Shown here: positions 1-64,000 of the stretch, piece after piece
Position numbering within the stretch: position 1 is the stretch's first letter
How the letters are laid out: each line of letters starts with the position of its first letter
Source of the DNA: Nitrospira sp.
Lineage (GTDB): Bacteria; Nitrospirota; Nitrospiria; Nitrospirales; Nitrospiraceae
Assembly: GCA_005116745.1 (NCBI GenBank)
Contig: SWDS01000007.1
Span: 128,587-192,586, forward strand
Reading direction: 5' to 3'
DNA length: 64,000 nt
The notes under the pieces: model-generated
The model's database searches: none
What the model was told of the DNA's origin: nothing
What the model saw: the letters and a program-made list of their open reading frames with translations, nothing else
Program-made: the position numbers and the translations under genes

Positions 1-183
1 TACGAATGGCCAGCTGTGCCAGTTTGGCCCACGGGAACGGACTTGTCGGGCTACACGATGCGTGAGTGGAACGCCATGGTGCATCGCCTGAACACGCGCC
101 CACGAACATGTCTTGACTGTGCGACGCCCCTGGAATTCTCTGCGCAGCTACGCCATGATTCACCCGTCGCACGTGGAACGTGA
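1..183 (+). mobile_element. IS30-type transposase, C-terminal remnant (cut by window edge)
   Basis: Frame 1 is open from the first base to a TGA at 181-183 and gives 60 residues. They include GTDLS, then RLNTRPRTCLDCATPLEF, which matches the end of IS30-family DDE transposases (usual form: KGTDLS ... LNxRPRKTLxxxTPxE). Just inside and after the stop, around 165-190, the DNA resembles an IS30-type terminal inverted repeat (GTCGCACGTGGAACGTGAAA). The catalytic part lies left of the window, so whether the element is whole cannot be told. The family call rests on the short C-terminal motif only. Confidence 0.55.
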
Positions 184-241
184 AACCGCCCGGTATTGAA
201 CTCGCTCCAATAAATCATGGTCGCTCGTTCTAGAAGACCAG

Positions 242-2107
242 TTACTTGGTGATCCGCTTCGCTGCCTCGACAATGGATCGCACGCCGATCCCGTAGTGAT
301 CCACGAGCTCTTCGGGTTTCCCGCTGTGGGGAATTTCTCGAACGGCGAGTTTGTGGACGGCGATGCCTTCGGTGCTGACCGCGCTGAGGACCGCATCACC
401 AAGGCCTCCATGGGCATAGTGATCTTCTACCGTGAGGATTTGGCGTTGGGTTGCGCGGCCACTCTCTACTAAGGTGGTTCGATCAATGGGTGCAATACTA
501 TAGAGATCGATGACACGGACGGCAATCCCAGCTACTTTGAGTTGATCATGGGCTTTGAGCGCTTCAAACAGTGTGACGCCTGCGGCTACAATGGTGAGAA
601 CATCTGATGCGCTCTCCCGGATGATTTTGCTGCCACCGATGTGGAATCGTTCATCCTGTCCATAAATCACCGTGGTTTTCGGCCTTCCCGCACGGACATA
701 GACCATCCCTTTGTGTTGCGCGGCGGCTTCGAGTAACCGATAGGTCGAGTTGCCATCCGAGGGATAGAGCACCGTCATGTTCGGTTGCACGGCCATCATC
801 GCGATGTCTTCAAGCCCCATTTGTGACGGGCCGTCTTCGCCGATGCTCACGCCGACGTGTGTGCCGACGAGTTTGATATTTGAGCCGCTGATGGCGGCCA
901 TGCGAATGAAATCGTACGCACGGCTGAAAAAGCAGGCAAAGGTGGCGGCAAAAGGGATCTTGCCGCATGCAGCCAGACCGGCAGCGGCTCCGACCATGTT
1001 CTGTTCTGCAATGAAATTCTCGAAAAACCGATTGGGGAATTTCTTGCCGAACTTGTCCGTATAGGTTGAGTTCTTGACATCGGCATCCAGCGCAACGACC
1101 AGGGGGTTGACCGATCCTAAGGCTTCCAGTGCCGCACCAAAGGCCTCACGTGTGGCGACGGCATCGCCGATTTTGTAAGGCGGTGGCGGGATCGTGCCGA
1201 TGGTGACGGGAGCGGCGCTTGGAGCGGAAGGTGTGTGGATCTGAACGGCGGCACCGTTCGGACTCAATTGTTTGGTGAGCTCATCAATCGCCTTCTGAGT
1301 TTCTTCGCCTTTCTTCAGCGGTTTACCGTGCCAGTCTGGTCTGTCTTCCATGAACGAAATACCCTTGCCCTTAAATGTTTGGGCGAGTAACACGGTGGGC
1401 CGTCCTTTGGTGCGAGCGGCCTCATCGAAGGCCTTCAGGAGCGCTGAGAGATCATGACCATTGACGACCATCGCATGCCAACCGAATCCGGCCCAGCGGG
1501 AACGGTATGCGTCCATATCGTGCTGCAACATCGTGGGATCGCTCTGGCCAAGCCGATTGATATCGACAATAGCGCAGAGATTATCTAACCCGTGCTGCCG
1601 TCCGACCTCGGCCGCTTCCCACACCGAGCCTTCGACAGATTCACCGTCTCCCATCAACACATAGGTGCGGTGATCCAGCTTGTCGACGAACTTGGCATTC
1701 AAGGCAATACCGACCCCAACCGAAAGTCCTTGTCCTAGTGAGCCGGTGGCCATATCAACAAATGGCAAGCGGGGCGTGGGATGTCCTTCGAGGTCAGACG
1801 TGAGGGTACGTAACTTTAAGAGATCGCTTGTCGGAAAGAGCCCGGCTTCAGCCCACGCGGCATAGAGTAGTGGAGCCGCATGTCCTTTTGAGAGGATGAA
1901 GCGATCGCTGTTGAGTGCTTTAGGATTCTGAGGATCGTAGCGCATGACGGAGAAAAACAAGGCGGCCACGATATCGGCAGCTGAAGCACAGCTCGAAGGG
2001 TGGCCGCTGCCAGCCTCACTGGTGGCTCGCACACTGTTGATGCGGAGTTGGGTTGCCTTGTTGTGTAAGGCGTTGAGTAATTCAGGCGAAAGAGCTAAAG
2101 CGGCCAT
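242..2107 (-). CDS. tkt: Transketolase
   Basis: A 621-residue thiamine-diphosphate enzyme of the cytosolic pentose phosphate and Calvin-type pathways, moving two-carbon ketol units between sugar phosphates. The N-terminal ThDP domain has SGHPSS near residue 34 and the GDGES motif at 153-156 with the following Asn around 181. A pyrimidine-binding domain with FIAEQNMVGAAAGLA and a C-terminal domain follow. At about 620 residues it resembles the short transketolases of animals and some bacteria rather than the 660-residue E. coli type. The ATG at 2107 is preferred over a longer open frame to 2194 because AAAGGA lies at proper spacing and the extra N-terminus has no family resemblance. It stands alone behind a hairpin. 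Confidence 0.95.
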   Translation of the reverse strand: MAALALSPELLNALHNKATQLRINSVRATSEAGSGHPSSCASAADIVAALFFSVMRYDPQNPKALNSDRFILSKGHAAPLLYAAWAEAGLFPTSDLLKLRTLTSDLEGHPTPRLPFVDMATGSLGQGLSVGVGIALNAKFVDKLDHRTYVLMGDGESVEGSVWEAAEVGRQHGLDNLCAIVDINRLGQSDPTMLQHDMDAYRSRWAGFGWHAMVVNGHDLSALLKAFDEAARTKGRPTVLLAQTFKGKGISFMEDRPDWHGKPLKKGEETQKAIDELTKQLSPNGAAVQIHTPSAPSAAPVTIGTIPPPPYKIGDAVATREAFGAALEALGSVNPLVVALDADVKNSTYTDKFGKKFPNRFFENFIAEQNMVGAAAGLAACGKIPFAATFACFFSRAYDFIRMAAISGSNIKLVGTHVGVSIGEDGPSQMGLEDIAMMAVQPNMTVLYPSDGNSTYRLLEAAAQHKGMVYVRAGRPKTTVIYGQDERFHIGGSKIIRESASDVLTIVAAGVTLFEALKAHDQLKVAGIAVRVIDLYSIAPIDRTTLVESGRATQRQILTVEDHYAHGGLGDAVLSAVSTEGIAVHKLAVREIPHSGKPEELVDHYGIGVRSIVEAAKRITK

Positions 2108-2222
2108 GGACGATCCTTTCAGGATAGAGATCACAACGCGCGTAGGTGTTGGTTGTACGCTTCTGCAGAAGTCGCTAGGGCGTGAGGCTAACAAATCAGC
2201 GAGTGGAGGTCAATGAAGAGAT

Positions 2223-2252
2223 GCGCTCCCCTGGCAAGATCCAGGGGAGCGC
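2223..2252 (-). terminator. Strong hairpin between fibronectin lipoprotein gene and transketolase
   Basis: GCGCTCCCCTGG and CCAGGGGAGCGC form a perfect 12-bp stem with a 6-base loop. It lies just past the stop of the lipoprotein gene on the minus strand. The downstream side (CATCTCTTC) is only weakly T-rich, so it could be a rho-independent terminator or an mRNA 3'-end stabiliser. Confidence 0.6.
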
Positions 2253-2283
2253 TGAAGTAGTGATGCCTCAGTGCGCGGTGTGT

Positions 2284-2898
2284 TTAGCCTTGGGCTGGAG
2301 ATGAGATCATGAGGACCTCATTTGAGCAGGGACTTTCTGCTTCGCCTTCTTCGCCTCCAAAAGCACTAATGGCAAAGAAATAGGGCGTATTTGGCTCGAG
2401 CCCAGTAATAATAGCTGGTGGAGCCTCGACTGATTGACTTGCCTCATAGGAGCATGAGCCTGGTTCTCCGGAAGATTCCTTCCCATAATAGACATGGTAA
2501 CCGGTTACTGTGGGATCAGGGTTTACAGCCCAGGTCAATCGCGCGGTGGCATCGGTTGGATTCAAGGGTACGCCTTCTCCCTCAGGGCCTGCCACAAGAG
2601 GTTCAGGATTTGGCTCTGCAATCTCGCCCGGGAAGGGTTCGATTTCTGTAGGTGCTTCAGAAATCGTCGGATCGTCCTGTTCATTTGCAGCGGTCTCTGT
2701 AGAGGGAGTGTCGGCCTCTGTCTTCTCACTCGGTTGATTGTCCGTCGGTGTAGAGAGAGAGGAAATGCTCGGTCCACCCTGTCCGTTGTCGCTACACCCG
2801 GCAAGTGGGAGAACGATGGTGCTCAAAGATAACAAGGAGACCAATGCGATAGTGAGATTTCGGAGAACCTGGATAATCGAACGTTTCGGTCTTTGCAT
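2284..2898 (-). CDS. Lipoprotein with fibronectin type III domain
   Basis: This 204-residue protein starts with a basic n-region, a hydrophobic core and a lipobox LAGC with the lipidated Cys at residue 35, so it should be a membrane-anchored lipoprotein. Residues 36-105 are a low-complexity linker rich in Ser, Thr, Pro and acidic residues. Residues about 110-200 match a fibronectin type III fold (RLTWAVNPDPTVTGYHVYYG, then GLEPNTPYFFAISAF). Such domains bind proteins or carbohydrates, but no ligand can be deduced. The Cys pair around GSCSYE and SPCSNE may form a disulfide. It lies upstream of tkt on the same strand, separated by a hairpin. Confidence 0.8.
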   Translation of the reverse strand: MQRPKRSIIQVLRNLTIALVSLLSLSTIVLPLAGCSDNGQGGPSISSLSTPTDNQPSEKTEADTPSTETAANEQDDPTISEAPTEIEPFPGEIAEPNPEPLVAGPEGEGVPLNPTDATARLTWAVNPDPTVTGYHVYYGKESSGEPGSCSYEASQSVEAPPAIITGLEPNTPYFFAISAFGGEEGEAESPCSNEVLMISSPAQG

Positions 2899-3165
2899 AT
2901 GAAATGCTCCTCACTCATGAAGTGCGATGTGGCCAGCTGGCTTCAGTCAACTAGCAAGTCCACTAAGGACAATGTCCTGCGTATAAAGCAACTGCTGTGC
3001 CTGTGATAATTCTCAGATAAATTATTACTAATCAAATAGTTATATATTTTCGAACAATAGAAAATGCTAGGTGTGAATGGTTCACCCTTCAGGTACCTAC
3101 AACAGTCATAGCCAGGTAGGTTTTTCCAGTCACCAAACTACCGTGCAAAAGACTAATGGGAGATA

Positions 3166-4014
3166 TTAAGAAGGGATCAGTCGGGGATCTGGGCGATCTC
3201 GGAAAAATCGAAACAGCAGGTAGCCGTTTATCAGGACTACGATCGACAAGATGCTGTAGGTTGTTAGGGTGGACACAAGATCTAACTCAACTAACACTCG
3301 AGACAGACCAAATCCTACTATCAGCCCGTCGAATGCCATGCAAATGCGCCGGAAGGTTTCAGGATCCATCAAACGGATCAGATAGGTACCGAGAGGAATT
3401 CCGATAATGACGCTGGGAACGATATAGGGAATAATTTCCATGCTACCAGCGCTGTAGAAACCGATAAACCCGTAAGCAATGGCTGTGAGTGAAGACTCTG
3501 TCAGGCGAATGATCCCCAATGCCGCACGGAAGTCTTGTTTTGGATAGCCTTGATTGTTAAAGAGGAGAGCCAAGGGGGGGCCGGAAATTGTCGTCAGGGA
3601 ATAAAGGGTACCGAGCCCCACCCCAAATGGTACGCCGATAGCTTTTTCAGCACGAATTGGTTTCCGGATGCCCGCTGCCTGGAGAAGAATCAAGGGCAGC
3701 AGAAAAAGATAGGTGACGAATTTAATCCAGGCTGGCTGCACCAAAAAGAGAAGATAGCTGCCAATACCCACTCCGACCGCCAGGCCACCAAGAATTGGGG
3801 CAACGCGCCAGAAGACATTGGGGATGCTCTTCCGATTGATGAAGAGAACATACGCGTTGATGACGAGTTCGATAAGTACGAGGGCTGGGTTCAAAATGCG
3901 ATTGGTGAAAAACAAGAGGGCGACAGGAACCGTAATGGAGGAGAAACCGTACCCCAACGCGCCGTTCGCTGTGGCAGCAACAAATGTAATGAGGACAAGA
4001 ACGATTACGTCCAT
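3166..4014 (-). CDS. TauE/SafE family membrane permease
   Basis: A 282-residue integral membrane protein with about eight hydrophobic segments in the TauE/SafE pattern. The N-terminal half carries GALGYGFSSITVP, and the internal half repeats a Gly-rich segment (PFGVGLGTLYSLTTISGPP). Members export sulfite, sulfoacetate or other small anions. The substrate cannot be read from sequence. It begins 6 bases after the stop of the Rrf2-type regulator, so the two probably share a transcript and the regulator may control it. An Rrf2 sensor would fit sulfur or iron-sulfur homeostasis, but that is inference. Confidence 0.85.
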   Translation of the reverse strand: MDVIVLVLITFVAATANGALGYGFSSITVPVALLFFTNRILNPALVLIELVINAYVLFINRKSIPNVFWRVAPILGGLAVGVGIGSYLLFLVQPAWIKFVTYLFLLPLILLQAAGIRKPIRAEKAIGVPFGVGLGTLYSLTTISGPPLALLFNNQGYPKQDFRAALGIIRLTESSLTAIAYGFIGFYSAGSMEIIPYIVPSVIIGIPLGTYLIRLMDPETFRRICMAFDGLIVGFGLSRVLVELDLVSTLTTYSILSIVVLINGYLLFRFFRDRPDPRLIPS

Positions 4015-4020
4015 GAGTGT

Positions 4021-4455
4021 TTAGCCTTTAGGATGGCCGGCAGCAAAGTCGGCAAGCGAATAATGATCAAGGATCCCAGCAATCGCATCGCGGACTGTGC
4101 CCATTACGTGCTGTACGGGACAACGCGTCTTATTCGCATAGGGACAATCGCTGCATTTTTGGTACGCCGTCTTGCTGACGCAGCCGATTGGCGCCAGCGG
4201 ACCATCCAGGATACGTATGACTTGACCGAGGGTGATATCGTTCGGCTGTTTAATCAGGTCATATCCTCCGTTTACCCCACGTCGGCTGGAGACGAGTCCA
4301 GCTCGTTTGAGCGTGAGAAGAATCTGCTCCAAGAATTCAACAGGGATGTGCTGGCGATCGGCAATGTCGCGGCGCTGTAACGTGGTCTTTTCGTGAGCGA
4401 GCGTGAGCTCCACCAACGCCCGGAGGCCGTATTCACTTTTCTTTGAGAGTTTCAT
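4021..4455 (-). CDS. Rrf2 family transcriptional regulator
   Basis: This 144-residue protein has the Rrf2 winged-helix domain at the N-terminus (KLSKKSEYGLRALVEL, then VEFLEQILLTLKRAGLVSSRRG). The sensor region has four cysteines: C92, C101, C104 and C112. IscR and NsrR hold a 2Fe-2S or 4Fe-4S cluster with three Cys in this region; the spacing here (x8, x2, x7) is not the IscR spacing, so the ligand set is uncertain. It precedes a TauE/SafE permease in an apparent two-gene operon and diverges from radA. A perfect palindrome abuts its start codon and no Shine-Dalgarno is visible, which suggests autoregulation and possibly leaderless translation. Confidence 0.9.
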   Translation of the reverse strand: MKLSKKSEYGLRALVELTLAHEKTTLQRRDIADRQHIPVEFLEQILLTLKRAGLVSSRRGVNGGYDLIKQPNDITLGQVIRILDGPLAPIGCVSKTAYQKCSDCPYANKTRCPVQHVMGTVRDAIAGILDHYSLADFAAGHPKG

Positions 4456-4465
4456 AATCTAGATT
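4456..4465 (-). promoter_or_regulatory. Palindrome abutting Rrf2 start codon (candidate operator)
   Basis: AATCTAGATT is a perfect 10-bp palindrome immediately upstream of the ATG of the Rrf2 gene, in an AT-rich stretch (4456-4495). Rrf2 proteins often repress their own promoter by binding AT-rich dyads. No ribosome binding site fits in this position. Confidence 0.35.
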
Positions 4466-4644
4466 TAGTTTATCAACATTGATTACAATAGAGTAAGCCG
4501 CAATGGTTCGTCAAGGTCAAAGTTTCCGAGATGAGCGACCTTCGGTAATCTCACATTTATTCCAGTATCTACTCCCAGCTTTTATTCCCTCCCTGCATCC
4601 ATTAAGATAGGCGGCGGTTATCTTTCTCCGGCACGAGGCCATTT

Positions 4645-6006
4645 TTGAAATCCAAGATAGTCTTTTCTTGCCAAACCTGTGGACATCAGGCGCCACGGTG
4701 GCTCGGCCGCTGTCCTGACTGCGGCGGCTGGAATACGATGAAAGAGGAGCGGCAAGCGGCGACCGGAAAAGGTCGTCCTGCTGCGATGAAGACAGCTCAG
4801 CCCAAGGCCACGCCCATCGGTGACATCGAAGTCGTGGGAGAGGATCGTCGGCTCACCGGGATTGGTGAATTCGATCGAGTTCTGGGAGGTGGAGTCATTC
4901 CGGGCTCGGTAATTTTGATCGGGGGCGATCCTGGAATTGGCAAGACGACGCTGCTCTTGCAGGCCTTGCCACGGTTAGCGACAAAGGCAGCGCCGGTTCT
5001 CTACGTTTCCGGAGAAGAGTCTCCCCGGCAGATCAAGATGCGTGGGCAACGGCTGGGTATTGAACATCCCCATCTGCTGATCTTGGCTGAAACCTCCCTT
5101 GAGCAGATTCTGAAAACGGTGCAGGAAATTGAGCCGGCCGCAGTGGTGGTCGATTCGATCCAAACGGTGTATACGGAACAAATTACCTCCGCTCCCGGTA
5201 GCATCAGCCAAGTTCAGGAAGTAGCTGGACAGCTCATGTGGTTTGCCAAGAGGGCTGGTGTGCCGGTTTTCATCATTGGGCATGTCACGAAAGAAGGGGC
5301 GATTGCAGGGCCACGGTTGCTGGAACATATCGTCGATACAGTGTTGTACTTTGAAGGAGATAAGGGGCACAGCTACCGGATTCTACGCGCCGTGAAGAAT
5401 CGTTTTGGGTCGACGAACGAAATTGGGGTCTTCGAAATGAAGGATGTCGGACTCGAAGAGGTGAATAATCCATCGGAGTTGTTTCTGGCGGAACGTCCTC
5501 AACGGAGTACCGGGTCGGTGGTTGTGTCGAGCCTCGAAGGGACGAGGCCGATACTGGTTGAATTGCAAGCGTTGGTTTCCTCAACCACCTATGCGATGCC
5601 CAAGCGAATGGCGAACGGGGTGGAGGTCACTCGAGTGTCGCTGTTGCTCGCGGTCATGGAGAAACGGCTGGGGGTACATCTTTCCGGACAGGATGTGTAT
5701 GTGAATATTGTGGGAGGGATGCACGTCGACGAGCCGGCGATTGACCTGGGGATCGTAGCCGCTGTCACATCGAGTTTACGGGAAATGCCTGTCGAGCCGA
5801 GGACGTTACTGTTGGGGGAGGTCGGTTTGGGTGGAGAGGTACGTGCCGTCAGTCAGGCTGAACTGCGTATTCGTGAGGCCGCGAAGATGGGGTTCAAACG
5901 GTGCATTCTGCCTGAACGAAATCTGGCGAAGCTCGATCCCATCGACGGCATGGAGCTCATTGGTATTCAGGAAGTGCGAGAGGCATTGGATGTGGTGTTG
6001 GCGTAG
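4645..6006 (+). CDS. radA: DNA repair protein RadA
   Basis: A 453-residue RadA/Sms ATPase that promotes branch migration in recombinational repair in the cytoplasm. It has the N-terminal zinc finger (C9, C12, C23, C26), a RecA-like core with Walker A GDPGIGKTT (Lys100), the family-specific KNRFG motif near residue 252 and a C-terminal Lon-like domain (GGMHVDEPAIDLGI). Length is normal for the family. The start is a TTG at 4645; no ATG gives the zinc finger intact. The next gene probably starts within its last 17 bases, so radA leads the plus-strand run to about 11.6 kb. Confidence 0.96.
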   Translation: MKSKIVFSCQTCGHQAPRWLGRCPDCGGWNTMKEERQAATGKGRPAAMKTAQPKATPIGDIEVVGEDRRLTGIGEFDRVLGGGVIPGSVILIGGDPGIGKTTLLLQALPRLATKAAPVLYVSGEESPRQIKMRGQRLGIEHPHLLILAETSLEQILKTVQEIEPAAVVVDSIQTVYTEQITSAPGSISQVQEVAGQLMWFAKRAGVPVFIIGHVTKEGAIAGPRLLEHIVDTVLYFEGDKGHSYRILRAVKNRFGSTNEIGVFEMKDVGLEEVNNPSELFLAERPQRSTGSVVVSSLEGTRPILVELQALVSSTTYAMPKRMANGVEVTRVSLLLAVMEKRLGVHLSGQDVYVNIVGGMHVDEPAIDLGIVAAVTSSLREMPVEPRTLLLGEVGLGGEVRAVSQAELRIREAAKMGFKRCILPERNLAKLDPIDGMELIGIQEVREALDVVLA

Positions 6007-6862
6007 AAAGCGCGAAGCAAGCGGCAGACCAGGCTCGATGCTCGCGCACTGTATTGTCGTTTGCATCGCGATCTTTATGTTGGCTGGTTGTACTCTCATC
6101 ACATCAAAAGACGAACCACTGCTCAAGCAGGTGACGGCGCAGGAATTGACGGCTCTTTTGCGCCATCGTGAAGCTGCTATCCAATCCCTGAAGGGATTGT
6201 TCAGCGCGAAAGTGCGGGGTGGGCTCATTCCCATTGCCTCACGAATGGAGGGCACGGTCTACTATCGTCGTCCGAACGCGTTGCGGCTGAGAGGATTTAC
6301 TTCTCTTGGAAACGAGCTGTTCGACCTTGTTCAAGCGGATGATCTGTACAGGCTCCGCTTGCCTTTGGAGGGAAAGATCTATACTGGTCACCAGTCCGAC
6401 ATGAAAGATGCAGGGAAGCTGGCTCGATTCTCTCAGCTGAGTGTTTGGGCGGTCGGTGGCGTGTTGGGGACGAATGCCATTGCTAGGGATGAAGTGGTGA
6501 AGGTCGTGGAAGACAGAGGCCGATATCGTCTCGACGTCTATGCGCCAGCAACCGGGGGAACGAGCCCCTCGCGTCTGCCGATCCGCCACCTCTGGTTTGA
6601 CCGCCGACTTCTCGTAGTACAGGAAGAGTGGCTTGGGTCGAGCGGGGAGGTCGAGGCGACGATTCAGTATGATGATTTTAGGCCGCTCGAGGAGTTGAAA
6701 AGTATTCCAGCACAAGCCATCGGCGATCAGGATGTTCGGCTATTTCGCCCGTTCAGGATTTCTCTCGAAGATGGTCGCGGACAAGGCTCTGTGCAAGTCA
6801 TTTTCCACGAGATGCATCACAATCACGCGATACGGGCAGAAGACTTAGGTCAGATCTCATAA
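5990..6862 (+). CDS. DUF4292-type outer-membrane lipoprotein (LolB-like fold)
   Basis: The predicted lipoprotein has a hydrophobic stretch ending in a lipobox (FMLAGC). A domain follows that resembles DUF4292/LolB-like proteins: KGLFSAKV, then SRMEGTVYYRRPNALRLRGF and a C-terminal IQYDDFRPLEEL. Members are thought to bind lipid or chaperone lipoproteins at the outer membrane. I chose the ATG at 5990, overlapping radA by 17 bases, because it supplies the basic n-region (RRKR) a signal peptide needs and has GAGAGGC upstream. The ATG at 6038 would leave the signal without positive charge. The function is uncertain. Confidence 0.75.
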   Translation: MWCWRRKREASGRPGSMLAHCIVVCIAIFMLAGCTLITSKDEPLLKQVTAQELTALLRHREAAIQSLKGLFSAKVRGGLIPIASRMEGTVYYRRPNALRLRGFTSLGNELFDLVQADDLYRLRLPLEGKIYTGHQSDMKDAGKLARFSQLSVWAVGGVLGTNAIARDEVVKVVEDRGRYRLDVYAPATGGTSPSRLPIRHLWFDRRLLVVQEEWLGSSGEVEATIQYDDFRPLEELKSIPAQAIGDQDVRLFRPFRISLEDGRGQGSVQVIFHEMHHNHAIRAEDLGQIS

Positions 6863-6868
6863 TTGTCG

Positions 6869-7660
6869 ATGAAGATCCTTGCGGTTGAAACAGCCACGAC
6901 GTGGCAGAGTGTCGCGATTCTTGAAGACGACTGCATTCTAGCGATGCATGAGCAAGAGGCCGGTGGTGCGCAGGGCTCCCTCCTTTTGCCCACGATCGAT
7001 CGATTGTTCTCTCAGTCCGGATTGCGGCTTGGCGATCTCACTGGTCTTGCCTGTTCGATCGGGCCAGGCTCGTTTACCGGTATCCGAGTGGGTATTGCCA
7101 CGTGCCTAGGACTTCGGGGAGCCACTGGTCTTCCTCTCACGCTCGTACCGACACTGGAAGCCATGGCGAGGAATGTTGACGCGGCAACCGTTCCCGTCTG
7201 TCCAATACTGGTCAGTCGTCGTGGGGAAGTGTACTGGGCGATTTTCCGTTGGACAGGGAATGGGCAATTCGATCGTGTTGTCAGTGAACAGGTTGGCCCC
7301 CCAGGAGCCCTTGCGCAGAGTCTCACCGAACCTACATTGGTATTCGGGGCTGGCTGGTCGTCGATGGAATCAGAGATTCGAGCGGCATTGCCTGTATCGG
7401 TCACTGTGACGGTGGGATCACACGACGTCTTCAAACCGTCGGCTATTCACGTTGCGCGCATCGGGCTGGAACGACTTCGATGTGGTGAAATTGCCGGAGA
7501 TCTGGTGATGCCGCTGTATGTCCAGCGGACCGAAGCAGAAATCCAATACGAACGGTCTGGAGGTGTGTCATCTGTTGCGAGACGCCGACAGCGGGTTGAA
7601 ACTAAAGTTGCCGAACGATTGGCTCGTGGGCGTCGGCGGTCGGATCGGCAGGATATGTGA
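6869..7660 (+). CDS. tsaB: tRNA t6A37 synthesis protein TsaB
   Basis: A 263-residue ASKHA-fold pseudo-peptidase (KILAVETATTWQSVAI at the start, then GLACSIGPGSFTGIRVGI). TsaB scaffolds TsaD and TsaE to make threonylcarbamoyl-adenosine at position 37 of ANN-decoding tRNAs. It lacks the metal-binding His pair of TsaD, as expected. The C-terminus has a basic tail of about 35 residues (RRRQRVETKVAERL) beyond the usual fold. The ATG at 6869 is preferred to a TTG two codons earlier. It is followed directly by rimI, a common pairing. Its partner tsaD is 11 kb downstream. Confidence 0.93.
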   Translation: MKILAVETATTWQSVAILEDDCILAMHEQEAGGAQGSLLLPTIDRLFSQSGLRLGDLTGLACSIGPGSFTGIRVGIATCLGLRGATGLPLTLVPTLEAMARNVDAATVPVCPILVSRRGEVYWAIFRWTGNGQFDRVVSEQVGPPGALAQSLTEPTLVFGAGWSSMESEIRAALPVSVTVTVGSHDVFKPSAIHVARIGLERLRCGEIAGDLVMPLYVQRTEAEIQYERSGGVSSVARRRQRVETKVAERLARGRRRSDRQDM

Positions 7661-7672
7661 GCCGCTACGGTG

Positions 7673-8185
7673 ATGTCTGAATTCCAGATTTTCCCAGCGA
7701 CACCGGATGTGTTACCGGATATTCTTGCTTTGGAAGAGGCTTGCTTCTCATCCCCGTGGACGCGCAAAATGCTCGAGGCTGAGTTAACAAACAATCAATT
7801 TGCACATTTTCTTGTTGCAAGGTGGCGAGAGGAGTTGATACCACAGGCCGAACCCACGATTATCGGGTACCATTGCTTCTGGATTGTCTTTGAAGAGCTG
7901 CGATTGATGAATTTGGCGGTACGAGAGTCGATGCGGAGAAGAGGGGTTGGAAAAGCGCTTGTCACCGAAGCCCTTCGTCTGGGATTAGAACAAGCGGCTA
8001 CTCGAGCCGTCCTCGAAGTCAGAGCCTCGAACGATCCAGCGTGTTCTCTCTATGCTCGTCTAGGTTTTCTCAAGATTGGTCATCGCCCTCGTTACTACAC
8101 GAATCCCATTGAAGATGCCGTGCTGATGGAAATGCATCCGCTCGTGATATCGAGTGGCCAGCAGCTGGCAAAGGTTTTACCTTAG
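7673..8185 (+). CDS. rimI: Ribosomal protein S18 N-acetyltransferase RimI
   Basis: A GNAT-fold acetyltransferase of about 170 residues. The acetyl-CoA loop RRRGVGKALV, the preceding NLAVRES strand and the end motif SLYARLGFLKIGHRPRYY are the RimI signature. It acetylates the N-terminal Ala of ribosomal protein S18; RimI-like proteins in other lineages may have broader targets. GTG at 7670 and ATG at 7673 are both possible. It follows tsaB by 12 bases, the classical tsaB-rimI arrangement. Confidence 0.9.
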   Translation: MSEFQIFPATPDVLPDILALEEACFSSPWTRKMLEAELTNNQFAHFLVARWREELIPQAEPTIIGYHCFWIVFEELRLMNLAVRESMRRRGVGKALVTEALRLGLEQAATRAVLEVRASNDPACSLYARLGFLKIGHRPRYYTNPIEDAVLMEMHPLVISSGQQLAKVLP

Positions 8186-8233
8186 GGAGGTGGATCAGCT
8201 TCAATAGAGTCAATTTAACCAGGAGGTGTCGTT

Positions 8234-8473
8234 ATGTTGACGGAAGATGCGATTGTTGAACAACTTCGCCACTCCAACACCGAATTTCGCGAACTCGAAG
8301 CGTCCCACCATCGCCTGGACCTTGAACTGAACGAGCTGCAGAAGCGCCATGTCTTGACCCCGTCGGAAGAAATCGAGAAAAAGCGGATGCAAAAGGAAAA
8401 ATTGGTGAAGAAAGACAAGCTTGCAGAACTGATTCGTCTCCACCGTGAGCACAGGCTCGAACCGGCGCGGTAG
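8234..8473 (+). CDS. DUF465 (YdcH-like) coiled-coil protein
   Basis: A small 79-residue, highly charged helical protein. FRELEASHHRLDLELNELQK followed by SEEIEKKRMQKEKLVKKDKL is the YdcH/DUF465 pattern, an antiparallel helical hairpin. The function of the family is not settled. The start is well supported by AGGAGG six bases upstream. It sits between rimI and tatC on the same strand. Confidence 0.85.
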   Translation: MLTEDAIVEQLRHSNTEFRELEASHHRLDLELNELQKRHVLTPSEEIEKKRMQKEKLVKKDKLAELIRLHREHRLEPAR

Positions 8474-8519
8474 ATAGGTTGATCGGCCACCGATTCTGCA
8501 GGCGGCTGAATCTGTCGAT

Positions 8520-9296
8520 ATGGAACAGGCCATTCATCCGCTCGCCTCCCACATCCAAGGCGTCAAGAGACGACTGATCATCATTGGTGCGACGGTCTTG
8601 GGTGCGCTGGTGCTGACCTTCTCTTTTTCCGCTGAAATGGTGGCATGGCTCAACCGGCCCTTTTCAAACCAACTGGCTTTTTATGGCCCAACGGAGGCGC
8701 TGTTCGCTTCGATCAAGGTGTCGTTGTTGGCAGCCCTCATTCTCAGTTTGCCGGTCATTTTCTATCAGTGTTGGAAGTTTATCGAGCCCGCTCTGTTGCA
8801 GAAAGAACAGCGCTGGGCGATCCCGTTATTCATGGTGGCTGGGGGGCTGTTCGCGGTAGGGCTGGTCTTCTGCAATGTCGTGATTTTGCCGCTCGTGATC
8901 GATCTGTTCGTGAGTTTCGGACTCGATCGTGATATCACTCCGCAGCTGAGCGTGGGTACCTATATTGATTTTAACGTGAAATTTCTTCTCATCTTTGGCT
9001 GTGCGTTTGAGCTACCCTTAATCATGAGTCTTGTGGCAATGACTGGAGTGGTATCAGCGGACATGTTCGCTCGATACCGCAAACATGCCATTTTGTTGTG
9101 TCTCATTGTCTCTGCCATCGTGACTCCTGATGCCACGCTCTTTACCATGCTGTTGATGGCGGTTCCGCTGATGACGCTGTATGAGATCGGGATTCTCGGC
9201 GCTCGAATTTTCGGGCGAAAGCCGGACTCAGGGGGGATCGATTTGCCGCTTGACCCGGATCTGCCGATGAATACCGCTGGAACGAGGCTACGATGA
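8520..9296 (+). CDS. tatC: Sec-independent protein translocase TatC
   Basis: A 258-residue inner-membrane protein with six predicted transmembrane helices. The first helix follows an amphipathic N-terminus (HPLASHIQGVKRRL), and the core motifs YQCWKFIEPAL and FGCAFELPLI are TatC signatures. It recognises twin-arginine signal peptides and forms the folded-protein translocase with TatA/TatB, which are not in this window. Its stop overlaps the start of the next gene as ATGA. Confidence 0.95.
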   Translation: MEQAIHPLASHIQGVKRRLIIIGATVLGALVLTFSFSAEMVAWLNRPFSNQLAFYGPTEALFASIKVSLLAALILSLPVIFYQCWKFIEPALLQKEQRWAIPLFMVAGGLFAVGLVFCNVVILPLVIDLFVSFGLDRDITPQLSVGTYIDFNVKFLLIFGCAFELPLIMSLVAMTGVVSADMFARYRKHAILLCLIVSAIVTPDATLFTMLLMAVPLMTLYEIGILGARIFGRKPDSGGIDLPLDPDLPMNTAGTRLR

Positions 9297-10372
9297 GGCA
9301 TCGGACTGTAAAGGCTCCGTGCATTCGCACGATGGTCTCTGTGATCGCAATGTGGGGTGCTTTTTTCTGCCTGGGCGGCGGGGAGAGTCTCCAGGCTTCC
9401 GATCCGCTGAGGATTGCAGAGACTTCGACGGCCTCGGGGCCATCTGAACAATCTGCAGCCAGCGTGCAGGCTCTTGTGATAGGGAGCGATGGAATTCTCT
9501 ATGCCGGATCCTTCGGGCATGGGATTTTTCGAACCGTGGATCGAGGCGCGACGTGGGCTCCAGTAGGGGGTGGCATCACTGATCCATTTATCTTGAGTTT
9601 GGCCTCCGCGAAAGACGGAGCCGTCTATGCCGGTACGTTTCGTGGTGGAGTGTTTCGCTCACGAGACAAAGGGAACAGCTGGCAGCCGGTGAATGTGGGG
9701 CTCAAACGGCTTGAGGTCAAGTCCTTATTAGTGGTGGACCACGATCTGTTTGCCGGTACTGGAGATGGCGTGTATCGCCTGCATGGCTCCGAGGATCGTT
9801 GGACGCCTGTGACGTCTGGGTTAGACGATATTCTCGTTCATGCACTCGCTCGCTCTGCCGATGGAACCTTATTCGCAGGGACTTCCGGTCAAGGTCTCTT
9901 TCGGTTTAGCCCTCGCTCTACTGGTTGGGTACGCATGCGGCATGGATTGAAGGACCATGAAGGAATGATCGAAAATTTCATTCGTGTTCTCGTCATCGAT
10001 CAGGATCAAAGTATTTTGGCTGGCACGTTCGACGGCGGAGTCTTTCGTAGTACCGACGGCGGACTCACGTGGCGACCAATCAGCCGGGCCCTGCCTAACG
10101 ACTCTATCCGGGGTGTTGTATTCAGTGACGAAGGAGTCGTCGTGGCAACCGGGAATGGAATTTTTAAGACCATCGATAAGGGCAAGCAATGGATTCCCCT
10201 CAATAAGGGCCTGACGAGCCTTGCGGTGCAAGTGTTGATCGGATCGGGTGATAAAGGTCTCTACGCGGGGACGAGTTCCGGGGTGTTTCGTAGCGACGAT
10301 GGCGCCTCCTGGATAGCCGTCAATCAGGGGTTGGAGGTAGGAATCGCGCCCCCGCCATTTCTCTTTCGCTAA
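9293..10372 (+). CDS. Exported beta-propeller protein with BNR/YCF48-like repeats
   Basis: This 359-residue protein has a probable N-terminal signal sequence (VSVIAMWGAFFCLGGGESLQA). About seven repeats follow of the form LYAGTFGGGVFRSTDGGxTWxPVxxGL, spaced roughly 40-45 residues apart, which should fold as a beta-propeller of the photosynthesis-stability/sortilin/BNR type. Such proteins act as periplasmic or surface scaffolds. No catalytic residues are evident. The start overlaps tatC by 4 bases, so the two are translationally coupled. Confidence 0.82.
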   Translation: MRHRTVKAPCIRTMVSVIAMWGAFFCLGGGESLQASDPLRIAETSTASGPSEQSAASVQALVIGSDGILYAGSFGHGIFRTVDRGATWAPVGGGITDPFILSLASAKDGAVYAGTFRGGVFRSRDKGNSWQPVNVGLKRLEVKSLLVVDHDLFAGTGDGVYRLHGSEDRWTPVTSGLDDILVHALARSADGTLFAGTSGQGLFRFSPRSTGWVRMRHGLKDHEGMIENFIRVLVIDQDQSILAGTFDGGVFRSTDGGLTWRPISRALPNDSIRGVVFSDEGVVVATGNGIFKTIDKGKQWIPLNKGLTSLAVQVLIGSGDKGLYAGTSSGVFRSDDGASWIAVNQGLEVGIAPPPFLFR

Positions 10373-10392
10373 ACTTAGAAAGGACGACTGTA

Positions 10393-10905
10393 ATGGCTGA
10401 GATAGGCGAGAAAATACGGGCAACAATAGCCGTGACAAGTAAGGGACAACCCATGGGAGAAATCGTACTCAGGTTTTTCTCGGATGTGGCGCCTGGTCAC
10501 GTTAATAACTTTATGAAGCTTTCCAAGGATGGGTTTTACAATGGGACGACGTTTCACCGTGTTATTCCTGGGTTTATGATTCAGGGAGGGGATCCCAACA
10601 GTAAGAATTCAGACCGGTCATCCCACGGAATGGGTGGACCTGGTCATAAAGTAAAGGCGGAGTTTAATAGTACGCCACACAAGCGAGGTATTGTCTCGAT
10701 GGCCCGTTCGAACGATCCGGATAGCGCTGGATCACAGTTCTTTATTTGTGTCGCAGATGCCAATTTTCTCGATTGGCAATACACGGCCTTTGGGGAGGTG
10801 GTCAGCGGAATGGAGGTAGCCGATAAGATTGTCACGATGAAGCGTGACGGGCAAGACAATCCGCTGGAGCGAGCCGAGATGACCGTCACGATCAGTGAGG
10901 GGTAA
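10393..10905 (+). CDS. Cyclophilin-type peptidyl-prolyl cis-trans isomerase
   Basis: A 170-residue cyclophilin that catalyses proline isomerisation during folding. The core FHRVIPGFMIQGGDP, FSMARSNDPDSAGSQFFI-type segment (here VSMARSND) and the F..TAFGEVV motif are typical, and the catalytic Arg of FHRV is present. No signal peptide is visible, so it is probably cytoplasmic (PpiB-like). AAAGGA lies upstream of the ATG at 10393. It is 20 bases after the propeller gene. Confidence 0.93.
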   Translation: MAEIGEKIRATIAVTSKGQPMGEIVLRFFSDVAPGHVNNFMKLSKDGFYNGTTFHRVIPGFMIQGGDPNSKNSDRSSHGMGGPGHKVKAEFNSTPHKRGIVSMARSNDPDSAGSQFFICVADANFLDWQYTAFGEVVSGMEVADKIVTMKRDGQDNPLERAEMTVTISEG

Positions 10906-10922
10906 CAGAGAGGGAGTAAGAA

Positions 10923-11663
10923 GTGAGCTGTAAGGAGACCCATAATCGGACAGGGTGGATCATTGCCGGCCTCCTCACTGTGTGCTCTATCCTATCGGCC
11001 GGTTGTGCCGCTCCGCATGTGCCAGCGCGAATTATTTACGAGGATCCGGTCAATTTTGTACGATTGGAAGAGGACTCGGAAGTGCTCGCGGAATGGCCAC
11101 CGAGTCACCATACGCATCCGTTTATAATCGAACCGGATAAATTGCGGACGATTTTGTCGGGTTTGAAGGTGCAGGAGCATTGGATTGCGCTGCAGCGGTG
11201 GATGCGGGGGGAGTCTCCCTTGGTTCCAGCCTTCACGGAGGAGGAGTTGGCTCTCTTGTCTATGCGTCTATCCGAGGCGCTGGCTGAGGCGAAGGACAAC
11301 GAACGAGTGACCTTTTATTTGAGCCAGCCGCAGACCTTCGCTCGGCGCATTATCACGACGGGTGGATTCTACGTTCATGGGACGGAACTGCACATTATTC
11401 TGGGGAATTGGAAAATTATTTACGGCATCCCGGCCTATGGGATGATCTATGATCGGCGTTATCCGATGCGACCGACCGCCGCGAAAGGCTTTGATTTAAG
11501 GTTTGAACCAGCTGAGGCCGTTGTTCCGATGAAGAGTAGCCTGCTGGATGGGATTTTAGCTAATTCTAAGGACGAGCTCATCATCGATCTGACCAAGCTT
11601 GATCCACCTGATCCAGAGGTTTCTCTTATTCGATCGTGCTTGAATCATGAGTCTCTGTGTTAG
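10923..11663 (+). CDS. Lipoprotein of unknown function
   Basis: A 246-residue protein starting at GTG 10923. It has a hydrophobic signal and a lipobox around LSAGC at residue 28, so it is a probable lipoprotein. The rest is a compact globular region with no recognised motif (PFIIEPDKLRTILSGLKVQ, then TTGGFYVHGTELHIILGN, then IYDRRYPMRPTAAKGFDL). The arrangement of segments suggests a conserved exported protein rather than a spurious frame. It is the last gene of the plus-strand run starting at radA. Confidence 0.7.
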   Translation: MSCKETHNRTGWIIAGLLTVCSILSAGCAAPHVPARIIYEDPVNFVRLEEDSEVLAEWPPSHHTHPFIIEPDKLRTILSGLKVQEHWIALQRWMRGESPLVPAFTEEELALLSMRLSEALAEAKDNERVTFYLSQPQTFARRIITTGGFYVHGTELHIILGNWKIIYGIPAYGMIYDRRYPMRPTAAKGFDLRFEPAEAVVPMKSSLLDGILANSKDELIIDLTKLDPPDPEVSLIRSCLNHESLC

Positions 11664-11742
11664 TACCAGCAGGTGACACGGTTCACGCTCGACTTGATGC
11701 AGGCAGCGTTTGCTGGAAGACTCGAAAAATGAAGCGAACGTC

Positions 11743-12729
11743 TTATCGACTGCTTAGGCCAAAAAGATACATATGGGGTACTTCCATTAGCGCTTCGGCG
11801 ATGGACTGCCAGCCGAGCTTGCTTTGACCTTCAATGCGATCACAAAAGCGTATGGGTAGCTCATCCACATCCGCACCCAGCTGCATGGCCCGCCAGGCGA
11901 GCTCCACTTGAAAGATGTACCCTTTTGCTCGGACGGTAGCGAGGTTCATCCGCGTCAAGAGCTCACGACGATAGCAGCGGAATCCTCCTGTCCAGTCGTG
12001 GATGGTCGAGCCCAGGAAGAGGCTGACGTAGCTATTCCCGCAGCGAGAAACGAAACGACGGCGGGCGTTCCAGTTCTCGGTCCCGCCGCCAGGCACGTAG
12101 CGACTTCCGATCACCAGGTCGGCAGTGTGGCTTCGGTGTACCAGGCGGGGTAGGTCCCAGGGCGCATGGCTGAAGTCACAATCCATTTCAATGATGAGAC
12201 TATAATTCCGCTGCAGTGCCCACGTGAATCCCGCGAGATAGGCTGGCCCAAGTCCTTCTTTGTGTGGCCGGTGCAGGACGTGTACATGCCCATATCGACC
12301 ACTGAGCTGATCGGCTAATTCTCCAGTCCCGTCTGGGGAGTTATCATCAACGACTACGATATCAGCGACAAGATATTGACTGATTGCCCGAACAAGCGCC
12401 TCAAGATTGCCGCGTTCATTGTATGTTGGGAGGACAATGAGAATCGATTGTTTGAAATCGAACGGTGAGTCGGGGATGAGAGGTGTACCTGCCCCCACTT
12501 GGGAATATCCTAGAGACTGGTTTTCAGTAGAATGAATAGCAATGCGTGCGCTGTCAGCGCCACGGGTGATTAGCGCTTCAGCGAGTTCAAAGTTGGGTAC
12601 AGCGTAGGCTTCATCCATGCCCAGCTTCCGGAGAGGCGTTGCACCATCCTCCTTTCCGATGTGATGGAAATGTATGAACGGTGGGGGAGTTTCATCGAAC
12701 AGCGGAGCGATTGATGGGCTACTGGACAT
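11743..12729 (-). CDS. GT2 polyprenol-phosphate mannosyltransferase-like protein
   Basis: A family 2 glycosyltransferase of the dolichol-phosphate-mannose synthase (DPM1) type. The catalytic domain begins about residue 95 with ILIVLPTYNERGNLEALV. The nucleotide-sugar motif VVVDDNSPDGTG, the metal-binding EMDCDFSHAP and the WTGGFRCYRR acceptor segment follow. It would transfer a sugar from a nucleotide donor to undecaprenyl phosphate on the cytoplasmic face. There is no C-terminal membrane domain. The first ~95 residues are unlike the family and probably disordered. ATG 12729 is taken as start; a TTG at 12741 adds four residues. Confidence 0.85.
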   Translation of the reverse strand: MSSSPSIAPLFDETPPPFIHFHHIGKEDGATPLRKLGMDEAYAVPNFELAEALITRGADSARIAIHSTENQSLGYSQVGAGTPLIPDSPFDFKQSILIVLPTYNERGNLEALVRAISQYLVADIVVVDDNSPDGTGELADQLSGRYGHVHVLHRPHKEGLGPAYLAGFTWALQRNYSLIIEMDCDFSHAPWDLPRLVHRSHTADLVIGSRYVPGGGTENWNARRRFVSRCGNSYVSLFLGSTIHDWTGGFRCYRRELLTRMNLATVRAKGYIFQVELAWRAMQLGADVDELPIRFCDRIEGQSKLGWQSIAEALMEVPHMYLFGLSSR

Positions 12730-12741
12730 GGCGTTGTTCAA

Positions 12742-13047
12742 TGAATTGTTCGCCTAGGGCATGGCATAGTATGGTGAAGGTTGACCGGTCTGCACACGAA
12801 AGATATGAGAAATAGTGGGTGTACGATCCGTGACGCTAAAGAAGAAGTGGTGGAACGACAGAGGACTCTCCTTGTTGAAATCGGCGGTATTCTAGTCGAG
12901 AGCAGAGAGGTGCGCAAGAAGAGATTCAGTCAGCTATGTCAGAGCGCTGGTTACGCGTTTTGACAGTGCGGGAACGGCTATGCTACAGTCCGCGATCCGT
13001 TGATATTGCAGGCTTTTCTATCGCTTAACCTCTGAAGGAACACTGTT
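12742..13047. other. Intergenic region upstream of the FAD oxidoreductase
   Basis: About 300 bases between divergent genes. The only supported element is a promoter-like pair at 12960-12989. A 60-codon open frame at 12781-12963 starts with TTG, has no ribosome binding site and no recognisable product. Confidence 0.5.
12960..12989 (+). promoter_or_regulatory. Sigma70-type promoter candidate for the FAD oxidoreductase gene
   Basis: TTGACA at 12960-12965 is followed after 18 bases by TACAGT at 12984-12989. The coding start is 59 bases downstream, leaving a normal leader. Confidence 0.45.
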
Positions 13048-14400
13048 ATGAGCGGGACACAGACGCACGTGATTGTTGTGGCAGGAGCAGGACCGGCTGG
13101 GCTGGCTGTTGCCAGCACGCTCTCGAAAGCCGGCCACGAAATCATTATTCTCAATCGTGATATCAAATTCGGTGGATTGGCTGAATACGGGATCTTCCCC
13201 TCTAAGCTGAAACTCCGCGGCGGGCTCAAGAAACAGTACTGGGAACTTCTTCAGCAGAAGAACGTCCATTATTTTGGGAATGTCTCCATCGGGACCGGAA
13301 AAGACCTCACGGTCGAAGATGTGCGCGAGCTGGGTGCGAACGCGGTGGTTTTCACGATCGGTGCGCAGGGGACCAAGGCCATCGGAGTCGAGGGGGACTC
13401 TGCTCAGGGCGTGTTTCACGCAAAAGATGTGGTCTATCACTTCAATCGTTTGCCGGGCTTTGGCGACCGTCCATTTGAAATGGGACAACACGTCGCTGTG
13501 ATCGGGGCGGGAGATGTGATGGTAGATATCGCCCACTGGTTGGTCCGCTACAAGAAAGTTGCGAGGGTCACGGCCATCGTAAGACGGGGCCCCGTGGAAC
13601 GTAAGTACAATCCAAAAGAGATCCGCAGCATTTGTGCCAACATGGACCTCGAGGGGATCAAAGCTGAGTTTGAGCGCATCAAGGACCGTCTTGCCAAGGT
13701 TGGCCAGAATCCCGATGAGGTCTTGAAGGCGCTCACAGACGAATTTACCAAATGTGAGGCGAAGGCATCCGAGACAAAGATGGGCTTCCGTTTCCTTGCG
13801 TCGCCGAAGCGTATTCTGGTTGACGGCAATAATCGGGTTCGTGGACTTGAAATGGAAGAGAACAGACTTGATCCGAAGGGTGAGGATACGGTTGCAGCGG
13901 GCTTGAAGGCGTATTACGAGTTTCCTTGTGATTCCGTTGTCTTTGCCGTCGGCGACAAGGTAGATGAGACGGTTGGTCTACCCTATAAGAATGGCATGTT
14001 TACTACCAACCCCAACAAGACTAGTAATGATCCTGATGATGCGCTCTTCCAGGCCTACGATGAATCTGCAGGCAAGGTGATGGACGGCGTATTTTTGGCT
14101 GGTTGGGCTCGAAAAGCCAGCGAGGGCCTCGTCGGCGTCGCAAAGCGCGACGGAGATTGGTGTGCAGAGGTGGTTGAACGGTACCTTGCAACTAAGGCGG
14201 GAGAGGGAGACGCCAACATTGTTCTGGATCGCTTGCACGCGCGCTTGCGGCAACGTCAGAGTCGCCCGGTCGACGTGAATGGGTTGCGGGCGTTGGAGAT
14301 GGCAGAACACTCATTCCTCGAGAAGTCCGATTGTATCGGGGAGTTCAAGTTTTCAGCCAATCAGGAGATGCTCAATTATATTGAGCAGAGGAAAGTGTGA
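13048..14400 (+). CDS. FAD/NAD(P)-binding oxidoreductase (ferredoxin-NADP reductase / GltD-like)
   Basis: A 450-residue two-dinucleotide-binding flavoprotein. The FAD motif GAGPAGLAVASTLSKAGHE is at residues 13-31, a second nucleotide motif VIGAGDVMVDIAHWLVR near 150, and a C-terminal GWARKASEGLVGVAKRDGDW is typical of adrenodoxin-reductase-like and glutamate-synthase-small-subunit-like enzymes. It probably moves electrons between NAD(P)H and an iron-sulfur or flavin partner. No 4Fe-4S cysteine cluster precedes the FAD domain, unlike GltD, and no partner gene is adjacent. The physiological acceptor is unknown. Confidence 0.82.
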   Translation: MSGTQTHVIVVAGAGPAGLAVASTLSKAGHEIIILNRDIKFGGLAEYGIFPSKLKLRGGLKKQYWELLQQKNVHYFGNVSIGTGKDLTVEDVRELGANAVVFTIGAQGTKAIGVEGDSAQGVFHAKDVVYHFNRLPGFGDRPFEMGQHVAVIGAGDVMVDIAHWLVRYKKVARVTAIVRRGPVERKYNPKEIRSICANMDLEGIKAEFERIKDRLAKVGQNPDEVLKALTDEFTKCEAKASETKMGFRFLASPKRILVDGNNRVRGLEMEENRLDPKGEDTVAAGLKAYYEFPCDSVVFAVGDKVDETVGLPYKNGMFTTNPNKTSNDPDDALFQAYDESAGKVMDGVFLAGWARKASEGLVGVAKRDGDWCAEVVERYLATKAGEGDANIVLDRLHARLRQRQSRPVDVNGLRALEMAEHSFLEKSDCIGEFKFSANQEMLNYIEQRKV

Positions 14401-14420
14401 AGTATCGGGAGGCTTCATCT

Positions 14421-15281
14421 TCACGCATGTCCCCATTTGAGTTTTTCCCGCAACACTTCGTAGTAGTGACTTTCTGGAAATCTGATCAATTGGGTCCGAT
14501 AGTCTGAAGTTTCAATGACTGCGGTGTCTCCTTGTGTGATGGAGACACCGACCTGCCCATCAAGTGTGGCCATCGATCCCTCATCCTTACTCGTGAGCGT
14601 CACTTCAATGACGACGTTGCCCGGTACGATTAATGGGCGATGCGTCAGTGTGTGTGGGCAGATTGGCGTCAGGATGAGCGCCTGCAGGGCGGGGTTCATG
14701 ATAGGCCCTCCGGCTGAGAGCGAGTAGGCTGTTGAGCCTGTCGGTGTGCCAATGATCAGGCCGTCCCCTCGCAGATTCGTCACGAACTGGCCATCAATGG
14801 CGATGTGGAGTTCAATCATGCGAGCCAGGGTCCCTTTGCTGATGACGACATCGTTGAGTACGATGCCTCTCGCAACGGTTTCCCCATGCCGATGGACGTG
14901 GGTGGCCAGCATCAGTCGTTCATCAAGAGTAAAATCGTTGGCAAATACCCGTTCGAGGGAAGGATAGAGGTTGTCCAATCGGACTTCCGTCAAGAAGCCC
15001 AGGCCTCCCATATTGACACCCAAGATGGGAATGCTCCGTTCTGCTGCGAGCCGTGCAGCATTGAGAATAGTGCCGTCCCCTCCGAGCACCAAGAGAACAT
15101 CGGCTTTCTGAGCCAGTTGAGTCTTGGGAATTCCTCCGACCTCGTTCAAGAGTGCTGCAGATATAGTATCGAGCAAGACATCAATGTTACGGGCACGGAG
15201 CCAGGCAGCCACGCCGAGTAGCGTGTCTCTTACTTCGGGGAACTTGGGCTTGGTTAAGATTCCTATGCTTTTACTTTTCAT
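14421..15281 (-). CDS. nadK: NAD kinase
   Basis: A 286-residue NAD kinase that phosphorylates NAD to NADP with ATP or polyphosphate. The diagnostic LVLGGDGTILNAARL is near residue 65, NMGGLGFLTEV follows and the conserved TPTGSTAYSLSAGGPI segment is at about 180. It is convergent with the FAD oxidoreductase, 20 bases apart, and divergent from clpC. Confidence 0.95.
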   Translation of the reverse strand: MKSKSIGILTKPKFPEVRDTLLGVAAWLRARNIDVLLDTISAALLNEVGGIPKTQLAQKADVLLVLGGDGTILNAARLAAERSIPILGVNMGGLGFLTEVRLDNLYPSLERVFANDFTLDERLMLATHVHRHGETVARGIVLNDVVISKGTLARMIELHIAIDGQFVTNLRGDGLIIGTPTGSTAYSLSAGGPIMNPALQALILTPICPHTLTHRPLIVPGNVVIEVTLTSKDEGSMATLDGQVGVSITQGDTAVIETSDYRTQLIRFPESHYYEVLREKLKWGHA

Positions 15282-15449
15282 GGATACCAGGCATATGGTT
15301 GGGCAAAGAAGGAGTGTGATTGTATCGGGATGCTGATTTTCATGTCAACGGAAAGTCCATTGAGGTTCTGGTCCTGTTGACACAGCAGAACAAGAGAAGG
15401 GATAGAAGTGAGGTGGTCTTCAACGCGCTGTCTTGTTCTCCACTCAATC

Positions 15450-15478
15450 TTGACTCTCAATCATACTGTGGTTAGAAT
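15450..15478 (+). promoter_or_regulatory. Sigma70-type promoter for clpC
   Basis: TTGACT at 15450-15455 and TAGAAT at 15473-15478 are separated by exactly 17 bases. A transcript would start near 15485, about 64 bases before clpC. No heat-shock CIRCE or CtsR-type repeat is visible around it. Confidence 0.65.
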
Positions 15479-15548
15479 CACAACAAGGTTTTTCAAGGGG
15501 TTTGCTCGAACGCGGCCAGGAGTTTCTACTCTCTGAGAAGGAGGCAGG

Positions 15549-17975
15549 ATGTTCGAACGATTCACGGACAAAGGTCGAAAGATCATCATCCTCGCACGCG
15601 AGGAGGCCGAGCGGCACCAAAATGACTATCTAGGGACTGAACATCTCGTCCTGGCCATCCTCCGTGAGTCTGATGGCATTGCCCTTATGATTCTGAAAAA
15701 GATGGGGCTTTCTACTGAGCAGATCAGGTTGGAAATCGAGCGAAATCTGCCCGGTGGTGGAACGACGATGACGTTTGGGGAAATCCCATTTAGCCCACGC
15801 GTGAAGAAGGTCATTGAATATGGTGTTGAAGAGGCTCGCCTGTTGGGCCACAACCACATCGGTAGTGAACACCTGCTTCTTGGACTGTTGCGGGAAGAAG
15901 AGGGGATCGGTGGGAAAATTCTTCGGAGTTTGGGCGCGAATCTTCTGACGGCGCGTCAGCTGACCGTCACATTTTTGCGGAAATCTGCTCCACGTGAGCG
16001 TGATCGAAAGAGCAATACCCCGGCGTTGGATGAGTTTGGCCGTGATCTGACACAGATGGCTCAAGAAGGTCAATTGGACCCGGTGATTGGTCGAGCTGAT
16101 GAAATCGAACGTGTGTTGCAAATTCTCAGTCGGAGAAGTAAAAACAATCCCGTCCTTATCGGCGAGTCTGGTGTGGGAAAGACCGCGATTGTCGAGGGAC
16201 TAGCTCAACGCATCATTCAATCTGAAGTTCCTGACAACCTGCTCTCTCGTCGGGTCATCGCCTTGGATCTAGGGTCGCTCGTGGCAGGCACAAAATATCG
16301 TGGACAGTTTGAAGAACGCCTCAAGGTGGTCATGAAGGAGATTGTCCAAGCGGGCAATATCATTATCTTCATCGATGAACTTCACACCCTCGTTGGGGCT
16401 GGGGCTGCGGAAGGGTCTATTGATGCTTCCAATATGTTGAAGCCGGCCTTATCGCGCGGCGAGATTCAATGCATTGGGGCTACGACCTTGGATGAGTACC
16501 GAAAGCATATTGAAAAAGACGGTGCCTTGAAACGGCGATTCCAACCCATCCATGTTCAGCCGCCCAATCTCGATGAAACGGTCCTCATTATCCAAGGGCT
16601 TCGGGATCGATACGAAGAGCATCATGGAGTGGAAATCACGGAAGATGCCATTGTTGAGGCTGTGAAGTTGGCGGATCGGTACATCACCGACCGGTTCCTT
16701 CCGGACAAGGCGATTGATTTGATCGACGAAACGGGCTCGCGTGCCAAACTTCAGACCTACGCCCTCCCTTCTGAATTGAAAGCAATGGAGCAAGAGCTGA
16801 AGAAGGTGTCGCGAGAGAAGGAGCTCTCGATCTCCATGCAGAATTTCGAAGAGGCCGTACGGCATCGTGAGGAAGAGGAGCGGCTGCGCAAGCTGCTCGA
16901 CGAATCGAAGCGAGAATGGAAGAAGAATCAGGAAAAGAACAAGCCTGTGATCGGTAAAGAGGATGTCGCCTATGTTGTCTCAAAAATGACCGGTATTCCG
17001 CTCTTTAAGTTGGAAGAAGAAGAGTCCAACAAGCTCTTGCGCATGGAGGAGTTTCTCCATAAACGAGTCATCGGTCAAAATGAGGCGATCTCTGCGGTTG
17101 CTCGTGCCATCCGTCGTTCTCGTGCCGGTTTGAAGGAAGCCAAGAAGCCCATTGGCTCGTTCATCTTTCTCGGGCCCACAGGTGTCGGAAAAACGGAATT
17201 GGCCAGGACATTGGCAGAGTTTCTGTTCAACAGCGAAGATGCGTTGATTCGTGTCGATATGTCTGAATACCAGGAAAAATTTACAAGTTCGCGGCTCTTC
17301 GGTGCGCCTCCCGGCTATGTGGGGTATGAAGAAGGAGGGCAGCTGACCGAGAAAGTCCGCCGTCGGCCTTATTCTGTCGTATTATTCGATGAAATTGAGA
17401 AGGCGCATCCGGATGTGTTCAATGTTCTCCTTCAAGTATTAGACGACGGCGTGCTGACCGATAGTCTTGGACGAAAGATTGACTTCAAAAATACGGTTGT
17501 CATTATGACGTCCAACATCGGGACGAAAATGATTCAGAAGGGTGTTTCTCTTGGTTTTCAGAGCACAGAGGGCGAAGCCGCGCGTCGGAAGAAGGAAGAA
17601 GTACTCGGAGAGCTTCGGAAGTCGTTCAGTCCAGAGTTCCTGAACCGGATCGACGAAATCGTGATCTTCCATCAGCTGGAAAAAGAGCAGCTCTACAGCA
17701 TCTTGGATATCCTGCTCCGTGAGTTGAACCTCCGCCTATTGGATAAAGGGATTGAGATTGAGGTCGATGATGAAGTCAAGCAATGGCTTATCAAAGAGGG
17801 TTATGAGCCGTTGTACGGAGCGAGGCCAATGCGTCGGGCGATTCAACGTGCCATCGGTGACCCGCTCTCCGATGAGCTCATCAGAGGACGCTTCAAAGAA
17901 AGCCGCAAAGTGAAAGTGGTTCTGCGGGATGGAGCCCCGGCTTTCATCGAGCAGGAGGCCATGGCTGGAGTCTAG
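15549..17975 (+). CDS. clpC: ATP-dependent Clp protease ATP-binding subunit ClpC
   Basis: An 808-residue Hsp100 unfoldase that feeds substrates to ClpP (not in the window). It has the double Clp-N repeat (residues 1-145), AAA1 with Walker A GESGVGKT near 210, a UVR-type coiled segment ([18 protein letters not shown]) near 430, AAA2 with [13 protein letters not shown] near 545, and a C-terminal D2-small domain. The UVR segment and length mark ClpC rather than ClpA or ClpB. GAGAAGGAGG precedes the ATG. It is first in the long plus-strand run to accC. Confidence 0.96.
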
Positions 17976-18083
17976 TGCCCTTTGTGATCGTTCACGTTCC
18001 CAGGCAATCGTGAGCGGCCTCTGTGGCGGATCGCTGCAGGGGCCGTTTTGTTATTCAATCCCATCTGGTCCATTCGTAACGAG

Positions 18084-19187
18084 ATGTCTTCCTTCCCCAA
18101 TCAGCCTGGATTTCAACCTGCGACTCAATGGCGTCCGTGCCCGGTCCTTGGAATCGAGTCTTCATGCGATGAAACAGCTGCTGCCGTACTCAGTTGTGCC
18201 GGAGAGGTGCTTTCCAACGTTGTATCTTCACAAGTGACCGTCCATGAAAAGTTCGGAGGCGTCGTTCCAGAATTAGCCGCACGGGCCCATCTTGGGATGA
18301 TCAATTTGGTTGTCGAAGAAGCCTTGGCGACCGCCCACGTCTCAAAACATGCTCTCGGTGCTGTGGCCGTCACCCAGGGACCTGGATTGGCTGGGGCGCT
18401 TTTAGTGGGAGTGAATTACGCCAAGGCCTTGAGCTACGGCTTGGGGATTCCGATCGTCGGAGTCAATCATCTGCAAGGCCACATCGCCTCCGCATGGCTT
18501 GCCGATCCGACATTCCCGTTGTCCTGCATTGTGCTGGTTGTATCGGGTGGCCACACTCATCTCTATCGCCATGAAGTCGGTGGTCGGTGTACCCTGCTGG
18601 GACACACTCGCGACGATGCCGCCGGTGAAGCGTTCGACAAGGGAGCCCAAATGCTTGGCTTGGGGTATCCAGGTGGACCGGCCGTTGATCGAATCGCACG
18701 TTCCGGAGATCCAGAGGCCATTCGATTTCCAAGATTCCACCGGGCAAAGAACAGTCTTGAGTTCAGTTTCAGTGGTCTGAAGACGGCGTTGTTGTATAAG
18801 CTACGAGAAATGGATGGTTCTCTGCGACCTGATCAGACCGCCGACTTAGCGGCCAGTTACCAAGAGGCTATTGTGCAGGTCTTGGCCACGAAGGCTTTTG
18901 TAGCCCTCAGGCAGTCAAACCTGACTGCGCTTGCAGTTGTAGGAGGGGTTTCAGCTAATTCACGGTTGAGGGTTTTGCTGAGCGAGCGTGCGGCACGTGA
19001 AGGCATTCGCCTATCGTTGCCGGCTATCGAGTATTGCACCGACAACGCTGCCATGATTGCCTCGGCGGGGCACCAGTTGCTGATGAATGGAGAACGACCA
19101 TATGCAGATCTTGATATCAGCCCGACTGAGAGATTCGAGACGATTCATGAGGAAAACCAATCGCATATCGGTTTCTCTAAGGGATAA
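18084..19187 (+). CDS. tsaD: tRNA N6-threonylcarbamoyladenosine transferase TsaD
   Basis: The catalytic subunit of t6A37 tRNA modification, about 367 residues. VLGIESSCDETAAAVL opens the ASKHA fold. The metal-binding His pair lies in NHLQGHIAS, and VVSGGHTHLY and the GGVSANSRLR nucleotide motif are present. It transfers threonylcarbamoyl from the TsaC product to A37 together with TsaB, encoded at 6869. ATG 18084 is chosen; a TTG at 18048 would add 12 unconserved residues. The C-terminus slightly precedes hflX. Confidence 0.95.
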   Translation: MSSFPNQPGFQPATQWRPCPVLGIESSCDETAAAVLSCAGEVLSNVVSSQVTVHEKFGGVVPELAARAHLGMINLVVEEALATAHVSKHALGAVAVTQGPGLAGALLVGVNYAKALSYGLGIPIVGVNHLQGHIASAWLADPTFPLSCIVLVVSGGHTHLYRHEVGGRCTLLGHTRDDAAGEAFDKGAQMLGLGYPGGPAVDRIARSGDPEAIRFPRFHRAKNSLEFSFSGLKTALLYKLREMDGSLRPDQTADLAASYQEAIVQVLATKAFVALRQSNLTALAVVGGVSANSRLRVLLSERAAREGIRLSLPAIEYCTDNAAMIASAGHQLLMNGERPYADLDISPTERFETIHEENQSHIGFSKG

Positions 19188-19198
19188 GGAGAACGCCC

Positions 19199-20893
19199 AT
19201 TCCTGATATCCGAGGTCAGATCACAGGACTGCGTACCAGCCAAGTCGCGTCGGTTGAACGACTCTACCGACGTCGTGTCTCACCCGACAAGGTCATGACC
19301 CCGGAGCTCGCAAAGGCAATGGCCCAACTGACCATTGAGCTTCGTCGCCCGATTGGCGTGCTGTTGACCAGGCGTGGACAAGTTCAGGATGTGATTGTGG
19401 GAACGGAATTGACGTTGTCTTCCACCACGTTGACCCTGTTCCGTACTGGCGCACGATCGCTCCGTGGCTTGAGGTTCATTCGAACGCAATTACACGATCA
19501 GCCCATCAGTCAAGAAGTGCTGACAGACCTCGCTTTCTTGCGACTTGATTTGATCGGCCTACTCTCTGTCACGGAGTATGCTCAACTAGGCAATCTGTAT
19601 CTCGCTCATCTGCTGGCACCCAATTCGACCGGGGGATTGTTCAAAGTGCTCAAGGCTGTCCCATTTCACAATCTTACACTGATGTTCGACCAGTTCATTG
19701 AAGAGCTTGAGGCAGACCTTCAGCAGGCGCGAGCTCATTATGCCATTGAGAGTGGGAAGGAATCGGCGATACTTGTCAGCGCTTCTGTCAAAAGCCGGTC
19801 CGAGCAGGAAGAGCGTTTAGCCGAATTGGCGGAGCTGGCAACTTCCGCCGACGTCAGGGTGGTTGACCGTGTCGTGCAAAGGACGCCGGACGGGCATCAG
19901 CGCTATCTCTTGGGCCGCGGCAAGATGAAGGACGTTCTGATTCAGACCCTCCATCGGGGCGCCGACATGGTGATCTTTGATCAAACATTGTCACCGGCTC
20001 AATTGCGAGCCATTTCAGAGATGACTGATATCAAGGTGATCGACCGGACACAACTGATCCTGGATATCTTTGCCCGCCGAGCCCACAGCCGTGAAGGCAA
20101 AGTGCAGGTGGAACTCGCGCAGTTGCGGTACCTGCTTCCACGATTATCTGGGAAGGGCACCCAACTCTCGCGGCTGGGTGGCGGGATCGGTACTCGAGGG
20201 CCGGGTGAAACCAAGCTGGAGACTGATCGTCGCCGTGTGCGAGACCGCATCACGCATTTAGAACGAGAGCTGACACAGTTTGGGCGCCAGCAAGACCAAC
20301 GTCGGTCCAGGCGAGACCGGCACGGACTCCCTGTCGTGTCCCTCGTAGGCTACACAAACGCCGGTAAGTCTACGTTGCTCAATGTGCTAACAAACAGTCA
20401 TGTGTCAGCTCAAAACCGGTTGTTTGAAACTCTGGACACAACGAGCCGTCGCCTGCGGTTCCCGGAGGATCGCGAAGTTATCATCACCGATACGGTAGGA
20501 TTTATCCGGGATCTTCCGCAAGAACTGGTCGGCGCCTTTCGGACAACGCTCGAAGAACTACGAGAGGCTGATCTCCTGCTGCATGTTGTCGACGGCAGCG
20601 CCGCAGACATCGACATTCAGATTACCGCGGTCGTCGCCATTCTTGAGGACTTGCATTTGAACGCGATACCGAGATTAGTGGTGCTGAATAAGTGTGACCA
20701 GGTGTCCCCTGCGCGCGCGGAGTTGCTCTGCCGACGGTATGGAGCCATTGGTCTGTCGGCGCTCCAGCCCACGACACTTCGTCCTCTCTTCGCTCAGCTG
20801 GAAGCATACGTGAGATCTCTGCCAGTCGATGAACGTCAGATTGCTGGCCTGCCGCTGCAGGACGATGCGCTGGTGCTTGCATCTCGTCGGTAA
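19199..20893 (+). CDS. hflX: GTPase HflX, probable ATT start codon
   Basis: A ribosome-associated GTPase that splits or rescues stalled 70S ribosomes. The HflX glycine-rich domain (LLGRGKMKDV, GPGETKLETDRRRV) precedes the G domain with GYTNAGKSTLLNVL (G1), DTVGFIRDLP (G3) and NKCD (G4). The first in-frame ATG is at 19295, yet conserved N-terminal sequence of long HflX proteins (ITGLRTSQVASVERLYRRRV) lies upstream in the same frame. The frame is open back to a TAA at 19178 with no ATG, GTG or TTG. AAGGAG at 19186-19191 sits seven bases before an ATT at 19199. I therefore infer an ATT start (564 residues). If 19295 is used, 32 conserved residues are lost. Confidence 0.85.
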   Translation: MPDIRGQITGLRTSQVASVERLYRRRVSPDKVMTPELAKAMAQLTIELRRPIGVLLTRRGQVQDVIVGTELTLSSTTLTLFRTGARSLRGLRFIRTQLHDQPISQEVLTDLAFLRLDLIGLLSVTEYAQLGNLYLAHLLAPNSTGGLFKVLKAVPFHNLTLMFDQFIEELEADLQQARAHYAIESGKESAILVSASVKSRSEQEERLAELAELATSADVRVVDRVVQRTPDGHQRYLLGRGKMKDVLIQTLHRGADMVIFDQTLSPAQLRAISEMTDIKVIDRTQLILDIFARRAHSREGKVQVELAQLRYLLPRLSGKGTQLSRLGGGIGTRGPGETKLETDRRRVRDRITHLERELTQFGRQQDQRRSRRDRHGLPVVSLVGYTNAGKSTLLNVLTNSHVSAQNRLFETLDTTSRRLRFPEDREVIITDTVGFIRDLPQELVGAFRTTLEELREADLLLHVVDGSAADIDIQITAVVAILEDLHLNAIPRLVVLNKCDQVSPARAELLCRRYGAIGLSALQPTTLRPLFAQLEAYVRSLPVDERQIAGLPLQDDALVLASRR

Positions 20894-20914
20894 CCTCTGC
20901 ACAATCGGGCCGCC

Positions 20915-21580
20915 ATGAAGAAAGTCAAACCCACGAGGATGCCGTCCGTTCTCGACCGTCCAGCGCAGATTGCGAGGAGTCTCCGTCACGCCATGCCGGT
21001 GGCTGTGATGGAATTAACTCATCGTTCTCCATGGGAACTGTTGGTTGCCACCATTCTATCCGCGCAGTGCACGGATCAGCGAGTGAATCAGGTCACGCCG
21101 GCTCTCTTTAAGCGGTATCCCACACCTCACGTGATGGCGAACGCAACGTCGACGGAACTGGAGGCGTTGATCAGATCAACTGGTTTTTACAAGAGTAAAG
21201 CGAAAAACTTGATTGGTTGTGCGCAGGTCGTTACGGCGCAGTTCAAGGGGCACGTTCCCGATACAATGGAAGAACTCACAGCGATACCTGGTGTTGGGCG
21301 AAAAACAGCGAATGTACTTCTTGGGGCCGTATTTGGGAAGCCGGGTATTGTGGTCGATACACATGTGCGACGGGTGGCCAACCGACTCGCCCTGACCCAT
21401 TCGAGTGATCCCGAGCGAATCGAACGTGACCTGCAAGCGGTGTATCCGGAAACCCAGTGGACGGGTGTATCTCAGCGGTTGCTCCTTCATGGTCGGTATG
21501 TGTGCCTTGCTCGAAAGCCTCGCTGTCTTGTTTGCCCGATCTACGATGTCTGTGAGTGGGAAGGAAAACTACCGACATGA
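20915..21580 (+). CDS. nth: Endonuclease III
   Basis: A 221-residue DNA glycosylase/AP lyase for oxidised pyrimidines in base excision repair. The helix-hairpin-helix IPGVGRKTANVLLG holds the catalytic Lys, VVDTHVRRV supplies the catalytic Asp, and a 4Fe-4S cluster is bound by C197, C204, C207 and C213 (x6, x2, x5 spacing). Size is normal. Its stop overlaps the yicC start as ATGA, so the two are coupled. Confidence 0.96.
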   Translation: MKKVKPTRMPSVLDRPAQIARSLRHAMPVAVMELTHRSPWELLVATILSAQCTDQRVNQVTPALFKRYPTPHVMANATSTELEALIRSTGFYKSKAKNLIGCAQVVTAQFKGHVPDTMEELTAIPGVGRKTANVLLGAVFGKPGIVVDTHVRRVANRLALTHSSDPERIERDLQAVYPETQWTGVSQRLLLHGRYVCLARKPRCLVCPIYDVCEWEGKLPT

Positions 21581-22455
21581 TTAAGAGTATGACAGGATTC
21601 GGCCAGCGACAGGGACTATGGTCCGACGGGACTGCCAGCGTTGAAGTGAGATCGGTGAACCATCGTTTTCTTGAAACCTCCATTCGTCTGCCGAAGTCAA
21701 TGAGTGGGCTAGAAGAAAGCTTCAAGAAGACGATCCAACAACATTGTGTACGTGGAAGGGTTGATCTCACAGTGTTGCTACAAGGGAGTCGGGGAAGTGC
21801 TCGCGTAGTGCAACTTGACGTCGGACTAGCGAAGCAGTACCATCAGGCTCTCCGTACACTCCAGCGCACGCTGAAACTTAAAGGCTCCATTGACATCGGA
21901 CTGATGGCGAGTTTTCGCGATGTTGTCGCGCTTTCTGAGCAGGCGGTCGACGATCCTAAGCTCACAAAAGTGGTGGAGAAATTGGGGCTGCTCGCGGTGT
22001 CGGATATGGTGAAAATGCGGGAGAAAGAGGGAGCCTTGCTTGCGCAGGATATCCTGGCTCGGCTGGAGCACGTGCGTGAGTGCAGGAGATCGGTCTCGTC
22101 CCGTGCTCCCTTCATTGCACAGGAAACCTTCGACCGTATGAAGCAGCGAGTGGAGAAGTTGTTGGCAGACGCTATCCCGGACATCCCTCGGCTCAATCAA
22201 GAGTTGGCCCTGTATGCGGATCGGTGCGACATTACAGAAGAATTGGTCAGACTAGACACGCATATGATACAGTTTGAGCGTGCGCTCCAAGGGACCGAGT
22301 CGGTGGGAAAGACATTGGATTTTCTTCTCCAGGAATTAGGCCGGGAGGTCAACACCATTGGATCGAAATCCAACGACGCGGAGATCAGGGCCGATGTGGT
22401 GAGAATGAAAGCCGAGCTTGAGCGTATACGTGAGCAGATACAGAATGTCGAATGA
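21577..22455 (+). CDS. YicC family endoribonuclease-like protein
   Basis: A 292-residue protein beginning MIKSMTGFG, the hallmark of the YicC/YloC family, with the conserved C-terminal DFLLQELGREVNTIGSKSND segment. E. coli YicC has been linked to RNA degradation and sRNA turnover. The ATG at 21577 overlaps the nth stop; an in-frame ATG 21 bases earlier is less likely. Its stop overlaps the start of gmk, the usual genomic neighbour. Confidence 0.92.
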   Translation: MIKSMTGFGQRQGLWSDGTASVEVRSVNHRFLETSIRLPKSMSGLEESFKKTIQQHCVRGRVDLTVLLQGSRGSARVVQLDVGLAKQYHQALRTLQRTLKLKGSIDIGLMASFRDVVALSEQAVDDPKLTKVVEKLGLLAVSDMVKMREKEGALLAQDILARLEHVRECRRSVSSRAPFIAQETFDRMKQRVEKLLADAIPDIPRLNQELALYADRCDITEELVRLDTHMIQFERALQGTESVGKTLDFLLQELGREVNTIGSKSNDAEIRADVVRMKAELERIREQIQNVE

Positions 22456-23168
22456 GTACCACGATGCCCACAAGTAACCTTCCTTCGGGTGTGACGGAGG
22501 CTCGGCAAGCTCCTGAACGTCGGGGCATTCTCTACATCATTTCAGCTCCGTCAGGCGCAGGGAAGACGACTTTGTGTAAACAGGTTGTGGCGTCGGTCCC
22601 AGAGCTGTGGCATTCGGTGTCGTTCACGACCAGAAAACCGCGTCCAGGAGAAGAACACGGACGCGAGTACTTCTTTATCGATGAGAACGTCTTTCACGAT
22701 ATGGTTGCCAGGAATGAATTCTTGGAGTACGCCCACGTATATTCCAATTGGTATGGCACACCGCATAAGCCATTAATGGATAAGATGGAGCAGGGTATCG
22801 ATGTCTTACTGGAAATCGATGTCCAGGGTGCGCTTCAGATTAAAAAGAAATTTGGTGATGCCGTCTATATTTTCATTCTCCCTCCATCGATGGACATTCT
22901 GCGTGCTCGACTCCAAGGTCGGGGATCCGACTCTCAGGAGGAGATTGTCCGCCGATTGCAAAAGGTGAAAGAAGAAGTCTGGTGTTTCAGGGAATATTAT
23001 TACATTGTCCGCAACGATGACCTGATGCAGTCTCTCCGTGAGCTGCAAAGTATTTTCATTGCGGAACGTCTGAAGACCAAACGGATGGACCTGCATTGGC
23101 TTGAGCAAAGCTTTATTCTTGAGAAAGATGCAACATCGCCGGGAACGGAGCCGTCATCCACTTTATAA
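22452..23168 (+). CDS. gmk: Guanylate kinase
   Basis: A 238-residue kinase converting GMP to GDP. The P-loop SAPSGAGKTT is at residues 31-40 and the GMP-binding segment SFTTRKPRPGEEHGREYFF follows. A 23-residue N-terminal tail and a short C-terminal tail are outside the core. It overlaps yicC by 4 bases and is followed by rpoZ, the conserved gmk-rpoZ-coaBC order. Confidence 0.96.
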   Translation: MSTTMPTSNLPSGVTEARQAPERRGILYIISAPSGAGKTTLCKQVVASVPELWHSVSFTTRKPRPGEEHGREYFFIDENVFHDMVARNEFLEYAHVYSNWYGTPHKPLMDKMEQGIDVLLEIDVQGALQIKKKFGDAVYIFILPPSMDILRARLQGRGSDSQEEIVRRLQKVKEEVWCFREYYYIVRNDDLMQSLRELQSIFIAERLKTKRMDLHWLEQSFILEKDATSPGTEPSSTL

Positions 23169-23187
23169 CGAGGGAGCTAGACCGACT

Positions 23188-23547
23188 ATGATCGACATGC
23201 TGAGTTTGTTGCCGCAATACACGCCCAATGAGTTCGATTCACGCCACCGCCTGGTGATCGTCGCGTCACAGCGGGCAAAGCACTTGACTCAAGGCGCGAA
23301 GTCAACCTGGTCCTCTCGTTTCACAAAGGAAACAACCATGGCACTCGACGAGGTGTTGAGAGGTCATGTCAGGTATATGACCGGCAAGGAAGCCCGCGAT
23401 GCCATGAAGGAAGCCAAGCGAGGGAAAGAGGGTGAAACCGAGCGCATTGCGATGATGACCGGAGAGGATGCCCGCGAAATCAAGAAGGAACTCAGTGTTT
23501 ACGTCGATGATACGGTACCGCCGACAGTGGTTCCGGCTGAGGAGTAG
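23188..23547 (+). CDS. rpoZ: RNA polymerase omega subunit
   Basis: A 119-residue omega-like subunit that helps assemble the beta-prime subunit. The core SRHRLVIVASQRAKHLTQG matches the conserved omega helix, with the expected helical KEA-rich segment after it. AGGGAG precedes the ATG at 23188. The longer open frame to 23101 overlaps gmk and is not family-like. Position between gmk and coaBC supports the call. Confidence 0.88.
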   Translation: MIDMLSLLPQYTPNEFDSRHRLVIVASQRAKHLTQGAKSTWSSRFTKETTMALDEVLRGHVRYMTGKEARDAMKEAKRGKEGETERIAMMTGEDAREIKKELSVYVDDTVPPTVVPAEE

Positions 23548-23550
23548 GCA

Positions 23551-24795
23551 TTGGAGGAAGCACAGGTGCCGACCAATCCGCAGGGCAAGCGGCTTGTTCT
23601 TGGGGTAACGGGCAGCATCGCCGCGTATAAAGCGGTCGGGTTGCTTCGATCTCTTGCGCGTGATGGTGCCACCGTGTCAGTGGTCATGACTCAGGCTGCC
23701 ACGAAATTTGTGACTCCTCTTACGTTTGAAGTCCTGTCAGGAAGACGAGTGGCGACGGACCTCTTTGAATCTCATGAAGAAATGGTTCATCTCGCTGTCC
23801 CAGAACAAGCCCAGGCAATTATCGTGGCGCCGGCGACGGCCAATTTTTTGGCAAAATCGGCTCTTGGTCTGGCGGATGATCTGTTGAGCACGATGCTGTT
23901 GAACGCTCGGTGTCCCGTGATTGTCGCTCCGGCCATGGATGGGGACATGTGGACACACCCCACGGTTGTTCAACATGTGCAGGTGCTCCGAGCTCGTGGC
24001 GTCGTTGTGCTTGATCCTGAAGTCGGTCCGCTGGCCTCAGGACAAGTCGCACAAGGGAGGTTTCCGGCAGAGTCACGAATCATGGATGCAGTGCATGCCG
24101 CACTGAACCCTCGGCGGGATTGGCACGGACAACGGGTGTTGGTCTCCGCGGGCCCGACTCAGGAGCCTATTGATCCGGTTCGATTTATTTCGAACTATTC
24201 TTCTGGGAAGATGGGGTATGCCATTGCAGAAGCCGCGCGGGATCGAGGTGCAGAGGTGGTCTTGGTAACAGGGCCGTCCTCTCTCACGCCTCCTCCAGGA
24301 GTGGCGACGGTTTCAGTCAATACAGCGAGCGAGATGACCGATGCGTTGAGTCAACATTTCTCTGCTGCTACCGTTCTGATCATGGCTGCAGCGGTTGCCG
24401 ACTTTCGTCCAAAAAATCAAGCTGCTCAGAAGCTCAAGAAGCAGGGGAAGTCTGAGCTCGTGCTTGAGTTGGAAGCGACCCCGGACATTCTCGCCATGCT
24501 GTCCGCGCGTCGGACATCGCAAATTGTGATTGGGTTCGCGGCGGAAACGGAACACGTAGTGTCGCATGCGAAAGACAAGTTGAGAGGGAAAGGGCTGGAT
24601 CTCATCATTGCGAATGATGTCACGCAAGCAGGAGGTGGGTTTGGCAGTGACGACAATGCGGTTGTCATGCTTTCGGCCGCGGGTGAACAGCGAGTCCTGG
24701 GTCTGATGCCCAAGCGGCGTCTGGCCGACGAAATTTTGACTGTTGTGCATGAGCTCTGTCTCATCTCGCCTCGTCGCGAGTCCCTGGTGGAGTGA
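23551..24795 (+). CDS. coaBC: Bifunctional phosphopantothenoylcysteine decarboxylase/synthetase CoaBC
   Basis: A 414-residue fusion that makes 4'-phosphopantetheine for coenzyme A. The N-terminal flavin-dependent CoaC half has GVTGSIAAYKAV, the substrate motif PAMDGDMW (Asp where E. coli has Asn) and ADDLLSTMLL. The C-terminal CoaB half begins around VSAGPTQEPIDPVRFISN and has the KLKK loop. The start is TTG 23551, three bases after the rpoZ stop, with GAGGAG upstream. Its stop overlaps the next gene as GTGA. Confidence 0.95.
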   Translation: MEEAQVPTNPQGKRLVLGVTGSIAAYKAVGLLRSLARDGATVSVVMTQAATKFVTPLTFEVLSGRRVATDLFESHEEMVHLAVPEQAQAIIVAPATANFLAKSALGLADDLLSTMLLNARCPVIVAPAMDGDMWTHPTVVQHVQVLRARGVVVLDPEVGPLASGQVAQGRFPAESRIMDAVHAALNPRRDWHGQRVLVSAGPTQEPIDPVRFISNYSSGKMGYAIAEAARDRGAEVVLVTGPSSLTPPPGVATVSVNTASEMTDALSQHFSAATVLIMAAAVADFRPKNQAAQKLKKQGKSELVLELEATPDILAMLSARRTSQIVIGFAAETEHVVSHAKDKLRGKGLDLIIANDVTQAGGGFGSDDNAVVMLSAAGEQRVLGLMPKRRLADEILTVVHELCLISPRRESLVE

Positions 24796-25544
24796 GTCAA
24801 TCTATGGCGTCAGAATCAAAAAAAATAGGGAATGCCGCTGAAATTGATCGGTTGGCCTTAGTCTTTGCTAAAGATCCAGGGTCCAAGGTGTTTATTCCCC
24901 TGGCAGAAGAGTACGGCAAAGCTGGCATGTGGGAAGAGGCGGTTGCTGTTCTTGAAGATGGGCTGAAGGCCTATCCAGGTTTTATCACGGCCATGGTGGC
25001 CTTGGGTCGCGCCTATGAGCAGATGAACCAACCGGTCAAGGCGAAGGCTCTTCTTGAAGAAGCCATCAAGGTGAGTCCCGACAATCTTCGTGCGCATCGA
25101 ATATTGGCTAAGCTCTACACGGCGCAAGGGTCTAAAGAAGCGGCTATCCGGTCGTGCAACGTCATATTATTGATAAATCCGCATGACCAAGAAGCCTTGT
25201 CGCTTTGTGCCGGGCTCAGTGTGCCGACGACTCAGGGAATGGAACAATCGCAAGAGGCATTGCCTGAGAAACCTGTGGAAACTGCGAGTCTTGACTCTGA
25301 CCGTCTTCACGGCGAGGGTATGACATCCGTCTTCGATAGTGCGGCGATGGCACCGAAAGATGGAGCCAACGGATTGTCCAGTAGTGTATCTCGTTCAGAA
25401 GAAACGCCTATCCCTATAACGGGATCCACGGCTTCGGCTGCACAGAAAACAAGAAGTCCAGCGATCGCACGGTTCGAGCAGTGGCTCAACTTGATCCAAG
25501 ACCGCCGCCGAGATCCCCAAGCCTCTTCTTCACTCCCCTCTTGA
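24792..25544 (+). CDS. Tetratricopeptide repeat protein
   Basis: A 250-residue protein with three TPR units in residues 15-135 (FIPLAEEYGKAGMWEEAVAVLEDGLKAYP, AMVALGRAYEQMNQPVKAKALLEEAI, RILAKLYTAQGSKEAAIRSCNVIL). A Ser/Pro-rich linker and a C-terminal helix (ARFEQWLNLIQDRR) follow. No signal peptide is seen, so it is a likely cytoplasmic adaptor. GTG 24792 is coupled to coaBC; an ATG at 24804 is an alternative. Confidence 0.82.
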   Translation: MSQSMASESKKIGNAAEIDRLALVFAKDPGSKVFIPLAEEYGKAGMWEEAVAVLEDGLKAYPGFITAMVALGRAYEQMNQPVKAKALLEEAIKVSPDNLRAHRILAKLYTAQGSKEAAIRSCNVILLINPHDQEALSLCAGLSVPTTQGMEQSQEALPEKPVETASLDSDRLHGEGMTSVFDSAAMAPKDGANGLSSSVSRSEETPIPITGSTASAAQKTRSPAIARFEQWLNLIQDRRRDPQASSSLPS

Positions 25545-25566
25545 GCTTTCCCATGACTTCACTGGT

Positions 25567-25595
25567 TTGACCCCCTGAGAGGGGACTGCTAGAAT
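25567..25595 (+). promoter_or_regulatory. Sigma70-type promoter for aroQ-efp-accBC
   Basis: TTGACC at 25567-25572 and TAGAAT at 25590-25595 have 17-base spacing. The spacer contains the small inverted repeat CCCC-TGAGA-GGGG, a possible operator or the end of the previous transcript. The start of aroQ is 54 bases downstream. Confidence 0.6.
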
Positions 25596-25648
25596 GCCCC
25601 CCTTGACGTGGTAGGGTGAGGCTGGTGGAAGGGGGTATTGCACACGAC

Positions 25649-26149
25649 ATGTTGCGGATCCTGGTCCTTCACGGTCCCAATCTGAACCTGTTGGGTAATC
25701 GAGAGGAGTCCATGTATGGGACGACGACTCTTGATGAGATCAATGCGTCATTGGAAAAGCTGGGTAGTGAGCTTGGAGCTGAACTGGTTATTCGTCAGTC
25801 GAATTTTGAAGGGGAATTAGTGGGCTGGATTCAGGAAGCACGACACGGGTATCACGGCATTATCATCAATCCAGCGGCCTACACGCACACCAGCATCGCG
25901 ATACGCGACGCCCTAGCCGCCGTTGAGTTGCCCACTGTTGAGGTTCATCTGTCTAACATCTATCGGCGTGAAGAATTCAGGCAGCATTCATATGTATCGG
26001 GGGTTGCATTGGCACAGATCGCCGGGTTTGGTGCCAACGGGTATCTCTTGGCCTTGCGAGGATTGTGCGAGCACATATCTGCTACCGGATCTACGGGGTC
26101 CTCTGGTGGTCGCACCTCAGTAGACGGAGCGAAGATAGAGCGGCATTGA
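25649..26149 (+). CDS. aroQ: 3-dehydroquinate dehydratase, type II
   Basis: A type II dehydroquinase of the shikimate pathway, about 166 residues. [16 protein letters not shown] opens the fold, Tyr of [12 protein letters not shown] is the catalytic base, [16 protein letters not shown] and [18 protein letters not shown] carry the active-site Asn/His and the RR loop. The C-terminal ~15 residues (Ser/Gly-rich) are extra. ATG 25649 gives the conserved start; an upstream GTG at 25616 is less likely. It heads the aroQ-efp-accB-accC group. Confidence 0.95.
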
Positions 26150-26195
26150 GGAGATCACCGGGCCGGTTGTGTTCTTCATAAGAAGGGAGTTGCGA

Positions 26196-26756
26196 GTGAT
26201 TTCTACGGTGGATTTTCGTAGCGGCGTACGCTTGATGGTCGAAGGCGAGCCCTTTCATATCGTCGACTTTCAACACGTCAAGCCTGGCAAAGGTGGTGCC
26301 TTCGTACGGACGAAGTTGAAAAGCTATCTCTCCGGAAATGTGTTGGACCGAACGTTTCGCTCAGGCGAACGGTTTGAAGAGCCTGATTTGGAAGAGCGTG
26401 ATATGCAGTTCCTCTACGCGACCGGAGCGTCCTATACGCTGATGGATACAGAGACGTACGAGCAATTGACGTTTGAGAAGAGTCAGTTGGGAGAGAACGT
26501 CGATTTATTGAAAGAAAATATGGTCGCCAAGATCCTCGTCTACGAGCATCGCCCGATCGCCGTTGAGCTGCCAAACTTCATTGAGCTCAAGGTCGTGGAT
26601 GCGGATCCTGGTGTGCGGGGGGACACGGCAACTGGAGGAACCAAGCCGGCGGTCGTGGAAACGGGGGCGACGATCAAAGTTCCGCTTTACTTGGAGGTCG
26701 GCACCGTCATCCGGATCGATACTCGAACCAGATCCTATGTGGAGCGTGTTCGGTGA
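26196..26756 (+). CDS. efp: Elongation factor P
   Basis: A 186-residue EF-P that relieves ribosome stalling at polyproline. The three beta-barrel domains are intact, and the loop KPGKGGAF near residue 32 carries the Lys that EpmA or another enzyme would modify. No modification genes are in the window. The start is GTG 26196 with AGAAGGGAG upstream. The longer open frame from 26169 has no family support. Its stop overlaps accB as GTGA. Confidence 0.95.
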   Translation: MISTVDFRSGVRLMVEGEPFHIVDFQHVKPGKGGAFVRTKLKSYLSGNVLDRTFRSGERFEEPDLEERDMQFLYATGASYTLMDTETYEQLTFEKSQLGENVDLLKENMVAKILVYEHRPIAVELPNFIELKVVDADPGVRGDTATGGTKPAVVETGATIKVPLYLEVGTVIRIDTRTRSYVERVR

Positions 26757-27316
26757 GCCGTCGTCGACCTGCTCATTCAAAGACTAAGGCTCGTCGGATT
26801 GTGTTGCCGCAGCCTGGGGAGGAGATTGGTCATGAGCTCTCACTCACAGGGGGGGCGCCCAAGCAAATCCAAGAACTGATCGACCTGCTTCGGCGTAATA
26901 ATTTGACCGAGCTTGAGTTTGAACAACAAGGCATGCGTATCCGCGTCCGCCAGGATGTCGCAACCAGACCGCTCGCGACATCGGTGCAGGAGTTTATTCC
27001 TGCTCCGCCTCAACAACCGATGCATGCCACTTCAGCCACGACATCCGTATCAGACGCAAGCACGGGTTTTCTGACCGTCACGTCGCCCATCGTCGGCACG
27101 TTCTACCGATCGCCCTCACCCGATGCTGATGCATACGTTGAAGAGGGGGATTCTGTGAAGAAGGGACAAGTGTTGTGCGTCGTCGAAGCGATGAAACTTA
27201 TGAATGAAATCGAGTCGGAAGTGGACGGTCGCCTTGTGAAGATCTTGGTAGAGAATACAAAGTCAGTGGAATATGGGCAAGCACTGTTTCTGATCGATCC
27301 CACATCCGCTTCATAG
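26753..27316 (+). CDS. accB: Biotin carboxyl carrier protein of acetyl-CoA carboxylase
   Basis: A 187-residue BCCP. Residues 35-70 form the N-terminal helix (IQELIDLLRRNNLTELEFEQQGMRIRV), a Pro/Ala/Ser linker follows and the biotinyl domain ends the protein. Biotin would attach to Lys148 in EAMKLM. The N-terminus is about 30 basic residues longer than usual. GTG 26753 is coupled to the efp stop. It works with AccC, encoded next; carboxyltransferase genes are not in the window. Confidence 0.95.
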   Translation: MSRRRPAHSKTKARRIVLPQPGEEIGHELSLTGGAPKQIQELIDLLRRNNLTELEFEQQGMRIRVRQDVATRPLATSVQEFIPAPPQQPMHATSATTSVSDASTGFLTVTSPIVGTFYRSPSPDADAYVEEGDSVKKGQVLCVVEAMKLMNEIESEVDGRLVKILVENTKSVEYGQALFLIDPTSAS

Positions 27317-27359
27317 GTCATTCTAAAGGCGGTTCTCGCCATCGTATCGGAGCCGAGAC

Positions 27360-28700
27360 GTGTTTAAGAAAGTTCTGGTCGCCAACCGCGGAGAAATCGC
27401 GCTGCGAGTGATTCGCGCCTGTAAGGAGCTTGGCATCAAGACCGTGGCGATTCATTCTGAAGCGGATGCGCTTGCCCTCCATGTTCGAGCAGCCGAGGAA
27501 AAGATATGTGTGGGGCCGGCTGAATCGGCATTGAGCTACCGAAATATTCCCAATGTCTTGAGTGCCGCAGAGATTACGGGTGCCGATGCGATCCATCCCG
27601 GGTATGGATTTCTGTCGGAGAACGCCCATTTTGCTGAAGTCTGCGAGTCAATCGGCATCAAGTTTATCGGACCGAGCTCGGAAAACATTGCCATGATGGG
27701 GGATAAGGCGAAGGCACGTGAAATCGTGGCGAGGCGGGGCCTTCCGGTCACACCCGGGAGCCCAGGCGAATTGCGCAGCGAGGAGGATGCCTTGCAGGCG
27801 GCGCAGACGATTGGCTTTCCGGTCATTATTAAAGCGACGGCCGGAGGGGGCGGTCGAGGTATGCGTGTCGTCAACAAGGCCGAAGACCTTAGCCGGGCCT
27901 TTCAGGCTGCGCAGGCTGAAGCGAAATCGACCTTCGGTAACGACGGGGTCTACCTCGAACGGTACTTCCTAGAGCCGCGTCATATTGAAGTGCAGATCTT
28001 GGCCGATCAACATGGTCGGGTGGTGCATCTCGGGGAGCGGGACTGCTCGATTCAACGACGACATCAAAAACTGGTCGAAGAAACACCATCCCCGGTGGTC
28101 GATCACAAACTGCGTCGTGAAATCGGTCGGGTGGCCGTAGAGGTGGTCAAGGCTGCCCATTACCGAAACGTGGGCACCGTCGAATTTTTGCTCGATAAAG
28201 ACCGAAATTTTTATTTCATGGAAGTGAATACCCGCATCCAGGTCGAGCACCCCATCACTGAAATGGTCACTGGCATCGATTTGATTAAGGAACAGATTCG
28301 TCTGGCCGCAGGTCATCCTCTCTCCATTCGACAACAGGATGTCGTGATGACTGGGCATAGCATGGAGTGTCGGATTAATGCCGAAGATCCAGAGAAGTTT
28401 ACGCCATCTCCCGGGATGATTACCAAGTACAGTCCGCCTGGAGGGTTCGGAGTGCGAGTCGATTCCGCCATGGAGTCAGGCTCGGTGGTCGTCCCGTACT
28501 ATGACTCGATGATTGCCAAGCTGATTACTCATGGCCGCGATCGCCAGGAATCAATGGCTCGTATGAAACGTGCGCTCGGCGAGTTTGTCATCGAAGGGAT
28601 TAAGACCACTCTCCCTCTTCACCGTCGGATCCTCGATGATTCAGACTTTCAGAAGGGCCATGTGTCGACGACGTTCCTGGACCGGTTCTTGGCCGGATAA
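27360..28700 (+). CDS. accC: Biotin carboxylase subunit of acetyl-CoA carboxylase
   Basis: A 446-residue ATP-grasp enzyme that carboxylates biotin on Acc[22 protein letters not shown] begins the biotin carboxylase N-domain; the glycine-rich ATP loop [14 protein letters not shown] and the catalytic segment [20 protein letters not shown] are complete. The start is GTG 27360, 43 bases after accB. This ends the long housekeeping run begun at clpC. Confidence 0.96.
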
Positions 28701-28904
28701 TCCTACGAATTTTTCCCTCCTCAATTACTACCTTGACCGCGCTTCGCCATCAAGAGATCTCATCCCTTGGTGGGCCGTTGGGCTTGTGTTAAGCTAAATA
28801 CCTGGGTTTGAAAGGGAGAGCCACCGCTCGCGTGAGCCGAGAGGTGCATCGATTCTTGTCTTCCTGTTAGGATAGAGAGACCTCGGGGACTATCTGTAGG
28901 ATAT

Positions 28905-30158
28905 ATGCGACGTATCGCCTTGATTGTCGGTGTTGTAGCCATTGGACTTGCCATCGGTGGCTACGTGTTTTTTAACGGGGAGCGGAAGACCCCTGTTCGA
29001 TACCGAACAGCAGCGATTGAGTTAGGCCAGGTTATTTCTACTGTCAGTGCCACGGGGACGATCAATCCGGTTGTATCGGTTCAGGTAGGTACGCAAGTGT
29101 CAGGCATGATCAAGAGCCTCCATGCGGATTTTAACTCGCGGGTAAAGGCTGGGGATACGGTCGCAGTCATTGATCCTGAACCCTTCAAGGCTCGCCGAGA
29201 ACAGGCTGCCAGCAATCTAGAGATGGTGCGCTCAAACGTTGCGCGATCCAAAGCCGACCTGGCGCAGCGAAAACGAGAACTGGAGCGCGTGGAATCCTTG
29301 TTGCCTCAGCAGTTTGTGTCACAAAATGACGTTGATGTTGCATTCACAAATTTTCAAAGCTCGGAAGCACAGTTAAAGGTTGCTGAGGCGCAGGTCAAGC
29401 AAGCGGAAGCGGCGTTGAATTCGGCTGAGCTGGAATTGAAATATACCGTCATTCGGTCGCCCGTTGATGGCATCGTTGTGGCGCGTAACGTAGAGGTTGG
29501 CCAGACGGTTGCGTCCAGCTTTGCCACGCCTAATCTGTTTCTGATCGCCCTCGATTTAACCAAAATGCAGGTTGATACCAATGTGAGCGAGTCGGACATT
29601 GGAGGGATGGCCGAAGGGAAGGAAGCCGTCTTTACTGTAGACGCCTACCCCGGTGTGACCTTTACTGGCACTATCAGGCAGGTACGACTCGCACCCATCA
29701 ACGTTCAGAACGTCGTCACCTACAATGTGGTGGTCGGAGTGGATAACAAGGACCTACGGCTCAAACCCGGTATGACGGCCAATGTGTCGATCATCGTGGC
29801 ACAGAAAGACCAGATCCTGAAGGTTCCTAATGCGGCTCTCAGATTTGCGCCTCCGAAGGGTGAGGGGAGTCGTCGGGAGGCCGATGGGCACGTACCAAGC
29901 AGGCATGGAGGAGGTCCGACTAAACTAGATGCTGGTACGCTGCCGTCGAAAGTTATCTGGAGGCTGAGCGGGAGCGGTGACCTCACTTCTCTGACGGTTC
30001 AAACTGGTATTTCGGATGGCCTCACCACTGAATTACTCTCCGGCGGTCTCAGTGAAGGGGATCTCGTTGTTGTCGGTATTGAACAGCCGTTCGGCGAACG
30101 AAAAGGGAGTGACTTGCCGCCGGGGTTCGGGAACCAGCAACGCCCTCGCTCTCGATGA
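28905..30158 (+). CDS. MacA-type periplasmic adaptor (membrane fusion protein)
   Basis: A 417-residue HlyD/MacA-type adaptor with an N-terminal membrane anchor (IALIVGVVAIGLAIGGYVFF). The lipoyl half-motifs (GTQVSGMIKSLHADFNSRVKAGD, then VIRSPVDGIVVARNVEVGQTV) flank a coiled-coil hairpin at about residues 95-180, and the beta-barrel domain follows. It bridges an inner-membrane ABC permease to an outer-membrane channel. The following ABC ATPase and FtsX permease identify it as part of a MacAB-like exporter. No TolC gene is adjacent. The C-terminal region carries a Gly/Arg-rich insert near residue 325. Confidence 0.88.
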   Translation: MRRIALIVGVVAIGLAIGGYVFFNGERKTPVRYRTAAIELGQVISTVSATGTINPVVSVQVGTQVSGMIKSLHADFNSRVKAGDTVAVIDPEPFKARREQAASNLEMVRSNVARSKADLAQRKRELERVESLLPQQFVSQNDVDVAFTNFQSSEAQLKVAEAQVKQAEAALNSAELELKYTVIRSPVDGIVVARNVEVGQTVASSFATPNLFLIALDLTKMQVDTNVSESDIGGMAEGKEAVFTVDAYPGVTFTGTIRQVRLAPINVQNVVTYNVVVGVDNKDLRLKPGMTANVSIIVAQKDQILKVPNAALRFAPPKGEGSRREADGHVPSRHGGGPTKLDAGTLPSKVIWRLSGSGDLTSLTVQTGISDGLTTELLSGGLSEGDLVVVGIEQPFGERKGSDLPPGFGNQQRPRSR

Positions 30159-30278
30159 GGCCGCTGATATCTCTCGATCGCGATGTCGAATGTCGCTCGT
30201 CGGCGGATAAGGCATATGTCACCCCCATCATTCCATTTTCATGATTTGCGCTGGCGGCGCATAGGGTGAGCTAGGTCT

Positions 30279-30989
30279 GTGAATCCATTGATCGTCGGCG
30301 AAGATATCTGGAAGGTCTATCGAGTCGGTGATGTTGAGGTGCAGGCTCTGCGTGGGGTGAGTATCACCATCGAACGGGGTGAGTTCGTCGCGATCATGGG
30401 GTCAAGCGGATCCGGGAAGTCCACGTTGATGAATATTCTCGGTTGTCTGGATCAACCCACCAAGGGACGGTACTGGTTGAACGGCGTCGAGGTCGGACAA
30501 TTGCGGCCCGACCAGTTGGCAGAGATTCGGAATCAGCAAATCGGTTTTGTGTTCCAGAGCTTCAACCTCATTCCCCGTACCAGTGCCCTGGAGAACGCTC
30601 AGTTACCTCTGTTCTACAGAGGACTGTCTCTAAAAGAACAGCGTACGCTTGCTTCCGCTGCGCTCCAACGCGTTGGATTGAAGGGGCGCGAGCATCATTC
30701 CCCCACGCAACTTTCAGGTGGCCAACAACAACGGGTGGCGATTGCTCGGGCGCTGGTGACCTCACCCTCTTTGTTGTTGGCCGACGAGCCAACCGGAAAT
30801 CTTGATACGGAGTCCAGTCAGGACATCATGGGGATTCTTGAAGGATTGAATCGTGAGGGTATGACAGTGATCCTGGTCACGCACGAAGTCGATATTGCCG
30901 CCTATGCGTCGCGTGAAATTGTCGTCAAGGATGGTCAGATCCTCAGCGATCGAGCAACCAAGGAGCGGTCGCATGCAGTGGGTGCGTAA
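30279..30989 (+). CDS. MacB/LolD-type ABC transporter ATP-binding protein
   Basis: A 236-residue ATPase with Walker [13 protein letters not shown] near residue 40, signature [15 protein letters not shown] and Walker [13 protein letters not shown]. These are the LolD/MacB-type subfamily features. In E. coli MacB the ATPase is fused to the permease; here it is a separate gene whose stop is adjacent to the permease start (30990). It powers export with the adaptor at 28905. The start is GTG. Confidence 0.92.
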
Positions 30990-32225
30990 ATGCTAGCGTT
31001 CATGTGGCTAACCGTCATCACGGCGTTGAGAGTACTCGGGCGAAACAGACTGCGCGCAGGCTTGACCATGCTTGGGATTATTATCGGAGTTGGAGCGGTC
31101 ATTGCGATGGTCAGCATTGGAGAAGGGGCGAAACAGGCGGTGCAGAAGCAGATCGCCACGATGGGGACCAACGTCATTATGATCTTTCCCAGTTACATGA
31201 CCATCGGCGGCGTGCGGGGCGCACAAGGCGGTGCCGTCACACTGACGGTTGCCGATGCACTGGAACTAAAGAAAAGGATTCCCACTCTGTCTGAAACGGG
31301 GTGGCTCATACGAAGCACCATGCAAATCGTGAATGGGAACCGCAATTGGAATGGGTCGGTTCAGGGAGCGTCACCCAGCTATGTCACGATTCGAGACTGG
31401 TCCTTCAGCAGCGGAGGATCCTTTACTCAAACAGATATGGAGAGTGCGGCCAGGGTCGCGCTCCTTGGACAAACCGTGGTCGAAAACATCTTTGAACCGG
31501 GTGAAGAACCAGTTGGCGCGATCATTCGGATTAAAAATGTCCCGTTCCGAGTCATTGGTGTTTTATCTCCTAAGGGCCAGTCTGTTCAGGGAACCGATCA
31601 GGACGATGTCGTTTTTATCCCCTTCACAACTGCCGAGCGAAAGGTCTTTGGAACATTGTTCCTGGGATCGGTCGGAGGAGTGTTTGTTTCGACGGAACGA
31701 ACCGAGGATCTGGCAGATGCCGCAGAGCAGATCCGTCAGGTGATGAGGGCTCGACATCGCTTGCAGGGTGAGCAGCCGGATGATTTTACCATTCGTACGC
31801 AGGTCGAAATCGGAAAGGTGCAGGAAGGGACGAGCGAAACCTTGACGGTCATGTTGATGATCATCGCGTCCGTCTCGTTACTTGTCGGCGGCATTGGGAT
31901 CATGAACATTCTGCTTGTCTCCGTCACTGAGCGGACGAGAGAAATTGGAATTCGGATGGCGGTTGGAGCCAAACGCTTCCACATTCTCATACAGTTTTTG
32001 ATCGAGGCGCTGACGCTCAGTGTGGTCGGTGGCTGTATTGGCATCCTGTTCGGAGTGCTTGCGGCTCGCTTGACGACGGTGATTGCCGGTTGGCCAACCA
32101 TTATTTCAAGTGATACCATCGCCGTTGCGTTTGTATTTTCCGTTGTGGTGGGCCTATTCTTTGGTTTATATCCCGCCAATAAGGCTGCTCGGCTTAATCC
32201 CATCGACGCATTGCGCTACGAATAG
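30990..32225 (+). CDS. MacB-type ABC transporter permease (FtsX-like)
   Basis: A 411-residue permease with one N-terminal transmembrane helix (AGLTMLGIIIGVGAVIAMVSIGEGA), a large periplasmic MacB-PCD domain and three C-terminal helices (GIGIMNILLVSVTERTREIGIRMAVGA is the FtsX signature). It starts directly after the ATPase stop. The system probably exports a peptide, lipopeptide or macrolide-like compound; the substrate is unknown. Confidence 0.92.
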   Translation: MLAFMWLTVITALRVLGRNRLRAGLTMLGIIIGVGAVIAMVSIGEGAKQAVQKQIATMGTNVIMIFPSYMTIGGVRGAQGGAVTLTVADALELKKRIPTLSETGWLIRSTMQIVNGNRNWNGSVQGASPSYVTIRDWSFSSGGSFTQTDMESAARVALLGQTVVENIFEPGEEPVGAIIRIKNVPFRVIGVLSPKGQSVQGTDQDDVVFIPFTTAERKVFGTLFLGSVGGVFVSTERTEDLADAAEQIRQVMRARHRLQGEQPDDFTIRTQVEIGKVQEGTSETLTVMLMIIASVSLLVGGIGIMNILLVSVTERTREIGIRMAVGAKRFHILIQFLIEALTLSVVGGCIGILFGVLAARLTTVIAGWPTIISSDTIAVAFVFSVVVGLFFGLYPANKAARLNPIDALRYE

Positions 32226-32250
32226 GCGAATCACTCACCGGTGTCCCTTC

Positions 32251-33450
32251 CTACGCATTCATGTCTACTATTGTTTCAATGGCCCGGACCTGGGGATCGC
32301 CGTCCTGGTGCGCAAGATCGATGACAAATGGCGCTGGGTATTCCGTGCCCCCTGGCTGGTGGGTGATGGTGATGATCGGTTGGTGCAGTTTTTCTTGATG
32401 GAGTTGCGTGACTACTGCCACCTCTTGCGTATTCAGCCGCACCTGACTATGGATGGGGTAGATACCGATTCGTGCGATGAATAATGACACAATTCGTTGA
32501 TCAAGCGTGCCTTGTCGAGCCTCCTGATACAGGCGTTGAAATGTGTGGTGAGAAGTCAGTGGGGCAGTCCCGCCGAATCCAGTGGTTAATTCATCGTATC
32601 GATCCACGACCATCAGAATGCGTGTGGGGTCGGAAGTAAATTGTCCTCGTGACTCTTTCGGATAGCCGCTGTCATCAAGATAGGCATGATGATTCGCGAT
32701 AAGATGAAGCGTGGCGGCTTCAATTCCCCTTTTCCCCTCCAACATCAGAACGGCACGGCGGGGATGGGTCTCAAATTCCTGTCGGTTGGCCTTGGAAAGG
32801 TCTGACGAGACATGCGTATGGCGGACAATGGCAGGTCGGATCTGTAAGAGCCCAATGTCATGTAAGAGAGCGGCGGTTGCAAGCTCGTGCAGCTCCAGGG
32901 GGTTGAATTGGAAGGCTTGTCCGACCACCAGTGACAGCGTACAGACTGCCAGTGCATGCTGGCTGAGCGTGGAGTCGTCGGTCCGGTTTTGACTCAAGGC
33001 CATGAAAATAGCAGAGTCGGTGAGCGTTCTCATGGCGATCGTGATTTCTTGGACCGCTTCGGCTGCCTGCTCAGGGTTGACCGTTCCTGTCTTCGCAATG
33101 GTTGTAAAAACGGATTGGACCGCTTGATCCATCTGTTGCTTGGCCAGCTTTGCCTGGGCATATTCTTCGTTCAGCTGGGCTAACGGCTTGGGGTGTGTCA
33201 GGCTCGAAGTCGGTGCTGTCGTGGGTGCAGCCTGCGTGATATCCGTTGCGTGATGGGGCTGAGAAGTGATTCCACGGTCGAGGTCGATGTCGACCATCTT
33301 CACTCCTGCACGCACTAATTTGTCGATCTGGGAAGACTGTTCAATCAGGAATGAATGGCGGAGTAAGGGGGAGCGGAACCACGACAGGTCCAGACGGGCG
33401 ACGTACATTCCGATCTCAAGTTCACTGACGGGAACACGTGTTGTTGCCAT
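32251..33450 (-). CDS. HD-GYP domain protein with N-terminal DUF3391
   Basis: A 399-residue probable cyclic-di-GMP phosphodiesterase. The DUF3391 region is at residues 1-60 (LEIGMYVARLDLSW), a helical linker follows and the HD-GYP domain holds HDIG at 197-200, HH at 254-255 and a GYP at 262-264 in DDSGYPKE. The third motif usually reads HHExxDGSGYP; here Asp-Asp replaces Asp-Gly, a mild deviation. It is convergent with the MacB permease. The linker contains poly Thr/Ala/Pro. Confidence 0.9.
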   Translation of the reverse strand: MATTRVPVSELEIGMYVARLDLSWFRSPLLRHSFLIEQSSQIDKLVRAGVKMVDIDLDRGITSQPHHATDITQAAPTTAPTSSLTHPKPLAQLNEEYAQAKLAKQQMDQAVQSVFTTIAKTGTVNPEQAAEAVQEITIAMRTLTDSAIFMALSQNRTDDSTLSQHALAVCTLSLVVGQAFQFNPLELHELATAALLHDIGLLQIRPAIVRHTHVSSDLSKANRQEFETHPRRAVLMLEGKRGIEAATLHLIANHHAYLDDSGYPKESRGQFTSDPTRILMVVDRYDELTTGFGGTAPLTSHHTFQRLYQEARQGTLDQRIVSLFIARIGIYPIHSQVRLNTQEVAVVTQLHQEKLHQPIITITHQPGGTEYPAPFVIDLAHQDGDPQVRAIETIVDMNA

Positions 33451-33552
33451 CAGAAGGTCCGTCCAGTAGGAAGCAGGGCTGTAGATATAGTTCTCTCAGA
33501 TATCGGCGTGAATCAGAAAGAACTGTAGCCGAGCGAGTGCTGGAGTGAGTGG

Positions 33553-34110
33553 TTAGCCTGAGTGAGAAGGAGGGGCAATGAACGAGAGCGAGACTTCGAT
33601 GCGAGGGTCGGCTTTGTCAACATGCTTATACAGATGAGTTTCGATAATGCGGTTATCGTTTAAGCCAAGCCCTTCACAGACCGCATCTTGGGCGATCTTC
33701 AGACCGCCATCCAGGTCGCGCCGTAAGGCGGATGCGAAAAAGAATCGGATCGAGAGCGCGAGCGGCTCCGATCGAAGTCGATTGTGCAAAGAGGATTTAA
33801 CGGGGGACTGGGCCAATGCCAGCCATACGCACTGGCCGACGTAGGTCTTGTACGTCCGTCCGGCGGAGGATAGCAACCGACGTCCATTTACCGTTGCATA
33901 TTGATGGTTGATGCTGGGGGGGACGGGCAATGTGACTTTGATCGTGTCCGATGTCACGACTGGGAGATGCAATGGTGTCCGTAGTGCAGTCTCTGGGTTC
34001 GATGGACCAGATTTGGGTGACTGAGTCGTACCGCTGATCGGCAGTAACTTTTTGGGGATGGATGGGAACCGTGATGAACGGAGGTTGTATCGAGATCGGT
34101 CGGATGGCAT
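33553..34110 (-). CDS. RusA family Holliday-junction resolvase-like protein
   Basis: A 185-residue protein whose C-terminal 120 residues match RusA. TLPVPPSINHQYA is the start of the fold, and the acidic metal site DLDGGLKIAQDAVCEGLGLND has the three conserved Asp positions. The N-terminal ~60 residues are Ser/Pro-rich and have no family match. RusA resolves four-way junctions; it is usually phage-borne. Here it is the last gene of a minus-strand operon, 9 bases after mraZ. Confidence 0.82.
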   Translation of the reverse strand: MPSDRSRYNLRSSRFPSIPKKLLPISGTTQSPKSGPSNPETALRTPLHLPVVTSDTIKVTLPVPPSINHQYATVNGRRLLSSAGRTYKTYVGQCVWLALAQSPVKSSLHNRLRSEPLALSIRFFFASALRRDLDGGLKIAQDAVCEGLGLNDNRIIETHLYKHVDKADPRIEVSLSFIAPPSHSG

Positions 34111-34119
34111 GGAGCCGAG

Positions 34120-34560
34120 CTAGAGGAGATTTACGATCTTTGCCATATTCTGTTCAAAGCGATCTTCAGTACGCGCAAGATACCGACGCCATTCGCTTGG
34201 GTTCCAAATTTCCATGCGGTGATACAGGCCGACGAGTATGATTTCTTGATCCTCATCGACAGGAACCAGTTTTCTCAAGCGACCAGGAATTAGAATCCGC
34301 CCGGTCTTATCGATATCCGATGAGCCTGCCTCGGAGACGACAAAGTGCATAAACAGACGACTCTGGTCTTCATCCAGAGACGTCCGGGTCCGTTCAAGGA
34401 CCTTTTCCCACTCTTTCGTGGAATAGATCAGCAAGGACTGTTCCGGACCCTTCAGGAACATGACGGTCTGACCGTCAGCTTCGATCTGTTCGCGGATCGG
34501 TGAGGGGACGATGAATCGTCCTTTTTCATCAACCTTGCAAAGGTATTCACCTGCAAACAT
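34120..34560 (-). CDS. mraZ: MraZ-type transcriptional regulator
   Basis: A 146-residue protein with two AbrB-like MraZ motifs: YLCKVDEKGRFIVPSPIRE and SSDIDKTGRILIPGRLRKL. MraZ normally represses the division and cell wall cluster from its own first position. No mraW, ftsL or mur gene is near: the flanks are a small HTH protein and rusA. So either the gene was displaced or this is a second paralogue. It starts at ATG 34560. Confidence 0.9.
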   Translation of the reverse strand: MFAGEYLCKVDEKGRFIVPSPIREQIEADGQTVMFLKGPEQSLLIYSTKEWEKVLERTRTSLDEDQSRLFMHFVVSEAGSSDIDKTGRILIPGRLRKLVPVDEDQEIILVGLYHRMEIWNPSEWRRYLARTEDRFEQNMAKIVNLL

Positions 34561-34575
34561 TGTGATGTCCTGTAG

Positions 34576-34773
34576 TTAGGAATTCACGGCAGTTCTGGTT
34601 CGGTCGCGAATCCATCGCTCTAGATCCGAACGGACGAATCGCCATTCCTTTCCCAGCTTGAAGGCGGGAATCTGTCGACTCTGAAGATAGCGATAGAGGG
34701 TACGTTGAGTAATCTTGAGATATTGGGATGTTTCCATCGCGGTCATCAGTTCGCTCTTCGGGGCCCTGCTCAT
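34576..34773 (-). CDS. MerR/excisionase-type helix-turn-helix DNA-binding protein
   Basis: A 65-residue protein with the helix-turn-helix MTAMETSQYLKITQRTLYRY followed by the wing QIPAFKLGKEWRFVRSDLERWI. This is the pattern of excisionase-fold (HTH_17) proteins. ATG 34773 is chosen because GGTGGAG lies just upstream; the open frame runs to 34821. It lies 15 bases before mraZ. Its target is unknown. Confidence 0.8.
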   Translation of the reverse strand: MSRAPKSELMTAMETSQYLKITQRTLYRYLQSRQIPAFKLGKEWRFVRSDLERWIRDRTRTAVNS

Positions 34774-34879
34774 CACTCCACCTATGGCCAGATCGAAAAA
34801 TCCGCATTCTGCCTCCAGCACTCACGTTATTCTAGAGGCGACCCTGAGAATGTCAAGCGAAAATATATGACAGTGCATG

Positions 34880-35221
34880 TCAAAGGCCATCACCGCCTCC
34901 TGGCATTCCCTCACCGTCATTGGATTGATCCATCATCGCTTCAATATCGTCGACGTCCTCGCCCATTTCCTGTCCCATTTTCTTCATCAAACGGGCGACG
35001 CTCCGAGGATCATTCTCATCAATCCCTCCGAGGTTCGCTGGATCTGACAGTGATTCGAGTCGAGCTTCCTCGGACTTGGGAGCGGCAAATCGAGATAGGA
35101 GACGCTCCATCCGCGAGCCGCCGCAATGCCGACAGGTGGCCACGCTAGGATTGCGCGGATTCAATACCAAGACCGAGGATTTCCGGTGACAAGCCTGGCA
35201 AGTGTACTCATAAATCGGCAT
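34880..35221 (-). CDS. FmdB family zinc ribbon protein
   Basis: A 113-residue protein beginning MPIYEYTCQAC. The zinc ribbon uses C8, C11, C30 and C33 (CxxC pairs in CQAC and CRHC). The tail is acidic and Gly-rich with a MKKMGQEMGED helix. FmdB-type proteins are small regulators or metal-binding factors of unproven role. It starts 3 bases after the comF stop. Confidence 0.9.
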   Translation of the reverse strand: MPIYEYTCQACHRKSSVLVLNPRNPSVATCRHCGGSRMERLLSRFAAPKSEEARLESLSDPANLGGIDENDPRSVARLMKKMGQEMGEDVDDIEAMMDQSNDGEGMPGGGDGL

Positions 35222-35224
35222 CGA

Positions 35225-36040
35225 TCAACCTCCCAGGAGCTTCAGCGATGGTGGGCGCTGAGCCATGATGCGGTCGGGAATCATAGTGGGATCCATTGTG
35301 CGCCCTAACGTTATCACAAACACGTCGCCAGACCCGGCCTTCCGGAGGGTCTTGGCGCACTCATTCACCGTCGTACCAGTCGTGAAGACGTCGTCGATCA
35401 GAAGAATGCGTTTCTTCACAATGGCATCGGGGTGTCGGAGGGCAAATGCTCGACGAAGGTTTTTCAGACGGCTTTTGCGGGATAGTGTGGTCTGGGCTGG
35501 AGTAGGAATGGCTCGGATCAAATTCGTGTACGCGATGGGAATATTGAGGGTCCGTCCGATGTCACCGGCAAGCAGGAGGGACTGATTAAATTCTCGTTGA
35601 CGGAGTCTCTCAATGTGCAGGGGTACTGGCATGATCACATCAATGGAATCGAGGGGAGGGAGTCGGGCGATCATGAGGGCAGCCAGTGGAGCCGCCAGGG
35701 AAACTTTGCCCCGATACTTAAAGAGGCGGATTGCATGCTGGAGTGGAGGTGTATACGGGTACAGAGTCCAGGCCTTGGTATACGAAGGTGGATGTTCGGC
35801 ACAGGGTTGGCAAACATGGTGTGGGCTGTAGGTCGTGGCAATGGAAGAATGGAAGGGGTGATCACAACGGGCGCATCGAGAGTCAGGCATGAGGGAAATC
35901 TTACTCCAGCAGTCCGAGCAAAAATGGGGGATCGGATCATCTGCTAGAAGCGAGTTACAGCTCGAACAATGAACGGGAAGAAAGAATCTGAGCGCGCGGC
36001 GCAGGAGACCTGCGGCCGACTCTGTGACAGGATTGGCCAT
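35225..36040 (-). CDS. ComF family phosphoribosyltransferase-like protein
   Basis: A 271-residue ComF-like protein with an N-terminal zinc-binding region (CSSCNSLLADDPIPHFCSDC, then CARCDHPF and CQPC) and a C-terminal PRTase loop ILLIDDVFTTGTTVNEC. ComF proteins take part in DNA uptake in competent bacteria and in nucleotide metabolism. It is the first gene of the minus-strand group that ends with rusA. Confidence 0.9.
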   Translation of the reverse strand: MANPVTESAAGLLRRALRFFLPVHCSSCNSLLADDPIPHFCSDCWSKISLMPDSRCARCDHPFHSSIATTYSPHHVCQPCAEHPPSYTKAWTLYPYTPPLQHAIRLFKYRGKVSLAAPLAALMIARLPPLDSIDVIMPVPLHIERLRQREFNQSLLLAGDIGRTLNIPIAYTNLIRAIPTPAQTTLSRKSRLKNLRRAFALRHPDAIVKKRILLIDDVFTTGTTVNECAKTLRKAGSGDVFVITLGRTMDPTMIPDRIMAQRPPSLKLLGG

Positions 36041-36187
36041 GGACAGCCTTTCGTTTGTGTGTATTCCACTTCTCTTTATGGCGGCGAGCCTGCCGGTGTC
36101 AAGGTTGTCGGCCTTCGATTTATTGTGCTATACGAATGAGAATGACCGTACACCGGTCGACCCGTCATTGGAGAGAATGGACCACCG

Positions 36188-36886
36188 ATGGTGACATTGA
36201 AACAACTCTCCAAAACCCATTCGCGTGGAGAAGCCATGGTCACGGCGTTACGCGATGTCAATTTAGAGATTCGACCTGGAGAATTCTGTGCGTTCGTGGG
36301 CCCCAGTGGCTGTGGGAAAAGTACTCTGCTGAACCTCGTCGCGGGTTTGGACCTGCCGACTTCAGGAGAGATCCTGCTCGATGGGCGATCCACCCACAAT
36401 CTGACCAGTTACGAATGGACGAAGATCAGGCGTGAAACGATCGGGATTGTTTTTCAAGCCTTCCACTTGGTGCATGGGTTGACGGCTGAAGAGAATATTG
36501 CACTGCCTTTGATGTTGCGCGGGGAGAATGGGCGGGAGATAACAAAACGGGTCGGAGGTATGTTGGAGTGCGTGGGCATGAGTCACCGGCGCCGACATCG
36601 ACCAGCTGAATTATCCGGTGGAGAGCAACAGCGAATAGCGATCGCGCGGGCGTTGGCACATGGGCCCCGTCTCCTCTTGGCCGATGAGCCGACGGGCAAT
36701 ATCGATTCTCAGCAAGGAGCAGGCATTATGGCGCTTATTCGTGAGCTCGCAATGGCTGAAGGGCAGACGGTCCTGCTGGTGACGCACAGCCTACAGGCTG
36801 CGCAAGCAGCCGACTATGTATGGACCATGCGAGATGGACAGCTGATCGCACGCACTGAACGTATGACTGAACTGGCAACTTCGTGA
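36188..36886 (+). CDS. LolD-type ABC transporter ATP-binding protein
   Basis: A 232-residue ABC ATPase. Walker [19 protein letters not shown] is near residue 40, the signature [15 protein letters not shown] near 140 and Walker [13 protein letters not shown]. It belongs to the MacB/LolD type that partners FtsX-like permeases. The obvious partner is the 871-residue permease at 38238, although pyrD and a regulator lie in between. Its stop overlaps pyrD as GTGA. Confidence 0.9.
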
Positions 36887-37812
36887 TCGATCTTTCTACA
36901 ACGATCGCGGGCATCACCTTTCCCAGCTGTTTCATGAATGCATCGGGAGCGCTCTGCGTCACACGGGACGAACTCGAGGCTCTGGGGAAATCCGGCGCGG
37001 GGGCGATCGTCACGAAGTCGATGACTATTGAGTCGCGCCAAGGCAACCCTACGCCACGGTATTATGGATTTCCCGGAGGATCGATCAACTCGATGGGCCT
37101 TCCCAACCTCGGCTATCGAGCCTATGCTGAGTTGATCCCTCACCTCAAGCGGTTTGGAAAGCCCGTGATCGCCAGCGTGGCCGGACTCGGGGAGGAAGAT
37201 TTTCCGACCATCGCGGAAGCGATCAATGCAGCCAAGCCGGACCTTATTGAGGTCAATCTCTCTTGCCCCAATATTCCAGGGAAGCCCCAAATTGGGTACG
37301 ATCCGGAAACGTCTGAGCGCGTCCTCAAAAAGGTTCGGCCTCTCATCACAGTTCCGATGGGCGTGAAGTTGCCACCGTACTTCGATCCGGCCCACCATGA
37401 GGCCATGGGGAAGGTCCTTGGGCGTTGCGGAGTCGACTTTCTCAATATGATCAATTCGGTGGGCAACGGCTTGGTTGTGGATTCGGAACGCGAAGCCGTC
37501 GTTATTAAACCAAAAGGCGGATTTGGCGGGTTGGGTGGGCGACTGATCAAGCCCGTAGCCTTGGCGAATGTTCGCGCTTTCTATAAGTTGTTTGATGGGA
37601 AGATGCCGATCATCGGAACCGGAGGAATCGTTGAGGGGATGGACGTGTTCGAACATTTCCTGTGCGGTGCGTCGGCAGTCCAAATCGGGACGGTGTTGGT
37701 GGAGGAAGGGTTGGATGTGTTCGGACGACTGGAAGCGGAATTGACCGAGGTTTTGACGAGAAAAGGATACCAGTCGATTGTGGAATGTCAGGGACGGCTT
37801 AAGGAATTATGA
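36883..37812 (+). CDS. pyrD: Dihydroorotate dehydrogenase, class 1A (fumarate-type)
   Basis: A 309-residue TIM-barrel flavoenzyme of pyrimidine synthesis. NLSCPNIPGKPQIGYD holds the catalytic Cys, and VKLPPYFDPAHH, NSVGNGL, GFGGLGG and IIGTGGI follow the class 1A pattern of Lactococcus lactis PyrDA, which uses fumarate. The class 1B partner PyrK is absent nearby, and there is no N-terminal membrane segment as in class 2. The start GTG is coupled to the preceding ABC ATPase. The class call is by pattern from memory and should be tested by phylogeny. Confidence 0.88.
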   Translation: MIDLSTTIAGITFPSCFMNASGALCVTRDELEALGKSGAGAIVTKSMTIESRQGNPTPRYYGFPGGSINSMGLPNLGYRAYAELIPHLKRFGKPVIASVAGLGEEDFPTIAEAINAAKPDLIEVNLSCPNIPGKPQIGYDPETSERVLKKVRPLITVPMGVKLPPYFDPAHHEAMGKVLGRCGVDFLNMINSVGNGLVVDSEREAVVIKPKGGFGGLGGRLIKPVALANVRAFYKLFDGKMPIIGTGGIVEGMDVFEHFLCGASAVQIGTVLVEEGLDVFGRLEAELTEVLTRKGYQSIVECQGRLKEL

Positions 37813-37814
37813 GC

Positions 37815-38093
37815 CTATTTCATGCCGAAGTTGCGAGGGAGCAAGTTTTGTTGCAGCGCCTGACGCAGGAGCTGGGCGACGTTCCGAACATTGAGTCGGC
37901 GCATCAAGTTGAAACGATGGACTTCGACCGTCCGGACGCTGATGTCCAGTGTCCCGCCGATCTCACGATTGGTATGGCCCAGCGCGACCAATCGAAGAAT
38001 CTCGCGTTGACGGGGCGTAATATGCAGAGAAGGTTTGGAACGGTGTCCCACCCGATGGGGCGGGCGTGCGGTGGTGTGTTTGCTTCTAGCCAT
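37815..38093 (-). CDS. Single-domain LuxR-type helix-turn-helix regulator
   Basis: A 92-residue protein consisting of a basic N-terminal tail and a LuxR/NarL DNA-binding domain: TPRQREILRLVALGHTNREI then VRTVEVHRFNLMRRL. There is no receiver or ligand domain, so it acts alone or as a dimer. It is convergent with pyrD (2-base gap) and divergent from the FtsX permease at 38238, whose promoter region it could control. Confidence 0.85.
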   Translation of the reverse strand: MARSKHTTARPPHRVGHRSKPSLHITPRQREILRLVALGHTNREIGGTLDISVRTVEVHRFNLMRRLNVRNVAQLLRQALQQNLLPRNFGMK

Positions 38094-38237
38094 CTGTCCT
38101 CCTCTGGAAAAAGTCTGAGGTCAGTCTAGCAAACGACCGGATACGTGTAAACGAAATGACTGATTTGTGCCGAGCGCGCGGATGTCTAGATCGGAACTGA
38201 TGAGACGTTTCCCAGCAGAAAGCTTATCTCACGTTCA

Positions 38238-40853
38238 ATGCCTGCCTTTGTAAGGGTCTTACTCCTTCTTCTTACCGCGCATGTCCGGCAATGGCCGTTA
38301 CGCACGCTGCTGACGATCGTCGGAGTGGCGCTCGGCGTGTCGGCTTCCGTCGCCGTGCGGACTGCCAACGTTGACGTGTTGAGGTCCTTTGAAGAGGCGG
38401 TCCTGACGGTGGCTGGTCCCACGACTTTGGAAGTGTCAGGAGGGGAGACCGGGCTTGATGAACAGGTCATTAGACAGGTCAGAACCATCGCCGGCGTAAG
38501 ATCTGCATCGCCGGTGATTCTACAGACGGCCGTTCGCATAAGAGGAGAGCACGTCGACCACGCGGTGCAAGTGGTGGGGCTGGATCTTCTGGTCGAATTC
38601 AATACACGCGGGTTCCGCATGAACCAGCCGTCAACGGAACGTCAGTTGATGGGGATGATCGAGCCACAGGCGGTGTTCTTGGGAGCCAATTTGGCCACAG
38701 AGTGGAACCTGTCGGTCGATGAGGAGGTTGATCTTCTCCTTGGATCCAGGCGTCTCACCTGCCGGGTTGCAGGGATTCTTCAAAATGGGCAGGACCGACC
38801 TTCCTCATGGGAACGCATGGCTGTGATGGATATCGCTGCGGCACAAATTACGTTCGGGATGGTTGGGAAGTTAGATCGAATCGATATCGTGACCGACCAA
38901 CAAAAGACCGTCGATGAGGTCGCACAGGATCTACGGGCTGTTCTACCTCCCTATTTGACGGTGGAACGGCCGGCCAACAGGACGAGGCAGGTTGAGCAAA
39001 TGGTGCGCGCCTTCCGTCTCAATCTGACGGTGTTGAGCTGGGTTGGCCTGTTAGTTGGGATGTTTCTGATCTACAACACGATGGCATTCGCCGTCGCCCA
39101 GAGGAGACGAGAAATCGGAATCTATCGAGCCATTGGGATGACTCAGTCTCGGGTGGCAGTATTGTTTTTGATGGAAGCCGGGTTCTTTGGATTGTTGGGA
39201 GGAATCGCCGGAAGTACAACCGGAATGGTGCTCGCGCAAGAGCTGGTGGCTTTGCTCAGTCAAACGATTTCGGATCTCTATGCTCCAGTCGGGGTCGGCG
39301 AAGGAGGGCTATTCCAGAGCGGCCAATTCTGGAGCATGATGCTCGAAGGCATTATGATTGGGTGCGTCATGTCCATGATTGGTGCCGTTGGTCCAAGCCT
39401 TGATGCCAGCCGCACCACGACGGTACGAGCGTTGGCTCCTGGTGATTATGAAGCGAGCCAGCAGCTACGAGTGGGGATGCTCGCCATCATGGGACTGAGT
39501 GTGCTCGCCGTTGCGGGGCTCTTGAGTCTGCCAGGCCCCATCAATGGGGTTCCTATTATGGGGTACGCGGCAACGCTCTGTCTGCTGGCCGGTCTTGCTT
39601 GTCTGGCCCCGATCTGTGTCACTGGATGGCGGCGTCCGCGACAGTATGTGGGACGTACAGGGGGAGCAGGGGGAGTCATGAGGGGGATTGCCGTGGAGCA
39701 TGCCTCGCGCAGTCCAGGCCGAAACGGAGTGACCGTCTCTGCCTTAATGGTGGGATTAGCCATCATGATCGGCGTGCTGGTCATGGTGCGAAGTTTTCGA
39801 CATACGGTCGAACTCTGGGTCACCGATACGGTCTTGGCCGATCTGGTCGTGGCACCCTCACTGTGGCTGCGGGGCACGGAGATCGGAGGCGCCGGTCGGA
39901 GTCTCCCACCGACCTGGTTGACCGTCTTGTCTTCCATCCCTGAAGTAGCCGCAGTCGATAGTTATCGCGATGTTCGAGTGGAGGTGAACGGCCAACGGGT
40001 GGCTATCGTCTCACGAGATCTGCGATTACATGCCCAATGGAGCCGGTATCTTGTCCGCCAGGGTGATTCTTCAGAACAGCTCGTACGGGCAGCCGATACC
40101 CGTGGTCTCCTCGTCTCTGAGGTATTGGCTAATCGGCTTGGGGTGGAAGAGGGATCAACGCTTGAAATTCTGACGCCGAGCGGCCCCGCGCGATTCCCGA
40201 TCGTGGCCGTGTTTTATGACTATTCGACGGATGGGGGGAAGCTGCTCATGGATCGGGCACTGTACCAGTCGCTCTGGCATGATGATTTGGTCACGGTATT
40301 TCCCGTGTACATGAGCGCTGGGTCAAGTATTGATCGCGTGAGAGAACGGATCCTAGAAAAACTGAGCGGCGCAGCCGGCGGAGGGCTTCCGCCGCTTGTG
40401 ATCAGCAACATCGAGTTACGGAAAGAAATTCTCGACATTTTTGATCGCACATTTCTGCTGACCTATGTTTTGGAGGCCATCGCGATCGTGATTGCCATGC
40501 TGGGGATTGTCAATACACTGGTCACGTCTGTCCTTGAACGTCGCCGGGAATTTGCGACGCTACGGGCCATCGGCGGCAGCCCGGAACAAATTCAACAGCT
40601 CGTGTTATGGGAGGCGGCCTACCTCGGCGTAGTGGGGATTGCCTTGGGCCTTGTTGGTGGCGGGCTACTCTCGCTGTTACTGATTAAGGTCATCAATAAG
40701 CAATCATTCGGTTGGACGATTCAGATGATTGTTCCGATCGGCGCACTGGCCCAGGCCGTGGCTCTCGCGGCGGTTGCTACCTTGGTGGCGGGCTACTTCC
40801 CGGCCCGGTGGGCGGCACGACAACCGGTGGTGGAAGGCTTGCGGGAGGAATAG
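38238..40853 (+). CDS. Large FtsX-type ABC transporter permease
   Basis: An 871-residue permease with two FtsX units. Helices are predicted near residues 20-45, 265-300, 320-345, 370-395, 415-470, 500-525 and at the C-terminus (IAIVIAMLGIVNTLVTSVLERR, then VALAAVATLVAGYFPARWAAR). Each unit has the RRREIGIYRAIGMT or RRREFATLRAIGGS signature. Such permeases of about 850 residues work with a LolD-like ATPase in lipoprotein or toxin export; the ATPase at 36188 is the best candidate. The start ATG has no good Shine-Dalgarno. Confidence 0.9.
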   Translation: MPAFVRVLLLLLTAHVRQWPLRTLLTIVGVALGVSASVAVRTANVDVLRSFEEAVLTVAGPTTLEVSGGETGLDEQVIRQVRTIAGVRSASPVILQTAVRIRGEHVDHAVQVVGLDLLVEFNTRGFRMNQPSTERQLMGMIEPQAVFLGANLATEWNLSVDEEVDLLLGSRRLTCRVAGILQNGQDRPSSWERMAVMDIAAAQITFGMVGKLDRIDIVTDQQKTVDEVAQDLRAVLPPYLTVERPANRTRQVEQMVRAFRLNLTVLSWVGLLVGMFLIYNTMAFAVAQRRREIGIYRAIGMTQSRVAVLFLMEAGFFGLLGGIAGSTTGMVLAQELVALLSQTISDLYAPVGVGEGGLFQSGQFWSMMLEGIMIGCVMSMIGAVGPSLDASRTTTVRALAPGDYEASQQLRVGMLAIMGLSVLAVAGLLSLPGPINGVPIMGYAATLCLLAGLACLAPICVTGWRRPRQYVGRTGGAGGVMRGIAVEHASRSPGRNGVTVSALMVGLAIMIGVLVMVRSFRHTVELWVTDTVLADLVVAPSLWLRGTEIGGAGRSLPPTWLTVLSSIPEVAAVDSYRDVRVEVNGQRVAIVSRDLRLHAQWSRYLVRQGDSSEQLVRAADTRGLLVSEVLANRLGVEEGSTLEILTPSGPARFPIVAVFYDYSTDGGKLLMDRALYQSLWHDDLVTVFPVYMSAGSSIDRVRERILEKLSGAAGGGLPPLVISNIELRKEILDIFDRTFLLTYVLEAIAIVIAMLGIVNTLVTSVLERRREFATLRAIGGSPEQIQQLVLWEAAYLGVVGIALGLVGGGLLSLLLIKVINKQSFGWTIQMIVPIGALAQAVALAAVATLVAGYFPARWAARQPVVEGLREE

Positions 40854-40891
40854 GGGCTACGACCATGTTGAACGTGATCAGCAGGGACTGC

Positions 40892-41257
40892 TTACGTGTT
40901 AGAGCCCCGTCCGTACTTATCTAAGAGGGTTTGAAGGTCTTCAGGAATGGGCATGGGCTGAAACGGAGAGACCCGCGCCCCGCCAGTATTGCCTATCGGC
41001 ACCCACATTCGTGAGAACAGCAGAGCTCCCAGGATCCGAAACAGTTGACCGGAAATTTCTACGCAATCTCGACGTCTCCAACCAACCTTCAGCATCCACC
41101 AGTGTGTCCGCGCATGGGCAACCGAAAATGATTGTCCTAAGATGTGTGCCCGCTCGAGATGGGAAAATGCCTGGTCCAGTGCATCCGCATGATATCGCTC
41201 CACTGCCGCCTTCATCTCGGCACAATAGGCTTGTTGCAAGACCGGATGCATGTTCAT
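40892..41257 (-). CDS. DUF3703 domain protein
   Basis: A 121-residue protein. The first ~100 residues (AYCAEMKAAVERYHADALDQ, HLERAHILGQ, HARTHWWMLKVGWRRRDCVE) match DUF3703, a family of unknown function often near metal-resistance genes. It lies just left of the island boundary and so was originally downstream of the tRNA gene. Confidence 0.75.
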   Translation of the reverse strand: MNMHPVLQQAYCAEMKAAVERYHADALDQAFSHLERAHILGQSFSVAHARTHWWMLKVGWRRRDCVEISGQLFRILGALLFSRMWVPIGNTGGARVSPFQPMPIPEDLQTLLDKYGRGSNT

Positions 41258-41904
41258 CTTTCAGGGGCCGTCACTGCGCACTGTACGCGACGACATGGTT
41301 TCAAAACCAGGATGTCGGCGGAATGAAATGATCAGAAACGAATGGTTTTCGTCTGAGCTTAACTTGAAAGATGGCAGTATAGTCCGAGAGAGAAGCTAGA
41401 TCGAGATACTCAAGGGATGCGTGTCCACCCCAGTGGACGGCGGAAAGGCCATAAAATATCCCTGGCACCAGCAGACTTTGTTTGGTGGCGGTGGGCCGGA
41501 TTGAACGGCCGACCCGCGGCTTATGAGTTAAAGTAGTAGGTCAAGCAACGTGAGATTTACAGCATAATTAGAGGGGATACGTGGACAGGAAGTGACACAG
41601 ATAGCCCATATGTTCGTACCTTTCGTACCCAGGACCTACCCGCTATGTAAATCGTTTCGGCTCCCTGAACCAACCGGGGGGTATCCTTGCGCCAAGGTAC
41701 GTGGGGGCGGCTACGGTTACTAAGGTACCGCGTGCTCCGGCTTCGCCTAGAAGCCAACGGTCTCTCCTTCTCCGGTAGGGGGGTAGGCTTGTTTCGAGTA
41801 GTGTGCGAGGGTTCGTCTGGAGATTTTTGAGAATTAAGAAAAAGCCACCTTGACATGGCGGGGGGGGATTTGAAGCCCCTTTATCGAAAGCCCAAATAGC
41901 ATTG
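41258..41904. other. Non-coding region holding the left attachment copy
   Basis: No convincing gene is present. It includes a GTCCAC-CCCA-GTGGAC hairpin near 41426, the 47-bp attL repeat at 41482-41528, and a short tRNA-3'-end-like string (GGGGGGGATTTGAAGCCCC) near 41861-41879. A 99-codon open frame at 41557-41856 has no product resemblance. Confidence 0.5.
41482..41528 (-). repeat. attL: duplicated 3' part of the CAT tRNA gene
   Basis: These 47 bases are identical to 51353-51399, the 3' half of the intact tRNA gene from the anticodon loop through the CCA end. The rest of a tRNA is missing: after the shared GAGT the two sequences diverge. This is the usual trace of tyrosine-recombinase integration into a tRNA. 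Confidence 0.9.
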
Positions 41905-43455
41905 TCAATAGGGAATGACGGACTTCTTATATTGCTCGGCGGTCCGATTCACGCAAAAGCAGAACAGCGCGCCCTCCAGTTTCATCCAGAGGAGTGGGAA
42001 TTTGTACGGGCGTCTGAGCAGTTTCGATACTGCCCGCTCACCATAATGGAGCAGCGCAAAGCGTCTTGCCGTTTTCACTTGCATGGTGGTATTCCACCAG
42101 CGCACAAGCGGCCACAATCTGACCTCCAGGCTGCTTAGGAGATGCTGCTGGACCAGCGAGGCAAAGAAGGACCGGCGCAAGCCCTCACCGTAGGGCACGG
42201 CGGGATGGCAAAAGAGGACCACGGACCCTAGTTTCGACTGACCAAAGAGCTGTCTCGGCACGCCCGCCTCTTCCGCGATGCGTCGAGGGATCGGGCGATC
42301 ATATTTTGTCCACATGCGCCAGGGGTTCATCTCGGGTGATTCGGTCATCGCCAGAATATCCGCTTTCCGTCGTGCGCCGATATAGGGCAGTGGGAGATGG
42401 ATCAATCCTACGACCAGCCGCCATTCAGACAGGCCATGTCCTCCAAGATCCCACCGCCGAATGTCCGTATCGACGTGGGCGCGGTCTCCTGAAGTCGATC
42501 GTGGATACCAAATCTCTCCGAGTGTCCCGGTCAGCAAGAGACTCACCGTCGAAACATGCGGTTTGACGCCCAACAAATTGGCGTCCTGCGAGAGATGCAG
42601 GGCCGTGTAGAAGAGCGATTCATCGTCAAAGTTTCGGGTGTAGACATCGCGAGCAAGCTGCGTATAGCGCAGCCCCAGCACGTCACAAATGGCGCTCCCA
42701 TCATCATCCTGGAGTGGGCCAGTCTGTTGGTGGGCCAGATGCGCGGTACTCTTGGCCTGTGTCACGGTAAACACACGGTCAATCCCATAGGGTGCGGCGA
42801 GGGCATTGACGGCGGTGGAGTCATAGCCCTTTGACTGGGTGGAGAGGATCGGCAAGGGCCACGTCCGCGCCCCATCGCGGGCATTGGCGACGATGCTGGC
42901 GTACCGCTCGCGGAGATACTGTCTATAGTCCTCAAAGTGATGAAAGCGCGGCGGCATCCGCTTCTCGGTTTCCAGGATCTTGTCACTGGAGACCTCAAGA
43001 TTGCGATACATCAGCCGGCGCACGCTGCCCTTCACGGTCTGCATCTCCCGTTGGTAATCGTTCAGACCGTTCATAATGGAATCGCAGGCCCTCGCGTAGG
43101 TCCGGCACTGTAGGGGATCGAGGCGATCATTAATCGTTGTCAGCAAGAGTGGGAGAGAATTGGAGACGGTCACGCGCTCCGCTTCAGTCCTATAATAGAG
43201 GTAGTCGGTCGTGGAGGCGCTACTGACGAAGCGCACGGACTCACCGGTCATCCTGCCACCGGTCCCAAACACACAGTCCGTCTCTCCGAAGTCGCCCTTC
43301 TCGAAAGGTCCATCCCACACGCCTTCGATCCAGAGGGAGTCACGGACTTCGACCTTCGCGCCGTGACGGAGCGTCACGATGCCGTTTACCTTGTCAACAA
43401 CAGCGACCCAGGCCAGTTGCGGGAGTGAGGGATGGCAATGTGTGGTGAGGCGCAT
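41905..43455 (-). CDS. Asparagine-synthase-like PP-loop protein without glutaminase cysteine
   Basis: A 516-residue protein. Residues about 200-225 hold a PP-loop of the asparagine synthase type, STQSKGYDSTAVNALA, where Lys replaces the second Gly of SGGxDS. The N-terminal half looks like a degenerate Ntn-glutaminase fold (SNSLPLLLTTINDRLDP) but begins MRLTTHC, not with the catalytic Cys2. So ammonia-dependent or non-amidating adenylation chemistry is likely; related proteins occur in surface-polysaccharide and peptide-modification clusters. The product is unknown. It is the left-most cargo gene of the island, on the minus strand with no neighbour close by. Confidence 0.65.
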   Translation of the reverse strand: MRLTTHCHPSLPQLAWVAVVDKVNGIVTLRHGAKVEVRDSLWIEGVWDGPFEKGDFGETDCVFGTGGRMTGESVRFVSSASTTDYLYYRTEAERVTVSNSLPLLLTTINDRLDPLQCRTYARACDSIMNGLNDYQREMQTVKGSVRRLMYRNLEVSSDKILETEKRMPPRFHHFEDYRQYLRERYASIVANARDGARTWPLPILSTQSKGYDSTAVNALAAPYGIDRVFTVTQAKSTAHLAHQQTGPLQDDDGSAICDVLGLRYTQLARDVYTRNFDDESLFYTALHLSQDANLLGVKPHVSTVSLLLTGTLGEIWYPRSTSGDRAHVDTDIRRWDLGGHGLSEWRLVVGLIHLPLPYIGARRKADILAMTESPEMNPWRMWTKYDRPIPRRIAEEAGVPRQLFGQSKLGSVVLFCHPAVPYGEGLRRSFFASLVQQHLLSSLEVRLWPLVRWWNTTMQVKTARRFALLHYGERAVSKLLRRPYKFPLLWMKLEGALFCFCVNRTAEQYKKSVIPY

Positions 43456-43979
43456 GGCGACTGACCCGTCCCGAGAATGTAAACCGATGGTTCATCTATT
43501 GGTCAGGTTTGGTACCTTAACGTGGACCTATGAAGGTTGGCAAGTACCACCTAAAGAAAGGGCGATGGATGATGATTGAGTGTGTATGGAGAGAGATATC
43601 CCTCTGTCGATCCAGCGTGTTTTGCTCTCAACACTGGGATGGAGTGCGATTGAGTTGGACCTGGAATCGGGAGCAAAACCGGGAGTAGAAAAACTCGAAC
43701 CCTGGGCTCACACGGAATAAGACTAATCTCCGACTCCCCTTCCATCATCTGGTCCTTCACGTCCATTTAAGCCCTGAGAGGGGTTTGTGGACAGAGGTGA
43801 CAGACAATGGTCGCTCTCGCAACCCCACACGCTGCTGAGAACCAATCCTACGCCAGGAAATACCAACATTTTATCCACTCAATTCTTGCGCCTAGTTGGT
43901 GACCCTCCTAGAATAAACCTCCCTGCGAGGCCCCTATGCCCTTCTCGATTCGTTTCTGGTGGTCGAGAGAGCAGGGAGC
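43456..43979. other. Non-coding stretch inside the island
   Basis: No open frame with plausible codon content or ribosome binding site. A 71-codon minus frame at 43551-43766 shows no family resemblance. It separates the PP-loop gene (starting 43455) from the chimeric pseudogene and is probably decayed DNA. Confidence 0.45.
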
Positions 43980-44681
43980 CTACGCCCCCTCATGATTCTG
44001 GCCACCGCGCACACACCAGACGTGGGCGACGTTGACCTTATTGCTGTTGGCCACGGAGCCAGTTAATAAATGCCCCAACCACGCAACTGTAGGATCTTCC
44101 GCATTTGTCGTCGCCGACCAATAGTCGGCAGACCCGACAGTCAGAAACGGCTGGCCCGACTGGAGGGTCGGGCCTGGGGGAGGTACGGAGGGGTGCGCCA
44201 GGCTCGCCAGTTCGTGCACCGAGGGCAGCCGCCAGCCTTTGCGGTTGCCGGTCGTGCGGGCTGTGCATTCGCCCCGCACCTGAAACAGAACGAGCAGCAG
44301 GGCAATGACGTCAAACACCGCCATGCTCAGAGCAAAGTAGTCCGGGTAGTGCTCCACACCACCCACCAGGTAGGGAAACAGGAACACCGGTAGAGCGCCC
44401 AGCGGATATTCTGGCTGAAAGTCCACGTAAGGAGCGCCTCCAGCTCCCTAGAGCTGGGCGGAGGTTCGGTATATGCCTACGTCGAAGCCAGAACCCCATC
44501 CGGCGTAGTAGACCTGGAGCAACCGCACGATCGCCCAGAAAATCAGGCTCGCAGCCACCAAGAGCGGCGCTTGTGATGTGGCGGATCGAAGCCGTGGACA
44601 TGCCAGAACTGATCGCTCAGAAAGGTGGCGATAATTTGCCGACACCGGCGTTGTGGTCAAAGCATTTTTTCGTGACACCAT
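43980..44681 (-). pseudogene. Chimeric pseudogene: GT87/DUF2029-like membrane protein fused to DUF1566 fragment
   Basis: One minus-strand frame contains the start of a DUF2029/GT87-type membrane glycosyltransferase (LLVAASLIFWAIVRLLQV, then GWGSGFDVGIYRTSAQL), an in-frame TAG at 44448-44450, and its continuation (VDFQPEYPLGALPVFLFPYL). Near 44268-44285 it switches in frame to a DUF1566 C-terminus (GNRKGWRLPSVHELASLAHP, YWSATTNAEDPTVAW, VWCVRGG). The TAG would be TGG (Trp) in an intact gene. The combination of nonsense codon and deletion fusion marks it as dead. Start coordinate is approximate. Confidence 0.65.
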
Positions 44682-44805
44682 TGACGTTGATTGTTTCGCG
44701 TCAGGCCATATGGTTTGCGTCTTATCACAGGCGTCTGCTACCCTCGGCTCCGCTGCGTATCTCTGGTTGGATCTCTGTCTCAGCCTCAAGAAAAACGGTA
44801 CGGAT

Positions 44806-46266
44806 ATGACGAAGGTGGACGCTAGACTGCGTATGATGGACTGGGTCGTACCGCTTGGATTCGGGACGATTCTGTTCTTTGCGGTGCCTTTGCAAACGGC
44901 TCTGGAATTGAGTTGGGATGAGGGATACGAGCTGATGAAGGCACTACTTGTGAGCCGCGGCTATGCTCTCTACCTCACCGTATGGAGCGATCAACCTCCG
45001 GTCTTCACTGAGCTCCTGGCCCTGCTTTTCCGCGTTTTTGGAGCATCCGCTTTCGTCGGTCGGCTGCTGACCCTCTGTTTTGCCATGACCCTCGTGTGGA
45101 TGTTATGGAAGCTCGTCAGCAACAGCTTCGGATTAGCAGCCGGTCTGATCGCGACAGCATTGCTGGTGTCGTCCTCATCATTTCTTGAACAGAGCGTCGC
45201 GCCCATGACCGAGCTGCCGGCAACGACGCTGGCTCTCGCGTCATTACTATCAGCCTCACGCTACAACTCCACGCGCAGAATGCGGTGGCTTGCGCTTTCG
45301 GGCGTGCTATTCGGTTGCGCATTGCAAGTGAAACTTACCAGTGCGATCTTTCTGCCGGCGATGGGTGTGGCATACCTGGACAGGAATGGCCGGAATCTTC
45401 GCACCGACCTTCTCCGCGACGTTGCGGTTTGGTTCGGAGCGGTCCTCGTGACGTGGGGCCTCATCGTCCTGAGGTTCTACGGAACGGATACCGTGTGGGA
45501 GTTCTGGGCGTCTCACTTCTCCGGATCGACGAACGCCGCTGTGCCCGACAAGCACACATTCAAGCCCGCTGCATTTTTCTTGCGTGCACCATCGCTATCG
45601 GCTGCGACCGCATTGGGCATTGCGTTGCTCGCCTCGAAACGCCGACGGGACGTGTTGTGTCCGGCCACGTTGTTTGCCACCGTGCTGGCGATCCATTGGG
45701 CACACCGGCCTTACTGGTATTACTACAACCTGCATTTCGCCATCCCGATGGCCTGGTTGGGAGCGTCAGGTATTGTCGGCTGGTTCGGGTTGCTCCGAGA
45801 TCGAGCCGCGGCTTGGGGGGAGCGCAGGTCTCTGAACCGATTGGCTTGGCTCGTCTACGTGCTTGTGATCTCCCTGACGCTGGCATACACTCCTCGGCAC
45901 ATATGGAGCCACATGCGGGGGTTACAGACTGCTCCTCTCGCGAGTGAGAATGAACTGGTTGTCGCGTTGCGAAAGCGGGCCTCGAGCACAAGCTGGGTAT
46001 TCGCCGATCGACCGCTCTATCCATTCTGGGCAGGGCTGCTGGTGCCACCCGAAATGTCAGGGATTCCGTACAAGCGTATCTGGTCGGGCAGTGTTACGGA
46101 GTCAACAGTGTACCAATGCATCGCACAATACAGGCCTGAGGAGATCCTGTTTATCTACACCCTCTCTGGCTGGGAAACCAGAGAGGCGTTGGCGGCGTAT
46201 ATTCGGGATCATTATGAGCACGATCCTGCTGGGGGCGGCACAAAGCTGTTTCATCGAACGCACTGA
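44806..46266 (+). CDS. GT39/ArnT-like integral membrane glycosyltransferase
   Basis: A 486-residue protein with about ten hydrophobic helices. The first periplasmic loop has LSWDEGYELMKALLVSRGYA and then WSDQPPVFTELLALLFRVFG, the acidic motif and PP segment of PMT/ArnT-type enzymes that use polyprenyl-phosphate sugars. It would glycosylate lipid, glycan or protein on the periplasmic side. ATG 44806 is taken; the open frame extends to 44653 without family support. It could use the lipid-linked sugar made by the GT2-GtrA fusion at 48472 in the same island. Confidence 0.78.
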   Translation: MTKVDARLRMMDWVVPLGFGTILFFAVPLQTALELSWDEGYELMKALLVSRGYALYLTVWSDQPPVFTELLALLFRVFGASAFVGRLLTLCFAMTLVWMLWKLVSNSFGLAAGLIATALLVSSSSFLEQSVAPMTELPATTLALASLLSASRYNSTRRMRWLALSGVLFGCALQVKLTSAIFLPAMGVAYLDRNGRNLRTDLLRDVAVWFGAVLVTWGLIVLRFYGTDTVWEFWASHFSGSTNAAVPDKHTFKPAAFFLRAPSLSAATALGIALLASKRRRDVLCPATLFATVLAIHWAHRPYWYYYNLHFAIPMAWLGASGIVGWFGLLRDRAAAWGERRSLNRLAWLVYVLVISLTLAYTPRHIWSHMRGLQTAPLASENELVVALRKRASSTSWVFADRPLYPFWAGLLVPPEMSGIPYKRIWSGSVTESTVYQCIAQYRPEEILFIYTLSGWETREALAAYIRDHYEHDPAGGGTKLFHRTH

Positions 46267-46701
46267 CGACATCAGTGCGCGCCGACTCGGTTCTGGCAGT
46301 ACAAAAGAATTGATATCCGCAGCCGGTGCCGCCGTGGGAGTTAGTAGGAGCGGAAGTTACTGACACTCGCAATGGTTCACGACAACCGGAAGGCATGTCT
46401 TCGTTGACATTTCATCACATACTTTTCTTGGTTTCCTAAGTCCAAGAACGCTACGGGCCACTAATCGCACTGTCCCCAAAGCTCCCCACCCCCAACCTTG
46501 CTTGAATACATGATCATGACAACGAATAGACAGATCAACAGGGATGGACAGCAAGGCCGCCTACGCAATCCCTTCTGCCATGGCATGTTTTCTGCTGATA
46601 CTAAAGAGTGCCGGACTGAAGATTAATCACCACTACAAGCAGAGGTACTGCCATGAGGGCCGGTGGAGGGGGGTATACGCCCACGCTCCGCGCCACCCAT
46701 C
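46267..46701. other. Non-coding stretch with IS debris
   Basis: No credible gene. The part near 46660-46701 continues the IS3 orfA strand (a frame reading RSVGVYPPPPALMAVPLL) and probably is the junction of a deleted element. No orfB or right inverted repeat was found. Confidence 0.4.
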
Positions 46702-47037
46702 TTATGTCCCTTCGGGTAATTTCAGTCCTTTGAGCTCGAAGACTTGTTTTAACACGTCCGCTTCCAGCGCTTTCCGTCCTAGCGCCCGCTCCAACTCCTC
46801 GACACACTTCCGCAAGCCCAGCACCTGACTCTTGGGAACCATGTCGCCCGATTCCTTGAGCCCCTGAGCCAGGCCGCGCTTCCAGCTGTACATCCACGCG
46901 GCATTCACCGCATACTTCCGACAGATCTCCTCGAGCGGGATCCCCGTCTGCCACTCCTGCAACACTGCCAGCCTCTGCTCACTACTCCACCGCCGCCGCC
47001 CACGCCCAGTTTGGACCGGTTTCATCACAGTGTCCAT
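46702..47037 (-). mobile_element. IS3-type transposase orfA, element remnant
   Basis: A 111-residue HTH protein (RRRWSSEQRLAVLQEWQTGI, then LEEICRKYAVNAAWMYSWKR) ending in the leucine-zipper-like helix typical of IS3 OrfA (CVEELERALGRKALEADVLK). The catalytic orfB that should follow on this strand is absent, so transposition is not possible from this copy. The sequence TGAGCCCCCCACTTAAATTG upstream (about 47060-47079, minus strand) may be its outer end. Confidence 0.7.
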
Positions 47038-47083
47038 TAAGCCCTCTCGCTTATGAGACATGTCTACAATTTAAGTGGGGGGC

Positions 47084-48475
47084 TCAACACCCTTTCTTTC
47101 TTCTGTGGCTGGACACGCGTCCTTCCGTCAAGAGAGGTGGCGCATTACCTTCTTCACGACCATCCAGACTAGTCAATAACAGCTCGGCCATCCGGTTGCC
47201 GTCACGCACGGCATAGTTTGTACCGCGATCCATAGGAAAGATTTGCGAGAAATTGCACAAGTAAACGCCTGGGCAAGGGGTGTTGTGTGGGAGGAGCTTT
47301 GCCTCCTCGAAGCCGATGTCGACGATGTGCTGTGCGTGACGTAATCGAAACAGCGCATCGTCCACAACCAACGTCGGATCGAACTCGGGGAAGATCTTCT
47401 GCAGCTCCTGGTACCAGAGCCGCTTCAGTTCCCCCGCATCCATCGACATGTACTTGTGCTCAGAAGGCACATAGTCGCCGATGTAATACACGTTGAGTCC
47501 GCCGAACTTTTCACTCCCGACGAGATTCGTCAGGCTCAGAAAGACCACAAACGGCGAGTTAGGCGTATTGATGTTGTGCCAATAATACGGCGTGAACTTC
47601 TGCCGTGTTGCGAATACCTGTACGCAGGCATCCAGATAGTCGATGCTCCGCAAGCGATTGAAGTATGCAGGATCATTTCCTTCGTAACCGGCAATCAATT
47701 TCGCGAACACGCTGCTCGGAACCGTTGCCAAAACACGGTCGAAGCGTTCTTCACCAGATGCGGTTTCGACCACCACCTGACCATTCTCATTCTTCAGGCT
47801 CGAAACTCTCGTGCTCAGGCGTAAATCGACGCCCTGCAGCCGCTGCATCAATGCATCGATGATTACTTTGAAGCCGCCATCTGCGTAGCCAAGCGCTTCG
47901 CCACCAGCCTCGGCGTCCCTGCTATCGACGCGCTGTTTGATGCGTCCCCACAACCAGGACATCGTGACCTTGTCGTAGTAGCGGTCAAACTTGCCACGTA
48001 GCAGCGGTTCCCAAATCACATCGGTGACCCGGCTGCCGGCCCACCTACGCAGCCAATTGAGCGCAGTAACGCGACTGAGTCGCCGCCAGTTCTGTACACG
48101 CTGGAGCGCTAACACCGTTACTCCCGCGCGGATCCGATCAACAAAGCTGAGGGGTGTAAACTTAATGAGATCGATTGGCGTCATCATCGGGTAGAGGACG
48201 TCGCCGTAATAGGTCGAAACAGAAGAAGGGAAATATTTCAGTTTCGGGCCTAATCCGAGTTCATCAATCAGATCGAGGATATATTCATCTGTTTTGTACA
48301 AAAAATGGTAGGCTTTCTCCACCGGGAATCCCGCCAATGTAAATCCGGATGCAAGGCCACCGACATCCGGCGATGCCTCGTAAATTGTCACATCACAGCC
48401 TGATTGAATCAACCGATACGCGGTAGTTAAGCCCGTCAGTCCCCCACCGATGATGCCGATCCGAGGCCTGATCAC
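47084..48475 (-). CDS. FAD-dependent amine-oxidase-like oxidoreductase
   Basis: A 463-residue flavoprotein of the protoporphyrinogen/amine oxidase-like group: IGIIGGGLTGLTTAYRLIQSG (FAD motif, residues 6-26), DVTIYEASPDVGGLASGF, and C-terminal VYLCNFSQIFPMDRGTNYAVRDG. Relatives are found beside GT2 and GtrA genes in surface-polysaccharide clusters and may oxidise or isomerise a sugar or lipid carrier. Its start overlaps the end of the GT2-GtrA gene by 4 bases, so they are coupled. The exact reaction is unknown. Confidence 0.82.
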   Translation of the reverse strand: MIRPRIGIIGGGLTGLTTAYRLIQSGCDVTIYEASPDVGGLASGFTLAGFPVEKAYHFLYKTDEYILDLIDELGLGPKLKYFPSSVSTYYGDVLYPMMTPIDLIKFTPLSFVDRIRAGVTVLALQRVQNWRRLSRVTALNWLRRWAGSRVTDVIWEPLLRGKFDRYYDKVTMSWLWGRIKQRVDSRDAEAGGEALGYADGGFKVIIDALMQRLQGVDLRLSTRVSSLKNENGQVVVETASGEERFDRVLATVPSSVFAKLIAGYEGNDPAYFNRLRSIDYLDACVQVFATRQKFTPYYWHNINTPNSPFVVFLSLTNLVGSEKFGGLNVYYIGDYVPSEHKYMSMDAGELKRLWYQELQKIFPEFDPTLVVDDALFRLRHAQHIVDIGFEEAKLLPHNTPCPGVYLCNFSQIFPMDRGTNYAVRDGNRMAELLLTSLDGREEGNAPPLLTEGRVSSHRRKKGC

Positions 48476-49611
48476 TCGGCGACTCCGGCTGAATCTGAAT
48501 CAACCACCGAAGTCTTTTTGAACGTAATGCGTGAATTGAGGAAATATTGCAAAACAAATACTACCGGGAGTGAAAGGATTTTCCCAAAATTAGCGCCGAG
48601 TCCGATCGACCTGCAAAGTTCGATGATGCCGTAACCAGCCGCGTATCCGATTGTCGCGACAATGGCGAACGAGGTCAAACGCCATACGATGTGGTCTACC
48701 GTGTGAAAGTTATGGCGGGCGTTGAGGGTAAAGCTGAACAAGACGGACGTCGGTACCGAGATCGAGTGCGCCATCAGCGGCGTGGTGTGGGCGACGTTGA
48801 ACAACACCATAAACAATGCGACGTCGATTGCGGATGCAGTTGCGCCGATCACGAAGTACTTCACCAAATGTTTGGCCATCCAGGGGAACCGAAACTGATA
48901 CAGTCGCCAGAGATGCTGTAGATAATAGAGCTGTTGCTGAAAGGTCAGTTTGCTTTCGCCTCTTGTTCGATCCAAAAAAGTGATAGGTATTTCGATCACC
49001 CTTTGGCAATTCCCTTTGACGAGGATCTCTAGCCCGATCTTGTAGCCTAACGGCATGAGTGGTGGTGCTGCTTCTAGGATTCGCCGTGGGAAGGCAAAAA
49101 ACCCAGCCATTGGATCTTTAATGTCGGTCAGTCCTCTCGCGAGAAGGGTTGCGACCTGTGAATTCAACCAGCGAAATACTCCCCATGTTGCATCGGTGGC
49201 GCCACCTTCCACATATCGCGAACCAACCACAAAATCGGCGCCCTCTCGAAGGTGCTGAAGGAATCGAGGAATGTCTTCGGGAGGATGGGACAGATCAGCA
49301 TCCATGACGAGCACATACGCACTTCGTGATTCCCGAATCCCATGGATCACCGCACTCGACAGCCCCCGATTGGAAAACCTGGTGATAAGCCTCATCGGAT
49401 AGTCCACTGACAGTTCCTTGCAGACTTTGTCTGTCCCGTCTTGGGAATTGTCATCGACTACGATAATTTCTGCGCTAATGCCGGCCCCGTTCACAGCGTC
49501 ATGTATTCGCCTAGTAAGTTCGGGGAGGTTATCGACCTCGCGATAAGTTGGGACTATAACCACCAACTCGGCAAATATCTTGGTCCGGGGTGTATTCAAT
49601 TCACCCACCAT
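48472..49611 (-). CDS. GT2 polyprenyl-phosphate glycosyltransferase fused to GtrA domain
   Basis: A 379-residue fusion. Residues 1-235 are a DPM1-type GT2 domain (VVIVPTYREVDNLPEL, IIVVDDNSQDGT, VMDADLSHPPEDIP). Residues 255-365 form four helices of a GtrA flippase-like domain (KYFVIGATASAIDVALFMVLF, NARHNFHT). It would build a lipid-phosphate sugar and help move it across the membrane. It leads the minus-strand pair with the FAD oxidoreductase. Promoter lies in 49612-49845. Confidence 0.88.
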   Translation of the reverse strand: MVGELNTPRTKIFAELVVIVPTYREVDNLPELTRRIHDAVNGAGISAEIIVVDDNSQDGTDKVCKELSVDYPMRLITRFSNRGLSSAVIHGIRESRSAYVLVMDADLSHPPEDIPRFLQHLREGADFVVGSRYVEGGATDATWGVFRWLNSQVATLLARGLTDIKDPMAGFFAFPRRILEAAPPLMPLGYKIGLEILVKGNCQRVIEIPITFLDRTRGESKLTFQQQLYYLQHLWRLYQFRFPWMAKHLVKYFVIGATASAIDVALFMVLFNVAHTTPLMAHSISVPTSVLFSFTLNARHNFHTVDHIVWRLTSFAIVATIGYAAGYGIIELCRSIGLGANFGKILSLPVVFVLQYFLNSRITFKKTSVVDSDSAGVAE

Positions 49612-49845
49612 GATCTCCTGATTTGATCCACGCTACACAATAGCTCAGCAACGAGCGCCACACGGGTGGTCCAAAGGATGCGTTGTGAGGAAAAGTTCCG
49701 CCCAACCTTACCCCATTTGTGCAAGAGAAATCGCCATGCTTTTACTCAAAAGAAACCATCTTGTATCCATTCCTGAAGTGGCTATTGATGGTCGGCGGGA
49801 AGGGGTGGAGCCTAGCACGCTTCCTTAGAATGCGTCAAACATCAC

Positions 49846-49882
49846 TTGACATACTTAGCTATCAGATAATAGTAAGCTTATC
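49846..49882 (+). promoter_or_regulatory. Promoter with overlapping inverted repeat before the RHH gene and integrase
   Basis: TTGACA at 49846-49851 is followed after 17 bases by ATAGTA (49869-49874); TAATAG at shorter spacing is an alternative. GATAA (49865-49869) and TTATC (49878-49882) form an inverted repeat centred on the palindrome TAAGCTTA (49873-49880). This overlaps the -10 region and is a likely operator, perhaps of the downstream small protein. Confidence 0.5.
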
Positions 49883-49906
49883 ATGCAAGAAAAGGAGGTG
49901 ATTGGA

Positions 49907-50062
49907 ATGAAGATGGTACTGTTGTTGATTCAAGTGCTGGAGCCGGTCAAGGCGCGATTGGATGCCTTGCGGCAGGAAGGTACGACGGCCAGCGGGTTTA
50001 TTCGGTACTTGCTAGAAGACCATTTCAGCCGGGCTCCAAGGGTGAGCCAGAAAGGACGGTGA
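49907..50062 (+). CDS. Small ribbon-helix-helix-like protein upstream of integrase
   Basis: A 51-residue protein with an ideal AAAGGAGG six bases before its ATG. The middle LEPVKARLDALRQEGTTASG followed by FIRYLLEDHF resembles the strand-helix-turn-helix of Arc/CopG-type DNA-binding proteins, with TTASGFIR in the position of the inter-helix turn. It ends 3 bases before the integrase start. Position and size suggest a recombination directionality factor or autorepressor. This is inference from size and context. Confidence 0.6.
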   Translation: MKMVLLLIQVLEPVKARLDALRQEGTTASGFIRYLLEDHFSRAPRVSQKGR

Positions 50063-50065
50063 GCG

Positions 50066-51336
50066 ATGGCGCGAGCAGGGAGAAGGGATCGGGGCTTGCT
50101 GAGTAAGTTGGACTCGACCGGTAAGCCTGTCTGGTATGTCCGGCTGTATCACGACGGACGGGAACGACGGTTCGGCAGTTTTTCCACCAAGACGAAGGCG
50201 CGAGAGTTCTACGAGAAGGCGAAGTTGGAGCAGAAGGAAGGCCGGTTCTTCCCGGAGCGGTTTCAGATCGGTGGGTATGCGAAGCTGGCGGAGGTGCTGG
50301 AGGAGTACTTGGCAGCCTTTACAGGTCGATCGGAACGGGATGAACGGCGGTACAAGAAAACCTGGTTGGAGCTGCTGCCGGGAGTGCGCCTCAACGCGAT
50401 TACGCCAGCCCTCTTGGAAAGTGTGCGAGGGAAATTGTCGGAGGGGGCCGTAGTCCCCAGACCGCGAACCGGTACATGCAGTTTTTGCGGCAAGTGCTCA
50501 GCAAGGTGGTTCGGGATGGCAAATTGGCGAATAATCCAGTCAGTCTGATCAAGATGTTTAGGGAACCGGCAGGCCGGTTGCGATTTCTGTCCCCAGAAGA
50601 GGAACAAACGCTTTGCTTGGCGGTGGGTCCTGAATGTGCTCCCTGGGTGCGCTTGGCCGCTCTTACCGGTATGCGCCGAGCGGAACAGTTTCGTTTGCAG
50701 TGGAAGGATATCGATTTTGAGCGAGGCCTGATTACCTTGCCTGTAACCAAGGCTGGGAGGGTGCAGTATGTGAAACTGAATGGAGAAGCCAAGACGATTC
50801 TGCGCGAGTTGGACTCCATGGCAGCCAAGGCCCAAGCCGTGACGGAAGCTGAGGCCATCGCCGGAAGACAGAAGTCGGCTTCTTGTCGGTCTCAATGGGT
50901 CTTTCCTAGCGAGAATCCTGACACGCATGTGGACCCACGGGACTTCTATCGTCGGGTGCATCTTCCAAAAGTAAAACAAGCAGGGCTGGACGGCGTGACT
51001 CGGCACACGCTGCGGCATACTTTTGCGAGTCGGTTGGTCATGAGCGGGTCTACGGAGGGCACGATTGCCGCTCTGTTGCGGCACAGCTCCACGGCCTTGG
51101 TGAGACGGTACGCTCATTTAAGTCCATCCCACTTACAAGAGGCTGTTGAGAAGGTGACGAGGTTTAGGAAAACCGAACAACCAGTCGAGCCTGAGAAACA
51201 AGTGCCCAAGGCCGTGGCGAAAGGGGAAGGGGAGTCAGCAGAGCGACGTTGTGAGACGGGACTCAACCCGTTAGGGTCAGTTCAAACCGTGACAGAAACC
51301 GTGATGGGTGGGTACGGCCGATGGGCAGCCGAGTGA
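50066..51336 (+). pseudogene. Tyrosine-recombinase integrase, frameshifted at a G run
   Basis: The first frame (50066 onward) encodes the arm-type and core-binding region (WYVRLYHDGRERRFGSFSTK, then EVLEEYLAAFTGRS). The second frame continues from about 50448 (YMQFLRQVLSKVVRDGKLAN) to 51336 with catalytic residues: Arg in LTGMRRAEQFRLQW, HTLRHTFASRL, LLRHSS and Tyr in RRYAHLS. Adding one G to the run of five at 50443-50447 joins the frames and restores SEGGRSPQTANRYMQ. So it is a one-base deletion or a sequencing error. Total length would be about 423 residues. It lies 17 bases from the tRNA attachment site. Confidence 0.85.
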
Positions 51337-51352
51337 TAAGTTGCGGGATTTA

Positions 51353-51399
51353 TTGGTGGCGGTGGGCCGGATTGAACGGCCGACCCGCGGCTTATGAGT
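51353..51399 (-). repeat. attR: tRNA 3' half, second copy of the 47-bp repeat
   Basis: Identical over 47 bases to 41482-41528. It includes tRNA positions from the anticodon loop to the encoded CCA plus one flanking base. Confidence 0.9.
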
Positions 51400-51429
51400 C
51401 CGCTGCTCTGCCAACTGAGCTACACCGCC
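51354..51429 (-). tRNA. tRNA-Met (anticodon CAT)
   Basis: 76 nucleotides including an encoded CCA. The acceptor GGCGGTG pairs with CACCGCC, the D arm is GCTC-AGTTGGCA-GAGC, the anticodon loop CTCATAA gives CAT, and the T arm GGCCG-TTCAATC-CGGCC is perfect. The last anticodon-stem pair is an A-G mismatch (GCGGA against GCCGC). CAT could also be tRNA-Ile with lysidine; the identity call by structure alone is not certain. It is the integration target of the island. Confidence 0.9.
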
Positions 51430-51445
51430 ACGTTGAAGAATGCAG

Positions 51446-51475
51446 ATGATAGCCGAAGACGACGGTCACTGTCCA
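51446..51475 (-). promoter_or_regulatory. Promoter candidate for the tRNA gene
   Basis: On the minus strand TGGACA (51475-51470) and TATCAT (51451-51446) are 18 bases apart and 17 bases before the tRNA 5' end. Confidence 0.45.
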
Positions 51476-51563
51476 CCGACTGGACAGGACATAGCCATGC
51501 CATGTCTGGCTGAAGTTGTTCAAAACCTGTTATGGTTTTAAGGGACTGTTTGAGAGGATGAAG

Positions 51564-52427
51564 ATGTCGATCGGAGACAATCGTGCGGTGGTCATCACGG
51601 GGGCTTCCACTGGAATTGGAGCGGCCTGTGCGCTTCATCTGGACCAGTTAGGGTTCGTGGTATTTGCAGGGGTGCGAAAATCGGAAGACGGCGTAGCCCT
51701 TCAAGAATCAAGTTCCGATCGGCTAGTGCCGGTGGAACTCGATGTGACGGATCTCGCAACCATTCAGAAGTCCTGCACAGTGGTTTTGGAAGCGACGAGA
51801 GATCGTGGACTCTTTGGACTGATTAACAATGCTGGGATTGCAGTCGTGGCGCCACTCGAAGTCGTACCGATCGCCGACCTTCGTCAGCAGCTTGAAGTGA
51901 ATGTCATCGGGCAGGTGGCCGTCACCCAAGCGTTTCTTCCATTGGTTCGGCAGGCACGAGGACGAATTGTCAACATGGGTTCCATCGCGGGACTCGCAGC
52001 GATGCCGCTGATGGGCCCCTATTCGGCCTCGAAGTTTGCGCTGGAAGCCATGACAGACGCCTTGCGTCTTGAAGTCCAGCAATGGGGGATCCATGTCTCG
52101 ATTATCGAGCCGGGTGCAATCACGACGCCTATTTGGAACAAGTCGGCGATCGAGGCAGCTGAGCGAGAGGCTGCCATCGAGACGGAACTTCGAACCCTTT
52201 ATAAGCCTGTTATAGCTGCGATGAGGAAGGTCGTGGGAGAAGCTTCAAAGCGAGCGATCGCGCCTGATGCGGTCGCAAAAGTGGTTGAAGAAGCCCTAAC
52301 CGCTCCGACTCCGAAAACGCGGTATCTCGTTGGGACTGATGCCAAGCTCCGCGCACTACTGGTGAAACTGCTTCCCGACCGGATCTCCGATCGGCTGTTG
52401 ACCTGGATCCTCAAATTGCCTCACTGA
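51564..52427 (+). CDS. Short-chain dehydrogenase/reductase
   Basis: A 287-residue SDR. VVITGASTGIGAACALHL is the NAD(P)-binding Rossmann motif, NNAG follows, and the catalytic YSASKFALEAM has the Tyr-x3-Lys pair with a Ser in MGSIAG. Substrate is unknown; related enzymes act on retinol or steroid-like alcohols and 3-oxoacyl groups. ATG 51564 has GAGAGG six bases ahead, better than 51516 or 51558. It stands just outside the island. Confidence 0.88.
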   Translation: MSIGDNRAVVITGASTGIGAACALHLDQLGFVVFAGVRKSEDGVALQESSSDRLVPVELDVTDLATIQKSCTVVLEATRDRGLFGLINNAGIAVVAPLEVVPIADLRQQLEVNVIGQVAVTQAFLPLVRQARGRIVNMGSIAGLAAMPLMGPYSASKFALEAMTDALRLEVQQWGIHVSIIEPGAITTPIWNKSAIEAAEREAAIETELRTLYKPVIAAMRKVVGEASKRAIAPDAVAKVVEEALTAPTPKTRYLVGTDAKLRALLVKLLPDRISDRLLTWILKLPH

Positions 52428-52547
52428 CCCGCTACGGTCGGTTTGGCCACTCCGATGCCAAGATCCTGTTTCAAAATGTCGAATGGAGGAAACGTAACTG
52501 TTTGTGGGTTCGTCGTACGATACAAAATCTAAAGAAGCTGGGAGTAG

Positions 52548-52991
52548 TTAGCCGACGAGATCTGGGTTGAGACGGGTCAGGGGTTTGACAGACAGGGCTT
52601 TGATCTCATTGTAAATGATTGTACGGCCAACTTGTCTGAGGCGACTGAAGACACCCTCGACAATCACTTGATCACCTTCGTGGACTTCTAGCTGCCCAAG
52701 GCTCACAACTTTCAATGTGCCAGCCTGGTCTTGCAGCAGAAATCCATAGGCTGGTTGCCCTTGACGATTGGTGGCTAACTGCACGGTCATGACCTTTCCA
52801 GTGACCATGACGTCTTGATGATCGTACTGCTCTGGGTGGGCCAGGAGCTCCGAAATCTCAATCAGGCTAGCAGCTGCTGCTGGGGTCGCCGTGCCCAGTC
52901 CTCCTGGCAGGCAAGGGCAGATCAAGAGGAGCAGGAGGAAGACAGCCACTGATGTGATAAATGGTGAGGGAGTGGAAGATTGTGTTGTCAT
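52548..52991 (-). CDS. Exported OB-fold protein
   Basis: A 147-residue protein with an N-terminal signal (FITSVAVFLLLLLICPCLPGG) and a small OB-fold-like domain (ISELLAHPEQYDHQDVMVTG, then VSLGQLEVHEGDQVIVEGVF) of the kind found in nucleic-acid or small-ligand-binding domains. A periplasmic location is predicted. Function unknown. It lies 49 bases downstream of the 53041 gene on the same strand. Confidence 0.72.
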   Translation of the reverse strand: MTTQSSTPSPFITSVAVFLLLLLICPCLPGGLGTATPAAAASLIEISELLAHPEQYDHQDVMVTGKVMTVQLATNRQGQPAYGFLLQDQAGTLKVVSLGQLEVHEGDQVIVEGVFSRLRQVGRTIIYNEIKALSVKPLTRLNPDLVG

Positions 52992-53040
52992 TGTTGAACA
53001 TAATTATACCGAACTGCTGGTAATTGGCAACTGTGAAAGT

Positions 53041-54222
53041 TTACCATTTGTCGGAGGCTCGACCGCTGACATCCTCTCCGATGAAATTGTGGAGAATGTG
53101 GTGCTGCAGCTCCGTGAGTTCTGCAGGGCTGGCCTCGTTCTGCGGTGCGAGCAACTCCGGATCTTTCGATCTTGGCGCCGTACGTGTGAGGAGCTCTTCA
53201 TCCAGCGCCTCGTTGCTGGCGTCTACGTCCTTCTGTATGGCGACTAGCCGTTGGAGTCCGAACAAGGTGCGGGTTGATTCACTGTGCATGGCGTTGGAAC
53301 TGGCTCCATACACAAGCGAATTCCAAAATTTCGTTTCAGTGGTCTCCGGTATTCGAATCACGGCGTAAGCCGCCAGTTTCTCAAGTAACGCTGACTCAGT
53401 CTGCTCGAGCCCATCGTAGGTCGCGATCGATCGTTCGATGGAGGTACGAGAAAGTATCTGCAGGGTGTCCTTCCAGAGCTCCAGGGAGGGAGTGCCTCCT
53501 GGTACCGGACGGATCCCTGAGCTTTTGGCCTGCAGTGCGGTGAGATATTGAGACAAGAACTTGACCTTGCGCGCGGCCAACGTACTGGCTGGAATTCCCC
53601 AGATATGGCCGATTTCATGATCGAGTAAGATTGTCTGATCCGATGTCCGCTGCTCACGCTCGGCTAGGTCGAGACGTTTCTTGAACCGTTCAGCAAACCG
53701 GAGCAGTGTTTGCATTTCAATGGCCAGCCGTTGCCGTTGATATTCCTCCGCTGTCACCTCGTTGTGTTCCCAATGCTCCTCCAGCAGCCGGAGTGTCGCC
53801 GTGGGGACGGCGGACCGAGCCTGGGATTTGAGCGTGCCGATCGTTTCGACAGATACACCACGGTCGGCGAGCAGGAGGGCGGCTCGAGAGACGAAGGCCT
53901 CTGCCATGTGGGCCTGATGTTTCAGGACTATGCACTGAAGCCAGGTTCGTTCTCGTCGAAGTCGAGCCCGTCTGCGGTATTCGTTCCGGCGATCCATCAT
54001 TGCGGTGATCGATTCCTGGGTCATCGTGGTGACGGGCTTCTTGCCGGAGACACATCGAGGATCCGGTCGATCCGCCACCATAAACAAGATTTCCTCGTGG
54101 GTGACGTCGAGATACTGGATCAGCAACAGTCTGAGAATGATGCGACCTTGGATCGGCAAGCCGGCGACGACATCTTCAATCATCTCGGCGGTCAGCGGCG
54201 ATGCCATGACTGCGTGTGTCAT
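53041..54222 (-). CDS. Hypothetical protein, largely helical
   Basis: A 393-residue, mostly helical, charged protein. No signal peptide, membrane segment or catalytic motif is recognised. The Arg-rich segment RRNEYRRRARLRRERTWLQ (about residues 77-95) is notable. The good codon pattern and full-length frame support a real gene. Its function cannot be inferred. Confidence 0.7.
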   Translation of the reverse strand: MTHAVMASPLTAEMIEDVVAGLPIQGRIILRLLLIQYLDVTHEEILFMVADRPDPRCVSGKKPVTTMTQESITAMMDRRNEYRRRARLRRERTWLQCIVLKHQAHMAEAFVSRAALLLADRGVSVETIGTLKSQARSAVPTATLRLLEEHWEHNEVTAEEYQRQRLAIEMQTLLRFAERFKKRLDLAEREQRTSDQTILLDHEIGHIWGIPASTLAARKVKFLSQYLTALQAKSSGIRPVPGGTPSLELWKDTLQILSRTSIERSIATYDGLEQTESALLEKLAAYAVIRIPETTETKFWNSLVYGASSNAMHSESTRTLFGLQRLVAIQKDVDASNEALDEELLTRTAPRSKDPELLAPQNEASPAELTELQHHILHNFIGEDVSGRASDKW

Positions 54223-54301
54223 ATGTTCTTTCAGGCGGTGAAGGCCAAGGTTCTAAGGTGTACGCAGGGCTGAGACGGTACGACTCATATCTGATGGCTG
54301 A

Positions 54302-54520
54302 CTAGGCTGTGCCGGTCCGTTGCTCACGTTGTTCGAGTTGAAGTGCGACATATTCACGGATGTCTTGTATGCTGCCGCTCAGGAACATTTCCCGTGGGAT
54401 TTCTACCCGCACAAGCTGGGAGGGGTCGATCCCTCGGTCTTGGGCATAGAGTTCATCGATATACAGGCTCACCGAGCCATCAGGAAAACGCAAGGCATAG
54501 AGAGCGGTGGTATCAGCCAT
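54302..54520 (-). CDS. Small hypothetical protein
   Basis: 72 residues from the ATG at 54520 (MADTTALYALRFPDGSVSLY, then LVRVEIPREMFLSGSIQDIREYV). The open frame extends to 54619 but the start there is not better supported. It lies upstream of the 53041 gene on the same strand and may be transcribed with it. Nothing identifies a function. Confidence 0.55.
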   Translation of the reverse strand: MADTTALYALRFPDGSVSLYIDELYAQDRGIDPSQLVRVEIPREMFLSGSIQDIREYVALQLEQREQRTGTA

Positions 54521-54817
54521 GAGATCCCAACGAGTGACAGTGTAGAGGTAACACAGGCCTCGTCGGACTGTCAAAGCCGCAGAAACGTGTGTGAGTGGTA
54601 AACCGTCATCGGTAGGCACTCTTCATTTTCATGGACCTATCGCAGTATCCGGCTTCGTGTGAGAACGGAGATTGTGGAGAAGATCATGACAACCCTCGCA
54701 GGGAGTTTCTGATGCGGGAAGGCTTGAGCCATATGTCCTTGCGAGAGCTGGCTGAGTCCTGGGAGGACTATCGAATACTGCAGGGCCCAGGTTGACTACT
54801 TTCCCAAGCCAAAAAAA

Positions 54818-54846
54818 GGGCCTTCGATCGTTATGATCGAAGGCCC
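54818..54846 (-). terminator. Rho-independent terminator of the Cld-family gene
   Basis: GGGCCTTCGATC and GATCGAAGGCCC form a perfect 12-bp stem with a 5-base loop, followed on the minus strand by seven T's (54817-54811). It lies 24 bases past the stop of the Cld-family gene at 54871. Confidence 0.9.
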
Positions 54847-54870
54847 TAGGACTCACTCTGATCCAGATAT

Positions 54871-55599
54871 CTAGCCGCCGAGGGTGTCGAGGGTTTCCTT
54901 GAGGCTCTTCCGAATGCACGTGAAGATGGGGGTATCCCGCAGCGTATAGCGTGAGCCCTCTGTCTCCCGTAGCGCCATCACTAAGTCCAGAAAATCCTCC
55001 GGCTTGTCGCTTTCAAACGCTACGACCCATTCCTGATCGTCCAACCCAAACGAATATGTCGTGTTCAGCTTCACGGAGGGGAATCGATGTCCCACTTCGA
55101 TGTGCTCGTCCATCATGCCTTGCCGTGCCGCCTTCGTCAGCAAAAACCATTCCCTGGTCTTCAAAAACGGATAGACGAAGATGTACTTGCTTTTCCCTGG
55201 GACCACCGTCAATCGTTTGCCTTCCTGGCCTGCATGCGAGTGATGATCGACGTACACGGATCGTTTGGTGATCGCCAGATAGGAGTAGGGGGTCGTGAGG
55301 TACTGCCCTAAGCCGGAGGCCAGCATTTTGGTCGTCATGTCCTGGAACAGGTCGAGATCATAGCTGATACGCCAGAGCATGAAGTCGCAGTCGCCGCGAA
55401 TACCGATGGTCGAATAGGGGACCAGGAGGACTTGTCCGTTATACTCCTCCACCGCGCGGAGGAATTCCTGCTTGCCCTGCGTCCGCACATCTTCTGGCAA
55501 CCGCCGCCAAGCGGGATCGACTTTATAGAATGCAAAGTTGACGTACTGACGTCGAGGGGCCGCCGGGGTAGAGGGTGTTTCAGGGGTCGACATTACCAA
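54871..55599 (-). CDS. Chlorite dismutase / HemQ family heme protein
   Basis: A 242-residue member of the Cld/HemQ ferredoxin-like heme fold: RQYVNFAFYKVDPAWRRLP, PYSYLAITKRSVYVDHHSH, KSKYIFVYPFLKTREWFLL, MDEHIEVGHRFPSVKLNTTY and FGLDDQEWVVAFES. The proximal His is likely in DEHIE. In true Cld the distal Arg precedes xLYHSTG; here the position is Leu (VKLNTTYSFG), so chlorite decomposition is unlikely. HemQ-type coproheme decarboxylase activity is more plausible, although the HemQ catalytic Tyr also appears replaced. It is followed by a strong terminator. Confidence 0.85.
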   Translation of the reverse strand: MVMSTPETPSTPAAPRRQYVNFAFYKVDPAWRRLPEDVRTQGKQEFLRAVEEYNGQVLLVPYSTIGIRGDCDFMLWRISYDLDLFQDMTTKMLASGLGQYLTTPYSYLAITKRSVYVDHHSHAGQEGKRLTVVPGKSKYIFVYPFLKTREWFLLTKAARQGMMDEHIEVGHRFPSVKLNTTYSFGLDDQEWVVAFESDKPEDFLDLVMALRETEGSRYTLRDTPIFTCIRKSLKETLDTLGG

Positions 55600-55812
55600 A
55601 CTCCTTTAGTATCAAGTAGCATCAATAGAGGAGCGCCTCTCCTCAAGTCTTCTTCGTTTAGCACTTCCCCTTCTGTCTTGTCAACGGGAGGCCAGACCCG
55701 AACTGTTCGTTGACAGGATGCCGAGCTTCTGGTACTGGCAACCGCATGCAATCAGTGGAGCGGTTCGCGTTGTGATCAACCCGGCTCAGATGGAATAGAC
55801 TGCGTATCGCGT

Positions 55813-57102
55813 ATGGCAACAGCGTCGCCGCATAGGTATCTCGCAGAAACAATCGCCATTGGGTCAGAACTGCTGGTGGGTGGACGGACCGACAGCAATT
55901 CTCTGCTCATTGCAGACGCACTGGCCACGATCGGTGTTGAAGTCAGGTTCAAAACCATCGTCGGAGATGATCAGTCGGACATTGCCGGGGTCCTGACGAC
56001 AGCTTGTCGTCGGGCAGGAATTGTAATTATGACGGGGGGCTTGGGTCCGACGGTTGATGATTGCACCAGGGAAGCCGTCGCGTTGGTCACGGGCTTTCGA
56101 TTGGCTCGCCGCAAGGAAGCCTTCGAGAACATGAGGGCCAGGTTGGCTCAATGGGGGCGAACACCCAATAAGGGGCAATTACGACAAGCGTTGATTCCGT
56201 CCAAGGCGACCGTGTTGCCGAATCCAGTTGGGTCGGCCCCGGGGTTTGCGATCACCTGGCGGGGGACTCACATGATCGCGCTGCCTGGTGTTCCCAGCGA
56301 AATGAAAGCCATGACGGAGCAATCGGTTATTCCACTATTGGCCGCTCAATTTGACCGATCGGCGCAAGCGCGTCCCTCTCCCATCTCACGATTGATCTTT
56401 CATACCTGGGGATTACCGGAGTCTGATGTGGATGCCAAGTTGAAGGGATTGATTCCCAAACGGACGCCGATTGCCCTGGGGCTGCTGGCCTCGCCGACAG
56501 GCGTACTGGTGTCGCTGACGACCAAGGCTCATCGATCGATCAAGGAAGCCGTGCTTCAGTCATTGGCGGAAGGGGTTCGTACGAGGTTGCGTGAGTGGAT
56601 TTATGCCGAAGGACAGGAGACGTTGGAGGAAGTCGTCGGTCGTATGCTCAGACAACAGAAACTCACCGTTGCCGTAGCTGAATCGTGCACGGGAGGATTG
56701 ATCGGACATCGACTGACACAGGTGCCGGGATCATCCGCCTATGTCGACCGTGGGGCGCTCTGCTATAGTAATCGATCCAAAACAGAGATGCTCGGAGTGT
56801 CAGCGGGTCTTTTTGCGCAGCATGGGGCAGTCAGTCGGGAAGTCGCGGCGGCGATGGCGCGAGGGATGAGGGAACGGGCAGGAGTGTCCGTGGCCGTGAG
56901 TGTCACGGGTATCGCGGGACCTGGCGGTGGGACTGACACAAAACCAGTCGGACTGGTCTATATCGGACTCGACGGAGGCAAGGGCGATACCGTGATAAAG
57001 GAGTGTCGATTCCACGGAGACCGGTTTGTGATTAAACAGCGGGCTGCACAGGCAGCGCTCGATCTGCTTCGTCGTTGGCTGATTGGAAGGGGAGAAGTAT
57101 GA
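55813..57102 (+). CDS. cinA: CinA-like nucleotide-processing protein
   Basis: A 429-residue bifunctional protein. The N-terminal MoCF-like domain (AIGSELLVGGRTDSNSLLIA, MTGGLGPTVDDCTREAVA) acts as ADP-ribose pyrophosphatase in homologues. The C-terminal PncC domain (VAESCTGGLIGHRLTQVPGS, SVTGIAGPGGGTDTKPVG) is an NMN deamidase of pyridine nucleotide salvage. Its stop overlaps thpR as ATGA, a frequent association. Confidence 0.93.
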   Translation: MATASPHRYLAETIAIGSELLVGGRTDSNSLLIADALATIGVEVRFKTIVGDDQSDIAGVLTTACRRAGIVIMTGGLGPTVDDCTREAVALVTGFRLARRKEAFENMRARLAQWGRTPNKGQLRQALIPSKATVLPNPVGSAPGFAITWRGTHMIALPGVPSEMKAMTEQSVIPLLAAQFDRSAQARPSPISRLIFHTWGLPESDVDAKLKGLIPKRTPIALGLLASPTGVLVSLTTKAHRSIKEAVLQSLAEGVRTRLREWIYAEGQETLEEVVGRMLRQQKLTVAVAESCTGGLIGHRLTQVPGSSAYVDRGALCYSNRSKTEMLGVSAGLFAQHGAVSREVAAAMARGMRERAGVSVAVSVTGIAGPGGGTDTKPVGLVYIGLDGGKGDTVIKECRFHGDRFVIKQRAAQAALDLLRRWLIGRGEV

Positions 57103-57698
57103 TCCGGACCTTTTTAGCCGTCGAGGTCAGTGACGAGGTCCGTACCGCGATCTCCCAGGCACAGCACGATCTCAAGGAACGGCTCGGCGCCGATTCTTCT
57201 AAGGAGATCCGCATCACCTGGGGACAAGCAAATTCGTTTCATCTCACACTGAGGTTTCTCGGAGAGACGGAGAAGCACCTCATCGACCAACTCCGTGAAA
57301 CGATGGCGCGTGTCAGGCGGTCTCATCCGACCATTCAGATCCCGATCGATCGGCTCCAGGCCTTCCCAAGTTTCGAGAAACCGCGGGTACTGTGGGTCGG
57401 TCCATCTGAAGCGTGGCTTAAAAGTGAACCAGCCAAGCGGTTGGCGGCGTTGCATCGGGAGATAGAATCTTGCTGCCACTCGTTTGGTGTTCCAGCAGAC
57501 GAGAAGCCCTTCAACCCACATCTGACACTGGCGAGGATCAAACTCGGTGAACGACAGGTCGGGGAGCTGCTCGCCACAAGTGGCGTCTGTGAGCAGGCAC
57601 TGCCATTAGGGTCGATGACAGTTGGGCCGATTGTGCTGATGAAAAGCCATTTGCGTCCAACTGGCCCCGTCTATACGAAACTCTGGGAAGTGGTGTGA
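57099..57698 (+). CDS. thpR: RNA 2',3'-cyclic phosphodiesterase ThpR
   Basis: A 199-residue 2H phosphoesterase. The two HxTx motifs are HLTLRFLG near residue 48 and HLTLARIK near residue 145. It opens 2',3'-cyclic phosphates and shows RNA-ligase-like activity in vitro. The start at 57099 overlaps the cinA stop; the frame to 57075 is only a shadow extension. Confidence 0.93.
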   Translation: MIRTFLAVEVSDEVRTAISQAQHDLKERLGADSSKEIRITWGQANSFHLTLRFLGETEKHLIDQLRETMARVRRSHPTIQIPIDRLQAFPSFEKPRVLWVGPSEAWLKSEPAKRLAALHREIESCCHSFGVPADEKPFNPHLTLARIKLGERQVGELLATSGVCEQALPLGSMTVGPIVLMKSHLRPTGPVYTKLWEVV

Positions 57699-57745
57699 GG
57701 GGGCAGACCATGTTGTTTGGAGGATCGAAAACAGCCAGATGAACA

Positions 57746-58285
57746 TCATGGTTCGAGGAGCGGGATCAGTGCCGTGTGGCCTTGCGTCTGGGCGAAATCT
57801 ACCGGACGCTCTCCGGATGTCATTCTGGCATGCTTGGTCGCTCCATGCTGAAGCAGGAGGGTGATGAGCTCCTGATCGCCTCGATAGGCCGCCACATGCA
57901 AGAGTGTGACGTCCCCGATTCCTGCCCTGGTGTTCGCATCCGCTCCGTTCTTCAATAAGAGAGCCACCACCTCCCGCTGTCCTTCTTGTGCCGCGATGAA
58001 GATCGGGGTGACACCATCCTGCCTCATGGGATTCATGGCTGCTCCTCGTTCCAGTAGGAGCGCCACCACGTTCCGATGTCCATTCTTTGCTGCCAGGAAG
58101 AGCGGGGTCACGCCGCGCCCATCGGCCGCCTGAGCGCTAATACCTTGTCCAAGGAAAGTCTGTACTCGCAGCAGATTGCCCTCCGCGGCGGCCATTCGCA
58201 GCTTCTCCTCCGGCGCTGTCATGCAACTGCTTAACAGCACCAGTGGATAGAGGCCGAGTGCCCAGTGCGAGGCAACCGGCGTCAT
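57746..58285 (-). CDS. Ankyrin-repeat lipoprotein
   Basis: A 179-residue protein from ATG 58285 (AAAGGAGA upstream) with an N-terminal signal ending in a lipobox-like LLSSC. About four to five ankyrin units follow, each near 33 residues, with the TPLFLAAKNGHRNVVALLL pattern, the second and third being clearest. It is likely a periplasmic or membrane-bound protein-binding scaffold. It is a paralogue of the larger gene at 58498 on the same strand, 212 bases away. Confidence 0.88.
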   Translation of the reverse strand: MTPVASHWALGLYPLVLLSSCMTAPEEKLRMAAAEGNLLRVQTFLGQGISAQAADGRGVTPLFLAAKNGHRNVVALLLERGAAMNPMRQDGVTPIFIAAQEGQREVVALLLKNGADANTRAGIGDVTLLHVAAYRGDQELITLLLQHGATKHARMTSGERPVDFAQTQGHTALIPLLEP

Positions 58286-58497
58286 CCTATCGTCTCCTTT
58301 TTCTGTTGCCACAATTGACGAGTGTTGCGCCGAAGGCTGTTCGTGGTTGTCATGGCGTGTTCCGTTACACTGCCGAAACTTCACAGATTAACAGTGAGGT
58401 GAACTCTCGTTCTTTGGTAGACAATGGCTCTTCAATTGGGCTGATCTGGTTGGGATCCGTTGTCGTGTGTTCGAGAGGAAGGACATCGACGCAGCTC

Positions 58498-59724
58498 CTA
58501 CGGTTTCAGGAGAGGAAAGAGTACGCGGTGGCTTTGTTCGCGAGCGATGTCAATCGGACGTTCACCAGATAATGTTTTTGCCCGTTTCTTCCCTCCCTGC
58601 TTGAGCAAAAGCTTCACGACTTCCAGATTGCCCTGATAGGCTCCCACGTGCAACGGGGTTTTGCCGTCTGCCGTCTGTGCGTTCACGTCTGCTCCTTTTT
58701 TCAGGAGGAGTGTCACCATGTCTCGATGGCCTGCCGCCACCGCAATGTGGAGTGGTGTGGCACCATCAGGTGCTGGCTGGTTGACTAGCGCACCCTGGGT
58801 GAGTAACAGAGCGACCACGTCCCGATGGTCATTTTGTGTGGCGAGCAAGAGCGGTGTGGCATGGTTTCGTGCTTTCCGATTGATCGCCGCGCCTTGCTTC
58901 AGGAGGAGCGCGACGATTTCTCGATGACCGTTTTGTGCAGCGACATGAAGCGGGGTCACACCATTGTGGACGGCTTGGGTCACGAGAGCGCTTTTTTCGA
59001 GTAACAGCCTCGCAACGTCGAGATGACCGTTCTGTGCGGCGACAAGCAGTGGTGTTGCCCCATCTGTCATGGTCTGGTTCACGACTGCGCCTGCATTCAC
59101 GAGGAGCGACACGGTTGCGACATGACCATGCTGGGCTGCGACGAAGAGTGGCGTCGAGCCATCAGGCAAGGTCAGATTCACGGCGGCTCCCTGTCGAATC
59201 AGCAGCTCGACCACATCGTGATGGCCTTTCTGTGCGGCCATGAACAGTGCCGTGACCCCGTCTTCCGCAACGTGATTCGCATCGGCTTTGTGTTGGAGTA
59301 AAAGCGCCACGATCTCTCGATGGCCGTTCTGTGCGGCGATGAACAGTGGCGTCACACCGATGTTGGTGGCCTGATTCACCGCTGCCCCGTTATTCAGCAA
59401 GAGCGCGGCCACTGCCGAATGACCATTCTGTGCCGCAATGTAGAGCGGGGTGGCTCCGTCGCTGGTGGCGCGATTGACCGGAGCGGATTTGCGCAGCAAG
59501 AGCGTGACCACGTCGCGATACCCATTCCAGGCTGCGGCATGCAGCGCGGTCGTCCCCTGCTCATTAGCAGCTTGGACGTTCGCTCCTTCGTCAAACAGGG
59601 TCTTGATCTGGGTGAGATTGCCATCTCTTGCGGCGATCAGAAGTTTCTCATCTACGGGGCGCATGGCCAGGAGCAGCGGCAGCAGGGCACAGAGGACGCA
59701 GAGTCTTATCCATCGCGAGATCAT
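58498..59724 (-). CDS. Exported ankyrin-repeat protein
   Basis: A 408-residue protein with a signal peptide (IRLCVLCALLPLLLAM) and about eleven ankyrin units from residue 20 to the end, each 33 residues long (DGATPLYIAAQNGHSAVAAL type). DNA identity between repeats is high enough to suggest recent unit duplication. The start is ATG 59724 with GGAGACTGAC upstream. It probably binds proteins in the periplasm. Antisense open frames across it are by-products of repeat structure and not genes. Confidence 0.92.
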   Translation of the reverse strand: MISRWIRLCVLCALLPLLLAMRPVDEKLLIAARDGNLTQIKTLFDEGANVQAANEQGTTALHAAAWNGYRDVVTLLLRKSAPVNRATSDGATPLYIAAQNGHSAVAALLLNNGAAVNQATNIGVTPLFIAAQNGHREIVALLLQHKADANHVAEDGVTALFMAAQKGHHDVVELLIRQGAAVNLTLPDGSTPLFVAAQHGHVATVSLLVNAGAVVNQTMTDGATPLLVAAQNGHLDVARLLLEKSALVTQAVHNGVTPLHVAAQNGHREIVALLLKQGAAINRKARNHATPLLLATQNDHRDVVALLLTQGALVNQPAPDGATPLHIAVAAGHRDMVTLLLKKGADVNAQTADGKTPLHVGAYQGNLEVVKLLLKQGGKKRAKTLSGERPIDIAREQSHRVLFPLLKP

Positions 59725-59859
59725 GTCAGTCTCCAATTTGGTGCGAGTAGGTGCCGGGGATTATGAACCGATCCAATGGCGTCCTTCCAGTCTTTCATGC
59801 CATTGCGGAGAGCCTGGCACGCCGATACACAAACTAGGTTCCATGGAAGTGACTGGGTG

Positions 59860-60930
59860 TTATCCGGCCAATGCCGGGTAGTCGCTGTAACCGTCTGAGC
59901 CGCCTCCGTAGAGGCGATCGTAGTTGACGTCGTTGAGTGGAGCCTGTTTGGCAAAGCGTTCGACCAGATCTGGATTCGCAATGTACGGCCGTCCGTAGAC
60001 AATCGCATCAGCTGCTCCACTTGCAATCGTCGATTCGCCGGTCTCACGGGTATAGCTTCCGTTGGTCATCAATGCCCCCTGGAAATGTTTGCGGGCGATT
60101 GCCAAGATGGCTCGCTCTTCAGGCAATGCGTGGTTCTCGTGCCGAATTTCCAGAAACGCGATCGCACGCCGATTTAATTCCTGTGCGACATAGGTCACCA
60201 GAGCTTCGGGCTGGCTATCCCCCATATCATTGAAAGGGACCAGCGGTGATATGCGCACGGCGACACGTCCGGCGCCCCAGACGCCGATGGCGGCATCAGT
60301 TACCTCCAGCAGGAATCGAGCACGGTTGGGAACAGAGCCTCCGTAGGCATCCGTGCGCGCATTCACGCCGTCGCGCAGAAAGTTATCGATCAGATAGCCG
60401 TGCGCACCATGGATTTGCACCCCATCAAATCCGGCCAGCTGTGCGTTCTGCGCGGCAGATTTGAACATCTCCACATAGCGTGGGATTTCGTCAGTGCGGA
60501 GCGCCCGAGGGATTTCGTAGGGCTTGGCACCCTGCGGGGTATGGGTCGTTTCATTGCGGATCGCCTTGGCACTGCTCGAAACTGGCTGCTCACCCTCATT
60601 CAACAGCGAATGCGCGGCACGGCCTGGATGCCAAATCTGCATGAAGATCCGGCCACCCTTGGCATGTACCGTATCTGTCACGCGTCTCCAACCGGCTACG
60701 TGCGCGGGGCTGTAAATCCCGCCCTCCCCCATGAAGGCGCAGGCGTGGGCATCGACCATCGTGCATTCCGTCATGATGAGTCCGCTCGACGCGCGTTGGG
60801 AGTAATAGTCCATCATCATGTCGTTGGGAATGTGGGTGGCCCCGGCCCGCACACGGGTGAGGGGAGCCATGACGATGCGGTTGGGCAAGAGGATGTCTCC
60901 AACTTGGAGCGGGGTAAACAATGTGGGCAT
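59860..60930 (-). CDS. Old Yellow Enzyme family alkene reductase
   Basis: A 356-residue FMN TIM-barrel enzyme. PNRIVMAPLTRVRAG starts the barrel, FMQIWHPGRAAHSLLN and GFDGVQIHGAHGYLIDNFLR carry the FMN- and substrate-binding residues (His-Gly-Ala-His), and GRPYIANPDLVERF is near the end. Reduces activated C=C bonds with NAD(P)H (N-ethylmaleimide reductase-like). It is separated from the ankyrin gene by 136 bases. Confidence 0.92.
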   Translation of the reverse strand: MPTLFTPLQVGDILLPNRIVMAPLTRVRAGATHIPNDMMMDYYSQRASSGLIMTECTMVDAHACAFMGEGGIYSPAHVAGWRRVTDTVHAKGGRIFMQIWHPGRAAHSLLNEGEQPVSSSAKAIRNETTHTPQGAKPYEIPRALRTDEIPRYVEMFKSAAQNAQLAGFDGVQIHGAHGYLIDNFLRDGVNARTDAYGGSVPNRARFLLEVTDAAIGVWGAGRVAVRISPLVPFNDMGDSQPEALVTYVAQELNRRAIAFLEIRHENHALPEERAILAIARKHFQGALMTNGSYTRETGESTIASGAADAIVYGRPYIANPDLVERFAKQAPLNDVNYDRLYGGGSDGYSDYPALAG

Positions 60931-61010
60931 GGGTGGTCCTTTGCGTAACGGGTGAATCGTGAGTGGGAGAACTTATAAGTGAGATGGTGGGGGAGTCAAG
61001 GCACGAATCG

Positions 61011-61265
61011 CTATTCTTGGAGCCTTCGGCGAAGCCGATCCGTCAGCTCTTCATACACAGATCGACGGTGACCCACGGCCATCAGGCGAATGATTCGTCT
61101 CTTCTGATCAACGCCATAGACGATGCGAAACCGGCGAACGCGATATTTCCGTAGTCCGTCCAGCTCACGTTTGAGCGGCTCTCCACATTCGGGATCAGCT
61201 GCAATGGCACGAATGGCTGACTTGGAGGAGATGTGGTCGTCCGTCAGTAGAGAATACTGCGGCAT
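61011..61265 (-). CDS. RelE/ParE-type toxin, short N-terminus
   Basis: An 84-residue protein whose C-terminal two thirds match RelE/ParE toxins: CGEPLKRELDGLRKYRVRRF, then RIVYGVDQKRRIIRLMAVGH and RRSVYEEL. The first ~25 residues before this core are shorter than usual and unlike the family, so an upstream deletion or a frameshift at about 61230-61260 is possible. No adjacent antitoxin on its 5' side is visible apart from the pair at 61283-61734. Confidence 0.72.
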   Translation of the reverse strand: MPQYSLLTDDHISSKSAIRAIAADPECGEPLKRELDGLRKYRVRRFRIVYGVDQKRRIIRLMAVGHRRSVYEELTDRLRRRLQE

Positions 61266-61282
61266 CGCATGGCGAAGTGGAG

Positions 61283-61537
61283 CTAGCGGATGAGCTTATC
61301 GTATTCTGAGTGCGTGCCGATCCAGAACCAGACGATTCCATCCGCTGCCGCGACTCCGACCGCTCGATAATGAAGCCCGACGCGAGCAGACCAGAAGCGC
61401 CCCACCATCTTGAAATGCAAGGACGGATGCTGCGGGTTGGCTTTGAGAAGCTCAAATGCTTTATCGGCTTGTTCACGGATTGGGGCGGGGAGTGTGTTGT
61501 AGCAGGACCAAAAATCGGGAGAAGCGTGGTGGTTCAA
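61283..61537 (-). CDS. ParE-like toxin protein of a type II system
   Basis: An 84-residue protein (FWSCYNTLPAPIREQADKAF, HPSLHFKMVGRFWSARVGLH, IVWFWIGTHSEYDKLI), the layout of the ParE-like toxin family linked to small helical antitoxins. It overlaps the upstream small gene by 4 bases. Its chemistry (gyrase poison or mRNA cleavage) cannot be told. Confidence 0.75.
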   Translation of the reverse strand: MNHHASPDFWSCYNTLPAPIREQADKAFELLKANPQHPSLHFKMVGRFWSARVGLHYRAVGVAAADGIVWFWIGTHSEYDKLIR

Positions 61538-61734
61538 CGTTTAGTCGATTGGCCGGAGGTGTGAGCACGAAGCGCCTTGTCGGCCATCCCATCAAGCCTG
61601 CCGGCCTTCACGTCGGCTTCGAACTGACGGTCCCATGCCTCGGCATCAAACGCGGTGTACCAGGAGCGGAATGCTGCGAGTTCAGCGGGGGAAAGCTCTT
61701 CAATCTGTTGTTCGATCGCTTCAACTTTGCTCAT
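61534..61734 (-). CDS. Putative antitoxin paired with the ParE-like toxin
   Basis: A 66-residue, acidic, helical protein ([20 protein letters not shown], then [20 protein letters not shown]). It is the usual kind of antitoxin that precedes this toxin type, and it overlaps the toxin start by 4 bases. AGGGTGAT precedes the ATG at 61734. Confidence 0.75.
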
Positions 61735-62183
61735 ACATCACCCTGGTGCCAAGTATACCAACGTCAGGAGCAGGTGTCAGCTACTTCAGGTTACAGTGTC
61801 ATGCGCAGGGGACGAACAGCCGGAGCATTTTCAGCTACATCATGCACAATATTCGTTTTACACATACCTCCTTGAAAGCGGCTCTGACATTCGAACGGTT
61901 CAGGCGTTGTTAGGCCATCGCGATGTCACAACGACGATGATCTATACGCATGTCCTTCATCGAGGGCTGTCCGGTGTCCGCAGTCGGTTGGATGGGATGT
62001 GAACCCAATACGGGAAGAATGTTATGTAGATCCGTATAAGACCCCGTGATAAATGGGCCCGTAGCCGCAATTCATTGAACGAGTGTGGATTATGGCGTAT
62101 TGTTCGCGAACGGTCGCTGCGTGTTATACGGACAGGAACCGGTCGATCCGGTTCTTATGCGGATCGGCCTAAACATAAACATA
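61735..62183. other. Region between toxin-antitoxin genes and cassette
   Basis: It holds the decayed integrase fragment (61840-62002) and a perfect GAACCGG-TCGAT-CCGGTTC hairpin (near 62138-62156) shortly before the cassette. If an integron attI exists here, it is in the 62003-62190 stretch. No other gene is supported. Confidence 0.5.
61840..62002 (+). pseudogene. Integron-type tyrosine integrase, C-terminal fragment
   Basis: The end of a tyrosine recombinase is readable: [32 protein letters not shown], then [14 protein letters not shown]. The TxIYTHV Tyr and the HVLxRGxxGVRSPLD-like tail are characteristic of integron integrases (IntI) and close relatives. The catalytic HxxR of box II reads HHAQY, so the Arg is replaced. 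Upstream parts of the gene are missing. It points the same way as the cassette that follows. Confidence 0.6.
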
Positions 62184-62195
62184 GTTAGGCGTCAC
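62184..62195 (+). repeat. Core-site-like GTTAGGCGTCAC, left copy of 12-bp inverted repeat
   Basis: GTTAGGC fits the integron core site consensus GTTRRRY. The 12 bases are the exact reverse complement of 62904-62915 on the far side of the next gene. Confidence 0.65.
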
Positions 62196-62197
62196 AA

Positions 62198-62914
62198 ATG
62201 CAACTTCCCTACTCCGTCGGACTCAGTGAGCACGGCTCACGCATGCGAGCTGCTCATTCCACAATGTCCGCAGCTACCTTCGAGGCAGCATCAGGGGAAT
62301 TAACTGACATTCTTGAAGCTTATCGCCTAGTGATTGAGATCATTACATCAGCAGCGTCACGAACACAGGGGACCTACCAGCGCAGTAGCGCCGATACAGC
62401 TCAAATCGAGGGTGTTCTTTCCGGGTTCATCGTAGGTTTAACCCTAGTTGAATGCGCGATTCTCTCTGGCTATACGGCCCAGGCCGCCGCGTTAGTAAGA
62501 CAAGAACTAGAAGCAGTAGCGGCACTTGAAGAAATAAAAATAGGACGTCGCATCGACGGGAAGACTCCGAACATTCGCCACCTCCCGGACATTCCAGGGC
62601 GCGTCTACTCCGAACTCAGTGAACTGACTCACTTTTCTCGATCGTCGGCGCTTCGATTGGTCGGGCAATATAGGGGCGAGGACCCAGATGCGCCAGAGAA
62701 TACTGAACAGTGGCTACTATCTCCGCAGCATGTACCAAACACGACCAAGCAACTATTTGCGTTGCATACAGTACTTCTCTTGCATTTTGCGCTACATCAG
62801 TCAGCACACTACGCGTCGCTCCAAGGTACAACGTCAGCAGCCCAAGACGCACCAGAGTTTCAGCAAGCAGTCAAAATTCTTAAGCACGCTGGCGTCATCG
62901 AGAGTGACGCCTAA
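62198..62914 (+). CDS. Cassette-borne protein of unknown function
   Basis: A 238-residue, mostly helical protein. Start ATG 62198 follows the core site by only 2 bases past the repeat, and the TAA stop lies inside the second repeat (GCCTAAC), as in many integron cassettes. Segments such as YTAQAAALVRQELEAVAALE and PNIRHLPDIPGRVYSELSEL resemble hypothetical proteins of cassette type. No motif identifies activity. An alternative internal ATG would be at about 62243. Confidence 0.7.
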   Translation: MQLPYSVGLSEHGSRMRAAHSTMSAATFEAASGELTDILEAYRLVIEIITSAASRTQGTYQRSSADTAQIEGVLSGFIVGLTLVECAILSGYTAQAAALVRQELEAVAALEEIKIGRRIDGKTPNIRHLPDIPGRVYSELSELTHFSRSSALRLVGQYRGEDPDAPENTEQWLLSPQHVPNTTKQLFALHTVLLLHFALHQSAHYASLQGTTSAAQDAPEFQQAVKILKHAGVIESDA

Positions 62915-62930
62915 CCAAGCGCTCAAGCTG
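62904..62930 (+). repeat. attC-like 5' half site (GTGACGCCTAAC) with 12-bp inverted repeat
   Basis: GCCTAAC at 62909-62915 fits the inverse core site RYYYAAC, and CAAGCGCTCAAGC after it resembles the L-site stretch of integron attC sites. The matching 3' end (GTTRRRY after a palindromic loop) is not visible within 150 bases, so the attC is truncated. Confidence 0.6.
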
Positions 62931-63474
62931 AGGGGGAAAAATGGGGTCATTGCTTGATTTTACATCTGATTATCGCCTGGGATTGTTGTGGTGTAGGACA
63001 AAATATAGGGCCAGGCTGCATTTCTGATGAGTGACCCAATTAGAGATAGGGGTTAGCAATTTCGAGGATGATTGAAGGGGGCGGACCCCACTGATTTGTC
63101 CCAGACGATAGGTGGATTGATATGGGAAAGGGGTTTGCTGGTTGGCATAGGAACCTATGAGACATGGTCCCGTCGTCACGATTCATTGAGACAACAGCAT
63201 GGGCCATTGTTCACGAACCGCGCTCAGAAATTACACTCTGAGCCCAATGGTAATTGAATCCGCATTGGTCTCGGGTGTCCAGCGGTCATACAAAGACCCC
63301 GCCCCAGGTATTTCTTCGACCCATTTACTTCTTGAGCGCATGCGGCCAGGACGTAAAGAGCCGCCACGCGCCACAAAACGGTTCTGAGCTCGCCCGCTAT
63401 ATCCTAATCATGCCCTTGCGAGACCATGGCGAACCTGCTATTGTCTATACAACTGCAATACAGCAAGAGGTGCG
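62915..63474. other. Non-coding region between the cassette and the Phd/RelE module
   Basis: The first 15 bases belong to the attC-like site. The rest has no convincing gene. A promoter-like pair at 63416-63444 serves the antitoxin gene. Short ORFs in this stretch lack ribosome sites and family resemblance. Confidence 0.45.
63416..63444 (+). promoter_or_regulatory. Promoter candidate of the Phd/RelE module
   Basis: TTGCGA (63416-63421), 17 bases, TATTGT (63439-63444). The antitoxin ATG is 30 bases further on. Confidence 0.4.
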
Positions 63475-63759
63475 ATGGTGAGTTCGTCATCCCTGCTTCG
63501 GAACGCCAGGCCGGTTAATGTGCGAGAGGCGCAAGCACAGCTCTCGAAACTGATTCATTCGAAGTCTCCTTCCATGGTCCTTTCCCACGGCAAACCGGTG
63601 TCCTTCCTCGTGCCCTACGAGGACATGCTGGATTTGGTCGAGGCCCTTGATGAGTTGAAAGATAAGAAGTTACTGGGGGAAATCAAGCGAGCCCGCACAG
63701 AGTATGCACAGGGGAAAGCCGTTCCTGCTGAACGTCTCTTCAAGAAGATGGGGCTGTAG
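63475..63759 (+). CDS. Phd/YefM-type antitoxin
   Basis: A 94-residue protein: RPVNVREAQAQLSKLIHSKS, then PSMVLSHGKPVSFLVPYEDM and a C-terminal toxin-binding helix. The N-terminal Phd/YefM fold binds DNA; the C-terminus neutralises the toxin. AGAGGTG precedes the ATG. It is followed without gap by the RelE-type gene. Confidence 0.88.
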   Translation: MVSSSSLLRNARPVNVREAQAQLSKLIHSKSPSMVLSHGKPVSFLVPYEDMLDLVEALDELKDKKLLGEIKRARTEYAQGKAVPAERLFKKMGL

Positions 63760-64000
63760 TTGCCCTACGAAGTCGTGTTTCCTAGTGAACGGATTGAGCA
63801 CTCCTTTCAGAAGGCACTGGAGAAGATCCCCACCGATTACCGGGCATCCATCGTCGCCGCCATTCGGTCGCTCACTGCCAATCCGAGGCCCGAGGGGAAA
63901 CGGACAAAACAACTCGCTGGCCAGCTCATCGTGTCCCAATTCACCGCACAATATCGCCTCCGCATCGGTCCCTATCGCCTGCTGTACGATGTGGACGACT
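63760..64000 (+). CDS. RelE/ParE-type toxin, cut by window edge
   Basis: Starting from a TTG right after the antitoxin stop, the frame reads MPYEVVFPSERIEHSFQKAL, then SLTANPRPEGKRTKQLAGQL and QYRLRIGPYRLLYDVDD and stays open to the window end. This is the ordinary RelE/ParE pattern (KxLxG, then YRxRxGxYRxxYxxDD). About 80 residues are visible; the C-terminus is outside. TTG is taken because no other start fits. Confidence 0.82.
   Translation, partial: MPYEVVFPSERIEHSFQKALEKIPTDYRASIVAAIRSLTANPRPEGKRTKQLAGQLIVSQFTAQYRLRIGPYRLLYDVDD

Follow-up and report, generated by a model that had tools for sequence, protein, structure and literature searches.

A predicted asparagine-synthetase-fold protein family without the glutaminase cysteine in Nitrospira and other bacteria, with a possible role in surface-glycan amide formation

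Enzymes of the asparagine-synthetase superfamily use a PP-loop domain to adenylate a carboxylate, after which a nitrogen nucleophile attacks the acyl-AMP. Beta-lactam and carbapenam synthetases, whose substrates are of the carboxyethylarginine and carboxymethylproline types, have retained the N-terminal domain although it is not a glutaminase, and they work with a catalytic Tyr-Glu dyad. The base in the known enzymes is the Glu or Tyr at the place of AsnB Glu348 and beta-lactam synthetase Tyr348, two positions that we take to be equivalent. To our knowledge, the glutaminase-dead AsnB relatives described so far are these two synthetases, and they make antibiotic rings.

Other members of the superfamily act on glycans, hydroxamates and peptides. 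Uronamides of surface glycans are made by WbpS, an AsnB-type enzyme (PMC7468200); in Bordetella, a glycan locus that includes an asparagine-synthase gene leads to a glycan carrying two uronamides (PMC12407052). TsnB9 is a hydroxyamidotransferase that moves the hydroxamic acid moiety of glutamyl hydroxamate (PMC13418202). Lasso peptide cyclase and the PesC nitrile synthetase are RiPP enzymes of the asparagine-synthetase-like kind, with the same superfamily chemistry and treated as PF00733, and PesC can take ammonia in place of glutamine (PMC13060819).

The protein compared with these systems is encoded in a window of 64,000 nucleotides, the whole stretch of Nitrospira sp. DNA that was analysed. 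An initial annotation had read it as an asparagine-synthase relative with a PP-loop and a degenerate glutaminase half. To this we add structural support for the dead Ntn domain, the spread of the family, a signature, and links to gene neighbourhoods.

The gene and its predicted two-domain fold

The features of the gene are as follows.

41905..43455, minus strand: family-member open reading frame (P0001), 516 aa, ATG start, stop included
42952..43455, minus strand: predicted N-terminal domain of glutaminase-type (class II Ntn) fold without the catalytic Cys, residues 1-168, from a separate model
43414..43416, minus strand: codon of Leu14, at the place of the catalytic N-terminal Cys according to structure alignments and the 80-member alignment
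41908..42951, minus strand: predicted C-terminal ATP-pyrophosphatase (synthetase) domain, residues 169-516, from structure matches
42817..42840, minus strand: PP-loop TQSKGYDS, residues 206-213, aligned by hhalign with LSGGxDS of AsnB
42508..42531, minus strand: second ATP-site motif TGTLGEIW, residues 309-316, aligning with SGDGGDE of an AsnB-type protein, with Asp replaced by Glu here
42232..42300, minus strand: signature segment DRPIPRRIAEEAGVPRQLFGQSK, residues 386-408, in which R391, R392 and F404 never vary and K408 is present in 79 of 80 members

Judged from sequence, the open reading frame is a genuine gene and not a chance one, because the genome holds 3 family copies and because, in an 80-member alignment (79 locus ORFs of 440-600 aa with E under 1e-40, plus the window protein), it has the prevailing residue at 38 of 38 positions whose conservation among the other 79 reaches 93% or more. 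Its start Met is common to several aligned homologues, and its N-terminus reads MRLTTH. A chance or mis-framed ORF is ruled out by the conservation across the family.

The 516-aa protein has no match in Pfam or NCBIfam (the latter searched up to E = 10), be it to PF00733 Asn_synthase, TIGR01536, TIGR03108 or the lasso cyclase model NF033535, and a PDB sequence search gives noise only. In this it is unlike the lasso cyclase and other RiPP enzymes, which fall in PF00733, and unlike AsnB, ASNS and the WbpS/TIGR03108 group. PF00733 reaches 1 of the 80 members scanned singly, at E = 0.027, and none of its 8 places in the whole genome is a family copy. At the PP-loop the 80-member profile picks up NAD synthetase, QueC and GMP synthase with E = 0.12 to 0.16, a level at which an unrelated match also appears. 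Sequence tools alone would thus leave the gene as a "hypothetical protein". Nor did the Pfam, NCBIfam and PDB sequence searches find a close homologue of unrelated function, which the initial annotation had named as evidence that would count against it. The family is so far unnamed and is missed by Pfam and NCBIfam; no paper describing it was found in the literature searched, a search whose silence is not proof, as subscription papers were mostly outside its reach.

The AlphaFold2 model of the window protein, built on the 80-member alignment, has a mean pLDDT of 94.7 and a pTM of 0.93. Foldseek places beta-lactam synthetase at the top (E = 1.1e-12), together with carbapenam synthetase, AsnB, human ASNS and TsnB9, and all 23 of its 23 matches under E = 0.001 belong to the asparagine-synthetase-like superfamily. 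VIA-align gives Z = 17.0 to beta-lactam synthetase (1m1z; rmsd 3.9, 349 residues), 16.5 to AsnB (1ct9; rmsd 4.6, 364 residues), 16.3 to TsnB9 (7ylz; rmsd 3.7, 348 residues) and 15.4 to carbapenam synthetase (1q19; rmsd 4.1, 367 residues), within a set of 12 superfamily rows scoring Z = 15.0-17.0 over 338-373 residues. With the first 7 rows tied, all within 1 Z, the nearest relative cannot be picked out from the model. Superfamily matches cover the model from residue 13 or 14 to residues 502-511, whereas the best match outside the superfamily, NAD synthetase, scores Z = 7.7 over residues 172-414.

A two-domain asparagine-synthetase fold, an Ntn domain followed by a PP-loop domain, is therefore well supported by the model, and the ATP-pyrophosphatase fold, whose absence would have told against the initial annotation, is present in it. 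The likeness to the beta-lactam and carbapenam synthetases runs over residues 13-508 and extends to the inactive Ntn domain in the structure alignments; for all that, identity to them in these alignments is 11-14%, sequence searches find neither enzyme, and no gene context of the beta-lactam kind was noticed. A plain PP-loop protein of the NadE, GuaA, LarE or QueC kind was considered and rejected: the structure matches listed, to NadE, GuaA and LarE, span residues 166-414 at most with Z no higher than 7.7, and the profile matches proteins of this kind weakly, at E = 0.12 or above.

Modelled alone, the N-terminal domain reaches a pLDDT of 95.4. VIA-align finds its best score to TsnB9 (Z = 11.2, rmsd 2.9, 146 residues), followed by beta-lactam synthetase (10.3), ASNS (9.0), AsnB (8.7), PurF (8.2), EgtC (7.9) and GlmS (7.6), and the class II Ntn fold accounts for the first 46 of the best 50 structure rows listed, from Z = 11.2 to 5.5. 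Foldseek is weak for this domain by itself, with a best E of 2.6e-3 and nothing under 0.001.

The first aligned pair in the N-domain alignments joins residue 14 to residue 1 of 1ct9, 6gq3, 1ecb and 1xff, and to residue 2 of 7ylz, 4zfl and 6r4f. The enzymes whose residue 1 or 2 pairs with Leu14 are AsnB, ASNS, PurF, GlmS, GFAT-1, EgtC and TsnB9, and in all of them we take that residue to be the catalytic Cys. Because Leu14 stands at its place, the nucleophile is absent; among the 80 members position 14 is Leu in 73, Met in 4, Phe in 1 and a gap in 2, and a 13-residue extension with an extra strand precedes it. This sets the family apart from AsnB, ASNS and WbpS/TIGR03108, and from TsnB9, which starts MCG and keeps its Cys. 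On the model, the glutaminase half looks like a structural relic. The initial annotation, which had found no Cys at position 2 and had suspected a degenerate glutaminase fold, is borne out on both points, with position 14 as the place to compare.

The ATP site and the family signature

The PP-loop is kept. Of the residues of STQSKGYDS (205-213), Ser208, Gly210 and Asp212 never vary among the 80 aligned members, so that the Ser and Asp whose conservation had been in question are both invariant, and residue 213 is Ser or Thr in 74 of the 80. The first Gly of the SGGxDS pattern of AsnB, ASNS and WbpS/TIGR03108 is mostly lost, replaced chiefly by S, K, R or T.

The match to known enzymes in sequence comes from profile alignment. 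hhalign pairs STQSKGYDS with LSGGIDS, and LLTGTLGE with ALSGDGGDE. Against 7 canonical AsnB-type proteins it gives a probability of 81.2 over residues 201-321, and against the set of asparagine-synthetase-like neighbours 97.3 (E = 1.9e-11) over residues 21-386, while the controls, a reversed decoy and 6 unrelated neighbour families, score 0.2 to 1.2. Together with the modelled two-domain fold, the invariant PP-loop supports the reading of the protein as an asparagine-synthase relative.

Other positions of the site vary more. Position 314, which presumably binds Mg in AsnB and beta-lactam synthetase, has D in 58 of the 80 members, E in 9 including the window protein, and G in 9; it is other than Asp in 22 (one of these a gap), and Thr or Ala in some close paralogues, which counts against an active amide synthetase. 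Y385, P388, R391, R392 and F404 are kept in 80 of 80 members, and K408 and E344 in 79 each. K408 would correspond to the Lys that is catalytic in AsnB and beta-lactam synthetase, an equivalence that, like that of E344, we infer, as K408 lies outside the hhalign spans and E344 does not fall on a conserved Glu. The position aligned with AsnB Glu348, which we presume corresponds to Tyr348 of beta-lactam synthetase, is not conserved, being Thr in the window protein and Tyr in 15 of 80 members; this is a probable difference from the beta-lactam and carbapenam synthetases, and it too counts against an amide synthetase. The ATP site is well supported; activity and substrate we infer.

Copies, spread and gene neighbourhoods

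The genome, which looks Nitrospira-like by its family relatives in the tree, has three copies: the one in the window, another intact one on contig C2, and one on contig C8 that is interrupted. The interrupted copy (L028, around 9114-10659; C8:121113-122643) is broken into separate open frames. In the phylum survey, 7 of 295 genomes have a family match, all 7 within one of 135 genera; scoring took in 5 candidates per genome at most, which makes the paralogue numbers minimum values. In one scan of the species-genome collection with 2 peptide patterns, 126 of 141 pattern-matching stretches encode relatives, and the best 80 matches, amounting to 79 loci, were kept. The 5 loci without a family ORF over 250 aa are left outside the 74 used for neighbourhood counts. 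The window and all loci together hold 101 family ORFs, and alignment A6 leaves out 4 of the 80 members (L069, L093, L097 and L102). A plasmid search found no plasmid relatives.

Phylum labels in the 84-row tree number 11, and they change 25 times against a minimum possible of 10, which fits a patchy, exchanged accessory gene, a pattern that paralogues and mis-binned contigs can mimic. It is a tree of the quick kind, in which the fork holding the window protein is open and the long branches L064, L072 and L097 are unsure. The window protein joins a 12-row clade (100*) of Nitrospira rows and one contig labelled Nitrosospira (L042), which is probably a mis-binned Nitrospira contig because its neighbours match those of Nitrospira loci L034 and L035.

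Two close family genes on the same strand, mostly adjoining or overlapping, occur in L047, L050, L070, L076, L088, L097, L103, L106 and L107, and the PP-loop is kept by both copies in the 7 loci where both were aligned. Such pairs may form a heterodimer or make two successive amide bonds.

Pfam families were tallied for 131 of 144 eligible same-strand neighbours and for 140 of 150 listed distant genes on either strand, so that the two tallies differ in gene number and in strand rule. On that footing, GATase_7 is found 13 times near and 3 times far, and Asn_synthase 10 times near and 2 times far. PylC-like_N and ATP-grasp_3 each occur 6 times near, and ATP-grasp families at most 2 times among the distant genes, outside the top 25 listed there. 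PALP (5) and FemAB (4) are also among the near genes, and glycosyltransferase group 1 is alike near and far, with 6 and 7. From these tallies, the wider surroundings are often polysaccharide loci and the amide-bond enzymes stand closest.

Counted by locus, an asparagine-synthetase-like gene lies within 3 genes in 17 of 74 loci, an ATP-grasp gene in 16, and either in 30; at 7 or more genes away the figures are 7 and 2 of the 55 loci reaching so far, an enrichment that is inflated, since genes known to lie close to family members served as seeds for the neighbour models, and that compares near and far stretches holding unequal numbers of genes. The 44 loci of 74 with neither kind within 3 genes count against a role in glycan amides, as do L082 and L089, where members lie among genes that look housekeeping by eye. 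A co-directional neighbour less than 100 bp away is found in 48 of 74 loci, tandem family copies included. Of the neighbour proteins, 20, most of them first named by eye or similarity, were checked and their names borne out.

Particular arrangements recur. In L018, L021 and L031, three loci of the Nitrospira group, the gene directly before the family gene encodes a TupA-type ATP-grasp protein; the own genome gave no match to TupA, and neither did the control genomes, so its absence there is not shown. In Bacillota and one Bacteroidota locus, a sugar transferase, a PALP-type PLP enzyme, 1-2 family genes and a PylC-like ATP-grasp stand together; the nearest NCBIfam models of the PLP enzyme are CuyA and D-cysteine desulfhydrase, both below cut-off.

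Neighbours of the asparagine-synthetase-like kind lie in L039 (three of them), L040, L018, L070 and L066; several of these match glutamine-amidotransferase models weakly or in part, and they are possibly further glutaminase-poor enzymes. In L016 (339-1178), a 279-aa ORF beside the family gene starts ILWTGGWDSTFRVLYA, which is PP-loop-like, and has a partial Pfam match to QueC (E = 2.9e-5).

The initial annotation had the window copy alone among surface-glycan genes. Glycan-related genes do lie 1.2 to 6.2 kb from it, but it stands outside any operon and is not part of a glycan operon, so that context cannot tell its substrate.

44653-46266, strand opposite to the window copy: PMT_2-type gene, glycan-related
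47084-48475: FAD amine oxidase, glycan-related
48472-49611: GT2/GtrA gene, glycan-related

Between the PMT_2-type gene and the FAD and GT2 genes is an HTH_Tnp_1 transposase ORF (46702-47061). The window copy itself is flanked by a DUF3703 protein (40892-41257) and an Lcl_C-domain ORF (43980-44426), with no evident link to it.

Proposed reaction and competing readings

We propose, at about an even chance of being right, that the protein is an AMP-forming amide synthetase of asparagine-synthetase architecture that activates a carboxylate, most likely on a surface glycan or its precursor, with ammonia or an amine in place of glutamine. The initial annotation had likewise suggested that such proteins may adenylate a carboxylate to form an amide or a ring in the absence of glutamine, and the predicted fold and the conserved PP-loop support this suggestion. 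ATP and Mg would bind at the PP-loop, and the substrate carboxylate would be adenylated with release of PPi. As the glutaminase is lost, the nucleophile must come from elsewhere, and the acyl-AMP would be attacked by free ammonia or an amino-bearing small molecule instead of glutamine-derived ammonia. In many members the carboxylate would be that of a surface-polysaccharide sugar acid or its amino-acid decoration, and the adjoining ATP-grasp and asparagine-synthetase-like enzymes would make companion amide bonds. AsnB, ASNS and the WbpS group resemble the window protein in fold, in the aligned PP-loop and SGxxGD motifs and in the surface-glycan setting. The precedents of WbpS and the Bordetella uronamides are the reason that we hold a glycan-carboxylate amide synthetase the likeliest of the readings weighed, evenly balanced as our belief in it is.

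Rather unlikely, in our estimate, is a small-molecule synthetase like beta-lactam or carbapenam synthetase, closing a ring or joining secondary-metabolite parts, with the glycan association incidental and, in Nitrospira, with a GntA-type heme N-hydroxylase acting on a guanidine compound. Foldseek ranks beta-lactam synthetase first and VIA-align has it in the tie for first place, and a gene order is kept in four Nitrospira loci:

L019:9018-12205: family gene, then YqcI/YcgG, then DUF1989
L020:8961-12135: the same three genes
L032:1358-4546: the same three genes
L033:4824-8011: the same three genes

YqcI/YcgG is confirmed by Pfam in all four, and DUF1989 in L019, L032 and L033, the L020 gene having been found by similarity; the L032 protein is UAAP2-like, below cut-off. 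In the tree L019 can hardly be told from L033, and the two may come from one species. The YqcI/YcgG neighbour in L020, the one scored, passes the NCBIfam GntA cut-off with 269 against 145 bits, and enzymes of this kind are heme guanidine N-hydroxylases (PMC12866846). Against this stand the many other loci whose readable context is polysaccharide-like, the non-conserved Glu348 position described above, and the window genome itself, in which no GntA match was found (the control matched 2 of 14 genomes, none over cut-off). The stand-alone window copy is the hardest case for choosing among readings, because it lacks both a GntA match in its genome and neighbours that point to a function.

Less probable still is a uronamide synthetase that depends on ammonia or is fed by a partner, a two-subunit system in which an adjoining glutaminase-active protein of asparagine-synthetase type supplies the ammonia. 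WbpS is a precedent for the product, and contig C2 of the own genome (L027) offers a possible partner, since one strand there encodes an ABC transporter, glycosyltransferases, the intact second family copy and two asparagine-synthetase-like genes, one a canonical AsnB-type with an MCGIAG start and one degenerate. Against it, an asparagine-synthetase-like neighbour lies within 3 genes in only 17 of 74 loci, and the Pfam scan of genes neighbouring the window copy found none. We consider it improbable that the protein is a pseudoenzyme, in which the fold survives as a regulatory or glycan-binding scaffold while turnover has gone, in the Nitrospira clade if not elsewhere; there Glu, Ala, Thr or Asp occupies the second acidic place of the ATP site, and one of 3 genome copies is interrupted. 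Against a pseudoenzyme, the PP-loop residues and K408 are kept as given above and the window protein agrees at every conserved position.

The glycan-carboxylate amide synthetase reading can be extended, tentatively and with more doubt than belief, to a separate glutamine-independent AsnB-fold family that joins amines or amino acids to the sugar carboxylates of surface glycans alongside ATP-grasp ligases, and of which a member, in one Nitrospira lineage, was recruited together with an N-hydroxylase of GntA type and a DUF1989 protein to a pathway of three genes leading to an N-hydroxylated guanidine amide. The profile, with the signature SxGYDS, TGxxGDxxW, YDRPIxRR and FGxxK, allows genes to be annotated that at present escape Pfam and NCBIfam. 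If the reading is true, the same loss of the glutaminase that serves antibiotic ring formation would be used for glycan chemistry, in a family scattered over many phyla, and amide-linked glycan decorations, detectable by mass spectrometry, would be expected in Nitrospira, Marinobacter, Pelovirga and Bacillota.
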